Of a DNA stretch of 64,000 bases, positions 1 to 64,000 are shown piece by piece. Below the pieces are notes generated by a model, which was not told the DNA's origin, did no database searches, and saw nothing but the letters and a program-made list of their open reading frames with translations. The stretch covers positions 3,751,001-3,815,000 of the forward strand of contig NC_092568.1 of NCBI RefSeq assembly GCF_037975245.1, written 5' to 3'. This stretch comes from Apostichopus japonicus (taxonomy: Eukaryota; Echinodermata; Holothuroidea; Aspidochirotida; Stichopodidae). Position 1 is the stretch's first letter. Each line of letters starts with the position of its first letter. Both the position numbers and the translations under genes were made by a program.

Positions 1-560
1 CATTATAAAATACCATTACAAAATTAAGTCAATTTTCATTTCAAGGAGTGAAACAAAAGTACATTTTTTGTTTAAACTTGTGAAAATGAATATACTGCGA
101 TGAAAAATGTCTGGTAGACAAAAATTGTTGAGGATTGAATCAAATTAATTAATTAACCACTCAATTACAGTCATTTGATGAAAACAATACAGGAGGATAC
201 ATATCCTAGTTTGGTTAATTGCAATATATTTAAAGAAATATTTCAAAAAGCTGCTTTGTCAGGAAGATCTATTAAGGGGGATTGTCTTCTAAACCAAACT
301 TGAGTGAAAATTCAAAATGAGAAACCAAAGTTGAACTGCAAAAACACCACATAATATCAACTTAAAAGGTTAGCTTACATAAGAACATTGGAAGTTATGG
401 CTCAATGAAAATATCAAAGCAATCATGGAGGTTTGATGGACATTGGAGGGCTGTTTTTTGGGAAATGATATTATTTAGTGCTTACCCTCATCTGAAATGA
501 TAGACAATTTTCAGCAAGTTTGTTTTCCATTAAATGATTTAAAGCTCTTAATCTTTGCAG
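1..560 (+). other. Intron of ZFYVE26 before the first visible exon
   Basis: AT-rich sequence ending in a usual pyrimidine-rich acceptor (tttgcag at 554-560). I see no exon, RNA gene or repeat in it. The upstream exons of ZFYVE26 must lie before position 1. Confidence 0.6.
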
Positions 561-730
561 ACCGCTTTTGCCATCCCCCGGTCAACAAGTGCTGTTGAAA
601 TCTCGAGCCAGTAGGATGTTTCAGGACCTTGATTCACATTCCATACTTAGCATGTTGCATCGCCTTACGGGATTGGGACAATTGGATCAAGATGTGGTGT
701 TAAAGTTGTTGAAACAAAGACCAGAAATCA
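561..730 (+). CDS. ZFYVE26: ZFYVE26 exon 1 (window numbering)
   Basis: Begins with the last base of a split codon after tttgcag and ends before gtaaat with one base left over. It reads LPSPGQQ to RPEI and looks helical. The frame joins exactly to the next exon (K, then [10 protein letters not shown]). Confidence 0.75.
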
Positions 731-3700
731 GTAAATATCACCAGCAATTTCCAAAAAATATGTTTAAATATTTTCATGTTTTTTTCTGTCTGTCGATGAG
801 TGTAGCAACATTTTTTTTCCTGTTTTTGTCTCAACCTGTTCGGATTCAACCATTAGGACCTCGTAAGGTTATCATTTATTGTATAAAATAATTTTGTTAC
901 ACTTTTTTTTATTTCAGTTAGACTCTGTAGAAGATCCTGCTATGATCGAAATGTCATGCCATCTAACTTTTACATACAAGAATTGTTACTGTTTTTCTAT
1001 TGCTTTTTTTTTTACTCTCTTGGAAAACTGTATAATGAATGCCAAATAAATTTCTTAATCATAATTAAGTTGCTCTACATTGTTTCTGCTGCCATTTAGC
1101 GTTGTGCGGTAGTCGGATTTACCACAACCGGTAGTGTTGCAACATGAATACCGGTATCGTAACTACAACCGGTATTTTCCTCAACTTTCATCTACGGTTC
1201 AAAGCACTTAGTTACGAGACTGTCAATGTCATACATTCAATATGCATAGCCTAGGCTATGTACATACTCTTACACGCACGTTTGTAAAAAAAAAATTAAA
1301 AAAATAACACGCTATATTAGGGCCTTTGTTTTTTAACATACACTTCCAAAAAGAAAAGCACAAACCTTGGAAAAAAGCAACCCACACCATCCTTCATTCA
1401 TACTCGACGTACGATATTAGATTAACACGTTCGCAAGTGGATTAAACTTGTAATCCGTACACAAACATAAATTGGGAGTTCCCCACTATTCCATGATATT
1501 GGAATAGGGCAACCCCTTCAAGTTCAAAAGTTCACAATGAAAAGTTTTCAACTATCAACAAGTCACCACGTGTTTGGAACTTCAGACAATTAGAATATAA
1601 CATAGGGGCTACCGAAATACGGGATTACAAACTACATACATAAAAATAGTACAGATTTATTTATATCGTTAATGGGCTGTTGTTTACTCCAGGAAATATA
1701 CTTTGAATACGTGCAATATCAATCTTTCGTACAAAAGTTCTTAAAAATTAAAAAAGTAGCGAAAGATAAATATAAATGACATCGTGGAACCCCCCCGCAT
1801 TAATAAACGAATCCATTTCATTACAGCAGCAAAATCTCAAGTACTGCACTTCTGTGTACCAGTACCGTATCCTAGGCTATAAAAATATACAGTCCTGTGC
1901 GAAGATGGATTTAAACTGGATATACTCCCTGCGGTTTTGGCTCAAAATTTATAAAATCGTTAAAATTATTATAACAAAATGAGGTGAAATGCATAAGGGT
2001 AAGATTTTGTACATGGGAACCTTGACAATCATCGTTTGAAGGAAGAATAAATAACGAAAACTTCAGAATAACTTTGAGGTCCCGTAACATGTTGAGCGCA
2101 AGTAACGTTCGATATTTATTGTAGCCTAGGTCCAAATTACTACGTGAAAAGTTGATTTGTTAATATATAGCCTAGTCTAGACCAGTACGTAAGTTGATCA
2201 GATATTATTCAAACTAAGAACACAGAAACCAGAAAAAATCGTGTTTTGTTTTCTTTATTTCAAATAGTAACACGTAGATATTTTTATTATGTACGGGATT
2301 CCCGGGAATGATACCGAAACGAATGTAATAACCGGTTGTTTTCCCAATACCAGTAGTAGTTACACATTGCACTGTGATCGGGATTAGTCAATACCGGGAT
2401 CTGGATACCGGGATTCACTTGACTACCGGGATCCCGCACAACCCTACTGCCATTTATTCCCCCCTTTTCCTTTTGTAATTTTTTCAGAGGATGGAGCGAC
2501 GAAGACCGACACCAAAAAGACGAAGAGCGTGCGATTTGCAGATGACAAAGATGTGGATCAGCTTCCACTGGAACAAGAACGGGATGTAGTCATCTACTCC
2601 AGCTTTCTGATTTCGAAGTATTTTCTGGAAGCCATTCTAGCAGGTGTCTTTCATGGACCCAAACTCTCGAGCGAGGAAACTGATGACTCTAAACAGACGG
2701 AAGCTGAATCGGGGCAGTTTTTGGACGAGTGTCTTACGAAGGTTGAATCGGGTATGGCAGCGTTGTATCCGTTGAGTTACAGAGTGGAGATACTTGAGAA
2801 TCTATTCTCCCTGCTGTTTCTGAGGTATGAGGACCTGTCAGATGGCAGGGACTTGCATGCTGACAGTGGAGAGGAGGAAGGACTTATCGAAGACGATCTG
2901 ACCAACCTCAGCATCACAAGTTTGGAAAGCCTTTCTAGTCCTGTTAAGGTCGCCGGTGCTAGCGACATGTTTGATTTACAGTCCAGACACGGCGCAATCT
3001 CTAGGAGACTCAATTTCACAGACGGAGCGTCGCAGAGTAAAAGTGACAAGATGGTGACAGAGTTGGATCTTTCCACCAAAGAAGCGTCTCTCGGTTTAGG
3101 TCCGATCAGTTCTTCGGTACAACACAAAACAAAGGTGAAGGATAACAGGAAGTCTGAGACACAAGATCAAGGGAATCAGAGCAGCGAAGCTTTCTTATTA
3201 GAGGCAAGTACGGGGAGACACATCAGCTCCGAGAGTCTGTCCCAACAGAGCCACCTCAGCACATCTCAAATAGGATTCCTCGTCAGTGAAACCGTCATGA
3301 AGAAACTTCTCATGACGTTGAAAAATTGCCTCACAGGAATCTCCAAAGAAAAGATGGCGCTGTACGGTATATCGGCGTACGACACCGTGCCTCATGAAAA
3401 GGACCGTCTCCTAAGATACTTGAACACCTCTGTAGCCTTACCGAATCTAGCACAGAGAATAGCAAGTCTAACGCAGTACATAAACGAAGCATGGTGGCGA
3501 TTTCAACTGGTATCGGAGAGCTCTGTCAGCTTGAGGTCAGGGTCCCGTAGGGAGAACTGGAGCAGCGACGAGGATTTGGAAAAGCTCGGAGATATCTTGC
3601 AGCTGGAATCGGCATCGCAGAAGAAAAAGGAAAAGAAAAGAAAGAGAAACAGTAGAGGCAAAAGAACATCTGGTGAGGATTTTAAAAGAAAAATAAGATC

Positions 3701-6700
3701 ACCTTACTTTCATCTTTATGGTATCTCCTAGCCATGTTGTTTAAGTTTATACTGTATTAAACACAGTTCTTTGATGTTCTCCTTCTCGCTAAAGTACACA
3801 CAGAAATATGTGACAGTTCTGATGATAAGAGCTATTAGCTTATTTCTTGTTATTTGAAGTAAGTTAACATTTCCTGATATATGTCAGTCTTGTAGACAAA
3901 AGTAGCCAACCTTGTTGTGGTAGGTGAAGTGCAACCTGCTCTCAGTCCCAGTGAAAGGAAGCCAGCATTCATAGTGGACTAATAATAAAAATAATATAAT
4001 AATAATAATAATAATAACAACAATAATAATAATATTATTAATAATAATAAAAATAATAATAATAAAAATAATAATAATGATAATAATAATAATGATAATA
4101 ATAATAATAATAATAATAACAACAACAACAATAATAATAATAAAAAACAACAATAATACGTAATACTAAAGACAGTACGGTGACGTCAAAACCACTGTGG
4201 GTGATGGTGGGGGAGGGGTAGTATAGGAATTTAGGCCCCCCATAGAATGATCAGAAAAACATTTTGTTACAAAAAAGGGTCTGCCTGCCTCCCCTAGAAA
4301 TGCATTGAACCTCCCTTACAAAGAGAAGTCCAGCTATGCCCGTGGTCCAGACTTACAGTCTAGGTTGTGACAGTGACATTTCATGGCTCTGAAGGTTCAG
4401 CATGGATACTTGTTATTAAGTCATTTTATAGCACCTCATCCTACCTCTATTACACATCCTTTCCACTCACCCATTTCCTATTATCCTCACACTTATATCC
4501 TGTAGGTGTTAGTAGCTCAGGCAGAGAAAGTGGCTCTCAGAGCACCCTTTCACAGTTTAGTGGGGAAAACAGACAGTCGACTGGTAAGTTTTCACTTCAT
4601 ACAGAGATTTCTTGGGTTACAATAGTGTTATTTTACTGTTGACAACTCATTATACTGGAACAAGGGAGAACCTAACATTAACGTACCTCATCAATAAATA
4701 TTAGGAACCATATCTTATTAATTGTTCTGTTATAAACCTTCAAGTGGTGATTAAACTGGAGGAGGATTTCTTAGTTTGATCGTATGCAAGCTCTTTTGAT
4801 TAAATATTCTCTAGGCTTGGGAAATTTACTGACCAAAGCAAAACAGAGTACTTTAATTTTGATGTGAAATGAAAATCTGCTAACCCCTCGGTCCAGTCAT
4901 TGCTGTGATTAGACATGGATTTAGTTCTCAGTTTATTGGTTTTATTATTGCAAAGCTATGGGTTTTGTTTGAGGCATTTAAATTGAATAACCCAGTATTT
5001 TGTATTTCATGAGGGGAGGAAGAATGCAGATGTGTTCACAAAATTGGTCATTTCTGTAATTAAACCACAAAGTTATAGTGTTGTAACAGATTTATTGCAG
5101 GAAAGTACCTCCCTGTTGTCAACTGATAACATCTCTAAAATGCTGACCATTAGAACAAACAGAGTTAAACCTTTCAAAGTCAAGATGATACAAAACTTAT
5201 CTTTATAACCTTAACCCTGCCAGATGGAGCCCATAGTATGAACGGCAGGGCAAGAGGTCACAGAAAGAGGCGCAGAAAGGTGCGAAGTGAAAGCCAACAG
5301 TTATCAGCTCCAGTTGACAGGAGCATTATTGCTAGAATGTTAGCCACAGATGATACTCTCCTAAAGATGTGTTTGAGAAAGGGAAACTATTCTCAGGCTG
5401 CTCAGGTAAGAAGTTTTACTTAGTTTCAAAAATAATAGTAAGTAGTGAATAAACAATAGATTTTTTTTTATTGACAAATAGTGAATTTTGTGAATAAACG
5501 AATGAGTGGTTGATTGATATTTTTAACCATTTTGGTTTAGTGTTAGGTTGACCCTTCTTATCTATCAGTAAATAAAGATATTAATATGTTTGTAAACTTG
5601 AAATAAAATAGAGATGAATTTAGGCAGAAATATTTGTACAAGAAGGCGCATTCCATCCTAGAATTTGAAAGAAAGTTAAAGCCCTCTGAGTCAAATGTCA
5701 GCTATAATTAGTTTTCATTACACAAAGACTTTGCTGGAAGAAGTAATTGCCAATCTACTAAGATTACCCACTTACCCATGAGATGATTAAAATGTATCAT
5801 AGCCTCATACATATAAATGATTTTGATATCTTTGTGATCATTGTGGGCTGGTGGACATGCAATTACACTTGCAAAATATTCTATGGTGTTAACAGATTTT
5901 GGGTATGTTGCATTTGTTAAGATTCTACTCATCAGAAAAGTTTTCATATTAAATTTTACGATATTCTTTGCCTGTTTTATCAATGTTTGACTCTCAGGTG
6001 GTGAAAATGTTTGGTATGAATGATAAGCCAGATGCAACTGAAGTACATTTCTGTCAGAGATGGGAGAAGGCAGTCCAACAACTTCAGACCATAGAAAATA
6101 AGTCCAGACTACAACAGACAAGGATTATTGGAAACTCACCGGGAAGTGTAAGGAGAATGGCAAACTTAGGAATCGCTTCCATGGCCGCTGCCGGTGTGAT
6201 GTCGACATCTGTGACAGGAATAGTCGACGTACTTCTAACATCGTCCAATCTTCCATCTCTTCCGGATCTCAAGTTGTCATCAGAAATCGGAGAACAGCAA
6301 CCTTCGACTTCATCCTCGACTATCAACGATCATTTTCGACAGTTGAGCATTCCCGTCATGATCATTCTTGATTTAGCTTGCAGCTTCTGTCTGTCGCAGC
6401 AGTCGTGCAAGGACCTGCTGGAGATGGCCGTTGGCCGTTTGCAGAAAGTTCAAGACGCACAACAACTACCAGATTCGGGGAGAGAGGACTCATCTTCACC
6501 GTTCGGGCTCTGTTCTTTCCTATCGAGAATCCATCAGTTGGTCAATTCGTGGAGCGAGATTTCTCTCCCAGGAGAACCCCAAACTGAGCTGAGTCAAACT
6601 GAATATTCTTTGAGGACACTTCTCACAGATTGCAGATGGCCTCTTGATTCCTCGTCTTTCAAGAACTCTCATAAGAGGTTGTCAGATATATCTGTTAAAG

Positions 6701-9700
6701 TGTCTAAATTGGACAATCTTCTCCGCCAAGAGTCAAACGATACGATGGAGGTAGTTCAGCTTCCGGTAGAAACTTCCGCAAAGTCAACCCCTGCCGAGAC
6801 AATTTTGAAGGCTTCTGGTTATTTGCTGCAGTCATTAGATAAAGCAGCAGGGATGGTTTTGTCAGACCTTTCCAGGAACAAGGAAAGGGCTTCTCCAGAG
6901 AGGACTTCCAACTATTTTCTTAGTATATTTAAGCATGCCTGTATTCTAGCATCCCTCCAGTTGGAAGCACAAGATTGGCAACCAGGTAAGGGCTGTTTAC
7001 AGATAATGTTACAAATATTTGTGTACCATAGAGTGTCTTCCTCTGCTGCATTCAAAAGTAGTGGTTATCAGCAATCTGGAGGGAAACCAAAGTCGACAGA
7101 TGATATTAACGATACCCATTAGATTGTACATCACAAGTTTCTCCGTTTACAATTAGTATTAATAATTGGCATGTTTGTAAGTTGTTACATTGATGTTACA
7201 TCAAATGCAGTTAGGAGATTTAATACTTATTGGGCAAGCCTAATTATCTTGGAATGGCTTTGGCAGGGTGATTGTAACATTTTTAATCATCATTTTTTTC
7301 TTTTATTGCACAGATAATGATATGGAGCTCAAAGGAGGAGTTTTCAATGCTAAAAATCCTTTTGTCATCTTCAGTAAAAGTCCTAGTAACCTGATTGGAG
7401 AAATGATGTTTGAAAACAACATCCCACCAGCCAGGTATTAGAGAGATTCATCTTAGATCATTCCAATCCCCACTTCCTTCCTTCCATAACCTTCTCTTAT
7501 ACAAATCAGTCCTCCTCTGCCAACAAAGATAGTCAGAATGTTTGAATAAAGACTTTGACAAATTGAGACTTATGCCACGATAGGGACATATTTCAAAACT
7601 TCCTCTAACAAAAATTCCAGACTCTCAGAAGTTTGCAAAAATTTTGTACAAGGACTTCTCCTTAGTTAGGACATATCAGTAGTCATTATTTCTTGAAATG
7701 GATTCAATTTAAAATCAAAACAAATTATCTTAGTGGTGGGGATCCTTATCAAGTATTTCTTTGCATAGGGTGTCAGACGGAAGCCACAGTAACTTGCATA
7801 CTATAGGACCGTGGGATCGAAGCCCTGTTTCATTTCACGCAATACTTGTTCAATTCTTTAAATTACTCATTAAATTGGTCTTTCTTTGCCGCCAGTTGTC
7901 TGTCAAATATGGTCGATGTTATTAAACTGTGTGTTATACTTGTGAGGAATAATACTTTCAACTTTTAAGAGCCTGAAGCTACTTTAATAGTGGCAAGAGT
8001 TAATTTCCTCACTTGTTCTTTTCATTACAGGTTGGAAGACGTTGCCAAGAGATTGAAACTGAACTTAGTCCACATCATCATTCAAAGCTGCTGTCCAAAT
8101 ATTCCTGTCTCTCTTGGTCCACCAAGTTTATGTCTGCCTCACAGGAAGCCGAAGGATCACTTTCCATCCAAACCAGTCTCAGGGATATACATTCTTAATG
8201 AAGGACCTGTGGCACACAGCTCAGACAATGCCAAGCCCAGACATCCTGTACTGGTTGCTAAGGAGCTGTTGTCTCGAATGATAACTTTTCTCAAAGGTAA
8301 AATCATTGTTGTCATCATCTCTGTCATCTTTGTAGCCGATGCTTGACCATCAGAAGAGCATGCTATACTTTCCATCTATGTCCAATCTTAAGAATACTAT
8401 ATTGTCACCAACAATGAAATGCTGTCCATATAGGATCTTATTATTCTCCATACATGATCTCATTCAAGTATATGAAGAAGCAAATATATTTTACTACTTT
8501 TCTTCCTGTATTTCTGAAATACTTTTGTACTCAATGTTATACATCATTTCTTCTCACCATGGTTGAATAGGTCAGTCCCTGAATTGTCAAGATCCAGACC
8601 TGTTTGACCTCCATGCTGCGGCCAGAGCTGCCTGTCACCCTGAGTTCCACAGCATCCAGATCGCCTGCGAGGAGTTGGCTTCGGTTGACCTGGATCTGCT
8701 TGAATCCAATAGAGAGAAGACTTGCTTCTTCACCAACGTCCTGAATCTGATGCTCGTCCACGCAGCTCTACACCACGTCTACGATCAGATCATGAGCAAA
8801 CAGAAGGTATATTTAATCTTATTAGTAATAAATACACTAGGATAGGTAATCACTATGGCATTCAGTGGTGAGGATTTACATGAGATGTCATGAATTTATG
8901 TCTCACAATACCAGATATTCCACCTAGCTCACTTCTGGCCGATCAAGATCCGCCGACCTCCATGGTGGTTATCCTCCCATATGACATCAATGGAGATATG
9001 GAACTATCATTGCAACCTAATCAGTTATGCACTCTAGTGGTAATGTTATTAATTTGTGTTTGTATTTCAGGAGAAGCAATTCATTCCTAGCCACACCAGA
9101 CACAGGTCACTGACGGGACACCTGGCCCCGTCAGTGGAGGGAATCGAACCCCCGACATCACAGACATCCATGACATTAGATCTGTTAACTTATCTATGCA
9201 AGTACGCCTATAGGATAGGTCAAATGGGAACAGTCAGGTGAGTTATTCATTGGTGGAGCTAGTAACTAGGGCTTTGGTGGGGGAGAGGAGAGAGGTTGAA
9301 TATCTGAGGGAACGAACCTCCGACATCACAGACTTCCATGACATTAGATCTGTTAACTTATCTATGCAAGTACGCCTATAGGATAGGTCAAATGGGAACA
9401 GTCAGGTGAGCTATTCATTGGTGCAACTTTTAACTAGGGCTTTGGTGGCGGAGTGGGAGATGGGTGATGGGAGAGAGGTTGAATATCTGAGGGAATCGAA
9501 CCTCCTACATCACAGACATCCATGACATTAGATCTGTTAACTTATCTATGCAAGTATGCCTATAGGATAGGTCAAATGGGAACAGTCAGGTGAGTTATTC
9601 ATTGGTGGAGCTAGTAACAAGGGCTTTGGTTGGGGAGTGGGGGGAGGGGAGAGAGGTTGAATATCTGAGGGAACGAACCTCCGACATCACAGACTTCCAT

Positions 9701-12700
9701 GACATTAGATCTGTTAACTTATCTATGCAAGTACGTCTATAGGATAGGTCAAATGGGAACAGACAGGTGAGCTATTCATTGGTGCAACTTTTAACTAGGG
9801 CTTTGGTGGGGGAGTGGGAGATGGGTGATGGGAGAGAGGTTGAATATCTGAGGGAATCGAACCTCCTACATCACAGACATCCATGACATTAGATCTGTTA
9901 ACTTATCTATGCATATACGCCTATAGGATAGGTCAAATGGGAACAGTCAGGTGAGTTATTCATTGGTGCAACTAGTAACTAGGGCTTTGGTGGGGAGAGG
10001 GGGAGTGGGAGATGGGAGAGAGGTTGAATATCTGAGGGAACGAACCTCCGACATCACAGACTTCCATGACATTAGATCTGTTTAATTTATCTATGCAAGT
10101 ACGCCTATAGGATAGGTCAAATGGGAACAGTCAGGTGAGTTATTCATTGGTGGAGCTAGTAACAAGGGCTTTGGTGGGGGAGTGAGGGAGGGGAGAGAGG
10201 TTGAATATCTGAGGGAAGGAACCTCCGACATCACAGACATCCATGACATTAGATCTGTTAACTTATCTATGCAAGTACGCCTATAGGATAGGTCAAATGG
10301 GAACAGTCAGGTGAGTTATTCATTGGTGGAGCTAGTAACAAGGGCTTTGGTGGGGGAGTGGGGGGAGAGAGGTTGAATATCTGTACCACATATGGGAGAG
10401 AGAGGGGTAGGGTTGGAGGCAATTAAGTCCTCCTCATCAGACATGTGTATTATTGTTGAGTTACTTACCAAGCAAGTACTCCTACTGGTCCAATTAGTGG
10501 GTAATGGATGACTGGAGGTGACATGTTAGCCAATTAAAAGATTTCTGATATTGTAATTTAATGTCTCCGTCTTCTTTAAAAATGATGATATTTGTTGTAA
10601 TATTACATTATTTATTGTGTTTCTATACTATGCAATCTAAACAATGTCCCTCTTTCCTACCACTTTGTTTTTCACGACAGTGCCTTTGAACTAGAGTTTT
10701 TAATTTTACGGAAAGGTCTTCCACCACCTTCAATATTCAGTCGTGTTCTCGAAGATCGTGTGGTGGGTAAGTGGACGCTAAATCTGACACAGTAACGATA
10801 ACATATTTACAACCTTCGAATAAAAAATAAAAATACACGTCTAGCAAGCTTAATTGAAGATTCTATACTTGTTGGTACCCTTAAGTTACATTGTGTTATT
10901 GATTTAAGTATTACAACATGTTGTGATTGTATTCCACACTCTCTGGATCATCTCAAAAGTGTCAGGATTATCAATGTTTCTTCATTCTTTTCTCCATTTT
11001 GGATGAAATCAAGTTTTTATTGTTGTTTTTGTATATAGTTTAATGTTCGTATTGTTTATGGTCAGGTTACCATACATAGAAAATAGAATAAATAAATGAT
11101 TATGTAACTATTGCATGACACTTAATTAAGTGTCACAAGCATGTGTGATTGAGTTTTCTTCTTCATCAGTGATATTTTTTAATTAAACATTAAATAATTG
11201 AAAAATTGTAAAATAATGACTTATAGATATCTATTTTTGATATTCAATTATATATTGAGTGTTATTGTCTCTCAGACTTATTTATTTATGGATAATTTAT
11301 ATATATATTTAATTTATACTTATTCGTTTTAGATATTCATGCTATGGATCCTTGGTTTAAGTACATCCCTGATGCCGATACCAGGCTTGTCTTTGCCATC
11401 ACCGGTGGTTTTATCTCATCTCCAGTTCTGACTGTGAGTTTGTGACATCAATTTCCTTTTTTATGTGACAATGTTCTCAATACAGGATGATTTTTTGCAG
11501 AACCACAAAAAACCCACAAAAAACATGAAAACAAATAATTTAATACTAGATAGTGACAGAGGTTGGCCGGTGACAAATGCAACTTCAAAGTAGATGATTG
11601 GAGAGCATCAAATGAGCTGGTTAATAACATTATAAACCCTTTGAGGTCTTGCCAAGTGATTGTTTTCCTAAAGTCAGTGCTAGTCTGTTATTCTTTGACA
11701 ACGCTACAAAGTTTGTCGTTTTACCAATCGATGCAGCCAAATGCTAAATAGATATAATCTTTTCTGATATAATCTAATCTGTTTTATTGAGATTCACCAC
11801 TTTTTATTTTCATATGGAAAGTTAGCAATGTCTAACAACATCTGCTTTGAAACGTGTGATTACCTGGAATTGGGACGTATCGATATTTAGTTTGAAACAT
11901 AATGGACTGTTTTATCGTGGTATTTTTTTTTGTGTGTGGTGATAATGCAGCAACTGTTGGTTGAGCTCCTTCATGTCTGCGGCACGGAGCATTAAGAGGC
12001 AGACCCAACCAGCTGCTCTAAATCCCAATACGAGGCATTGTAACTTTTATGAGCCTACCCTCCATTGCTTCCTGTTGTTTCTTGATTGACTTGGTATGTT
12101 TTCTTTAGATGCTGAGAGAAGAGGATATGGAGGAACAACTGGACATGTTAATGCAGCAATACCTGGAACAGACAGTGATGGTTGATGAAAGTAGGAATGA
12201 GGTAAACCCTACCCATGCCCATCCCAACCCCCTGTCCCTCGCTGATGTTGTCTGTTATCTGCTAATCACCTCCTCTCCCCCTAATCCAGTCATAATATTG
12301 AGTGGTAACATGTGCATTGGTATAGAACTTTGAAATTCCCTGAAATGTGGCTGCATCCCAAACCAAAGGCAGAGGGGTTGGTTAGGGTAACTGTTGTGGG
12401 AAAAGGTGTCATCATGCTTATGTGTTCAAATGAAGAGCGAGTTCGCCCAAGAAACAAAATAAACCTAACGACAGAATAATTCTTACTCGATATCAATAGT
12501 AAAATAACTTTATCTGGCATAAAAGAAATATCATTGAGCTCATTTTGTGTAATACAAAATTTTTGTCTTTACAGTTAAAAATAGTGTTCTTAAAGCAGCT
12601 TTTTGAGTTTGGTCAGAATTTGTTTCGAAGATTTGAGTATTTCTTAAACTAGGATTACAAATTGATCCAAATAAGAGGTCAGTCTAGATTTGTTTCTCAC

Positions 12701-15700
12701 CAAATGAATGGAAGTGGTTAAGTAATTAATAACTTAGACTCAATCCTCCCTTTTTTTTTACAGCGGACAGTTTCATGTATATGCAACTTTCAAAATTTTG
12801 CTACACCATTTGAAATGAACCTTGACTAAACAAATTAATGAGTTTAATTTTTTTGAGGTGGACTTTGTTTACTTTGGAATAGCATTGAAATATTTATCAA
12901 TTTGAAGTCTATATGCTGCTTTAAATAGTACTTAAGCCTGATTGTAGATATTATGTCCTTGTAGACAAACCAGAACAAGACTTCTTCAACTTTTATTTGT
13001 ACAGATCACCATTCCTCAGCTACTGGAATGGTTCCGAAGAGATTTCACTGGTAGGAGGCTAAACAGCCAGTCCGGACAGGGCGAGGTTTTCGCTGGATTA
13101 TTGAATGTCATCGTACCACACGTTTCTCAACTCCTTGCAGAAAAATTGGAAAAGTATGCCCTCAGATTCTCTCCTGGGAAAATTGAGGTCTTTTCTGGAA
13201 GTGAAGATGACCAAGGAGTGGAAGAAACAGGTAAATTGAAATCCCCCCCTTCTCCTCCACCCGAGTATGTATGGGTTCATATCCTCTTTGGTTCAAATAA
13301 TAGTTTAAGCCCGTCTTTCTTATTACTAATTTAACATGATCCAACATCTTCTACATTTTTTTGGAAGTTGACTTTTCATCTTTTCTTTAGATAAGAGGTC
13401 GACCCTTTTGCGTCAGAGGTCTTTCCAGTTCAAAGTTCGAGTGGATGTGTTCAATCAGGACTTTGGGTACACCCTAGCTTACAGTCCAACGGCCAAGTTT
13501 GCTCACATAAAGAGGAGACTGTCCACTCCGGAGATGAAAGGTCAGAGCAGCGATATGCTGTTTTCTATTGGTCCGCCGTCATCCTCAAGCTCACATTTCC
13601 GGATGACGGAGTCGACGATGAAATACCTCCACTCTAAATCTGATCTATTTGCAGTTCTTGCAAGAGTGTCTAGTTTAGCTGTGGAGGATGATCAACCGCA
13701 AGGCATCGATAACATTTCCTTTAGTACTTCCCTCGAGAGTGACAAGAGCCTAGTGTTTGAAGAGACATTTGGAACCGAGAGAGTTTACGATGCATCGGAG
13801 AACGCAGAGCTTGATAGAGTCCTCATGTCGAGTAACTCCTTCCCGACTCTTCAAAGGCACATCAGAGCTTTTTTTGCCAATATCCTGCCCGTAGCGGACA
13901 CCCCTGGTGAATTCGATACACCTACTTTTGGACCCTGTCAGCCTCTCAACATTGAAAACGTCCAAGCTTGCATATTCGCCCATCAAAACTCTAAGCAGTT
14001 CCAGTACGTAGTCTATCATGCCTTAGAGAGATTGGTACTCGCTAAGAAATGGGGCGAAGCGACGCAACTAATCGAAAATATGTCAGGGTTTGAAGAATCC
14101 TTGAAATCAAACTTTCAAGTCATGAGGGACTTTGTCCTTTGCTGCGCTTGCCAACGACCTGCCAGTCCAACGTCAGAATCGAAGAGAATTGGCATCCATT
14201 GGAAACTTCTCCTCGGAGTGACCAATCCGATCTTACAGATGCACATGATTTTTAGCCTTCTTCAAAAAATACCAGGATTTGCTTGCATACAATTGTTGGC
14301 GATGTCTTTGGCCAAAGTTGAAAGCCCTTCTCCTATGCATGAAGCCATCTCACGTCAGTTGGAAGAGATTAAAATCTATGAAAAGGTACGTCAATAAATA
14401 TGTGTGATTTACTTGAATCTGATCTGGTCAAAACAGTTTTAATTTACTGCTTTTTTAGTTTGAATAGGATCTTGAAAGGAAGATCTCAACTAAATTTCAT
14501 AGCTATAATTTTCTGTTCTTTACTGTACATGATGCCTACCTACTGTATGGTTCTATAGAACTGATGAGTGGTTATGTTAAGTTAGTTTGGTGGCCTTAGC
14601 ATCATATATATACAGAAGACACAGATCATGGCACAAGTACCGTACGTAATGAATAAAATAACAGGCCTTTAAATTCTTTTAACTATCACAGTTGGGTGAA
14701 TTTTCTGGGAAATCTATGTGAAATAGCTTGTGAAGCACAGTGTAAGGGCATTATGGCAATCTAATATTCACGAGATAACAACCAAACTTAAATAATCCAT
14801 TTTACTTTGTGATTACTTCTGCTCCTTCACATGTGGTATCATCTTTTCATGCAAGTATTTAAATGCTTGCATAAATGTATTGTCTGCCTGTAAAATTTCA
14901 ACATAATATATGGAAATATGGATATCTCTCAAGGGTGGGAGGGGGAGGGGGGAGGGCATTCTATTTACTTAGTTGGTGTCCTATTGGTTATTTGTTGAAA
15001 TAAGGTAATAATTAGTGCCATTTTACTAGACGCAGATAAAGTGGTCTTAATTCTGTAGTCTAATTGAGTTAAATAGCTAGCAGGGATATAAGTTTAAGCT
15101 TTCTATCACAACTGCATTAAGCTTAGAAACGACATGAAATGGAGTATCCTTGATTGTTCCTTAGATCGTAGAGTACACCAATGATCAGAAGGGGCTAGAA
15201 GGACAGAGGTTCATGGATGCTGGTTCTCCTTTCAGTCAAGACATTCCTTTACTGACCGAGTGGCAAGACATTGCCCAGGACACGATACATGTCCCACAGA
15301 AGACCCTGGACGTCATTCTTCAGGCTAAAGACTTTGACTTGGCCAAGAGGTGGGCTCGGCATTTTGGAAAAACGGAACAGTTTCACAAGGTCAGTGCACC
15401 ATTAGATTCTGTAGCTTTCTCTTGACGGTGAGAGATTTTATCTTAACTATAAATTGTTGAAAATGTGCAAGTACAACTCACTTGCAATTAATTTATGGGA
15501 ATTCTGAATATTTGTGCCAATTTATGCATGGGGTGTATTCAGAGGTAGTTTAGGTGTTAGGAAAATGTCAGTTGTTTACCCACCGGATCTGAACACTTCT
15601 TATGTACGCCATAAACCAGGAGAATTTCACCCTGTCTGGGGGGGGGGGGAATTGATGGTTAGCTTACTATGTAGTAATTTCATCATCAACTATTTGGAAC

Positions 15701-18700
15701 CAAAGCCATGTTTTGGTCTGTAGCAGTTATAATATTGTCAAAGGCAACCCAAATATCAAGACATTCAGAATTACCCAAGGGGTTAAACCAGACAGACAAA
15801 GAGTTTATTTGAAGTAGTGTATGTATTGTGGCAACCTTGTTGTACAACCCAGCATTCAGGTTTTCTTTGTTGTTGGACTTCATGACCATTTTGTTTTTGG
15901 TCTCAATTCTTTGTCCTTGAGCATTTTGAAATTACTTTAAAAAAAAAGGATGTGATACTACTTTCTGACAGCCAATTCAGGAAATGTGTTGCACTAGACC
16001 TGGTTTGCACCCAGACCTGTTTTGCACCAGACCTGTTTTGAACAGGACCTACAGTACGTTGCACTCGGCCTATCTTGCAAAAACGCTTTCTTTTTACACT
16101 CTTCATTTACTGACACAATGTAACAAGCTGTTCACCAGTTTGAAACCGAATATCAGATTCTACAGTTTAATGAAATAATTCCCTCTCTATTGACTCTTGT
16201 TTAATTTACAGGATATCAGGCAAAAACACTTGGAGCATTGTCTGTCAGAATCTACCATCCATGTCGATGCGTACGATGTAAGTGAATCAAAGTTAAATTG
16301 ATTCTAGTCAAGGATGACAGTCTAAAAGAACCCATGCAGATAGCTGGTTATACATCCCTAAAATTCCCACCATTTTTGTAAAGAATGGAGTAACATATTC
16401 CCATATTTATACTTGAATGTTGATGTGAGTTTTGCTAGCGGTAATAATCCTGTTTATTCTCCAATGGCGTTTGACCTTCCATGATCTTCTCTGTACATGA
16501 GTATTATTCATAACAAGTTTCTTCTTGCAAGCTATGTCTTGGGTAAATTGGATGCATTTTTTAAGCAATAAGAAAATGCTTCAGGTTGATTAATTTCTTT
16601 ATCTTCTGGAACAGATTCTGGAATCTATAGAAGTAGAAGAATTGGCATCTTTGGGAAAGAATTTATTAGACAGCAGTGAGGAGATTAGTTTAGAAGGAAC
16701 TGTTTTCATGGTTCAATATTTGATGCAGCAATGTGCTGGAGTACTGCCTACCAACACACTAGAGGAATTCCAGGCCTTACTCATCGGTGCCAAGGTTGGT
16801 ATCTTAATATGATATGCTGTCTATGTAATAGTTACTATCGTATGTAAAAGTTAGAGAGCCTGACATTTCGATCTCCAGTAGGATCTTCTTCAGATGCTTA
16901 GTGATAGGAAAACAAAGTTAAAACAAACTAAGAGACCCTGCTAAGATCAAAACATCAGGCCCTCCAACTCTTACTTTAGTTACTTACACATACTTTTTGC
17001 AGTAGATAAGTAGATTGCTAACAGTTTTTTTCCTCTCAATATTTACTGCTGTCAGTGTGAAAGAGAATGTATTTTAGCCAATGAGGAAAGCATAGAAAAA
17101 TATTTCATCAAGAAAACTTATTTGATATCATAACCATTACAATGTTATCACCGACTGTTAAATGGAATTGCTTGATAACGTATTTGTAAATACCACTGGT
17201 CGATGGCACTACAATATTTCACGGAGAGATCTTTGAAGTTGTTCAAGATCCAATAGTGAGTCTGATCTAATCTGATGGTGTTTCTTCTGTAGGCCCTCCT
17301 GTGTCTTCCTGAATCAGCCAGGACGGATTATTGTCATCTCAAATCTCACCCAGAACTCATCTTTGAACAACTCCTCATGAATATGAAGGTTTGTTATTGT
17401 TGTTGTTTACTGTTGTCAATACTATCGTTTTCTTTTCTCTTATTCATATTTTGATTTTTTATGACTAGGAACTAGGCAGGGAAGGGCTGTTGGTCGTGTT
17501 ATATTCGGATATAATACTCTCATCCAACTTCTATTTAAAATTCAGTTAATCGATAAAATTGTAAATAGTTGGAATACTCATGGATGTCCTACTTGGGATT
17601 ACATAGTAGTAGAAGTAAGTAGTAAGTTGAGTCTCGTCTATCCGACATGCTCAGTGATTAACCTCCTCCACGTATCACGATCTTGCGCAATCCCATACAG
17701 TATGGGATTACATACTGTATGATAAATGTCAGCCATGTTTGCAATTTTTCAAGTTTGCAACAAGACAGATGATGTAATGGTAACACGTAGTTACCTACAT
17801 TGGTTTGTGGTGATAGTTTGATTATGATCATGACGAACGTAATGTTTGTGGACACGCTTATGTAATTAGGTATTGTTATGTGGTGTTACTTAAACATAAA
17901 TCACCTCTCCTTTGTCATATACGGTTTATTAATTACTTACAAGTCTCCTGTTGTTTGAGTTTTTTCACCCCTTCAACCATGCCAGAGAACCACTGTCCAC
18001 CTTAATAATGATAATAATTATAATACTTATTGATATAGCACATTATACCGACGGTCTCGATGCGCTTCACAAGAAACAAAATGATCAGTACAACAATACC
18101 TTGTTAGAATTCCATGAAATCCTCCCACATAATCATATGATACAAGGAAGTTGTACCAAATCAGACTCTGAAAATGTAAACATTTCCTGTTAACCATGTT
18201 CCTTGACTCAAATTCTGCAAGATGTTGAATTGAAGAGAGTATTTAAATAAATAGCCCTGCTTATTTTCAAACATCTGGTAAGTCTTTGGAACTTAGGGAG
18301 TGAAGACTCTCACGCTTTACTTGAGTCGTGACCTTGCTCTTGCTCATATTCTTATGGTTATTCTGAGTTTAATTCTGACAGCACCAAAGAATCAAGTGAG
18401 AGTGAACAATTATTTCTATGTCTGGAGTTTCTGAACTTGCCAGAACACCCAAACCTATGTGATGGTATGGTAAGAATCTGGCTACAACAGCTACTGGTCA
18501 GAGTCAACACATTAAATGACCATAATCTGTCACTTAATCACACAGAAAAAAGAAATATGTTTATGTTTCCATCTTTCTAGGTGGAGTGGGCAAGTAAAGT
18601 TCATGGTTTACTGATGAAGGAGCTGGAGGCCACGATATATACACTGCCCTCAGTGTCCGTCCAATCCATCAAAGCCATGGTACTTTACTATGCGAAAGCT

Positions 18701-21700
18701 GCGATATACGTAGCCTTGGTAGAATTATCAGATATGGGTACGTATTTATCAATGCAGTGTAATCTTAAGACTGCGTCTCTTCTCATTTTAACTTGTCTCG
18801 TCTAGCCTAGGCTAAACTACTTTAAGCTATTCTGAACTAATCTGATCTAAATTGGTCATGCTCAAGTTGTTTCGAGAGTTTTTAAGGTTCAATAATGGAA
18901 TTTCACCTCATCTTAAAATCAGCTATGCCAAATGTCTTTAGTATTTTCCTTTGTTTGCTCAATATTTATTAAAATGGGAAAAAGTTAGCCTTACCTTCTC
19001 AAGTGGACTACCTTGGTGTAAGTTAAAAAGAACTATCATTGTTCTCTTTATTTGAGACAAATTCTCTTTTAAATTAAGAAATTTTCATGTCAGATCAGAG
19101 AAGTAAGAATTCAGATCTGAGAAAAAAATATATATGGCTAGATGACTAATAGACATTTATGTTGAAATTTTTCTTCACAGTGAAATGTTTACTTTCTTTA
19201 ATATGTAAAATACATTCTTCTCGAGTTGAATGAATTAAGTTACTTATTTTCTGTAATGAGAAAACTATGAAGATGGATATATGATATAGTTCCCACCGAT
19301 GTTCTTTGTAGTATTATGTCTGGTAATTGAGAGGTTGGGTACTATAGTAGCACTTTTGCTTTTGTCATCAGTTATGGCTTGTAGCATGTGAGTAGTTGGG
19401 CAGAGATATTATTTAGCACTTACACATGCGCAGGTGCTTACCTGCAAGCACACACTTATGCTATTTAAGCCATCAGACTCATTAGTACTGTTGTTTTTCG
19501 CTTTGCAAGGACTGAAAATGTATTGATAAAAATATTATTTGTTTATTGTATGCACGGTCTGAATCACTATGAAGTCCATCATTCACATTATTACAGTTTC
19601 TCATTTATGTTCAAATTTTTCTTTTGAAATAATCCATACCACAACATATTAGTTATTAGTGTGTTCATTTCTAGACTTTACTCCATTCTTATTATATCCA
19701 ATCTTAGAATGTTCAATGTTTCGACAACCTGCCAGTGTATTTACTACTATTTAGCATGCTAAAGTATCATGTCTGCATATATAATACTTTTGTATCAGAA
19801 CAAGGCTTCATTTATTCTTATCAGATTGGCAGTAATAATGTTTCTTACTAACTTATGAATTCAATGGCATCATGCATGGATGGCAGCATCATATTTTCTT
19901 TTTAATTTGTTAAAACTTTGCAAACATAACCACTTTTAAGGTTTTTTTTTTACATGTGTATTATTTCAGTGATAATTGCATGACTGTATGAGCATTTAAG
20001 ACAAAGTGCCAATGGAGTATATTAAGTATTGTGTGTATATAAGGTTGGAAAAGAGCAAAGAAGTTTTAGTGAATCGATGGGATTTGAACCAGAGACTCTG
20101 CAACCTACCATCTGAGCTATCCAGTCCTTAGTTGGTAGTGATTGCTGTATATAATCCATTCTTTTCTGGGCGATCTAGTCAATCAGAAGCCAAAGTACCC
20201 TTGTACTATTTAATTAGGGATCAAACCCTAGTGTCATTTAATTCAACCCAGAAAGTGACTGGGAAGGGATTTCAAGAGAAGTTTGGTTCTTTATTTAGAA
20301 AATGAACAATGTAAAACTGATTGGGAAATTATGGACAGTGGAAAAGAGCATAGAAATATTAGTAAATTTAGTAATATGGTGTCATTAATTCATAAGCATT
20401 AGTATTGAGTATTATATGTATATTGTACTGTGTGTGCAAAGTGTTGTTTGCTATGTTGTGTAAACAATTTGTAAATGTAAGTATTATGTTTATATTGTGT
20501 GTGCTATGTAGTGTGATCAATGTGTAAATTATGTTAGTATTTTGTGCATATACAGTAGTGTTGCGTGCTACATTGTGTGATGGGTGTGTAATTGCTTATG
20601 TTGCGTGTATAAACTGCGTATGCTATGTTGTGTGATCAACTTTGTAAATGTTAGTATTGTGTGCATATAGTGTTGTGTGCTCTGTGAGATGAAAGTGCTA
20701 GTATTGCGTGTATTTAGTGTTGTGTGCAATGTTGTGTTATCAATGTGTAAATGCTAGAATTTTGTGTATATACTGTGTGTGGTATGTTCCGTTATCAATT
20801 TGTTAATTATGAGTATTGTGTGTATAATACTGTATATATACTGTGTGTGCTATTTTGCGACCAATCTAAGTATTGTGTGTCTGTAGTGTGGTCTGCTATG
20901 TTGTTTTATCAATGTGTAATTGCTAGAATGTGTGTGTGCTAGTGTGGTGTTATCCATGTGTAAAGTGTTATATTGTGTGCATATAGTGTTGTGTGATGTG
21001 TTGTGTGATCAAAGTGTAAGTTGTTAGTATTGTGTGTATTTACTGAACAGAAACTAACAGTCCAAAAGGCAACCTCAAACAGTAGCTGTGAACATCCAAA
21101 TGATGTTTGTAATCACCCAAGATGATTGAATTATCGTTGAAAAATCGGCCCTGATAATTATTAAACAATTTAAAATCATCCCTGTTTGTAGATGGTTGCC
21201 ACCTAATGGCCAGCTCAAGCATATTTTACATGCATGTTATATATGGCTTAGTAACCATTCAAAGGTTTGTATCATGCTGACATTCCAGCAAACATTTGTT
21301 GTACTTTAAATGTTTATCAAATTTCCAGGTACATCGACTTTGCAGAGAAGTATGACCGCTGCGTCTCTCATGAGCCTCAGTACCATAACCACCCCCTTCG
21401 CTACTGCCAGAGGCAGGCTTTCTCGCCTCTCCTCAGTTTCTCCGCCATCAATTCCAGTCCCAAAACCAAAGAGAAGCTTTGACTCACATAAAGGTTACTT
21501 GCACCGCTCTTATTTCTTTGCCAGTGTTGTAATTTTTCATTTTTCTTTTATTTGTTTGGCTTTAGTCCAACTTTGCAGCAGTAGGCAAGAAATTTACATA
21601 AAAAGAAAAGACGCCTCATCTGCACTATAATTACAAAATACAAAAACACAATAAAATTGCTAGTTTATATGATAATATTCCTTTTATTTCTTTTGTATGT

Positions 21701-24700
21701 CATGCTGCTTAATTAAAAAAAAAAAATTCCAGTTCACGACAAGGTATTCATCACAGGACAATATCTACATGGAGGTGATTTGGAGGTTGCATAATTGTCT
21801 TTTCATTAAGAAATGCCAATTTTGTGGATCAAGTTGTCACAAGCTATAAAAAAATGAATTTTATATCAATATTGTAGGACACTTTTTGGATTTGAACTAA
21901 AATATAATAAGTGTCAGTAATCTATTTTTTTGCACAGACCCTAGTACAAGTGAGAAGAAATGGCTGGGTTTGCTCATGTTTGATTTGAAATATAAAAAAA
22001 AGGTTACTTTGTGAACACAGTATCTTGGAAGTATATACCACTAACACATAATTGTATTTAGGCCTCAGGCACCTTTCCCTAATATTTCATATTTATATTT
22101 TTTACTCTCATTCCCTGTAGTCTTCAAACCTGCTTTTTGAGGAATTTTATGCTACTAAACCCAGTGATTGCAAATAACCATTTCTAGTGAATGTTACAAA
22201 GAAATTAAAGAAAACGTGGTGTATTTAATTTTTTCTTATTTGTGTAATTTACCAACTACACAGCCTTCCTGTCTTTTTTTGCAAGTCTGTATGTTCCAGT
22301 CATTAAATGTTTTTATTAAAAAATAGCCTATTATGATCATTACACATTTTTGATTTCCTCACCTCAGTCATTGTATCACTAGATATGTGTACTACGGGAT
22401 CTGACACTTCCAAGCCAGCAGCTTTAGACAATAAGAATACTCTGCCCACCACACCCCCCAAGAAAGAGGATTGGGTACCGGATGGGACAGTCACTCACTG
22501 CATGAACTGTCAAACTGAGAAGTTCAGTATGGTATGTCTTTACTCATCAGTCAGTCGCCATGGTGTTAGCATATGGGAAGCTAAGAGTACTCCTTCTAGT
22601 TAGTTTATTCTATGCACAGGTGCAATATGAAGTTCCAGTCAGCACCAAAGACCTCAAATCCCAAGAATATATATATTTCTTTCTTATAATATTTAATATC
22701 TTAAAGGGCATGTTCTCTGGCACACTCTCATACTGCCTTGAAATATTGCACACAATAAATACTTCTTCGACTACAAAACACTTCATCCTTTCTATCACAA
22801 GGTGTCCTCTCACACCCCTCGCACACCTCTCTCCAGCTGAGTTCTAGCTAGTCCCCTATTCCTCTCTCTCCACAAAGCTGTACATTCCTTATTGAATCTT
22901 CTTATTACCAAGTACAAAGAGACAGTCAGTCTATCCAATACAAATGTGTCTACCTAGCTCTTACTTCCATATGAGTATCATGTAATCCCTACTTTTATGT
23001 TTCTAACCCAGCTTCACTATTCTTCATTTAGGTTAATATTCCTTTCCCCACCCCTGATTGGTGTGGATGATGTCCTACACTTGCAATAACTAATCCACTG
23101 TGCAGTAGTTGATTGGAGATCTTAGGCTGTGAATATAATTTGTAATGTTGGCATGAAATTGCAATACTAGTAGCCCCTACCAACCTAACCAGAACCAGAA
23201 CCAGCCTAATTGAGGATGTAGGACCCTCTGGATGAGATAGCATCTGTGCAATGGGAACGATGATGTAACATATGGATTCATAACTGTTCTTGGAAGTGAA
23301 GTTCAGTGATGTGTAGTGTATAAGAGGCAGCACTAGACTCCAATGAAGAGCTGAAATTACTTATCTCTTGCCACTCTGTAGCCTGGATGATATCCTGCCC
23401 TGCCCCCACCCTCAATCCCTTTATATGTAATTTTGTCATTGGTCATATATATCTTTTACCATATTTTAAAAGTTACCTTCTTCCCTTTATATGTAATTTT
23501 GTCATTTGACATATTTATGTTTTACCATATTTTAAAGGTTATCTTCTTCCCTTTACATGTAATTTTGTCATTTGATATATATACCATATTTGAAAGGTTA
23601 TCTTCTTCAGTACATTGAATCACAATGATCCTTCTTGATGTACTCTTATCTTCCTCAAACTGCAGTTGAATAGGAGGCACCATTGCCGTCGCTGTGGACG
23701 CGTTGTTTGCTGGCGTTGTTCTCAGCTCAAAGCAGTCGTGCAGGGTTACGGTGAAACCCCAGTCAGAGTTTGCGATCAATGTTATCGTGCCTTCATTATG
23801 CCAAGGTAACCAATCGATAAGCATCGTCACATCTTTACTATTGATCTAAGGTGACATTTCCAGCCACTTTGACACACAACCCCCATTATCCCCTTAACCT
23901 GCTACCTTGTCTGGTCAAGTTTTATCCAAGATCATTAACAAAAATTTGAAAAAAATGTAGAAATTATATATGTGGAGCTTTCATGCATATTTCAGCAATT
24001 TCATCAGCAGTTTTTATGTGTTTTACATACAAAACACCACCACCAAACCATGTCATTTTCTTTAGACCTCAAGGTGGAAAGCTGAGCTCAACTCCTCATT
24101 CTCTCGACAAGAGAGGGCTAGGGGTGCACCTTTCTCAAAGTCTGACCCCATCTCCTGTCCAAGGTGGTGGTTCAAGGTCAAGGTCTGGTACACCTACATC
24201 TTTTGAGGTAGCTCAGGGGGATATGATTGCCCCACAGTACATGCAGGACATGGAGTGGAAGCTCAGCCTCGATAGGAACGAAAATATTACAATCAGGGAG
24301 GACTTTTACTACGACAAGGTACGTCAAACCCTAATTGACCAGGATGACTGAAGTGTGCCTGATGTGATACTTCTCTTAGTTTGTGGATTCTTCTTTCAAG
24401 ATTTCACATGACCTATGATCCTGTAGTGAACATAACATTGTGGTGGTCACATATTCATGATCCTGTAGTGAACATAACATTATGGTGGTCACATATTTGT
24501 GATCCTATAGTGAACATAACATTGTGGTGGTCACATATTTGTGATCCTTTAGTGAACATAACATTATGGTGGTCACATATTTGTGATCCTATAGTGAACA
24601 TAACATTGTGGTGGTCACATATTTGTGATCCTATAGTGAACATAACATTGTGGTGGTCACATATTTGTGATCCTATAGTGAACATAACATTGTGGTGGTC

Positions 24701-27700
24701 ACATATTTGTGATCCTATAGTGAACATAACATTGTGGTGGTCACATATTTGTGATCCTATAGTGAACATAACATTGTGGTGGTCACATATTTGTGATCCT
24801 ATAGTGAACATAACATTGTGGTGGTCACATATTTGTGATCCTATAGTGAACATAACATTGTGGTGGTCACATATTTGTGATCCTATAGTGAACATAACAT
24901 TGTGGTGGTCACATATTCAGAGTAGTATCATCACTTTAGTAGTATCATCACTCTTGATTAGTATCGCCACAATGTATTAGTATCATCACACTTGAGTAGT
25001 ATCGTCACACTTTATTGTATCATCACACTCGAGTAGAATAGTCACACTCGAGTAGTTTTGTCACACTGGAGTAGTATGGGCATACTTCAGTTATCAATTC
25101 ACTTTAGTGGTCTGGATAATGCTATCACATATAACCTTCATTACTTCTGAAAGGATATAATATAATACACAAATCAACATAAACTTATCTCTAAAACACG
25201 AATACACCAAACTCACATGATTATGTAATCTAGTCTTTACATTTGATTGGCAGTTTTGAGGTGTATTCATCCTAAAATGGTGACATTCTTCCTAAAGTTT
25301 TGTTTGAGATTTCCTTTTAACCCTTGCATCCAGCAGATAAATTATTTCTAACGTAATCTAAAAATATTGTGAACATTTTGAGTCAAGGAATGTCCTATGT
25401 TTAATTTGGCACCATCTCATCCATGTTTTCTTGAAAACTCACTGCTTATGTTACACGTGAATTGCTCAAAGTTTTGTTTCTAGTTTTGTAAGTGGAACCA
25501 CATTCCTCTTTGAGTGTTGCAATTAACATGTTCCAGTCTCTCTCTCTCTCTCCAGGCTCCCAATACATCTCTTTGTCAGTCTATTTTGGATTTACTTAAT
25601 GACTCCTTTGAGTGTGGAGGACATCTCTTACAATTTGCGGAAACATTGTCTGAAAAGCTCAAGCCAATTAGACCTGGGGTCCCAAACCCTGAAGTTGACC
25701 ATTCTTTAATCATAAGGTGGGATTGCCATTTGTTATATTTTGTTAATGATCCTGATAGTAACAGGAGTTCTCTGCAATACACTGATATCTATGTTTCTAG
25801 AAGGCTGTTATGAAAATGCTGTATTTATCTGGGGCAGTTCATATATAGAAAATGTAATTTAGTCATTACATAATATAACTTTCTTATTTAGTTTTAGCAG
25901 GAAAATGAACACTTTAGATTGTAACTAAAATAGGTATATATGTAGCAGGTATGCTATCACAAATACATTTTGAATTTGACTCACATAATAGCATTAAAAC
26001 TACCATATATCTCAATGTCACTAAGGTATTTATCACTATAACACTATGGTGAATGCTTCTTGAATGTAATTCAGGTATATGTAGCATTAATAATACAGCG
26101 AATGTTACTTGAATCCAACTCTCGCAGGCCGTTTTGCTAAAAATCTGCTGCTGTTTTACAGTCACAGTACACATGATCTATTAATATGTAACGTTTTGCT
26201 TTGCTAGGTAGGCGCTTCTGACAACACTTGTGTCATAGGGGCGCGGTATAAATGTACATTATTATTTTCATTATTATATCATCATTTTAGCATTTCTATG
26301 CCTCATTTCCAATACAGTATGATGAGAACCTTACTATTCAATGCCAAACTGAAGTTTGCCCACGGGGAGGAGAGCAACTGGGTAGAGAAGTGTGACACAT
26401 ATCTTAGTACGGTAGATTTACTCAAGTTGTTTGTGGCCAATAACTGTGCCGACATCCCAAGTATCCAAGAACTAGCCCAGGCAGAGAAAGCCAGGTAAGA
26501 GGCACAACTCTCCCATGTGACTATATTCATTCTCCTTCATTTGCACAATCATTTTTCTCTTTTTTTTTCATCTGAAGTGGTAGAGATTTTCATCAGTTTT
26601 CATTATACCATTTCTAAAATAAGGTAACATGGAAATCGTCTAAAAAATCCCGAGAAACAATACCAACTTAAGTGTCTCCTTAATGTCAAATTTTATTTAA
26701 GTTTGTTTCTTTTTCAGCTTTGATTTGATATTGTAGATTATTAAGTTGTTGTTACCACTAAATCTCATTTTCAGGAACGTCCGTGACCGCCTCGTGAAAA
26801 GTGAGCGACTTTTGCTAGCGATGGAAGTCTCTACTAAGTGTGGTCTTGACAACACAGCAGTCTGGTCAGCCTGGGGTTCCAGTTGTTTGAGGGCCGGAGC
26901 GTATGAAATGGCACGGTTTAAGTTCTCCAGAGTTTTGAAGGTATCTAATACTTTGTGATAGTTACAAATTATCTGTAGCAGAAAGGGCTCCATCTATCAA
27001 AATTGCAAGTATAAATTGTTTTGAGGTTTTGATATTGCCTTATTGGGAGACTGATTTGTAAGTGACATGGACTTCCCTGACCTGAGCTCTCTAATCAATC
27101 TAACATATGTTAAAAAGGAGTTTATGTGTGGCAAATGGTGAGCTTGATTTTACAGGATTAGTTCAAGCAAATGAATTTATGTTTAGCAGCTTGTTTGAAG
27201 TACCTTTAATATCGAAAGTTTTTGAAGTTCCGCTAGCCATGTTTCTGATTGCTGTTTTGATCAAATTCAAAGAGAGAAAAAACTGTTTACAATCTGCTTA
27301 TCTACTGCAAACAGCTTGTGTAAGTAAATAAATGTAAGACTTAGAGGGCCTTGCGTTTAGATCCTACGGCTCGGATCTTCTTAAAAGACAAACTGTTAGC
27401 ATTCCAGAAGATCCTCCCAGAAGAGTCAGACCCTCTCAACTTATACATTAGACCAAGTTCAAATGATTTCCCCCAACCTTGTTTTTGCACAAGCGGAAAT
27501 TGAAAAAAAAAAAGAAGCACATTCATGTGGAAAATTGAAGATTGTTTGCTTGCACTAGGTTCTGATATGATCTAATATAATATTCTGCATTTGTTGTAAA
27601 AACATGCAATCTATGTAGAACGTTGTATATATGAAAATTGCACATGGTGACAAATTAATGAGTAACGAGGGAACGAATGCATGGCCATGTAAGAAAATAT

Positions 27701-30700
27701 TTATGAATTGGGAGAATGTGCTCTTTTGGATTCACTTCTACTAAAGCGTGCATTTCATTATTTTCTTTAAGCCTGTCAACGACAAGAATCTCTGTCATCC
27801 TCTTCCTAAGCTACTGAATGATATCATTGAATTCCTTCAGTCCTCACATGCCAAGACTATCAAGGTAATTAAACCATTTCTTATAAACCATCAATATTTT
27901 ATAGAGTTTTTCTATGAATGAGGTCTAAGCTATAAAATATCAAGTAATTTAAAGAAGAACATCAAAATATGAAAATAGCTGCAGCAGTTGCAAAATCCCC
28001 CGCTGCAAAGCTAAGTAAATATAAATCAATAGAGATTATCACTGCAGAGCAGCGTGCTGTCATATGCCTATTGTGAGAACCGCAGAGCACAGAAGATAAT
28101 GTCATTGTACAGCATAGCTTCAGTAATGCTGCAGCCCCCAGAGCGTCCTACACTGGACACTGTGTCCAAGCAGAATGTGCAAGATAACAGTCACATATGT
28201 CTTTTCAGACAGAGAAACATTTAATAATACATTCTCTCTAAGGTGTTAGTATCTAAGAGAGAAGGAGATGGTAAAAAGCAATGGAGTTAAGCTTGTCTAA
28301 ATTTTGGCTCAAACGTTTAATAAATAATACATAAATTAAATGGTAATTAGATGATCTCAATTCATCCTCTTGATATATGAAGAAATACTGGAGATTTATT
28401 TCATGACAATACCATCACCATATTGTGTCTTACACTGTGTTTTCTTGCAGACTCAAGATATACTTGATGCATCTTCAACATCCATTAAAGACTTCATTGC
28501 TGCACCTCATATGGTAAGATAATTGTATTGAAAACCAAGTATTGCTGGCCATTGAGAAATGTAAAACAATTTCCTCAAGAATTGATTGGGAGTTTCAAAT
28601 TAAGACAACTGCTGCAGTTGTTATGTTGAGTGGACGTCTTTTCTATCAGAAGCTATTATTTTGTCCTTTATGATCAAAGAAGGTTTTGAAAACTGGCCTC
28701 CGAGCTGCCGAAGAATCATCAGTTTATGGTTGCACACTTAGAAATAAAAAATATATAAACAAAAAACAACAAGGAAATGGAAAGGGACTTTGGAAAAAAT
28801 TTATCATAAAAAGAGAAAGTTGCATCTTTAAATCAAGATAAATATATCTATATATATATATATTTTTATATTCTTTCCATATCGACAGGATGGTTATTCC
28901 AAAAAGAAACTGGACAGCCCAGCTGCCAAAGAATGTTTGTATTACATCAACACATACTGCCCGTACCTGACAGCCATTCAGTTCTACATGAAGTATGATC
29001 TGCTCTCCATGGCCCTCGATTACCTCATCAAACACGTAAATAAACAAATCTGTTCTTTCACAAACAGATATAATAATACGAAAAAAATGCCTCTGTCTAT
29101 CTTGAAGGGTGCTTGAAGTACTCAACAATATTCCAAGGCAGGAATAGGTCAAGGGAATCTTGTTCCTGGTGAGGTTTCGAGACATTTTGTGAGACATATC
29201 TTCTTGAAAGTATTAACACATCAGTGTCAAGAATAGCCATTCTGTTAATCTGTTATCATTCTGTTAATCTGTTACCATTCTGTTAATCTGTTATCATTCT
29301 GTACAGAATTGTTCCGGTGAAGTATTCCTGGAAGGGTTATTCCTGCCTTGTCTGAAGAAAGGTGAACTGGGTATGTTAGAGGAATACATGGTCCGTCTAG
29401 ACCCTACCCTCAGTATCTGGGACTCTCACCTTACTGCGGTATGCCGACACCTCAACAAGAACAAACTCAACCATGTACTCTACCACCTTCAAGTATTCAT
29501 GAAGGTGAGGCCAGATGCGTTCATTTATGAAATGCCATCGCTGAAATTTACTGAAAGTTGCAAATCTTGATATACCATTTCCCCATGTACAACTTAGAGC
29601 ATTTGTGCTAGTATGTTGCTTTATAATACTGCAAGTGGAGTTTCATAGAAAATATATAGTTGCATAGAAAGTAGGATATAATCTGAAAAAATCATTTCAT
29701 AGTTTTATAAAAGTTTTTTTCGCAAAGTATGTCACTCTGTGCATGTATGTGTTAATAAATGCATGTAGTATTATATATAAAAATGTCTTACTTGTGGATA
29801 TGCCTAATACAAACCAAAAATCCCATGTCATGTATTCCCTCCCATCCCCACTCTTCCCAACACCCACCCCCACCCACCTCCCTCCACCCTATCAGTGTGC
29901 TATAGTTTCAAGGAACTGGTCATCTCTATCACACAACATCTCTTTCCATTCTGACAGGACTTTGTCCGAGCAGCGATGCTGTGTATTCGTTTCTACCAGG
30001 AGCGGGCCACTTCCTACAGCGAGTTGTTTGATCGCCTGCATCATGTACGACGAGCCCACGATCACTTGAAGGCCATGATGGAGGACAAAGAGTGGGGCAG
30101 TGTACCCCGGGCCTCAAATCAAAATTCAAAGTCTCCAGCCGGTTGGGGTGGGGGTAGAAAAGAGGGAGATGTCAATGTACGCCTCACTTTATCGCCATCA
30201 GATCTGACAAAGTAAGTTGGTCATGGTCTTGTTAAAACCTGGTCCTTACGTTAATAGGGGTTGCGTGGTGGTATATTATTCCTGGTATGCTTAAAGTAGG
30301 CTTTCTTTAACTAGCTATACGTATAATTTCTTTTTGTTACCTAGACCAGCTCGGGTTTGCAGCAAAGAACCTGACAGAAACAAAACCTCACTTTACCTAG
30401 ATTGAGCAATATGCAGGAGGGTAGGTGGGTAGGCAGCTCATGAGCAAGACCTAAGGGGTGCAGGGTAGGTGGGTAGGCAGCTCATGAGCAAGACCTAAGG
30501 GGTGCAGGGTAGGTTGGAAGGGTGCTCATGAGCAAGACCTAAGGGGTGCAGGTTAGTTGGGAAGGGTGCTCATGAGCAAAACTTAGGGGTGCAGGGTAGG
30601 TGGGAAGGGTGCTCATGAGCAAAACCTAATGGGTGCAGGGTAGGTGGGAAGGGTGCTCATGAGCAAGACCTAATGGGTGCAGGGTAGTTGGGGAGGGTGC

Positions 30701-33178
30701 TCATGAGCAAGCCCTAAGGGCTGCAGGGTAGGTGGGAAGGGTGCTCATGAGCAAGGCCTAAAGAGTGCAGGGTAGTTGGGGAGGGTAGTTCATGAGCAAA
30801 ACTTAAGAGGCCAGCATCATCCCAGTTGGTGCAAGATTTTTTAAGTTTTCTCTTTTCAAAAACTCTTTATATTTTCCATTTTACTGTTTTGATTTCATAT
30901 GTTAAACAAAAAAGCAAGCTGGCTATTTTGGGTCATGCATCATGAATTTGATATTATTCGTTGCATGTTTTTATATTTTCAGACATATCAATACAATCTT
31001 AGTTCAGATTGATGTCACCAAGTTCCTCCATGGTGTCATGGGTAATAAAACGACTTCTCAAAAGGCTATCGCTGTGGCAGGGGCCTCCGCTACCCCTCCA
31101 GCTGCTGCACAAGCAGGTCAAGCCGTGAAATTGCCAACATTATTTGGTGGAGGCAAAGAAAAAGCTGAGGTGGCATATAGAGTAAGTGAACAATGCTGCC
31201 ATATGGGAGCATAATAAACTGGAGTCTCCCCCCTCATTATACAAAATAGAAAACAATTATCGGATGGGAATGGGGGGGGGGGCTGAGGGGGGAGAATGGA
31301 AACTTTGTTGGTAATGTTGTACACATATTTGCCTCGTAAACAAATCCTGTAGCACTCTTAGTAACAAGAGGTTAATTAGTGATCAAACTGAATTGGGAGT
31401 GGGGATGAATCAGATTTAGGAATGTTATATGTTATTGACAAATATTTCTTTGCTCTTCTTCTAACTTCATTTGCAAGTTCTATCAAGATATCTATTTATT
31501 TGTCAGTTTATAGTAAGAATAGTAAGAAACAAATTACTGAGTGCCTGTAGTCTGATGTCCAGGATTTGTTGTTTTCTTGTTTGACAGGTTTTGATGAGTG
31601 GCAGTACCATCCCAGAAGGGTTTGATCTTGCATATAGAATTATACAGGTATGTAATGCATTATAGAGTGATAGTGATAGAGGGAAATTAAACACTTTCTT
31701 GAGGTGTGTACTTTTGTTGCCATATTATGTAATAAAATAACAAATTATTATTTTCTTGTGGTCATGGATTTGCACTAATGGAAAATTACTAGAATTACTG
31801 TGGGTCAAAATTGATATTTAACTTGAACTGAACTTGACTTGACTGAATTTAACCAAACTGAACTGAATTTGACTGAATTTAACTTGAACTGAAAAAAATT
31901 ATCCCTGAAGAAGGCAATACATATATATGTGAAATTTTAAAAGTCTTGGAACGCTTCTATATTTACATTGAAATCTTCCTCTTTTCCACCTCCCCTTTAT
32001 GACATACTACCCATAGACATACTCAATGTTATATATTTGTTTCCATGCAGGACTTCCGTCTCCCCGACTCTCTTATTTACACCAGAGCCGGGAGACATCT
32101 TGCGTCGCTGGGTAAAAACAGGGACATCGAGCAGCTTCTGGGTTGTATCAAAGGTTTGATGAAGCATGATGAATGTGACGAGGTGGTAGCTAACTGCATC
32201 CGGGTCATGTCTGGAAACCCAACCCTTCTGAAAGAGGCAGAGAGTCTGATTAAACTCATCAACAGTGATTCACAGAAGGTAATGATGAGTTCAGCAGATG
32301 GGTTGTATGACAGATGGTACGGATGTTAGGAATAGAATTTAGGATTAGTTGACAGGAAAAGGTCAGAGAGGATTGGAGTTATAGTAGTTATCTCTTTGAA
32401 AAAACCTGGTATCTATTAGACAAGAGGTCAAAGGTGAGAGAGGATTGGAGTTATAGTAGTTATCTCTTTGAAAAAACCTGGTATCTATTAGACAAGAGGT
32501 CAAAGGTTAGAGAGGATTGGAATTACATTAGGTATCTCTTTAAAAGAACCTGGTATCTACAAGATGTCAAATGTCTCTGAACTCTTGTCATGAAAATGTT
32601 AGTTAAAATGAAAATTGCATTAAAAGATATTCAACACCCAATCACATGGCCACAGTGGTTCTGCATTATGCATTAATAATCTCTAAGATATAATGTGGCA
32701 GACAGAATTGAAGCATGCCATCTTATATAAAGTTCATATTTCTTTATATACATAGTAGGAAATAAACCAAGATTTGAATTCCAGACACCCATCAAAAGAT
32801 AATAGTATTTCAGCATCGGTGCGTCTCATCTGTGATTTCCTTGGCTTGCCATTTATCCTGCATGATTTCTTTAACTTGATTATGGAATGTGTTCAAGATC
32901 CTGCCTCTGTTTGAACTGGCCCTGTTTCTCTTGTTTTTCACTAGATAAATGCTCACATCATATGTGGTAAGTTAAAGAAGGCTTATCTCCTGGCAGTCAG
33001 GGGAGAGAGAGGAACGGAAGATGTCAAGAGGATAGCGAGCGCTGCGGAGAGAACCGGTAACACAAAGATCAAGGACATGTGTGACCAGTGGCTAAAGAAG
33101 AAGGAGATGGAACAGATGCAGAGGAGGGATGTGGCAGAGGTGATGAAGAAAGGTGGACGTTACTGGGAGCAAAGATGA
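561..33178 (+). CDS. ZFYVE26: ZFYVE26 (spastizin), 5'-truncated by the window, 35 exons seen
   Basis: Spastizin is a very large alpha-helical protein with one FYVE zinc finger that binds phosphatidylinositol 3-phosphate. In the known family it partners with spatacsin (SPG11) and the AP-5 adaptor in lysosome and autophagosome turnover, and it acts at the midbody; human loss causes spastic paraplegia 15. Joining 35 exons (8320 nt) keeps one open frame of about 2772 residues to the stop at 33176. The FYVE finger lies at about residues 1960-2029 of the visible part: WVPD, a CMNC pair, [13 protein letters not shown] and RVCDQC give all eight zinc cysteines. The regions after it (for example LPTLFG and [10 protein letters not shown]) follow the human C-terminal part. 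About 744 residues follow the finger, against roughly 670 in the 2539-residue human protein, and the visible N-terminal side is also longer; long serine-rich stretches in exons 2, 5 and 14 account for some of this. The true start codon is outside the window. Splice sites are inferred from frame and consensus; no transcript was available. Confidence 0.95.
919..980 (+). repeat. Copy of the dispersed GAAGATCCT element
   Basis: Contains agaagatcctgctatgatcg and aaatgtcatgcc followed by ctaacttttacata, in the same order as the copy at 41210. Confidence 0.65.
1097..2446. mobile_element. 1350-bp hAT-like non-autonomous transposon
   Basis: Begins tagcgttgtgcgg and ends ccgcacaaccct followed by a, giving near-identical inverted ends. 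It is flanked by the perfect 8-bp direct repeat ctgccatt (1089-1096 and 2447-2454). An 8-bp duplication and such ends are typical of hAT elements. The interior has accggtatt/accggt-type repeats near both ends and no transposase open frame. It sits in the ZFYVE26 intron just before exon 2. Confidence 0.85.
2488..3672 (+). CDS. ZFYVE26: ZFYVE26 exon 2, long exon
   Basis: 1185-nt exon after ttttcag, ending before gtgagg with one base left over. The start ([19 protein letters not shown]) and the end ([25 protein letters not shown]) look structured. The middle is acidic and serine-rich and probably disordered. A hAT-like element ends only 41 bases upstream. Confidence 0.9.
3979..4157. repeat. (AAT)n microsatellite
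   Basis: About 180 bp of aat/aac triplets, in a ZFYVE26 intron. On minus it reads as poly-isoleucine, which is not a gene. Confidence 0.97.
4506..4583 (+). CDS. ZFYVE26: ZFYVE26 exon 3
   Basis: 78-nt exon, symmetric in phase, after cctgtag and before gtaagt. It encodes a short Ser/Gly-rich piece ([20 protein letters not shown]). Because it is in-frame and low in complexity it could be skipped without breaking the frame. Confidence 0.75.
5224..5405 (+). CDS. ZFYVE26: ZFYVE26 exon 4
   Basis: After ctgccag and before gtaaga; ends in phase 0. A basic run ([13 protein letters not shown]) is followed by the conserved helical segment [13 protein letters not shown], which continues as VVKMFGM in exon 5, a typical spastizin junction. 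Confidence 0.92.
5998..6985 (+). CDS. ZFYVE26: ZFYVE26 exon 5, long exon
   Basis: 988-nt exon after ctctcag, with donor gtaagg and one base left over. It starts [18 protein letters not shown], has an alanine-rich stretch (GIASMAAAG) and ends [11 protein letters not shown]. Open frame runs on into the intron to 7122, but the gtaagg donor and the frame-matched next exon mark the real end. Confidence 0.92.
7314..7434 (+). CDS. ZFYVE26: ZFYVE26 exon 6
   Basis: After attgcacag and before gtatta. It encodes the conserved run [20 protein letters not shown] and ends in a split Arg codon that exon 7 completes ([10 protein letters not shown]). Confidence 0.92.
8031..8296 (+). CDS. ZFYVE26: ZFYVE26 exon 7
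   Basis: After cattacag and before gtaaaa. It encodes [20 protein letters not shown] and a Pro-rich middle, ending [11 protein letters not shown] with one base left over. Confidence 0.9.
8571..8806 (+). CDS. ZFYVE26: ZFYVE26 exon 8
   Basis: After ttgaatag and before gtatat; ends in phase 0. It encodes a helical segment with [20 protein letters not shown], a pattern found in spastizin relatives. Confidence 0.9.
9071..9237 (+). CDS. ZFYVE26: ZFYVE26 exon 9, source of the downstream tandem array
   Basis: After tatttcag and before gtgagt. It encodes [18 protein letters not shown] to IGQMGTVR. Its last ~100 bases plus the donor and start of the intron are repeated six more times downstream. Only this first copy has a normal acceptor and reads in frame, so I take it as the functional exon. 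Confidence 0.85.
9134..10378 (+). repeat. Tandem array of exon 9 3' end, splice donor and intron start
   Basis: Seven units of about 168-185 bp counting the true exon. Each carries the exon-like block (from the gaacc/catcacaga region to gggaacagtcag), an intact gtgag donor and a G-rich tail (ctttggtggggga). Donors begin at 9238, 9406, 9590, 9766, 9951, 10135 and 10311. The extra copies are not preceded by a pyrimidine-rich acceptor. Copies with gggaacgaacc have lost one base against gggaatcgaacc, which breaks the exon frame. Confidence 0.92.
10681..10766 (+). CDS. ZFYVE26: ZFYVE26 exon 10
   Basis: After cacgacag and before gtaagt. It encodes [20 protein letters not shown], and the split Arg/Ser codon joins to exon 9 as TVRSAFELE. 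Confidence 0.9.
11333..11433 (+). CDS. ZFYVE26: ZFYVE26 exon 11
   Basis: After cgttttag and before gtgagt; ends in phase 0. It encodes [20 protein letters not shown] and ends SSPVLT. Confidence 0.88.
12109..12201 (+). CDS. ZFYVE26: ZFYVE26 exon 12
   Basis: After ttctttag and before gtaaac, 93 nt in phase 0. It encodes an acidic helix ([20 protein letters not shown]). Being symmetric, it could be skipped without a frameshift. Confidence 0.85.
13005..13230 (+). CDS. ZFYVE26: ZFYVE26 exon 13
   Basis: After tgtacag and before gtaaat. It encodes [20 protein letters not shown] and a helical stretch ending [10 protein letters not shown]. Confidence 0.9.
13391..14385 (+). CDS. ZFYVE26: ZFYVE26 exon 14, long exon
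   Basis: 995-nt exon after ttctttag and before gtacgt. A serine-rich first half is followed by helical repeats such as [20 protein letters not shown] and [20 protein letters not shown]. It ends EEIKIYEK in phase 0. Confidence 0.93.
15165..15389 (+). CDS. ZFYVE26: ZFYVE26 exon 15
   Basis: 225-nt exon in phase 0 after ccttag and before gtcagt. It encodes [20 protein letters not shown] and ends [16 protein letters not shown]. Confidence 0.9.
16212..16277 (+). CDS. ZFYVE26: ZFYVE26 exon 16
   Basis: 66-nt exon in phase 0 after tttacag and before gtaagt. It encodes [20 protein letters not shown] and YD. Confidence 0.85.
16615..16794 (+). CDS. ZFYVE26: ZFYVE26 exon 17
   Basis: 180-nt exon in phase 0 after ggaacag. 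The donor gttggt is weak beyond the GT. It encodes [20 protein letters not shown] and ends [11 protein letters not shown]. Confidence 0.87.
16840..16995. repeat. Inverted-repeat copy of the dispersed GAAGATCCT element
   Basis: A minus-oriented half (gcctgacatttcgatctcca, gtaggatcttcttcag) and a plus-oriented half (gaccctgctaagatcaaaac, atcaggccctcc) are joined. Both ends carry a variant of gtaaaagttagag/ctcttactttag. This looks like a complete small element with inverted ends. Confidence 0.65.
17293..17388 (+). CDS. ZFYVE26: ZFYVE26 exon 18
   Basis: 96-nt exon in phase 0 after ttctgtag, with donor gtttgt. It encodes [20 protein letters not shown] and ends EQLLMNMK. Confidence 0.85.
17632..17700 (-). 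pseudogene. Fragment of a LINE reverse transcriptase C terminus
   Basis: On minus the frame reads [17 protein letters not shown], which resembles the conserved end (A-x-DR-x-x-W-R-x-L) of non-LTR reverse-transcriptase proteins. It is a short relic inside a ZFYVE26 intron with no upstream domain seen. Confidence 0.45.
17998..18075 (-). repeat. Retroposon-like 3' tail
   Basis: On minus, gaagcgcatcgagaccgtcg and tataatgtgctatatcaata lead into an attatt-rich tail. A similar ending occurs at 26205-26290. Confidence 0.45.
18581..18737 (+). CDS. ZFYVE26: ZFYVE26 exon 19
   Basis: After ctttctag and before gtacgt. It encodes [20 protein letters not shown] and ends VALVELSDM with one base left over, completed as Gly in exon 20. 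Confidence 0.87.
20069..20137 (-). repeat. tRNA-derived SINE
   Basis: On minus: ggactggatagctcagatgg (A box) and ctctggttcaaatcccatcg (B box ggttcaaatcc). It is flanked by long imperfect direct repeats, ggaaaagagcaaagaagttt near 20047 and ggaaaagagcatagaaatat near 20340, which may be a target-site duplication. No clean cloverleaf, so I do not call a tRNA gene. Confidence 0.65.
20395..21035. repeat. Degenerate GT-rich tandem array
   Basis: Irregular units of about 55-65 bp sharing gttgtgtgctatgttgtgtg, atcaatgtgtaaat and gttagtattgtgtgcatata. Too diverged to count exactly. Confidence 0.85.
21329..21493 (+). CDS. ZFYVE26: ZFYVE26 exon 20
   Basis: After atttccag. The donor gttact is weak. It encodes a Ser/Thr/Pro-rich linker just before the FYVE finger ([20 protein letters not shown], then [17 protein letters not shown]). 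Both ends split a codon after the first base. Confidence 0.8.
22368..22531 (+). CDS. ZFYVE26: ZFYVE26 exon 21, first half of the FYVE finger
   Basis: It encodes the WxxD motif (EDWVPDG) and the first zinc pair CMNC, and ends FSM in phase 0 before gtatgt. Two acceptors, 15 nt apart, both keep the frame: ctcacctcag ending at 22367 and cactag ending at 22382. I chose the first because it has the better pyrimidine tract. Confidence 0.92.
23419..23610. repeat. 66-bp tandem repeat, 3 copies
   Basis: Units share atgtaattttgtcatttgac, ttttaccatattttaaaggt and atcttcttcc. The last copy ends 55 bases before the FYVE exon at 23666. Confidence 0.9.
23666..23805 (+). CDS. ZFYVE26: ZFYVE26 exon 22, core of the FYVE finger
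   Basis: After aactgcag and before gtaacc. It encodes [18 protein letters not shown] with the PI3P-binding basic motif RRHHCRRCG, then [17 protein letters not shown] with the RVC motif and last cysteine pair. The remaining six of the eight zinc cysteines are here. Confidence 0.97.
24066..24318 (+). CDS. ZFYVE26: ZFYVE26 exon 23
   Basis: After tctttag and before gtacgt. After a Ser/Pro-rich linker it encodes [20 protein letters not shown] and YDK, which matches the segment that follows the finger in spastizins. Confidence 0.93.
24407..24915. repeat. 42-bp minisatellite, about 12 units, intronic
   Basis: Near-identical units of 42 bp containing gaacataacattgtggtgg and gtcacatatttgtgatccta, lying 90 bases after the donor of ZFYVE26 exon 23. 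42 is a multiple of three and the unit has no stop in one frame on each strand. The array is therefore open as [14 protein letters not shown] repeats on plus and [14 protein letters not shown] repeats on minus. The first and last copies differ most. Confidence 0.95.
25556..25716 (+). CDS. ZFYVE26: ZFYVE26 exon 24
   Basis: After a long CT run ending tccag, with donor gtggga. It encodes [20 protein letters not shown] and ends VDHSLIIR, with a split Arg/Ser codon into exon 25. Confidence 0.92.
26205..26290 (+). repeat. Retroposon-like 3' tail before ZFYVE26 exon 25
   Basis: aggcgcttctgacaacactt, then gggcgcggtataaatgtaca followed by attattattttcattattat. The layout (gcgc-tataaat then attatt repeats) is that of SINE/LINE tails in many invertebrates. 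It reaches to within about 30 bases of the exon 25 acceptor. Confidence 0.5.
26318..26494 (+). CDS. ZFYVE26: ZFYVE26 exon 25
   Basis: After caatacag and before gtaaga. It encodes [20 protein letters not shown] and ends [11 protein letters not shown]. The family motif LLFxAKxxF is clear. Confidence 0.93.
26775..26940 (+). CDS. ZFYVE26: ZFYVE26 exon 26
   Basis: After ttttcag and before gtatct. It encodes [20 protein letters not shown] and ends [13 protein letters not shown], typical of the C-terminal helical region (WxAWGxxCLxAG). Confidence 0.94.
27338..27392 (-). repeat. Degenerate copy of the dispersed GAAGATCCT element
   Basis: On minus: aagaagatccgagccgtagg and atctaaacgcaaggccctc. Same layout as the copy at 41210 with more changes. 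Confidence 0.45.
27772..27864 (+). CDS. ZFYVE26: ZFYVE26 exon 27
   Basis: 93 nt in phase 0 after ctttaag and before gtaatt. It encodes [20 protein letters not shown] and ends SSHAKTIK. Confidence 0.85.
28451..28513 (+). CDS. ZFYVE26: ZFYVE26 exon 28
   Basis: 63 nt in phase 0 after cttgcag and before gtaaga. It encodes [20 protein letters not shown] and M. Confidence 0.82.
28889..29035 (+). CDS. ZFYVE26: ZFYVE26 exon 29
   Basis: 147 nt in phase 0 after tcgacag and before gtaaat. It encodes [20 protein letters not shown] and [18 protein letters not shown], a conserved spastizin block. Confidence 0.93.
29307..29504 (+). CDS. ZFYVE26: ZFYVE26 exon 30
   Basis: 198 nt in phase 0 after tgtacag and before gtgagg. 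It encodes [20 protein letters not shown] and ends [12 protein letters not shown] short tandem repeat (units near cattctgttaatctgttat, 29238-29301) runs right up to the acceptor. Confidence 0.94.
29958..30211 (+). CDS. ZFYVE26: ZFYVE26 exon 31
   Basis: After ctgacag and before gtaagt. It encodes [20 protein letters not shown] and [16 protein letters not shown] Gly/Lys-rich insert (GWGGGRKEG) is followed by [10 protein letters not shown]. Two bases are left over. Confidence 0.94.
30412..30815. repeat. 44-bp tandem array, about 9 units
   Basis: Imperfect units built around gcagggtaggtggg, then gctcatgagc (a perfect 10-bp palindrome) and aagacctaagg. It lies in the ZFYVE26 intron after exon 31. 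Confidence 0.9.
30983..31181 (+). CDS. ZFYVE26: ZFYVE26 exon 32
   Basis: After atttcag and before gtaagt. It encodes [20 protein letters not shown], an Ala-rich linker and [18 protein letters not shown]. The LPTLFG motif is diagnostic for the family. Confidence 0.94.
31588..31647 (+). CDS. ZFYVE26: ZFYVE26 exon 33
   Basis: 60 nt in phase 0 after ttgacag and before gtatgt. It encodes [20 protein letters not shown]. Confidence 0.92.
32051..32278 (+). CDS. ZFYVE26: ZFYVE26 exon 34
   Basis: 228 nt in phase 0 after ccatgcag and before gtaatg. It encodes [20 protein letters not shown] and ends [13 protein letters not shown]. Confidence 0.94.
32361..32565. repeat. About 72-bp tandem repeat, 3 copies
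   Basis: Three units sharing gagaggattggagttatag and ttgaaaaaacctggtatcta, in the last ZFYVE26 intron. Confidence 0.9.
32945..33178 (+). CDS. ZFYVE26: ZFYVE26 exon 35, last coding exon
   Basis: After ttcactag. It encodes [20 protein letters not shown] and a basic helical tail, ending [12 protein letters not shown] and TGA at 33176-33178. It matches the spastizin C terminus, slightly longer than in human. Confidence 0.95.
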   Translation: MNAHIICGKLKKAYLLAVRGERGTEDVKRIASAAERTGNTKIKDMCDQWLKKKEMEQMQRRDVAEVMKKGGRYWEQR

Positions 33179-34852
33179 AACCAAATGAGAATGGGGAAGC
33201 CATATTTATGGAAATGTCATGTAGGGATCTAGATGAAGGGAAGATAAAGATGTACGGATTAGAATAAAAGAAACTGAGAGGAAGGAGGCACATGGGATGG
33301 ACTGGACTGACTTGAACTAGATTTTTATATTGAGCAGACTGAGGGTGATTAAACAAATATGTGGGTGTGGTGAAAAAACCAATCAGAATGGGTGAGATAG
33401 GGACCTAATGGTAACAAGGGTCCAAAGTTTCATGTTTAGACATGGGAACGGATCATCAATAGCTATGGTGCTAAAAACAGTGTTTAATACTACACTCTGG
33501 TGATTTTGAGAATGCTAAAATGATGGTCAGGTCTGTTGAGAGCCAGGTCAGGCTGTGTGGAAATCACACCAGTGAGCACCCTTAGAAAGCCTAATATTAC
33601 GAAATGAGGATTGTTTACGTTGTGTTTATCCCATGTTTCTTTGGACCCTTTATTAACCATGGACTGAGCCTACAGTTGTTTTACCTCCCCCCCTCCCCTC
33701 CCCTCTCAGCAGGTCTGGTGATGGTTGGGAATGCCTTTTCTTAGGGTTGAAAATGCAAATACATGAGATGTTGGCAAGTATGCATGTCAGGTATCTTGTG
33801 TAAATTTATTAATCATTGTTATTTTGACATGTTTTGGAGTGTAAAAAAATGAGGGGAAAGGTGGGGGAGGGGGGTTATTGCAAGGGGTTAAGTTTTGGAT
33901 GTGGAGGAAAGGAGGTATTTAAAGGAGTTTCTAAGTTGATTTTTTTTTGTGTTCCTCTGTGGTATAATGTGAAGGGCATTAGGAAGGAAGGCTGAAGACT
34001 TCCTACCAAGTATAATAAGGCAATAAAGAGATACTTTCATATGGTAAAAGTCAGATCCAAATGCCAAATGTTTTGAATGGATGTTTCACTGGAGTGCCTT
34101 ACAATCTGACTTTTGCACAAATCCTTCTTTTATTTACCTATTATATATATATATTTTTTGGGTAATTCTGCTTTTGTATAATTTTACTCTGCATATCTAT
34201 ACATTTATACAGGACCCTCCCTGACACATGCACACTGATCCTGTTGCTTCCAATTCTTTTGCTTGAGGGATAATGGATAATGCTAGTATAAATTTGTTTA
34301 GTAGTGGGTCAATGCATATGAAAACCATTATTTAGTTTAGTGCAATTCTGATTAAATAATAATTCATAAGTTACTTCCAGCATTGCAATAGGTTCAGACT
34401 GCCTTACAAGCTGTATGTTATTCTACTATGGAGAAAAATCTACATAACCTTGATTTAAGATGTGAAGTCTACCAGTGTTTGAATTTTGTTGAAAGTTTTG
34501 AATGGATGCGGGTACAGGAAGAGGGAAGGGTAATGGCATGGGAGGGAGAAAGGAATCAAACTAATCTCCCTCCTTGCTTGATGCAGAACTGACTACATTG
34601 AAAATCAGTAGATAAGCTGAAGTATACTCAAGGCAAATTATGAGATCTGTAATACATTGAATCATGTTCAACTATCTTTGACGATTTTTCAAGTTGGTAC
34701 AGGGGTGTCTAGAGCATTCTAGGTTAGGCAGACAATTGTATCATTATGTTAAGTTGTATGAGTAACAAAACAGTGAGCTACTGTATACACAGTTACACTA
34801 ACATCTGTATTGTTACACAACTCCTGAATGTTTTGTGGGGTGACTATATATT

Positions 34853-34883
<31 letters not shown>

Positions 34884-36409
34884 GCCATATACAGCTAACA
34901 TGTTGGGTGGCTATATAGCTACTGTACATAAGTGACTATACAGTTACATGTTGGGTGAATTTATAAAGTAACATGTTGGGTGACTATAGTCTTGCATGTT
35001 GGGTTACTATACAGTTACACGTTGAGTGACAATATAGATACATGAGTAATATATGAGGGATATATACTGTAGTTTGTAGTGACCCTTGACTGCATACATT
35101 TGATGGAAAAATCACACAGGTATGCCACTGACTCTGTGTAGTAACGTAAGTGGCTGATTTCAGTTAAAAGATGGATGGATCTGTTATTAAGTACACTGAG
35201 CACAAGTATAGTTGCTGTTTTGGAAATTTTCTTTTGCTTTCAATAACATGAAAAATGGGTAATCAGTAGCCCTGGTTTCTTGTACCAACAGTAATTAGAA
35301 GTTTATGAAATACTCAGTATTGGGTTTGCTGTATTCTGCTTTAGCAATGATCAAGTAATTGTGAATGTCTGCTCAGAGAAATTAGCATGTTAGAGTAAGG
35401 GAGCAATGAGTTAACTTTAAATCATGTAAGTAGTATCGGGTAGTCTGTAGGGTTTATTTCTTCTTTCTCTTACAGTCTATACTTTTATTTTGGCTCTGCC
35501 ATAGTTTTTTTGAACCAGTGTTATTGAATATACCATAATTTTTACTGTTACTTTATGCTTATGCCAATGATTAGGACACTGCAGAAATCTACAATTCTCT
35601 AGTTAAATGATGCAGAAAATGTCTCAGATTTTTTTAAATGGACAATTTGTCAAATTTAGAACAAAGCTATTTTCTTTTCTATATTGTCATTAATTTATCT
35701 TTTGAGACCCTGCATTTCATTGCACACAATTTACTTTTTCAAAGAATTATCTTGCCCGTGTCTATTTTGTAATATATCTTAAATAGTTTTTAAAAACCTA
35801 ATTTCTTTCTATTGTTTACATAGGGTACATTTGAGCCACAATGTTGTGTACTACACATTACTTTCTAGTTTGAATGAGGTTTAATGTTTTCACTCCATTG
35901 ATGACATAAATTACATGTGTGAACAGAAGCTTGGGAAGAGGTGACTTTTTTCTACAGTATGAAACAAAATATCCCACTTGAAGCATCTTCAATGTCTGTT
36001 ATCATCGTCTTTTTGTGTCTATTCTGATTTTCTCTTCTAGCCATGTGGCGAGTTTTCTTGAAGACTTTTAAGGTATTTCTTAAGTACTTTTGAAGACTAC
36101 TGACAGTATTTTTGAAGAGTACTGGCATTACAGTCCACTTTACCAATTTTTAAACCATTCTGCAGAACTAGGCTGAATTGACAAAGAAAATGACAAAGAA
36201 ACTACAGATTTAATGGGATTCCCCCCCCCCCCCCCCCGCCTTTCCCTTGCAAAAGAGAACAAGCAGTTACATGAAATATAAATAACTGACAAGGGTGCCT
36301 TTGGACTTTTTAATCAAATTATGAAGAAGGAATGTTTTGAAGACTTTCACAGTTTCAGTCAAGACAGATAAAAAAAAAATTCAATGGAGTAAAATTTGTT
36401 CACTGCACG
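33179..36409 (+). other. ZFYVE26 3' UTR and convergent spacer
   Basis: No coding potential. AATAAA at 34022-34027 is a candidate poly(A) signal for ZFYVE26. Contents include a (TA)n tract near 34858, loosely repeated catgttgggtgactata units (34900-35035), a G-rich stretch near 33856 and a long poly-C run near 36221. The boundary between the two convergent transcripts cannot be fixed from sequence. Confidence 0.5.
34022..34027 (+). terminator. Candidate poly(A) signal of ZFYVE26
   Basis: AATAAA about 845 bases after the stop codon. This is the usual animal signal, but AT-rich sequence contains such hexamers by chance. Confidence 0.35.
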
Positions 36410-36415
36410 TTTATT
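36410..36415 (-). terminator. Candidate poly(A) signal of GTPBP2
   Basis: TTTATT on plus, AATAAA on minus, about 2.6 kb past the GTPBP2 stop. Another lies at 36589-36594. Which one is used, if either, is unknown. Confidence 0.25.
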
Positions 36416-39007
36416 ATTTGTACAAAATATTTCACTTTGTTAAGTATATTACAACATTCAAACTATTTCTCTATACAACTTACTCAGAAAGACAATTACA
36501 GAAATCATGCAGAGAATATCATTAAAATGGCAAAACCTCCAATTAACAGTAAAAAGGGTTTACGATTATACCTTTGAAGTCACTAGAATTTATTGATATG
36601 ATGGATATTATGTAAAAGTATTACCTGATGGTACCAAAATCCAGAACATACGGTCTTGTTCAGTTAAAAATGATGTCACCATAAAATGTAAAACATATCA
36701 TTTGTCACGTTATTATGAACACTTAGTAACTAGATATTCCATAACTGTCGAGAAGAAACGCTGAAAAGTGTGTTGTCCGGTTTTGAAATTACTAATCATT
36801 TCAATTTATCTAGCGTTTGTTTCACAATACAAAAACCTCATAACCAACTGACCAAGGGTGGCGGATATTCCCCGTCAGGCAGAACATACCGCATCACAAA
36901 CATGGGCTACTTCAGATGGACTTAAAGCAGCTAAGAGCAGAATTAATGGTAAAACCATTCACAAATGTGACAGGTCACACATTAGTATGTCTTTTTCTAC
37001 AATCTTAACATTACCCATGATCACAAAGAATTATGATCAATTTCTATCAAACTCACACTGTGTTCAATGGCACAGTTGAAAGAGCACTTTGACTTTCTTT
37101 GCTGGTATTGCCCATAAACACATTGGCCTCAAAATATGCTAGACTAAGATAAACACAGAAAATGAATCTCCATGTACACCATCATCAGCACCATCGTAGA
37201 CATCATCGTCATCAACACCATCTTCAAATAAAGTCAATAAATTATGGAGTACTCAATGTCACACACAAACACATTAGTCTGTCTGTTTCTGCAATATTAA
37301 CACTACCCACTATTGCAATGAATAAACTTCTATAAAGCTCAATCTGTGTTCACAGCAGGCAAGAGTGTCCAATGTCCTTCTTAAATTGTTTCTAATGCAT
37401 AAAATAAGTTGCTTAAATATTTAAAAAAATTACTGTTTTTGCTATTACACCCATTTACAATAAATCCTTAAAATTTTCTACATGTAAAATAGCAGCTTTA
37501 AAATATATACAGGATAAAAGTTTGCTTCAAGATTCTATCGCTACCTACATTAGAAAACAGAGCAGCTTTACTGTAAGCCCCCCCCCCTTCCCCACTTTAA
37601 AACTGTATTTAACTCCTATCTCTCCAGTACAAAGATTCCGGACTGAATAAATGTGAGGTTTTTTCAATGTTTGTCCAGTGAGAACAGGCAATCAGAGATA
37701 ACTAAATACAGAAGACCTACAGAAAGCACAAGTAATAATGATAATGATGATTAATAACGCACGCATATCCACCCAGTAACCTTTACGTGAAATGCACTTA
37801 GTTATACTCCCAAAGTTTATATTTGAACTTCCAAAGGATTACTGTGAAACCTCTACAGCCACCAAATATATCATACTTTCACATGACATGTGCTACACAT
37901 AAAAAACCTGACAATCACCCATACATACCGTTAACAGTAAAACCCTCCACAGCCGAGAATCTCATACTTACATATGAGGTGTGGTACACATAACAATCCC
38001 GACAGTCACCCATATATACCGTTAACAGTTAAACCCTCTACAGCCAAATATCTCATACCTTCACATGACATGTGCTACACATAACAAACCCTACAATCAC
38101 CCATATATACATTTAGCAGTGAAACACTCTACAGCCAAGTATCTCATACTTACACATGGCATTATGCCACACATATTCCCAATCACCCCATATATACAGT
38201 TTTAACAGTGTAACCCTCTACAGCTGAGAATCTCATACTTACACATGGCATGTGCCACATATATTCCCAATCACCCCATATATACCGTTAACAGTGAAAC
38301 CCTCTACAGCCGAGAATCTCATATTTATTCCCAATCACCCATATATACAGTTAACCTTGTGTTTTTCCCGCCATTTGTTTCTTGGTATACCAGAAAACAC
38401 ACTAGTAAGATCACAAAGTCAAACTAAGCATCGAACAAACGCTACACGGAACAAACCTGCACTCACCCATATCTTCTCTTAACCTCTTTGTTTGTTAGTT
38501 TTCTAGCAAAACACACCAAAACAAGCAATATCACATCAGACACACTTTTATAAATAAAAACATCACCCACAGTTTGATTTCTACTGATGTTAACAACATC
38601 AACCTAATTTGACAATTTTTAATCAAGACAGAAACGTTTTATTAGCGATACATTTGAAGCAGCTTGCTGAAGTATTATTTTCACATTAAAATTCTATCAA
38701 ATACAAGACAACAATTACCACACACGGCTTGTGTTATTACCTCCAGTAAACTTGTAACACCACTCAAAATCACCACCAGACACCACAACAAATTTCACGT
38801 GTAATTAAAAAGATATATTTACACGATCTTATTAAAATACGCTTTCAAACAATTGATACAGACAGAATGCGAGACGTACAATGAAAACAGGACAGTATAA
38901 GATTACAGACATTTACTGTTTCAAAGTCATGACTATATGAAGAAGACTGAAAAATGGAACCCATCTCCGGCAGGTGGGCGGTGGCTTCAGGTGGCATTCC
39001 GTACCCT
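36416..39007 (-). other. Probable GTPBP2 3' UTR and downstream sequence
   Basis: No coding sequence recognised. It contains a ~90-bp tandem array at 37849-38356 and simple-sequence stretches. I see no further gene. Confidence 0.4.
37849..38356. repeat. About 90-bp tandem array, 6 units
   Basis: Units share aaaccctctacagccgagaa, ctcatacttacacatg and cccatatataccgttaacag. The last unit is shortened by an internal deletion. Confidence 0.92.
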
Positions 39008-39178
39008 TCAACGCTCTATATGAGGGCCTTTGTCATTGTGACTGTAAACCTTCGTTATCTGACCCATGCCTTTAGTCGTTCCTTCCCGAAAGAAGAGTCT
39101 TGCGCCTACTCTGAGAAACTCGGGCTGTCGTTTAAATTTGAACTTTACCAGAGCCTGCTCGTTAACTTTTAACGAATC
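39008..39178 (-). CDS. GTPBP2: GTPBP2 exon 12, last coding exon
   Basis: After ttgtacag on minus. It encodes [20 protein letters not shown] and [20 protein letters not shown], ending GPHIER and a TGA at 39010-39008. Confidence 0.94.
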   Translation of the reverse strand, partial: DSLKVNEQALVKFKFKRQPEFLRVGARLFFREGTTKGMGQITKVYSHNDKGPHIER

Positions 39179-42100
39179 CTGTACAAGTGTTAAAGAGCAA
39201 AGCAAAAAAGGGTTGTGAATAAATTGCAACATGGCAAGATATTTCAGCGACAAAGTTATTATAGGGTGACCACTGTGCAAAAGAATCGAGGAAAGCGAGG
39301 AAACAAAATATATTTACCAAGAAAGTCTGATCTGACTCAAAAGTAGACCTTTTGGCTTTGATTTGAACTGGTGAACTTGACTCTTAACAAATTAGTTTTG
39401 CTGCGACCAGTATGCAGCAGAGTGGATTCTCTTTTACACTGTGGTCTCAATATCACAGACCAACAGTAGACTCGTTACAAGGCATAACATTTCTCATGAG
39501 ACTATTTACAAAGGTATTAATTTGTCACGAGACTCTTTACAAAGGAATTACATTTGTCATGACTCTTTACAAAGGAATTACATTTTTACAAAGGAATTAC
39601 ATTAGTCATGTAACAAGTGATGTCACTGCACTGCCTTCAAGGAGACCAGTTGGAGAGTTAGATACCACAACATAACATCACAAATATGTCAGTCAACCAG
39701 TTCACTTGTTTCAATACTTTTTCGTTTCAGTTTTCAACACCAAAATGTGAAGCCACAAATAAGGGGTCCATAAGAAGGGTTGTAGTACAACAACTAGGCT
39801 AAGAAATTACAGCTTTTTCATCACTGACATGTCAATTATCTCCCTGCAGAAAGTGCTCAAGGTCGTTAGATTCAACTGTTTCAAGAACCAGGTCTAAACT
39901 TTCTCAATTTCAGCCCACTTTGCTAAGATATGCCAGTGCATAAAAATATCTCCCGGCTAAAATCAAACCCCCAATTTTACTTTCCTTGAATTAATGTAAT
40001 AGGAACATTAACTTTGCATAATAGCTGGCAGAGAAATGGAAGTGCATTTTTTTTCTCTACTCGTGTACTGCAAAATCCACTGGCATTAGCTAGTAAACGG
40101 CTGGAATTTCCAAGTCTGAAAACCAACTGTCTACACAGAGACATCAAGTATAGCTTTGGTTTACTTTAAAAAAAAAAGAAGTTCCTCAGAAGACCTCACA
40201 TTTTTTGTTACTAAGTTTCTCTGTGAAATGGTATGCTACAGATAGTTAACCAACCAGAAGTATCTTACGATTGTTAGACTACATCTTTCTACAGATGATT
40301 AACCAACCATAAGTATCTTACGATTGTTAGACGACATCTTTCTACAGATAATTAACCAACCAGAAGTATCTTACGATTGTTAGACTACATCTTTCTACAG
40401 ATAATTAACCAACCAGAAGTATCTTACGATTGTTAGACTACATCTTTCTACAGATAATTAACCAACCAGAAGTATCTTACGATTGTAAGACTACATCTTT
40501 CTACAGATAATTGACCAACCAGAAGTATCTTACGATTGTTAGACTACATCTTTCTACAGATAATTAACCAACCAGAAGCATCTTATGATTGTTACGCTAC
40601 ATCTTGATCAAACCTACGAATGTCTTTTTTCTGTGGAAAGAGGATACAAAACATACCTCGTTTATCATATCTTCAATGATTGCACTTTGACAGACACTCC
40701 CTACGTGTACTGTAACCTGGAAGCCTTTCTTGATGCTGGTAGTATGGTACAGTACACAGATGTTAGCTTCAAACTCCATACAGCATGTAGGGTCTTCCCT
40801 TACCAGTACCATGCCCTGCAAAGATTAAAATCAAAAATAAGAATATTGCTGGGAGAAATCTAAGTTCTCTTAAGGGTTAAATGACAGGTTCAAAGGACGA
40901 CAGAAGATATATTCATATAAACATATTTCTTGTACCACTACCAGTGGTCAGTTTGATAAAACAAGGCTAGTATATTTAACATGTACTGGGAATTAATGGT
41001 CTCATTGTGCCTTTCACAAAGAGTCCAGTCAACATTGCTATAACATTTCAACAATGCATGAATGTGATTTGTGGAACACGCAAAGGAAAATATATTTTTA
41101 CGAAAAATATAGAACTTTGGAAATTCTTAACAATATCAACAATTCTGGGAGGTGCCTGGAAAGACACTGAATGAGCTATATTACTTACTAGATAATTGCT
41201 TGTCATTCAGCCTCTGAAGAAGATCCTACTAGGATCGAAATGTCAGGCCCACTTACTTTTACACATGCTAATTGCTTAAATACAAATAAAAGCTTAACGG
41301 AAACAATAGATCAAACGAACATCAAGAATACAACATTGTAGATTAGTAGGAAATGTTGCTTATGGATTACTATAACAAATGACATGATTTTCTTTTAACA
41401 AATTGCAAGGCTTTGTGAGTTCATGATTGACCCAAGAGATCAAAAGATAGCCTTGGCAATTAACAGCCAGTAAAGGTAGGGTGGGATTACATTAGGAACC
41501 TCTTATGAACAGGTTTTTTTTCTACAAAACATTTGATATCATGAAAAATAGGACAAAATGGGGGAAAGAAGGCTAACTACATCTAATTTATTAGATTAAT
41601 TAGATAAAAGAGAAAGAATAATTATTAACTATAAAATTTCATAAAACAAACTCATTTTCATCAGCATCCAATCACTGATAAAAAAACTTACATTTAGTTG
41701 AAAAAAAATATACCTCGATCCCCAGCAAGGTTTCAAATCTGAAGCTCCACAGTGCTATTGACTCTTACATACAACAAACAGCATAAGAGAGAGTGACCAA
41801 AGAATTCTTACTTTTCTTAAGGGAAATTCTTCCCATTCCCCTAATGCTAAGGTAGCAGCTTGACCCGGCATCACTACACGACATTTACTTCTATTCCTGT
41901 GAATGCTTTGAAACTGGACTTTCTTGAAATTCCCCTCTTCACTGGGACCTAGCAGAAGAGTAGAGTCTTCTTGTATGGAACCTCTGATGGAAGAAAAACA
42001 ACAACAAAATACTGAATGACAATTATTCCTCAGGGAAAGACCAGGTCGGGTCAAGAATTCCGACATAAAAGCAAAGGATATTATTTTTGGTATTGAAGGT

Positions 42101-45100
42101 TCCACAGGATACTGAACAGCCATATATTTGCATAAAGTAATGTTTGCTGGACCAATCTGGAAGGGACACTGTGACATTGTTTTTGATTGATTTTTTTAAA
42201 TTCGGGTTACATTACTTTTGAAAATGGTTTATATTTATGTATGGTAATGCACCAAGATCCAACAGGAGTCTTGTAGTAATAAAATAGCATTGCAATGTAA
42301 ATAATTGAACTTTAACAATATAAGAATATTTCAGAATTTCATAAAAACTAAATAGTAAATTGACTTAAAGACTTACTTAAAAAACATATATGAAGGATAA
42401 ATACTGACTGTAGTAAACAAGGTATGGATTTGGTGTCTGACGATGAAACTAGCGGCATATGATAATCAAGAAAGAAGTTTGAATGAGATTTAGGTAGGAA
42501 CTTACGATAATAACGTTCCACCGAGCACCTTCCCCACGTGAGGAACGCTGTAAACCTCATCTACCTGGATTCAACAAGAAGAAAATAAGAAACATGCATC
42601 ATTAATCATTATAATTCTTGTAGCTTTTCCTTTTTCACACTCTCTACAGACACTTTTACATTTTTATATGGTTATGCATTACTGTTACAAGTTATAACAG
42701 GAGGAAATGGTTTAATATCGAGAGTCAAGGGATGGGATTGATGCCAGTATTGTCGGGCAAAAGCATACCGACCAATACAAACAGAGCTACTGAGACACAA
42801 GTCAGTACTGCCAAGTGCAACTATTTTCATCTTTTCTTTTCACCAGTAACAGTTCTGCAGCCTATATGCTTTAACACAATCCTGTATGAATGAGTTTTAA
42901 CACAAGCAATTCATTTCATAACATCCAGAATTGGAAAAGAAGGAGGCAGTTCAACTTGTAAATTACTTATCAAAGAAGAGAAAAACAATTGTAAGTGAAA
43001 AAATATTTATTAAAGTTTAACAAAAAAGATTTTCTTGCTTTGCTTTTAAGATTTCAATCCCTTTCAGTTCCTCCCAGCCTCAAAAGGCATACATTCAAGC
43101 AACATTGTAAAACTTTTTGAATTGTTTTGAGACACATACCTATATCTAGGTTATCTATATTGTATTAATATTCCTTTGCGGTCTGCCAATATACCATAGC
43201 GACAGCCAACTACACTAGAAGAATGAAAGATCATGTGACCATTGTCATTTCATAAATTATTTAAACTCACATGAAACTCTGTAATCTCTTGCATCAATCG
43301 AGTCTGTTCTCCAGTGGTACAAGCGGGAGGTATGATGTGAAGAAATTTTTTAAGTAGGTCAAGATTTTCTCCGGTTACATTTGACACCATGAATATAGGA
43401 CAAATACTGAGGAAAGAAAGAACCCAATTTAATAGATATATAACCAAAAAATTCACATGTAGAGATGAGTAAAAGGTTAATCTTCAAGTTTATATAGTTT
43501 AAATCAGAACCAGGGGAGGGTGGGGGGGGGGACAGCAAATGGAAGATTACAAATAAGCATCTTCTCTTCTACCTCTTGAAAAATTACTGTCTATAAGCTT
43601 CATTGTAAAACTGAATGGTTTATTTCCAAAGGCTTCTTCCACTCCCCAGATATCAAATTGCATATCACATTGCAATGGCTTGATAGAACATTCATATATA
43701 TATATTTAATTTGATGTGAATATACATATCGATACTACATACCTCACCTTATTATCACAATTAGAGTTAATTGTAACGATAGATCCCATAGAAAGCGCAT
43801 TTCCCTGAACAAAAAGAACACACATCATACGCATATATATATCCTTCCAAGACAAGAACATTTCCTATGGATGTATGGATAGTGTTGATAATTTGGTGCA
43901 TTTATGTATATATATATATCAATGTGAATGATTGTTTAACATGATCATTAAAATCTGTCCAAATACTTACTTTTCTGAATTGAACCTTCGTGCAGCGGTT
44001 ACTGCTGCATAGTTGGATGTGACTGGGTAAGTTATTTTACCACATCCAGGTCCTGATAGTAGTCTGGTTACCTGCTGTAACGTTCTCTCTCGTACACAAG
44101 GTGGGCAGATGTCAATCTTACTAATCACCACAAATATACCCATTTGAAGAGCCATAGCAAGACCCAGGTGCTCCCTGGTCGTACCAGCTACGGGAATAAC
44201 AAGACAAGAACCGAATCAATGGATGTTAAGTACACCTAAAATACAGAAATTACACTGTCGAAAGATTTTCAAGTTTAAATGGTGAACTGGCCAAAATAAT
44301 ATAGAATTTAAGATAGTAATCAAAGCTTCTGTTTTGTTCTTCTCCAAGCTAAGCTCTCTGACAGTGATCTCAATCAGATGCCTTTCTCAACAATATTAGT
44401 TATCTCTGCTTCAAGAATTCCTGAACACCCAAACAGATGTGCACTAATCTAGCAAACAATGTAATTACAGTAAAAATCAAACAGCAAAAAATGCAGGATA
44501 AAGATGTTATGAAACTCTTGACGATGCAAGTTTAGTGAAAGCAGAAATCCGTATGAATGTTAACATTTCTTTGAAAAGCCAACAGCACCATCGACTCACC
44601 AACTCCATTGTTTGCACTGACGACAAGCATTGCAAAGTCGGGTTTACATCCCATCAGACCAAATATGGTTGTTTTGAGATATTTCTGGTGTCCAGCTAAA
44701 TCAATCAGGGTGATAAGTTTTGATGCATTCTGGCAGATTTCTCTCATGGTTAAACACCCTTGCTTGGAATCGTTATAGTTTATGACCTGTGTAATAAATA
44801 ATAGAAGGATGATTTTAGGTTAAAAATTAAAAAATATGTGGTGTTGACATGTCATTCTATGGCTAAACCAATGGAAACTTTTGTATGCTAGTAGCATCTC
44901 TGTAACTATTATGGTTTTAAAGATATTTACCTTCAACAATATGCTGAATATCAGGAATGCCCCTTCATGGCTATATCAAAGATAACAACAGTCTACAGTA
45001 GGTCTAGTAGTTAATGTTAATCCATTTTTTTTTTAAATTCTTATACCTCAATCTAAAAATGTTTTTAACAACACAACACCCATGGATTACATCAAACACC

Positions 45101-48100
45101 ATTTAATAGTAAAGCGTAGAGGCACCATGTTATACATCATATACGTATCTTGCAGCCACAGTAAGTGGTGATACATATTATTGTACTATAAACAAAATTC
45201 TTAACATACTAAAACACCTATTGGGGCAGTAATGTAATAAACTTCATCAGTAGAAAAAACATTCTGTATTGGCATATTTACATGGCAGGTTTCATTGATT
45301 TACAAAGAAAGATTGCTAAATATTTGACCTGAGTAAATGGTTAGGAGACAACATTACATTGAATCTAATTTGACTCTTCTATAATATCTAGTTGATTCAT
45401 TTTAAAACCGTCATAACCCTTTCAATCCTATTGAAAAGATATTTTTATCATATTTTCCTGTCTAGGATTATTTATGACACTTCTCTGTGTTAACTTTGAA
45501 CTTTAAAAGAATATTTCTCTGCGATTAATCAAAACTCTGTAATTTAGAGTTTTGTCAAAATAAATTTCTCCGAATATCTGTTTGTGGAACATTACACTTA
45601 ATTATGTACATGAATCAAAGTTTCAAAATATGCTAAATATCTAAAAAAGAAAAACACAAACTTTCTATATTTGATAACCAAATTCACTTTAAAGCTCTAG
45701 TTTCTGTTTATTACATCAAAGCAGCATTTCATTTGACAGTTTATAGTCTTTTCGATTTCATTTCTCTCTGAGGATATAAATTTATTAAATATGAATCTTT
45801 ACCTCCCCTTTACTGTTGAAACCAAGGACTTCGTGACTAACGCTGGATGTGTGACCAGATTCAATTTCATGTAAATGCCGGAAGAGGTTCAATCTGGCCC
45901 TCCCTTGTCCGTTGTCTTTTTCACCCTGGGTCAGAACTCCCAGTAAAGTGCTCTTTCCTGATTCCACGTTTCCTAGGACTGCTAATCGAAGATCAATGTA
46001 CTATAAGTAGAGGGAAATGAAAAAGGAAACTGTTAAAACAAAGCTATAACAGTTAATGACGTAACAACACTGACTTAATACAATGTACCTATTAAACACA
46101 ATATACTTATTGACTTCTAGAGATGTACTGTATGCACTGTGGTCTATCGAGGGCAAAGCTCTCCCAGGAACAACCATACAGTGTGTAAGTTTTGTCTTCT
46201 TGCTGCAATAAGGGTATATACAATGAAACACCAGTTGATAACCAGCTAATCTTGAGACAAAATTCATGGAAATTCTGCAGTCAGAAGCTACTAAATGTTT
46301 CATATTAGGAAATATTCTTTCTAAAAGTGGAGAGAGAAATATAAAATCCTCCTCCCAGTCAATACTTGACATACTGTAAAGTGGTAAGCTAACTGTTCAA
46401 AGTATTAGAACTTAATATTAACAAAAGAATCTCAAATGGGCTGAGAGGAAATATGAAAGGAAGATATTGTCCATCAGCCAAGTGAATTACAAGCATATTT
46501 TGATTTCATTCTAGGCCAAAATCAAACAATGAGTCCATTCAAGATGATAACATAAAAGGAAAACTCACAACAGAAATATTTCTATCTTACTGTAGATTAA
46601 GAATTCTACAATGTTCAGACAATTGGATTTATATAACAAGTTTAAATATGGTTTTACCTGTTGATCATCTGGTACTCTCCTAACCAGAACTTCACAAGCT
46701 GTTTTATTAAGTCCATTATATGATTCTACTGTGGTCCTTCTGACTTCTACTGTGGTGGCTCCAAGTCTAAAAAGACAAAAAGCCAGATGGGCAATTCCAT
46801 GGTAACGGAAGGACATTGGGACTAATTTTCTGACATTTAAACAAGTATATCATGAATATCCCCATTAATTACAACAAATAATTGTCATCATTGACTAGCT
46901 ATAACTACGTATTTCAATTTTCACATATTTTTTTTCCACAAACCCTTCCTATTTTTGAAATATGAATATTAATGAGGTCGGTAACGGAAAGACGGCAAAC
47001 GGACAAGGGTTTTCACAGGTCTTGAGTTTATTGTAAAACTCTGTGAATTCTATGGAGTAATATTATTTTAGAGGTGAGAAATGTTATCACAATACTGTTT
47101 CCTATACTGTACCACTTTCCATTCTGAAATTATTGCTTTGGTTTTCTAGAAATATTGTGCTAATTAAAGTTAAATTTGGTAACGGAAGGACGGTAACGGA
47201 AGGACAAAATGTCCACTCAATTACAGTGTGCAAAGAAGAGTATATCACAATGTTGACACAATAATATAATTGTCAGAACCAACATTCCAATGTGAACTAT
47301 AACAATGTATTGACCATCAAAAGCAAAAATATGGAAGTTATTTCTAATTATCAACTAATCACATTATGTTAATTAACTGTAGGTCAATAACTGAAAAAGT
47401 GAAACTGAAAAAGTTGAAGCAACTATCACTACTGTATATTAAACTGAATTTATTCTAAAATGATAATTAACTGAAGCTGAAGTCCTACTACTTTAGAAAT
47501 AATCACCTGCTTATTAATGGGAAGTGATTGTATCTAAAAGTACAAACAAACAGTAGTTTTTAACTGTAAATTTGTTTTTTCTACATGAGTATCTAGAAAC
47601 AATATTTCAGTTATCAACTACAGTATCACATGGAGGCAGGTAACCAAGGGTTCATTTATTTCATTCCTAAAGCAGAGGTTCCTGATCTTCAATTCTTTGT
47701 TAATAATGGGAGCATAATTTTAGCATAATTTTGATGTCACACACGTGACCAAAATAACGCAAAAGTTTTCATAAAAAGTAACTGATGTGCCTTATGATGT
47801 CCACACTTGATATGCAACCGTTCTTGGTGCACACTGTTAGTTCTGCAAAATATCCAGTCAAGTAATTATTCCTACAATGAATTCATAGCCTCTTATTAGT
47901 CCTCACACACATGACCGATGATCACGTGTGTGACATTTGTGCATGAAAATGCAGAATGTCATACACGTGACCCGACAATGTCACACACGTGACCCTCCAA
48001 ATCATGGCAGTAAAACTGTATTAAAGTAATTCCTATGGAATATCAACAGTGCTGTTCTGTGGTCATTACTAGAGTCAACATTTGCACTGAAATTTGCATA

Positions 48101-51100
48101 CGCACAATGAAAATTCAGAATGTCACACACGTTACCCAACAATGTCACACACGTGACCAGATTTTTCTTACCTTATGTAGTATTATGCTAATTTTAAGAA
48201 GTGAAATATTGAGGTGAAATGTCTTGTAAGAATAGAAACACATTAAGGTAGATTCATGAGAAATTAGGGTTATTCAGCCCTGTTAGAAACTGAGGAATTT
48301 GCCAATGTTTTTTTGAGCAAAATAGCCAGTTTCATTTCACGTCACACACATGACCGACCTTTATATGACCTCTGCCAGCACATGAATGTTGTGATTTTGG
48401 CTAAGCAATATATGGTTTTGTAAAATAGTCCCCTAGTGCATACTTAAGTACTAAAACCAACCTTACTTTCTTTACCTAAAAGTAGTTACTTAGTGGTAAA
48501 GTGCAAATCTCCTCATTTTTCAGTCACACACGTGACCGAGAATGGCTCTACCATGGAATTGCCCCTTACAGTAGTATAGATATAAACATCACTCTCAGAA
48601 TCAACAACTCCCACAGGATGCTATATACAATATATATATGTATGCATGCAATGATATTTACTTTTAATCATAGGCAAATGACTCAATTATCTGACTGGAA
48701 AAACAAAATTGTCCTTCCGTTACTGTCCTTCCGTTACCAAAATGGTAACGGAAAGACAGGTTTTAATCAATCATAATGAACAAATGAAGAGGACCAGGGT
48801 GAAACTAATTATTTCATTTTGTTGGCCAATCTAAACTTGCTTTGAAGATGAACTTTCATTTTAATCTTGCTGCAACTTTTCCTGAAAAACTAAAAAAAGT
48901 TATATTTTCGGTAACGGAAGGACATTTCAAATGGCAAAAATACCGAAGGGCACTGAAGCGGAACCAATGAGGAAAAGGGGCGAAAATATTATCCATTCAG
49001 TTTTCCATGATCTATACTCTCACATGGTAGTGGCTGATATCATTCATATACTCGCTATCAATAGCAGTGACCAATAGTTTTTATTACCAATCATCCAATT
49101 TTCTGTATCAACTCATGAATATTCAATTACCCATATATTTTCATTCCAAAATGCATGAAAATTGCATTTCTGAACCTGATTCTGGAAAATATGGACTCTT
49201 AGCTTTCATATGACACCAAATTTACTATTGTCACACACTTTTAATTTTTTGGGTATCATGTCCACTTTCTCATGGAATTGCCCAGATGCAAAAATTAAGA
49301 TCAATTTTCGGATGTCCTAACTCCTAATGGAACATTTACCTCGATTAAAATACAACACACGTTTTGAAATAAAAATGTCAAAGTTGACTTAATGGTGTCG
49401 AGTATGACAGGTGATCCATACTCAACAGTAATACTATCCAGAGTATGAATCAGACCATTAAATTTAAAATATACTTTTAAAATTTTCAGAAGTTTGGCAA
49501 CATTGTACTTGAAGCAGAATAGCACCCATCTGTCATTTGATTATATGATATTGAAAAACAAACAAGCTCTTCATTATCAATCCATCTGTTTTGATATTCT
49601 CAGACTCTCACTAATACCACTGAGTATAGTGTAAAAGATAAACCTTTTCTTTATCAGTAGTTTCAGCTGCAATATCCTCTGAAGTCAGAGTTCGAAGAAA
49701 GTAACAAATATATTGTTCACAAATACCATGAACAGGGCACAGTTAGCACTTTCACAGATCACTTGAAGGGTCAAAGTCCATATCAGATGATAGGGTTAAG
49801 TCAGAGTCCAAACCTATCTTTAATTGAACTTTTTAAACATATTTCAGTTGATAATTTGCAAGCAACTCAAAACAATTCAAAGTTAGTAACAAAACCACAG
49901 GCAACCTATATTTACAAAATTATCGGAAAGATTGTTAGTGCTGTTTACCAATCAGATGGTTAGTTTTCATTTGACTCAAGTTTTAAATATAAAAAAGTAT
50001 GTATGTGACAATTTTGTACTCAGAAACCAGTTAAAAGTACAGAACTTATGACATTTTGTTAAAGTTTGCTAATTAAGATTAACATGATGAAATAATCTAC
50101 AAATGTCACATCAATTGTAATATGACAGTTTGCAGAAAAAGAAACTGCTTTTACTATGAGCTCTGGCAATAGTCCCTATAAAGAATTCTCAGAGACATTT
50201 CTTTCTTGAAGTTTACACTGAGCTTATTTGAGCTTGAATGTGGCACATTTTGCATTTATTATTGACATTGTGTTGTTACACACACATTTACTCATTTACA
50301 TTTCCCTACCAATATATTATATTTGACCTCCAACAAACACAATAGGTTCCATATGCTCCTCAAAGGGAAGCCACATATCACTTATGAGGTCTGGCTACTA
50401 TTGCTCTCTGCTTCTTGAGTAATAGTGTTTACGATGTATCCTGTGTTGAACATCAGTTGACCTTGAGATTCCCCACATAATGCATACTCATCAATCCATT
50501 ACAACTTATCATTGACTTCATTAGCTCTGTTCATGATAGGCCAGAGATATAGTACTAATGAATTTCATACACTGGCCTCTTATGAACACAGATGACCTTC
50601 GACCTCCCATCAAAAAGAATAGGATTATGGGGTTCATCAAAAGGAAGTCACATGTCAAGTATGAGATCTGGTGACCTTTAACCTCCTTGAGATATTGCAT
50701 AACTTACAAGGTAATCCTACTGTACTAGAGATGTTAGTTGAACTTTAAACTCTTTGGTAGTTTGTAGTTTGTTAGGTAGTGTACTGTAGATTGTTTTCAT
50801 GTCATGAAACAACCTTCCATTGACAAAAATATACACGTTTTGCCTGCTTACTGCATGTGTATTCATGAGATTATAGTGCTGAAAGTTGTTCACACTGACC
50901 TGAAATGAGCTTTCATCTTTTTCCCCTAAAATATGGTTTGTGTCATCATAACTATGGTAAGCCACATGCTTGTCAAATATGAGGTCAACTAAAGCTTGCT
51001 ATCTCGACATATATGCAGTGATTACATACAAATGCACTTACACCTAAGCCAACTTGACTGCATGAATACCTTAATTGCTTTGCATAAGGGAAACTGTACA

Positions 51101-53160
51101 GTTCAGTAATCAGAAAGGAGAGCAAATTGACAACTAGTTTAAATCATAGAATGGAAAGGACCACTGCTCACGACATCTCTCTATGACTGACTGAACACTA
51201 TGTACCTTTTAGCCATTCTTTCAAGAGTAGTTAATGATTCTGTGAGGTCTTCATCTGCCAGACCGACCAGCATACCATTGTCTTCCACACCGATCTCATA
51301 GATGGCTTCACCTTTGCCCTCTCGAATGCGCCATTTCATTTGTGTGACAAGATGTTCAAATCTGCTTTGCGTTGGTTTGACCAGTTTAAGCTGAAAATTA
51401 CAGAGGTAAAATAATTATCATAGCATATCCTGAATAGCAAATCTAATTGCTACCTTGTCCGTAACATGATTAGTCAACAGCGAGATATGAATACCAACTT
51501 TCTACAGTAAATTTGCATGAGACATTGCAAAACAAAAGAACATGGTCAACATCCTTTACTCTCACAGAACTTAAAAAATCTTTTAAAAGTGATTATGCAA
51601 TGATGGCCTCATTTGTAATAGGGTCATTCCATATCAAATCACCAGATTTTGAATAGAACTTTATTTTGTGGTTCGACCTCTTCTAAAATTTCCAAATTGA
51701 TTGTGTGCTTGGACCACTTTAAAATAAGCATATTCTGAAAATATCAGTTGCATTGCTTCAAACTTGACCAAATTATCACACTCTGAAGTTTTGCAAATTA
51801 TATATTGCCACCGTGGCATTTTGGTATTTTCTTGTTTTTGAGGTCTGATTTCTCAGCAGTTAAACATTCTACTACCGTCAGATTCCAGAAGTTTGTAGAT
51901 TATATCCCATAAAATGGAAAATAAACAAAATTCAGGCTATAAAAGTATCGTCTTGCTGAAAATTTTCCACGGGGAGTCTACCACACGGTGAAAGACTTTG
52001 TTACGAGAGTTGTTCCTCCCTGATGTCATCATGATGGAATTCCAGGCATATTGCATAATCAATGGCGGCTTACTGTGCATTGTGGCTAGGCCTCAAGAGC
52101 CAATTTTCAAAGCGAGTGTATTCAGTCCAACACAAAGCGGTTAACTTAAAAATCAAATTTTAGATAGTTTTGAGGTTACTGAACGATATAAATTGTCTTT
52201 GATCCCTGCCTTCTTTTCCTTTAAGAAACTTCTTTAATTGGATCTTACAATAATCATATTCTCAAAGTGCTTGCAAGACCACAAATTCCAAAGTTCTTAC
52301 AATTATGCACTGTCAATGGCTTCAATTTTAGGGCCAAACATTTATGCTTCAATTGAGCTACTTTGGTTGTATATGATTTAAGGAGGCAAGATAAACTAGT
52401 TGTAAGGAACAGTACTTAAGACATCTATTTTATTATGACTATTTTAATATATTACACTATTATATTGTAATTATATTTATATCTGAAAATACACTGTATT
52501 GTTTACTACTGGGTAGCAAGTGTACTGTACATTCACCCATAGATATAAATGACTACACTTAAGGCCCAGATCTATCATAATTAACCTAAGTCCTGCTAAT
52601 TGAAACTTACCTTGTACTCCACATTTCCTTTTTCATCCTGTGAATTGAAAAGCAAGCCAAGGAAAGTTACATCACTACTACATGGTTCCATAAATGACAT
52701 ACAGTTAACGATATCAAAAGTATAAAACTACAGAGATATAATTACACAGGACTGCATATATTCTGAATAATTATTTTACTAGGTTATTCTGTTTCTGTTA
52801 GGTACTCGTTAAAAACCCCTCACGGATATCACAACGAGGATGTTGGTACACAGCGCAGCTTTCATTAGCAACATTGACTCACTGTGCTTGACTGAAACCC
52901 AGCCTAACTTTAGGCACGGAAGCACAAACCATCCTAAGCCTACACAGTACTGAAGTACATGTCATTTCGGCGAGCCGTTTTTATTTCGGGTACTGAGCAA
53001 CAGTAATAGTAAACACTGTTATTTTGTTATTGTTTGGGTACAGAGCTCTACCGACAGTTACGTAACGCTAGGCTTCACTTACTTCTGGTGGAAGGTTGGA
53101 CAAAGATCTGGCTTGAGTAACGGCAGGATCAGAAACCATCCAATCGTATTCTGAATCCAT
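39008..53160 (-). CDS. GTPBP2: GTPBP2, translational GTPase, complete
   Basis: GTPBP2 is an EF-Tu/Hbs1-type GTPase; in mammals it works with Pelota in releasing stalled ribosomes in the cytosol. Twelve minus-strand exons join in frame to 1698 nt (565 residues; human about 600). The start is the ATG at 53160-53158, in good context (A at -3, G at +4), and gives MDSEYDW, also beginning MDS like human. The open frame continues upstream but has no earlier ATG. Motifs: P-loop GNVESGKS at residues 143-150, DLAGH at 228-232 and SKID (NKxD type) at 284-287. A beta-barrel domain ([20 protein letters not shown]) and a final domain ([18 protein letters not shown]) follow. The block [16 protein letters not shown] and the run [20 protein letters not shown] fit GTPBP2 better than its paralogue GTPBP1. 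Human-like N-terminal Gly-rich sequence is missing, so the N terminus is shorter. Confidence 0.95.
39179..40656 (-). other. GTPBP2 intron 11 with a 53-bp tandem array
   Basis: Contains the array at 40235-40606 and a loose repeat of aaaggaattacatttgtcat units (39478-39620). No exon seen. Confidence 0.6.
40235..40606. repeat. 53-bp tandem array, about 7 units
   Basis: Units share acagataattaaccaaccag, aagtatcttacgattg and gactacatctttct. It ends about 50 bases from the donor of the neighbouring GTPBP2 exon. Confidence 0.94.
40657..40815 (-). CDS. GTPBP2: GTPBP2 exon 11
   Basis: 159 nt in phase 0, after ctttgcag and before gtatgt. It encodes [20 protein letters not shown] and [20 protein letters not shown], the third-domain core. 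Confidence 0.94.
41210..41272 (+). repeat. Copy of the dispersed GAAGATCCT element
   Basis: Contains gaagaagatcctactaggat and cgaaatgtcaggcc, followed by cttacttttacaca. Related copies lie at 919-980 and 16840-16995, with a degenerate one at 27338-27392. Confidence 0.7.
41812..41983 (-). CDS. GTPBP2: GTPBP2 exon 10
   Basis: After tccatcag and before gtaaga. It completes the Ser codon of exon 9 and encodes [20 protein letters not shown] and [20 protein letters not shown]. Phase 0 at the end. Confidence 0.94.
42506..42564 (-). CDS. GTPBP2: GTPBP2 exon 9
   Basis: 59 nt, after atccag and before gtaagt. It encodes [20 protein letters not shown] with the last codon split. This is the start of the second, beta-barrel domain. 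Confidence 0.94.
43271..43406 (-). CDS. GTPBP2: GTPBP2 exon 8
   Basis: After ttcctcag and before gtgagt. Joined to exon 7 it reads [20 protein letters not shown] and ends LMQEITEFH in phase 0, as in other GTPBP1/2 proteins. Confidence 0.94.
43748..43804 (-). other. Possible 57-nt cassette exon of GTPBP2
   Basis: Flanked on minus by ttctttttgttcag and gtgagg. Its length is 19 codons and its phase fits the exon 7 to exon 8 junction exactly. Inclusion would replace the N of NSENICP by [20 protein letters not shown], with no stop. Skipping gives the sequence expected for the family, so this would be an alternative form or a chance find. Confidence 0.4.
43971..44187 (-). CDS. GTPBP2: GTPBP2 exon 7, G4 motif
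   Basis: After cccgtag and before gtaagt. It encodes [20 protein letters not shown] and VISKID, the guanine-specificity motif, ending RRFNSE with two bases left over. Confidence 0.95.
44600..44786 (-). CDS. GTPBP2: GTPBP2 exon 6, G3 motif
   Basis: After ttacacag and before gtgagt. It encodes [20 protein letters not shown] and [20 protein letters not shown] (switch II DLAGH), ending VVSANNGV with one base left over. Confidence 0.95.
45803..46000 (-). CDS. GTPBP2: GTPBP2 exon 5, P-loop
   Basis: 198 nt in phase 0, after cttatag and before gtaaag. It encodes [20 protein letters not shown] with the nucleotide-binding P-loop, then [20 protein letters not shown]. Confidence 0.96.
46658..46766 (-). 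CDS. GTPBP2: GTPBP2 exon 4
   Basis: After tctttttag and before gtaaaa. It encodes [20 protein letters not shown] and [13 protein letters not shown]. The acceptor lies 23 bases from the end of a transposon-like insertion. Confidence 0.93.
46784..46789. repeat. Left target-site duplication of the 2493-bp element
   Basis: cagatg, repeated at 49283-49288 directly outside the inverted ends. Confidence 0.7.
46790..49282. mobile_element. 2493-bp non-autonomous DNA element with internal motif families
   Basis: The ends are inverted: ggcaattccatg at the left and catggaattgcc at the right. They are flanked by the same hexamer cagatg (46784-46789 and 49283-49288); if a third G is counted in the end, the duplication is agat. 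Beyond the first 12 bases the ends are only loosely alike. Inside are about eight copies each of gtcacacacgtgacc-like and ggtaacggaaggac-like motifs, and an inverted copy of the left end (taccatggaattgcccc, 48551-48567). I see no coding sequence, so it would need a transposase from elsewhere. The superfamily is not recognised. Confidence 0.72.
49283..51205 (-). other. Rest of GTPBP2 intron 3
   Basis: AT-rich sequence between the transposon-like insertion and exon 3. No exon, RNA gene or clear repeat was recognised. Confidence 0.5.
51206..51390 (-). CDS. GTPBP2: GTPBP2 exon 3
   Basis: After attttcag and before gtacat. It encodes [20 protein letters not shown] and [20 protein letters not shown], ending ERMAK with two bases left over (Arg). 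Strongly conserved among GTPBP2 proteins. Confidence 0.95.
51391..52610 (-). other. GTPBP2 intron 2
   Basis: 1.2 kb of AT-rich sequence. The start of a repeat-like sequence, gggtcattccatatcaaatc, lies at 51621 but I found no matching second end. Confidence 0.5.
52611..52637 (-). CDS. GTPBP2: GTPBP2 exon 2, 27-nt microexon
   Basis: Nine codons, DEKGNVEYK, between attcacag and gtaagt. The joined protein [17 protein letters not shown] agrees with the human run LPPEAEDGNIEYKLKLV, so this is a real exon despite its size. Confidence 0.92.
53083..53160 (-). CDS. GTPBP2: GTPBP2 exon 1, start codon
   Basis: Starts at the ATG 53160-53158 ([20 protein letters not shown]) and ends NLPPE in phase 0 before gtaagt. 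The frame stays open upstream to about 53352 but contains no other ATG. Confidence 0.88.
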
Positions 53161-53864
53161 GTTTGAAATTAGATGCGGGGAATCTACTTTGTGGTACGAA
53201 GATTTCTCGATAATCGCAAGAAAATAATCATGGTCGATGGGTGCTACGAGTTCATTTAGTAGCTGTAAACAGATTATAAGGGATCCATTTGTTTTGGCGC
53301 AGGTCAGTTTCCGGCTTGCACAGCTGATATGGGAGTTTGCGTAATCCTCCACTAAAACGAAACAAAATACTGTGACGTGTTGTTTGATAGGCGTTCTGAC
53401 CAGAATTAGATGTGCATCTTCTGCGTAGAGCTTCTATCAGCTAGTACCAAATCCGCAGCTAGTAAAATGAAATTGTCGTTCAAAAACAAAAATATTCTTA
53501 CACCAGACTTTCTCCAAACCAGCAATATTTTGTTTGGAACTTTCGTGTATCTCTACTCAGAAAAAATGAGCTTAGTAATAAGGAAACTACTGTTTTCTCA
53601 AAATGGGAAATGTTTCGTTTGATTCGGTCTCAGATGACGTAACTTTCAAATTTTCAGGTGCAACATGTTGGCTAAAACTGATGCAATCTTGCTGAGGATC
53701 TTATTGCACCATTAAAGTCATACCTTTCATGGGAAAATGTGTATGATTAACTAACCCTACATCAGTGGCCACAGGAATTTTCAATGCACAATTTTGAATC
53801 TATGTACCCTCCGTCTTCACAAAGATTTTTAAGGGCCGGATGGTCGAATCCGATGACCCCTCCC

Positions 53865-54516
53865 ATAGGCGTAGGAGGCGGGGGGGGGGGGGTTCTGGGG
53901 GCTGCAGCATCGCAAGTTCCCAACCAAATTTTTTGGTGAAAATTCGGGCAATATGCTGAGAACTTTTCGGCGGCTACTGAAAGAAGAAAAATTTGCAGTG
54001 TTTTTCATTTTTTTTTTGTGAAAATGCGGGCAATATGCTGAGAATTTTTCGGGCACCTTCTGAAAGAAGAAAAATTTGCAGTGTTTTTCATTTTTTTTGT
54101 GAAATTTCGGGCAATATGCTGAGAATTTTTCGGGCACCAACTGAAAGAAGGATCATTTGCAATGTGTTTTTCAATGGTTAAACTGATATTATTAATATCG
54201 TTATAATTGTAACGACTTCCCCAATAATTATAACCAATATGGACGGGTAATAACAGGAAAATATAACCAAAATTTTTCGTGTGCTCCGCGCACATTCAAC
54301 ATCTTAATGTGCATATCATATAGGCATTCATCAGTTATTACATCACATGCCAATATATGCCAATATATTACATCACATGCCAATAACCGATGAATGCCTA
54401 TATGATATGCACATTAAGATGTTGAACGAGCGCTCCGAAGCGCGCTAAAAATTTTGGTTATATTTTTCGGGCAAGTCGTTGCAGCCCCCCAAAACAAATT
54501 AGGCTCCTACGCCTAT
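53865..54516. mobile_element. 652-bp non-autonomous DNA element with a large palindrome
   Basis: Inverted ends ataggcgtaggag at left and ctcctacgcctat at right, flanked by the 10-bp direct repeat gacccctccc (53855-53864 and 54517-54526). Inside are three 80-bp subrepeats (53936-54176) sharing gggcaatatgctgagaa and a palindrome with arms at about 54260-54339 and 54382-54465. The arms share caacatcttaatgtgcatat. No coding sequence. A 10-bp duplication fits Mutator-like elements best, but the ends are short. Confidence 0.8.
53936..54176. repeat. Three 80-bp subrepeats inside the 652-bp element
   Basis: Each unit holds cgggcaatatgctgagaa, a variable cggcggctactgaaagaag or gggcaccttctgaaagaag, and a tract gcagtgtttttcattttt. 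Confidence 0.88.
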
Positions 54517-55100
54517 GACCCCTCCCCTTCGATCGGCCTGGAAGACGTAACATTTAACCAACCTCTACTGCGTAAAAACATGAAAATTCATCAATATAGG
54601 CGTTTGTTAAACTTTAAATCTCTGAATGTGGCCTTTTTTGGCCTTGTCTCCTCGTACACCACATATTCTGGTTAGACGCCTGTCTTACCTAGTATCTATT
54701 CCTTAGAAGGGATTTGTGATACTTCACTTGACCTTACAAGGTCAAGATCACGTATCGTTATGTAGTAGTAGCGTGCGATATCATCATACATTCAACCGGA
54801 GAAGAAATAGGCCAATCAGGGTCCAGAAACCAGCTATCAGAATGGGGATCCAGGGGTCTGGGTAGGCCTACGTACGTGGTACATCTCCTACATACTTAAT
54901 AATCAAACGTTATTTTTTTACGACGCTTTAGTGACCACAAATGTGGGAGAAACCTGCAAAGGTTATGCATTACAACTTGCACGTCGGGTGGCTTCCAACT
55001 CAATATTAACTCTATTATTATTTTTGTTTTAATTTAGAAAGTCATTTCAGATGGGAAAACCATAGATTGCTCTTGGATGAAAAACCCAATTACTATGACC

Positions 55101-55192
55101 CGGCCGGGTATCCGACCCGGAACCTCCCGATTGCTAAGCCTCATTGCTTCAAAATGCCACCGCCTTTATCCTCTCTGCCACACCACCGGTTT
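55101..55192 (-). repeat. tRNA-derived SINE body
   Basis: On minus it reads like a long-armed tRNA: ggtggtgtggcagagaggat (A-box-like), aggcggtggcattttgaagc, and gggaggttccgggtcggata with a degenerate B box. I do not call a functional tRNA because the boxes are worn, it has no clean cloverleaf, and the core sequence recurs nearby. Confidence 0.65.
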
Positions 55193-55471
55193 TCAACTTC
55201 ACACAAATATGTGAAAGTATTTATATTAGCACAATCATGGAGGCGTTTATAACTTATTATAGACCTAATATTATTCTTCCAAAAGTTTCTTTATAATATC
55301 TTGGTCCAACCTCTGGCCCTTCCATCACAGGTTCATTCCCCTCCCTAAATCAGTCAGGGAAACTTATCACCGGCCCATTGCTGAAATCCCGTTTACGTAC
55401 GTGTTGAAGACGACTACAGAAAACAATGCAAATTTAGACGTAAACTATGTGTAGGCTGAGGTATATCATAC

Positions 55472-55515
55472 TGGTGCTGTGGCCGAGTGGATAAAGGCGG
55501 TGGCATTTTGAGCAA
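55472..55515 (+). repeat. Truncated tRNA-derived SINE fragment
   Basis: ggtgctgtggccgagtggat plus aaaggcggtggcattttgag. Same family as 55101-55192 but on the plus strand and cut after the A-box part. Confidence 0.6.
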
Positions 55516-56072
55516 CGACTGGTTGTGATAAACTGATAATTAACTCTTGTTTCCTTTTGTGTCTTTATTGTTTGATTTTCGTGGTCAGTGTGCTTTATCA
55601 AATTTCGATAATTAATTCAATTAACTTTCAAACTCTCATTTTTTCCCCTCAGAATTTGTCTGCATGAGTATACGGTTAATTTACTGCAATTTGCAGGCTT
55701 GTGTAAATCTAAATTTGTCTTCTGATATATTACAATTAGGAGGAGTAGACCTAATTTATATTTGGCAAAGCTTTTCCAAATTACAACTTGTTTGCTCCCT
55801 TTAAGTTCCCTCAGAACCAATGATGAGGTATGGACCTAATAAAGATCGCACACGGTACCACGGATTTCCAGACTGACATTGAGTTGGATATCCAACTCAA
55901 CTGTATTAGGTAGTAGGCGCACGCTTAAGGATTCTGTGCGCGTTTCTGATAACTTACCCTCCATAGTAACTATATTGATTATGTGAGTTTCCCGTGGTTT
56001 TCCTTTACGATCGGAAAGCGATGCACCAAAAAGCAGATATTCCTTAGTTATCGAAAAATTGCCGTTCTCATG

Positions 56073-56108
56073 ATGAATTCAGGGAAAGCTATAAGACAGA
56101 AGATTCGG
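56073..56108 (+). CDS. ZC3H14: ZC3H14 exon 1
   Basis: MNSGKAIRQKIR, ending in phase 0 before gtatga. The ATG at 56070 directly upstream is also in frame. Confidence 0.88.
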
Positions 56109-59100
56109 GTATGACTCAGACATGAAATTTTAGTTACTCATTTATGTTTCCTTATCACGAGAAGGGGTTAATGATATTCGTATATTATTTTAGCTAGTAT
56201 GAGTTGTGCGAAAGATATCAATTTTAGAACTTGTAGTTGTACCCAGTGTTGCTTGTGCATTGCGATGCTTTTTGCCAATTGTTATCGCTCTCTTCGAAAT
56301 ACTTTCTTTAACTTTGCAACATTCTTAAGCCTTATGCGTAATTGATAATCTGACATGAGCACATAACATAGACCTATCTTTGATACTTTTTGCAGAGTTT
56401 GATACCTAGCCTACTGTATCTTAAATACTACATTAGTGGCATAGCCTAGCCTAAATCATGAAGGACCTTGCAACCTGGTTTTATGTTAGTAAATTAGTCT
56501 TACCTGATCTACAGTGGCTTAATGTAAATTGGAAAGTACAAGAAAAGCAAACTGCTTCCCTTGTTCGATATTATTACTGACATACTGTAGTAATTAGTAT
56601 CGTAAAGGCTTCCTAATTGACGCACCTTCCTAATTGACGCACCTTCAAATATTCTAGCAACGATACAGCAGCCAACTTAAACTTTTTGCAGTCAAGCAGA
56701 AATACATATTTCATGAGTTTGAATCCATTTCAGGTATATGCTGATCAAATTGTGTTTTTCTTAAGCTTCTTACACCCTCCCCCACTTTTGTACATGTTTT
56801 GGCATTTGGAAATCTTACTTCCTAAAAATAACCAAACTAATCACAATATAATACCACTACTCTCTGAGACCTGACCTGCCTGACCTTAGAGGCTCAGAGC
56901 ATAGCAAACAGCATCCAAAGTCAATGGATGTATCCATAGGCCTACACTCCAGTTAGCTTATAGACGAATGTGTCAATTTAGGGGTATGAAAGAACTTGAA
57001 ACAGCAGACATTTTGTGGTCAAAGACTGCTCAATTGTACGTTGCGTAGGCATAGAACAAGAATTTTTTTGAGATCATTACATTTCGGAGGAACTGCACAT
57101 ATATGAAAAATGCATACAGTTGAGTGATTTGGATTTTTCATTGATAGATATAGTTAATCAAATTAATCCTTAAGGCTTAAGTGCGTCAATTATGAGCCCA
57201 TGATGCTACTATTAGCCTAGTCTGGCTGCTGTGTAAATAGTATGCAAAATCTCTTATTCTGCTAACTGCTAGACCAATACTCGGTGCAACCTACTTAGTA
57301 CATGGTGGTCATGTCAAGGAATCACCTAACTTTTGTTCATACATGTGACATACTGTACAATGAAGAGTGTGGCAGTTTAATAACTGATGTCAATTAATGA
57401 AGGACAATTTATCAAACACCATTGTGGACTGGTCACTCGTCAGCAAGTGCCTTGCAAGCTGATGAGTCATTAGTGACTAGGCATGCAACTAGGTGAAATT
57501 ATCCTCAAATGATTATTTTTCAATAAGTATATATCATGCTGTTAAAAATGTACTTTAAATTGTACATAATTAGAAATAATTTAAATTGTTCATTTTGTGA
57601 ATCATCAGGATGCTATCAAGGCCAAACTTGTGGACCTCGGATGTTATGTTGGTGAGTTTTTTATATTGTACTACAATTTTCATATGTCTTTGCAAACCAT
57701 ACTCCCAATCTATATGGGAGATTTTAAGGGTAGGTAAAGATGGATTTCAGTATCCTGACCATCAATATGAAATGAATGATGATAGAGAATAAGACAATTG
57801 TGTATAGTACAGTAATCACAAAAGTTTGACAATTGAATCTTGCATGTTGGTATCTAGTTTGCCTCAACTTAATCACATGTTTCAATTATTGTTTAAAATT
57901 TCATTGAAATTACTCACAGCAATTTCCCTCCAATTTGGATATTTCCCTCCAATTTGGTTTCTTTGCATAATTTCAATTAGCAAGTAATTAACAAAGTCAC
58001 ATTGATTCAATTGGCTGTAACGATTTTGTTAGTTGTGACCAAGAAGCTTTTGACTGTTTCTCCTGTAATGTTTTGACCAATTGATCAATATTTTGCAGAT
58101 GATGAGTTGCCTGACTATATCATGGTGATGCTGGCAAATAAAAGATCAGAAGCTCAAATGACTCAAGATTTGGATCTGTTTTTAAATAACAATGCAACTT
58201 TCTTCACTTCTTGGTGAGTAAACCATAGCAAGTGGCTGACCCCCTGTTTTGATTTGACCCTACGTTAATTTTTACACAATGAAATTTAATTATAAAAAAA
58301 AGTGTTAAGGAATTTCATTTCTATTTCTGTCTTGATATATGCTCTAGAAACTTATTACAACTGGAATCTCAGTACATATTTATTCTACAAAGTATCATCT
58401 CTAAGCTCAATAGCGCCACCTACTGTATTATGATTATGAACTCTTTTGCTATCAAAACTCTGGGAAAATTACAAAATGTCAGTTCTGATCTATTAAGCAA
58501 TAGATAACAAGTTACAGTGATATACATTTAAATTGACTTTGCTACCTTTTAAGAGTGGAGTTGTGATATTTTCTTGTACTATATAATGTCATCATTCCCT
58601 TCTGCTCTGTTTAATTATGCTATGGAAGGAATACATCTAGAGAGTTGTTTGTCTAGCACTGTGTGATTGTTAGATATTCCTAGACTTTGTATTGTTCGTG
58701 ATGCATTTCACTAGACAATGTGTAAATAATCTTCAGAAACTATTTATTGAAAAGACTTATTAGTAAAGCATTTCATTTACAAAACAACTCTTGACCTTTT
58801 CTTAGGTTATTTGAACTTCTGGGAAAGCTTGAACAAAAACCAGTGAAAAGTGAGAAGAAGAAAAAGAAGAAAGATAAAAGTTCCAAGCATAAATCTCAAA
58901 AGTCTGAGGCATCTTCGTCTTCTCATCAGAAGCAATCGGAACCTGCCCAGCCAGCTACTAAACAGACCCCAGGTTAGACTTGAATGTGTAATTGCCTTCT
59001 TCTACTGTAACTTCAGTTTGTCAGAACGTTCGATTAAGATCTGCTCCATGGTATTTTAGAGTGAAAATGAACTTGAGGTACAGTAAAGGACAAAGTTGCA

Positions 59101-62100
59101 GTCATTCTCTTTTTCAAATTTTTGGTTTCATGGAAATGATGTTTGATAATCTATTATTTAGACAATGTTTGCAGGTATGTACATATTTTACCACACTAGA
59201 TCTGATTGAAATTGTGTAAGAGCAATTATCAGTCTGACAGTAGGTGGAATGTTGCAAGTTTGATTTCCTGAAACAGCTCTCTCCTTTGTCGTGAGTTGTA
59301 TGCTCCAATCGTCATTTATAGCAAAGTCCCACCACGTTCAACAAAGCTTAAAGTGTGGACATTGTTTATCTGAATTTTGCAGAGTTCATGATAAGGTATC
59401 CGATTGTAAACTTTTTTAGTCTAGTTTTTTGATGACAAGATCATCTTCAGTCCGGATTCATATACAGTAAGCAAAGTAGGCTACCCTGGGTTTCATTTAT
59501 CGCTAAATCGTAATAAGTGTACACCACAATAGTTGTTTGATAATAGTTTTTAGAAGTACTGTTGGTGATATCATTGCAGCAAGCTATCAAGACTTTCTGT
59601 GAGTCTTAGAGAACTGTTGTGATAATAATGCATTAGCTTGCGATGATTAAAAATGCTGTTAATTTTGATGTGAACTTGCAATAAATTTGACTGTCCTTAC
59701 AGTATCTATCTACTGTCAGCATATTGAGGTCTCGACCATCACAGTAGTCGGCACTCAGAGAGACTGCGCCAGAAATATAATCGCAGCTGGTTTTAGTTTC
59801 ATCTTGATGATAGAACAGTGCATACAGTAATATTAGGCGATTTTTGTTAGCACCATAGTGACTATCTAATGTCCATTATCTGTTTTGCAGAAACCTTGCA
59901 CAGTTCCCCACTGGAACAACAGGAGCAGAAGTTAGTGACACCCACAGTATCGGGAGAGTCATCAGCACCTGTCATATCCATCCTCTCGGACACACATGAT
60001 GTCCTGGACGAAGAACTCACAAAAGAAATTGATGCAGATAGGAGAAAGTCAAAGCAGTCCACCAAAGTAACCCATTCCGATCCCTCTCGTGGAGTTAAAC
60101 AAGGAGAGGCAGGCAGTGGATCATCTTCATCATCATCATCATATAGACATCATGTGATTCACCAGAGGGCCAGTAAAAGTGATAGCCAACACTTGAAAAA
60201 GCCCACGGAGAAATCACATGGCACAACGACAAGAAATGTGGCCGAATCGACTACTTCTCAAAAGCCCAAATCGGATGTGAAACTCAGATTGGGGGAGAGG
60301 CATGTGGAAGAAGTAATCGTTTCTGTGAGTGCAGTTTAACTTGTTTCCCTCACTTCTTTCTGCTAATATTAACATTGGTATTAGCAGGTGATAGTATCAG
60401 TTTGTTAAAGACATCAATATATTTTAAGCAAAAACGGGGGATCCTTACTGCTTATGAATTATGAATTCCTCTTATTATCCAAATTCTTTAGGAAATTTGT
60501 AAGAATTTGAAAATTTGAGGAAGCAAACTGTTTGCTGTAAGTAAGCACTTGAGACAGATCACATCGAGGAGGACGGATTTTGAATCCAACTGTGGTACAT
60601 TGTGCTGCGGGCGTCTACTGTACAATTAGGACATTAAAAGCTCAGTTCCATTAACTGTAATGCCTTCATTTGCATCAGTGTTGATAAAATTAAAAATGTT
60701 CAATACTAAATTCAAATTAAGTTGGCTAACTTGTTTTCCCTCAATTCTTTCTGCTAATATTAACATTGGTATTGTCTGGTGATAGATAGGATCAGTTTTG
60801 TAAATACATTCAATATATTTCAAGCAAAAACGGGGAATTGTTACCGCTAAGTGCTTATGAACTACGGTTTCCTCTTATTATCCAAATTCTTGAGGAAACT
60901 TGTGTTATTGTTAAGAATTTGAAAATTTGAGGAAACAAACTGTTTGCTGTAAGTAAACACTTTGAGACAGATCACATCGATGAGAGAGTATTTTGAATCC
61001 AACTGTGGTACAATTGTGCTGCGGGCATCTACTGTACAATTAGGACATTAAAAGCTCAGATCCATTAACTGTAATGCCTTCATTTGCATCAGTGTTGATA
61101 AAATTGATGATGTTCAATACTAAATCCAAATTAAGTTGGCTAGTCAGGTCTCTAACGATGAAAGAAAAAATCATACATATTGAAAATTTGTTGATATGCT
61201 CCTTGCACATGTAGGTGTTGTTGTAATATGATAGATCTACAATAATATGAAAGATGGAATCATGGCTGATTATGACACATTTATGCCAGTGACATTCTAT
61301 GCTGGATGGAATTCATAATACCTATGATAGGTTTGTTGGTAATCATATTCTCAAAAAAGTTAATAATTTAACTTTGCATATTGGAATATCGCCATCAGTG
61401 GGACCTTAACCTCAGCAGGTACCTGCCCAAAACTCAACAGAATGCATCCGGGAATAATTTAGTTTTCAATATTTGTGTAGCAGTTTTGAAATCTCTGGAT
61501 TTTAGTCTGTTATCAGATACTATGGTTCCAGTGTAAAAAACAACTGCTATACTTCTTTGCATTTGCATAGCACATCAAAAATTTTGCATAGCAGTTTTGC
61601 AATGTGATAATGAATAGGTTATTCCCTGTGAATTTTCTAATTCACTAATTTGCACATCTATCTGGATCCAAGTGACTTATAGCGAGATGGGGTCAATTTC
61701 AGATTGCTCTATTCAATCCATAAAACTGAAAGCAATCTTCATGAATATTATACTGACAACATTTTTGTCAGCTTGAAGGTTTGCTACTTTGATTTTCATT
61801 CATCCATTGTGTCTTTATTTTATGTTCCTTCAAAAGTCTATATTTCTTGTTTGGGAGAACAGTTCCTACTTGTTGTTAGGCATTTCATTTGTGCATCAAG
61901 GTTAGTCAAATACATAGCTTGAATGTAACAGAATGACTGTAGGAGCTTGGTTACATATAAGCATATTTGGGGCTTTGCCTTTGGAAGGACTGTCTTGCCT
62001 GTCAGTACCTTCTCCTTTCTCAGAATGAAAGTTGTAGCCAAATCCCAAAATGTGAAATTATTATTGGAATTTTTCAGTAATTATTGCTGAGTTACAAACA

Positions 62101-63997
62101 GTCATTGAAATCAGCAATAGATGCTTATCGAATATCAATTCTGTTGAATTTAAAATGCTTTTATAGGACGTCAGTAGAAAGCGCCAGGGTCTTGGTTCCG
62201 TCGTTGCCCAGGTGATACATCACGATGTTGAGGAGGAGAGTAGCGACGAAGACGTGTCTGCTGCTAAAAAAGTTGCTAGCAGTGTAAGAGCCACTAGGAG
62301 GTACGTCAGTCAGATATACGATGCATCTTTGTGCAGAAATAAAACAAATGTATTTATACATCTCCTCCCTCTCCCCCTTCCCCTTGAAACGTCTGCCCCT
62401 GCTCAGCTGTTTGCATTTGGTAGCAGATTTTCCATCAAGTTTTCCAAACTTTACTGTACTGTATTGTGTCTCTGTCTCCAGTTAGTTATGTGAAACCCTA
62501 AGCTCAAAGACTGCGATTAAAATGTTTGCCGAGACCCAGTTCCACCCAAATCGTGTCTCTCATTGCTTTTCCTTTTCAACATTAAAAATTGATATTTTTT
62601 TGTTTCTTGAACAAAGAGAGATGGTATAGATTGGTAGATGATTTGACCAGATTTGCCAGATTTGATAAATCATCAACATAGCACACACCCTGAATAGTAT
62701 ATTTTGTACTCACTGTAGGGCTGATGTCAGCAATGTAACTATTAATGCCAATTTGTGGGATAATTTTTCCCTTTTTTATTTCAAATCGTCTTGACTTTCA
62801 AAACTTTTTGGAAAACTGTAATAATGGCCATAATCACTCCGTCATATGATAGTAAATTTAGTGATTGTGAATGAACCTTATTTAATTATTGGTATAAGAA
62901 TGATAAAGTGAAGTAAAAGATGAAAAAAAAAAATAGCAACAGTTTTTGTATACTTGCAATCTTCTTGCTTTTAATGCTATCATCCTTAATGATAATTTGT
63001 TTAAACAAAATTGTAAAATGTTAGTAAAAATTTAGCATACTAGCACTTGATGAGTTGAAATACCACCAATATGCTTTCCTTGATTAGCCTTCATAAATGA
63101 AAATTTATAATATCTAGCTGTATTGGTGATTGTTTTAATTGTTTTTTTTTTACTCTTTACCACCTAGGCCCACCCTCCCCAAGAGTCGTCAGGCAAATAC
63201 TTCCCTTCTCAAGAGGGCAGTGTCAGAAGCCACAGCATCGACGAGTTCCGGCATTGAGAAGCAAGTCAGCCCTCGGATAACTCCTCAACCCCCCGGGCCG
63301 CCTCCTAGCAAGATAAACAGGTATATATATTGTGTGCTTAAATTAATGGAAAGGCCAATATCTATATTCGAAGAAAACAGGTTGAAAGCAGCTGAAAATG
63401 TCTTTAACACATAGTGCCTCCCTCCAGGACATATACATGAATTTCACTACCAACTCAACTCTATATTGTTGATATGTTGCATAATTGGTTTATATCCAAC
63501 AGGTGTGTCATACCTTTCTTATTATAACAGGGATCTCAAGGACAATCCACCACCAGCCGAGTACTGTTCATGCAGTTAAATACCTGAGAACTGATCTCCC
63601 AATTCAGTAAAGATGAAATAATTTTTTTCTTGAGATATGATAGTATCCTGCTTTTTCTATTATCAGAACAAACGTTCAGGCTGTTAAACCAGCCATTGTC
63701 AGGGAGATAACTCAGAGGGTTGCCACATCGAGCGGAAGAATATCATCCTCCTCGGCCGGTGACCAAGGCATCCAGTCACGCTCCCTGCAGCGGGAATTTC
63801 TCGACAGGGACTTTGACTCGCAAACTTTCCAGACAGTCGAGAACCAAGCTGAAGGCGATGTAGATGGTAACGAAGGTGAACATGAGGAACAGGAATTGGT
63901 AGAGGTCGTCCCAGTGCAAGGACAAAAGGGAGTCTTTGTTTACAAGAACGTAGTAGCTGTGGTAGGCAGTAGCCGGAGAACTGTCGATGAAGCCCAG
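56073..63997 (+). CDS. ZC3H14: ZC3H14, N-terminal part, gene continues past the window
   Basis: ZC3H14 (Nab2 relative) is a nuclear polyadenosine-RNA-binding protein that limits poly(A) tail length and has neuronal roles. Eight exons join in frame to about 471 residues. The N-terminal PWI-like domain is clear: MNSGKAIRQKIR, then DAIKAKLVDLGCYV, DDELPDYIMVMLANKRSEAQ and LFLNNNATFFTSWLFELLGK, all matching the human protein. A lysine-rich run (SEKKKKKKDKSSKHKSQK) looks like a nuclear localisation signal, followed by long Ser/Gln-rich, probably disordered sequence. The CCCH fingers that bind poly(A) are not in the window. Of two adjacent in-frame ATGs (56070 and 56073) I chose the second: it has A at -3 and gives the same spacing to KIR as human. 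Confidence 0.93.
56109..57608 (+). other. ZC3H14 intron 1
   Basis: 1.5 kb of AT-rich sequence. The only repeat noticed is a 17-bp duplication of cttcctaattgacgcac near 56609-56642. No other feature was recognised. Confidence 0.55.
57609..57651 (+). CDS. ZC3H14: ZC3H14 exon 2
   Basis: 43 nt after catcag and before gtgagt. It encodes DAIKAKLVDLGCYV with one base left over, part of the PWI-like fold. Confidence 0.93.
58099..58213 (+). CDS. ZC3H14: ZC3H14 exon 3, PWI-like core
   Basis: After ttttgcag and before gtgagt. It encodes DDELPDYIMVMLANKRSEAQ and DLDLFLNNNATFFTSW, the most conserved part of the N-terminal domain. Confidence 0.96.
58806..58972 (+). CDS. ZC3H14: ZC3H14 exon 4
   Basis: After tttcttag, with weak donor gttaga. 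It ends the domain (LFELLGKLEQKP) and encodes a Lys-rich run and a Ser/Gln tail to KQTP, with one base left over. Confidence 0.9.
58973..59890 (+). other. ZC3H14 intron 4
   Basis: AT-rich sequence without a recognised exon or RNA gene. Confidence 0.5.
59891..60324 (+). CDS. ZC3H14: ZC3H14 exon 5
   Basis: 434 nt after ttttgcag and before gtgagt. It starts ETLHSSPLEQQEQKLVTPTV, includes ISILSDTHDVLDEELTKEID and a serine run (GSSSSSSSY), and ends HVEEVIVS in phase 0. Confidence 0.9.
60338..61143. repeat. About 390-bp direct duplication, two copies in tandem
   Basis: Copies at about 60338-60728 and 60729-61143. Both start near acttgttt(t)ccctca, share ctgctaatattaacattggt and aactgtaatgccttcatttg, and end ttaagttggcta. 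They lie just after the donor of ZC3H14 exon 5. Divergence is limited to a few substitutions and small indels. Confidence 0.92.
61144..62166 (+). other. Rest of ZC3H14 intron 5
   Basis: AT-rich sequence with a few short repeats of gcatagcagttttg near 61477-61600. No exon seen. Confidence 0.5.
62167..62300 (+). CDS. ZC3H14: ZC3H14 exon 6
   Basis: After ttttatag and before gtacgt. It encodes DVSRKRQGLGSVVAQVIHHD, an acidic run EEESSDEDVS and ends VRATRR with two bases left over. Confidence 0.88.
63168..63320 (+). CDS. ZC3H14: ZC3H14 exon 7
   Basis: After accacctag and before gtatat. It encodes RPTLPKSRQANTSLLKRAVS and a Pro-rich end (TPQPPGPPPSKIN) with two bases left over. Confidence 0.85.
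63667..63997 (+). CDS. ZC3H14: ZC3H14 exon 8, at the window edge
   Basis: After attatcag. It encodes TNVQAVKPAIVREITQRVAT, a Ser-rich then acidic stretch, and VEVVPVQGQKGVFVYKNVVA to VDEAQ. The last three bases, gta, look like a splice donor, but the window ends there and the exon could continue. Confidence 0.82.
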
Positions 63998-64000
63998 GTA

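Follow-up and report, generated by a model that had tools for sequence, protein, structure and literature searches.

The Sola superfamily, in the part of its description given in PMC10741241, comprises elements of 2-9 kb with a DDD-type transposase, terminal inverted repeats (TIRs) of 11-1124 bp and a 4-bp target-site duplication (TSD). Chimeric Sola2 elements of slime moulds (DFa, PPa) likewise have 4-bp TSDs, which are AWWT or AT-rich, together with TIRs of 12-21 bp; they share one part of the body, differ in the rest, and carry Fanzor genes (PMC3627910). Within the 64-kb stretch of DNA analysed here (the window) lies a 2495-bp chimeric element that we consider likely to be a non-autonomous cut-and-paste transposon, probably of the Sola kind, with putative transposase-binding arrays of fixed layout. 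It resembles the slime-mould elements in its 4-bp TSD, short TIRs and chimeric body, although what it carries is a second transposon, itself non-coding, and its TSDs follow a looser pattern.

The element, a non-autonomous member of a family that we call A, occupies 46789-49283 on the + strand, and its 13-bp TIRs (GGGCAATTCCATG and CATGGAATTGCCC) are flanked by the TSD AGAT at 46785-46788 and 49284-49287. A sequence-only reading had seen these 13-bp inverted ends and placed them at 46790-49282 between two copies of cagatg; defined edges are indeed present, at the corrected positions, and the duplication is 4 bp instead of 6 bp. The register is set by 12 family copies, of which 10 have an exact 4-bp TSD at the GGGC/GCCC edge and none one of 5-8 bp, while the 6-bp register holds in only 4 of the 12, which rules out a 6-bp TSD. 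The repeat looks 6 bp long because cagatg takes in the terminal G/C, which belongs to the element, together with a coincidental match. From the window alone the combined TIR and TSD signal is modest, with one such 13-bp and 4-bp pair in the window and one also in 1 of 20 resampled windows; other genomic copies settle the reality of the element. A genome search found three further full-length copies with the same edges, at 98, 95 and 93%, and it was on the presence of such copies that the proposal of a mobile insertion depended. This is a real mobile element without a gene of its own. The longest stop-to-stop frame touching it is 96 aa, which rules out its internal open reading frames as coding and agrees with the non-coding interior reported before. 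The element sits in a gene encoded on the - strand, an exon of which matches GTP_EFTU (E 2.7e-7), consistent with GTPBP1/2; the sequence-only reading had named GTPBP2.

Duplications of the same length recur across related families. In A, tabulated without L011 and L012, whose left end is not intact, flanks taken from two different copies agree in only 1 of 132 pairings; L003 has no TSD, and that of L004 matches at three of four bases. The family that we call B has an exact 4-bp TSD in 13 of the 17 scorable copies (three of the 20 fetched, L016, L030 and L033, have lost an end), against 1 of 272 for mispaired flanks, and family C has one in 4/4. An exact 4-bp TSD is also found at L050, L051, L052, L077 and L079; L080 matches at three of four bases, and the flanks of L059 and L076 show no TSD match. 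Empty sites could be recognised for four of ten joined flanks of the A family, those of L001, L005, L007 and L010 matching uninterrupted genomic stretches at 95-99%.

Two motifs are repeated inside the element, GGTAACGGAAGGAC 8 times and GTCACACACGTGACC 9 times (at most 2 mismatches), neither occurring elsewhere in the 64-kb window. The sequence-only reading had recognised both motif families but took them for the interior of one element, and here the genomic copies lead to a different result. B-only copies match the query over 764-1757/1761, and A-only copies over 1-761 and 1788-2493, so that a single element with two motif systems is ruled out and the interior proves to be two transposons joined. 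The left half of A (end 1) spans 46789-47550 (+), with A-only copies matching at about 95%. It is followed by a B segment at 47553-48548 (+) that lacks about the first 190 bp of B, as defined by 25 B-only matches, of which 20 were fetched (L014-L033); intact B is 1174 bp long with its own TIR and 4-bp TSD, and ends in GGCCC where the segment in the window ends in GGCTC. Next comes an inverted A left tip, TACCATGGAATTGCCC, at 48549-48564 (-), recognised by inverted-repeat match and by the junctions of L003, L004 and L012; an inverted internal copy of the left end had been reported, and this is it. The right half of A (end 2) completes the element at 48565-49283 (+).

This order (A left, B, inverted A tip, A right) is common to four copies, and the chimera therefore moved as a unit. 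That the window element is instead a simple nested insertion of B inside A seems very improbable to us: the right end of B does abut the A tip at four bases that could plausibly be its target, but the internal junctions are identical in four copies at different places with flanks that differ from each other, three of the four have their own exact TSD, and the shared structure is without about 190 bp of the left end of B. For the chimera moving as a unit, we propose that an A fragment would first have entered A at CTTA (48565-48568, the putative target of the inverted fragment), and that B would then have entered the tip of this fragment at TACC, its presumed 4-bp target. A deletion would then have fused A at position 761 with internal B sequence, leaving a chimera that retained the two A ends and went on to transpose. 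No copy preserves the far side of the proposed insertion of the A fragment, or of that of B.

The longer, transposase-encoding relative that had been anticipated exists. Seven longer A copies retain the last transposase exon, which is 45% identical (E 3.6e-20) to a C-family protein, and A and C both start GGGCAATTCCA, having the first 11 terminal bases in common and a 4-bp TSD each. Repbase places in one superfamily elements with TSDs of equal length and at most one mismatch in terminal positions 1-11 (PMC4455052), and by that rule A and C belong together. The transposases are homologous, at 21-29% identity to that of L050 in an alignment of open frames; the open frames of the relatives span 674-930 aa, and D410, D490 and D531, invariant in 8/8, may be catalytic residues. 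Gene-bearing copies with both ends measure about 2.6-4.6 kb and have TIRs of 11-18 bp, or of about 630 bp in L052, where it was traced by exact 11-mers; non-autonomous copies are shorter (1174 bp for B, 1122 bp for L013). A search for the ends of L053-L058 by GGG-type tips found none, and a 9-mer pair in L053 was not believed as ends. Structure prediction for the L059 core from its sequence alone failed (pLDDT 38).

The superfamily is probably Sola, which fits best by its description rather than by sequence. Kolobok and Sola3 target TTAA, and Ginger, hAT, Mutator and Tc1/mariner have Pfam transposase or integrase models. TTAA, the target expected for piggyBac, Kolobok or Sola3, makes up 1 of the 23 exact TSDs of A and B, and the scanned proteins match none of Ginger, hAT, Mutator, Tc1/mariner or the other Pfam-modelled superfamilies above cut-off, though divergent members could escape such models. 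The sequence-only reading had called the family unrecognised, which holds insofar as no Pfam model matched, but the tips, the 4-bp TSD and the transposase signature fit a described superfamily. An origin outside Sola, in a known or an undescribed superfamily, is a possible but distinctly less probable reading. It would suit transposases for which Pfam, NCBIfam and PDB searches gave nothing above cut-off or convincing, as well as TSDs that depart from the AWWT of slime-mould Sola2 (2 of the 23 have this form). The 4-bp TSDs of A, B and C, the three invariant aspartates, the gene-bearing size and the TIR length nevertheless all fall within what PMC10741241 states for Sola. Searched viral contigs held no relative of the transposases, and a literature search on the terminal letters returned no transposon paper among the matches listed.

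Within the window element, a motif scan places four A sites in end 1, all on the + strand, at 46801-46814 (GGTAACGGAAGGAC, 13 nt from the tip), 46980-46993 (192 nt), 47178-47191 (390 nt) and 47192-47205 (404 nt). Four more lie in end 2, at 48711-48724 (-, 560 nt from the right tip), 48725-48738 (-, 546 nt), 48744-48757 (+, 540 nt) and 48910-48923 (+, 374 nt). These eight sites are kept in 12/12 A copies, the 1122-bp L013 included. At end 1 of A the sites vary by 1.1% versus 4.0% for the rest, a difference reached in 6 of 2000 rotations; greater conservation of sites is weak at end 2 (160/2000) and in B (59/2000, with L016, L027, L030 and L033 left out). The nine GTCACACACGTGACC-type B sites occupy 47736-48537, starting at 47736, 47902, 47920 (minus strand), 47958, 47980, 48122, 48144, 48341 and 48523, and would be cargo, out of register with the ends.

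Ten families have different motifs at nearly equal positions, nine of them at both ends and one at one end only. The layout runs at about 13, 190, 380 and 400 nt from one tip and about 375, 540, 555 and 575 nt from the other, and each element holds 8-9 motif copies versus a resampled mean of at most 0.35, the motifs being hand-defined and partly chosen by eye, with 2-3 mismatches allowed. With A set aside, the other nine families place 32 of their 38 end-1 sites and 25 of their 37 end-2 sites within 15 nt of A's positions, and none of 20000 rotations did as well. Two B sites in this count, 557 and 579, are entered under end 1 but belong to end 2, B being a short element. Three families were retrieved only once the layout had been set. 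H (L077) has 8/8 sites in place; in I (L079) the ends were located through the array and then confirmed by a 14-bp TIR and the TSD ATAT/ATAT; J (L080) fits at end 1 (3/3) and has 0/5 sites within 15 nt at end 2. The first site of E has diverged beyond the 2 mismatches allowed, and an array was looked for in the gene-bearing, long-TIR L052 and none was found. The end-1 layout was also sought, at 2 mismatches, in 21 tips chosen for their pattern or their neighbourhood: it was complete in 6, partial in 7 and absent from 8. As a separate observation, taken modulo 10.5, the distances between end-1 sites 1-2 and 2-3 are clustered (Rayleigh p about 0.009 for either) and distances 2-4, 1-4 and 3-4 are not (p 0.07-0.09), in nine families that are not independent, with J left out and the first site of E and G set by hand; this is only a hint of helical phasing.

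Equal positions could also be leftover homology from one ancestral element, the arrays being old shared DNA without a spacing function, which we regard as unlikely. The homology of the transposases is in keeping with such a history, as are the resemblance between the E and G motifs, that between the D and H motifs, and the end-2 DNA, alignable above shuffles in 9 of 45 family pairs; because of these nine pairs, part of the end-2 layout may be plain homology. At end 1, however, DNA between the sites is alignable above shuffles in only one of 45 pairs (D/H), leaving 44 pairs unalignable although most sites keep their place, and DNA so changeable would be expected to gain and lose bases too. The sites also change together within an element, and those of end 1 in A vary less than their surroundings.

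About equally improbable, in our judgement, is that the motifs are sites for host proteins (transcription, silencing or nucleosome-positioning factors) and not for transposase. The spacing of about 165-200 nt resembles the nucleosome repeat, and the B motif CACACACGTGAC contains CACGTG, a common host motif. Yet the motif differs between the ten families, nine of which are in one genome, and a shared host factor would therefore not produce the pattern; moreover, site 1 overlaps the terminal repeat in several families, starting 12-14 nt from the tip. Under the preferred reading, in which the sites serve the transposase, the window element would be moved by a transposase that related elements encode in the same genome. 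Each end would carry an array of about four sites, 12-15 nt long, to which the element's own transposase would bind. The two ends differ in layout, so one end of each type would have to be paired. Site sequence would change between families while the layout stays, and since the letters differ while the distances are nearly equal, the data suggest that the transposase may recognise the layout.

Whether this transposase lineage reads a conserved ruler, two arrays at fixed distances whose letters are rewritten at eight places together, we judge evenly balanced. If it does, new families would arise by new letters on the same layout, and a genome could house several mutually incompatible families, with the array of one even riding in another as inert cargo; the window element would then be an instance, one family hauling the putative binding array of the other. 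A functional layout would be a sequence-independent signature by which to find elements and ends with next to no sequence in common, a use already made in locating the ends of I, and it poses the question of how the specificity of a DNA-binding protein can shift in step with that of eight dispersed sites.

Fixed-layout arrays, as seen here, are absent from the Sola description in the relevant part of PMC10741241, and a literature search returned no paper on them among the matches listed. Comparisons can be drawn with multi-site ends of other transposons. The subterminal repeats of Ac/Ds, En/Spm and P elements are multiple short transposase-binding motifs inside the tips, and the elements described here likewise have several short motifs, putative transposase sites, inside theirs; we know of no case among Ac/Ds, En/Spm and P in which site position is conserved across families with a changed motif. 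Tn7 and phage Mu have several transposase sites per end, arranged differently at the two ends and lying within about 150-200 bp of the tip. The A layout shares these multi-site, asymmetric ends, an analogy that carries no claim of kinship (Tn7-like end asymmetry is also treated in PMC13370975), but differs in scale, as its array sites reach about 575 nt inward.

The element in the window begins with GGGCAATTCCATG at 46789 and finishes with CATGGAATTGCCC at 49283, so that each edge is shifted by one base from those of the sequence-only reading (46790 and 49282), whose inverted ends match exactly. The target-site duplication is AGAT, 4 bp, in place of the 6-bp cagatg first proposed, a reading that fits just 4 of 12 copies. 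At the corrected edge, an exact 4-bp duplication flanks 10 of the 12 A-family copies with both ends, while L004 agrees at three of four bases and the flanks of L003 are without a matching duplication; exact duplications of 5-8 bp occur in none of the 12, and when A flanks are swapped between copies 1/132 agree. The proposed search for further copies was run against the 672-Mb genome and returned at least 80 matches (146 candidates, 40 scored; counts are lower bounds), including at least three other full-length copies at 98, 95 and 93%. Among the matches listed, A-only copies cover element positions 1-761 and 1788-2493, and at least 25 B-only copies cover position 764 to 1671-1762. The two motif families noticed at first are present in the window element but, because A-only and B-only copies exist, are not the interior of a single element: each comes from its own transposon. 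Sites of the GGTAACGGAAGGAC type are confined to the A parts, those of the GTCACACACGTGACC type to the B part. Of 20 B copies fetched, 17 are complete; B measures about 1174 bp, has ends GGGCCATTCTC, and carries exact 4-bp duplications in 13/17 (control, 1/272).

The junctions suggest how the chimera may have arisen. In seven A copies (L004-L010) the sequence runs via CTTAGT into the right half, in L012 a 436-bp inverted A left end directly adjoins the CTTA of the right half, and in L003, the most divergent chimeric copy, the B end (...GGCCC) is followed by TACC ATGGAATTGCCC, the inverted A tip, and then by CTTAGTAG. In the simplest account, an A fragment would have inserted into A at CTTA, B would then have inserted at TACC in the tip of that fragment, and a deletion running from position 761 of A into B would have cost B about 190 bp; of both putative insertions the far sides are lost. 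The chimera, which retains both A ends, occurs at four places whose flanks differ, and exact duplications border three of the four copies; it is a new example of an already known kind of element. For each of ten flank pairs bearing exact duplications, the genome was searched with a joined sequence that lacked the element and one of the two duplication copies. At least four of these joined sequences (129 candidates, 40 scored) occur elsewhere as uninterrupted stretches at 95-99% at the level of the search match, namely those from L005, L007, L010 and the chimeric L001. L010, L007 and L001 are located within other many-copy repeats, and for this reason their empty sites are visible. For the window insertion site, no paralogue was among the matches listed in this search. 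The window also holds tandem repeats at 40236-40605 (53 bp, seven copies) and 53929-54173 (81 bp, three copies).

Sites of differing motif lie at nearly equal distances from the tips across families. Families A, B, C, D (L040), E (L050) and F (L051) each contain one 10-mer seven to eight times, where 100 resampled sequences gave at most 3-4, and the top 10-mer of family G (L059) occurs five times against a maximum of 4. At end 1, measured in nucleotides from the tip, sites stand at 13, 192, 390 and 404 in A (GGTAACGGAAGGAC), 12, 192, 388 and 410 in B (GGTCACGTGTGTGAC), 13, 193, 390 and 404 in C (GGTTACAGTGTGAC), 13, 191, 378 and 393 in D (GGTAACTCGCAT), 183, 372 and 393 with a diverged site near 14 in E (GTGACGGACGTAC), 12, 192, 380 and 402 in F (CGTCACGTAAGTCA), and 14, 183, 371 and 392 in G (GTGTTGGACGTAC); at end 2, a site at 374-386 is followed by 2-4 sites within 519-618. 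The eight sites are retained in all 12 A copies, among them L013, which an internal deletion has shortened to 1122 bp. One-base variants of the D tips, GGGCGATTCCATGGTAACTCGCAT (L060-L063, G000), are frequent, and the complete end-1 layout is present in 4/4 fetched.

Five loci fetched after the A-G layout, and chosen solely by transposase similarity, add families H, I and J, together with a decayed H relative (L076) and a truncated E relative (L078). H (L077) has eight identical 15-mer sites, at 13, 191, 379 and 394 of end 1 and 375, 540, 557 and 577 of end 2, and the duplication ATAT. For I (L079) none of the GGGCNATTCC tips tried fitted; its ends were located from the array, and a 14-bp terminal inverted repeat, GGGCCAAAGCCAAA, and the duplication ATAT are present there, with sites at 27, 192, 387 and 401 and at 206, 386, 538 and 557. 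In J (L080), with a duplication agreeing at 3/4 bases, end 1 has sites at 25, 195 and 405, and end 2 is displaced from the layout (168, 331, 344, 500 and 519). With A set aside, the nine remaining families have 32/38 sites at end 1 and 25/37 at end 2 within 15 nt of an A position, agreement reached in 0/20000 rotations. Family pairs whose DNA aligns better than the best of 40 shuffles number 1/45 at end 1 (D/H) and 9/45 at end 2. Other results run against a conserved layout, L052 (below) being without an array. Among 21 tips surveyed (16 chosen by tip pattern and five earlier-fetched neighbours, L075 duplicating the place of L040), the end-1 layout is whole in six, partial in seven and absent in eight, with sites at 13, 175, 403, 431 and 445 in L068 and 13, 143 and 333 in L074. 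Conservation of the sites clearly exceeds that of the DNA around them in A end 1 (6/2000 rotations), an effect that is weak in A end 2 (160/2000) and B (59/2000).

Longer relatives encoding a transposase, proposed as a check, exist. L004-L010 retain a 121-codon exon (TGA in two of these) that is 45% identical to the C-family protein (E 3.6e-20). C is a third family (L046-L049) whose tips read GGGCAATTCCA; each of its four copies has an exact 4-bp duplication, and the C protein matches the genome 78 times. Eight stop-to-stop open frames, 674-930 aa in length, share 32 invariant alignment columns, including D410, D490 and D531; element ends were located for two of these relatives (L050 and L051), and a search for the ends of L053-L058 found none. 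A gene was detected in eight array families, and in seven of them (A, C, E, G, H, I and J) end 1 is situated past the 3′ side of the gene; in F (element rc 1751-5570), unlike the other seven, the transposase frame is reversed relative to the end arrays. G, at 49% identity, comes from a contig listed among bacterial MAGs (Cli_8) that is probably host contamination; its tips agree with those of A over 12-14 bases, and no matching duplication was found. Most of that contig is animal-type transposon. A further relative, L052 (951-5563), has ends GGGTCATTCC, tip GGGTCATTCCATG, the duplication ATCT, inverted arms of about 630 bp and a frame of 880 codons with one stop inside; it is without a site array (top 10-mer, 4 against a resampled maximum of 5) and represents a second end design within the superfamily, one of long inverted arms.

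Searches of Pfam, NCBIfam and PDB with the transposases gave no convincing family match. By description, the element is probably a Sola: the length of the duplication (4 bp), the three aspartates, the sizes and the terminal inverted repeat lengths all agree with the Sola description in PMC10741241. Slime-mould Sola2 targets are given as AWWT in PMC3627910, and 2/23 exact duplications here have that form. The Repbase rule, as quoted in PMC4455052, groups A with C. Among the paper listings searched, in which few subscription papers were covered, we found no description for Sola of a conserved layout with a changing motif. In the most economical account, each family's own transposase would bind its sites, and the two arrays would make the two element ends different, as at the ends of Tn7 and Mu.
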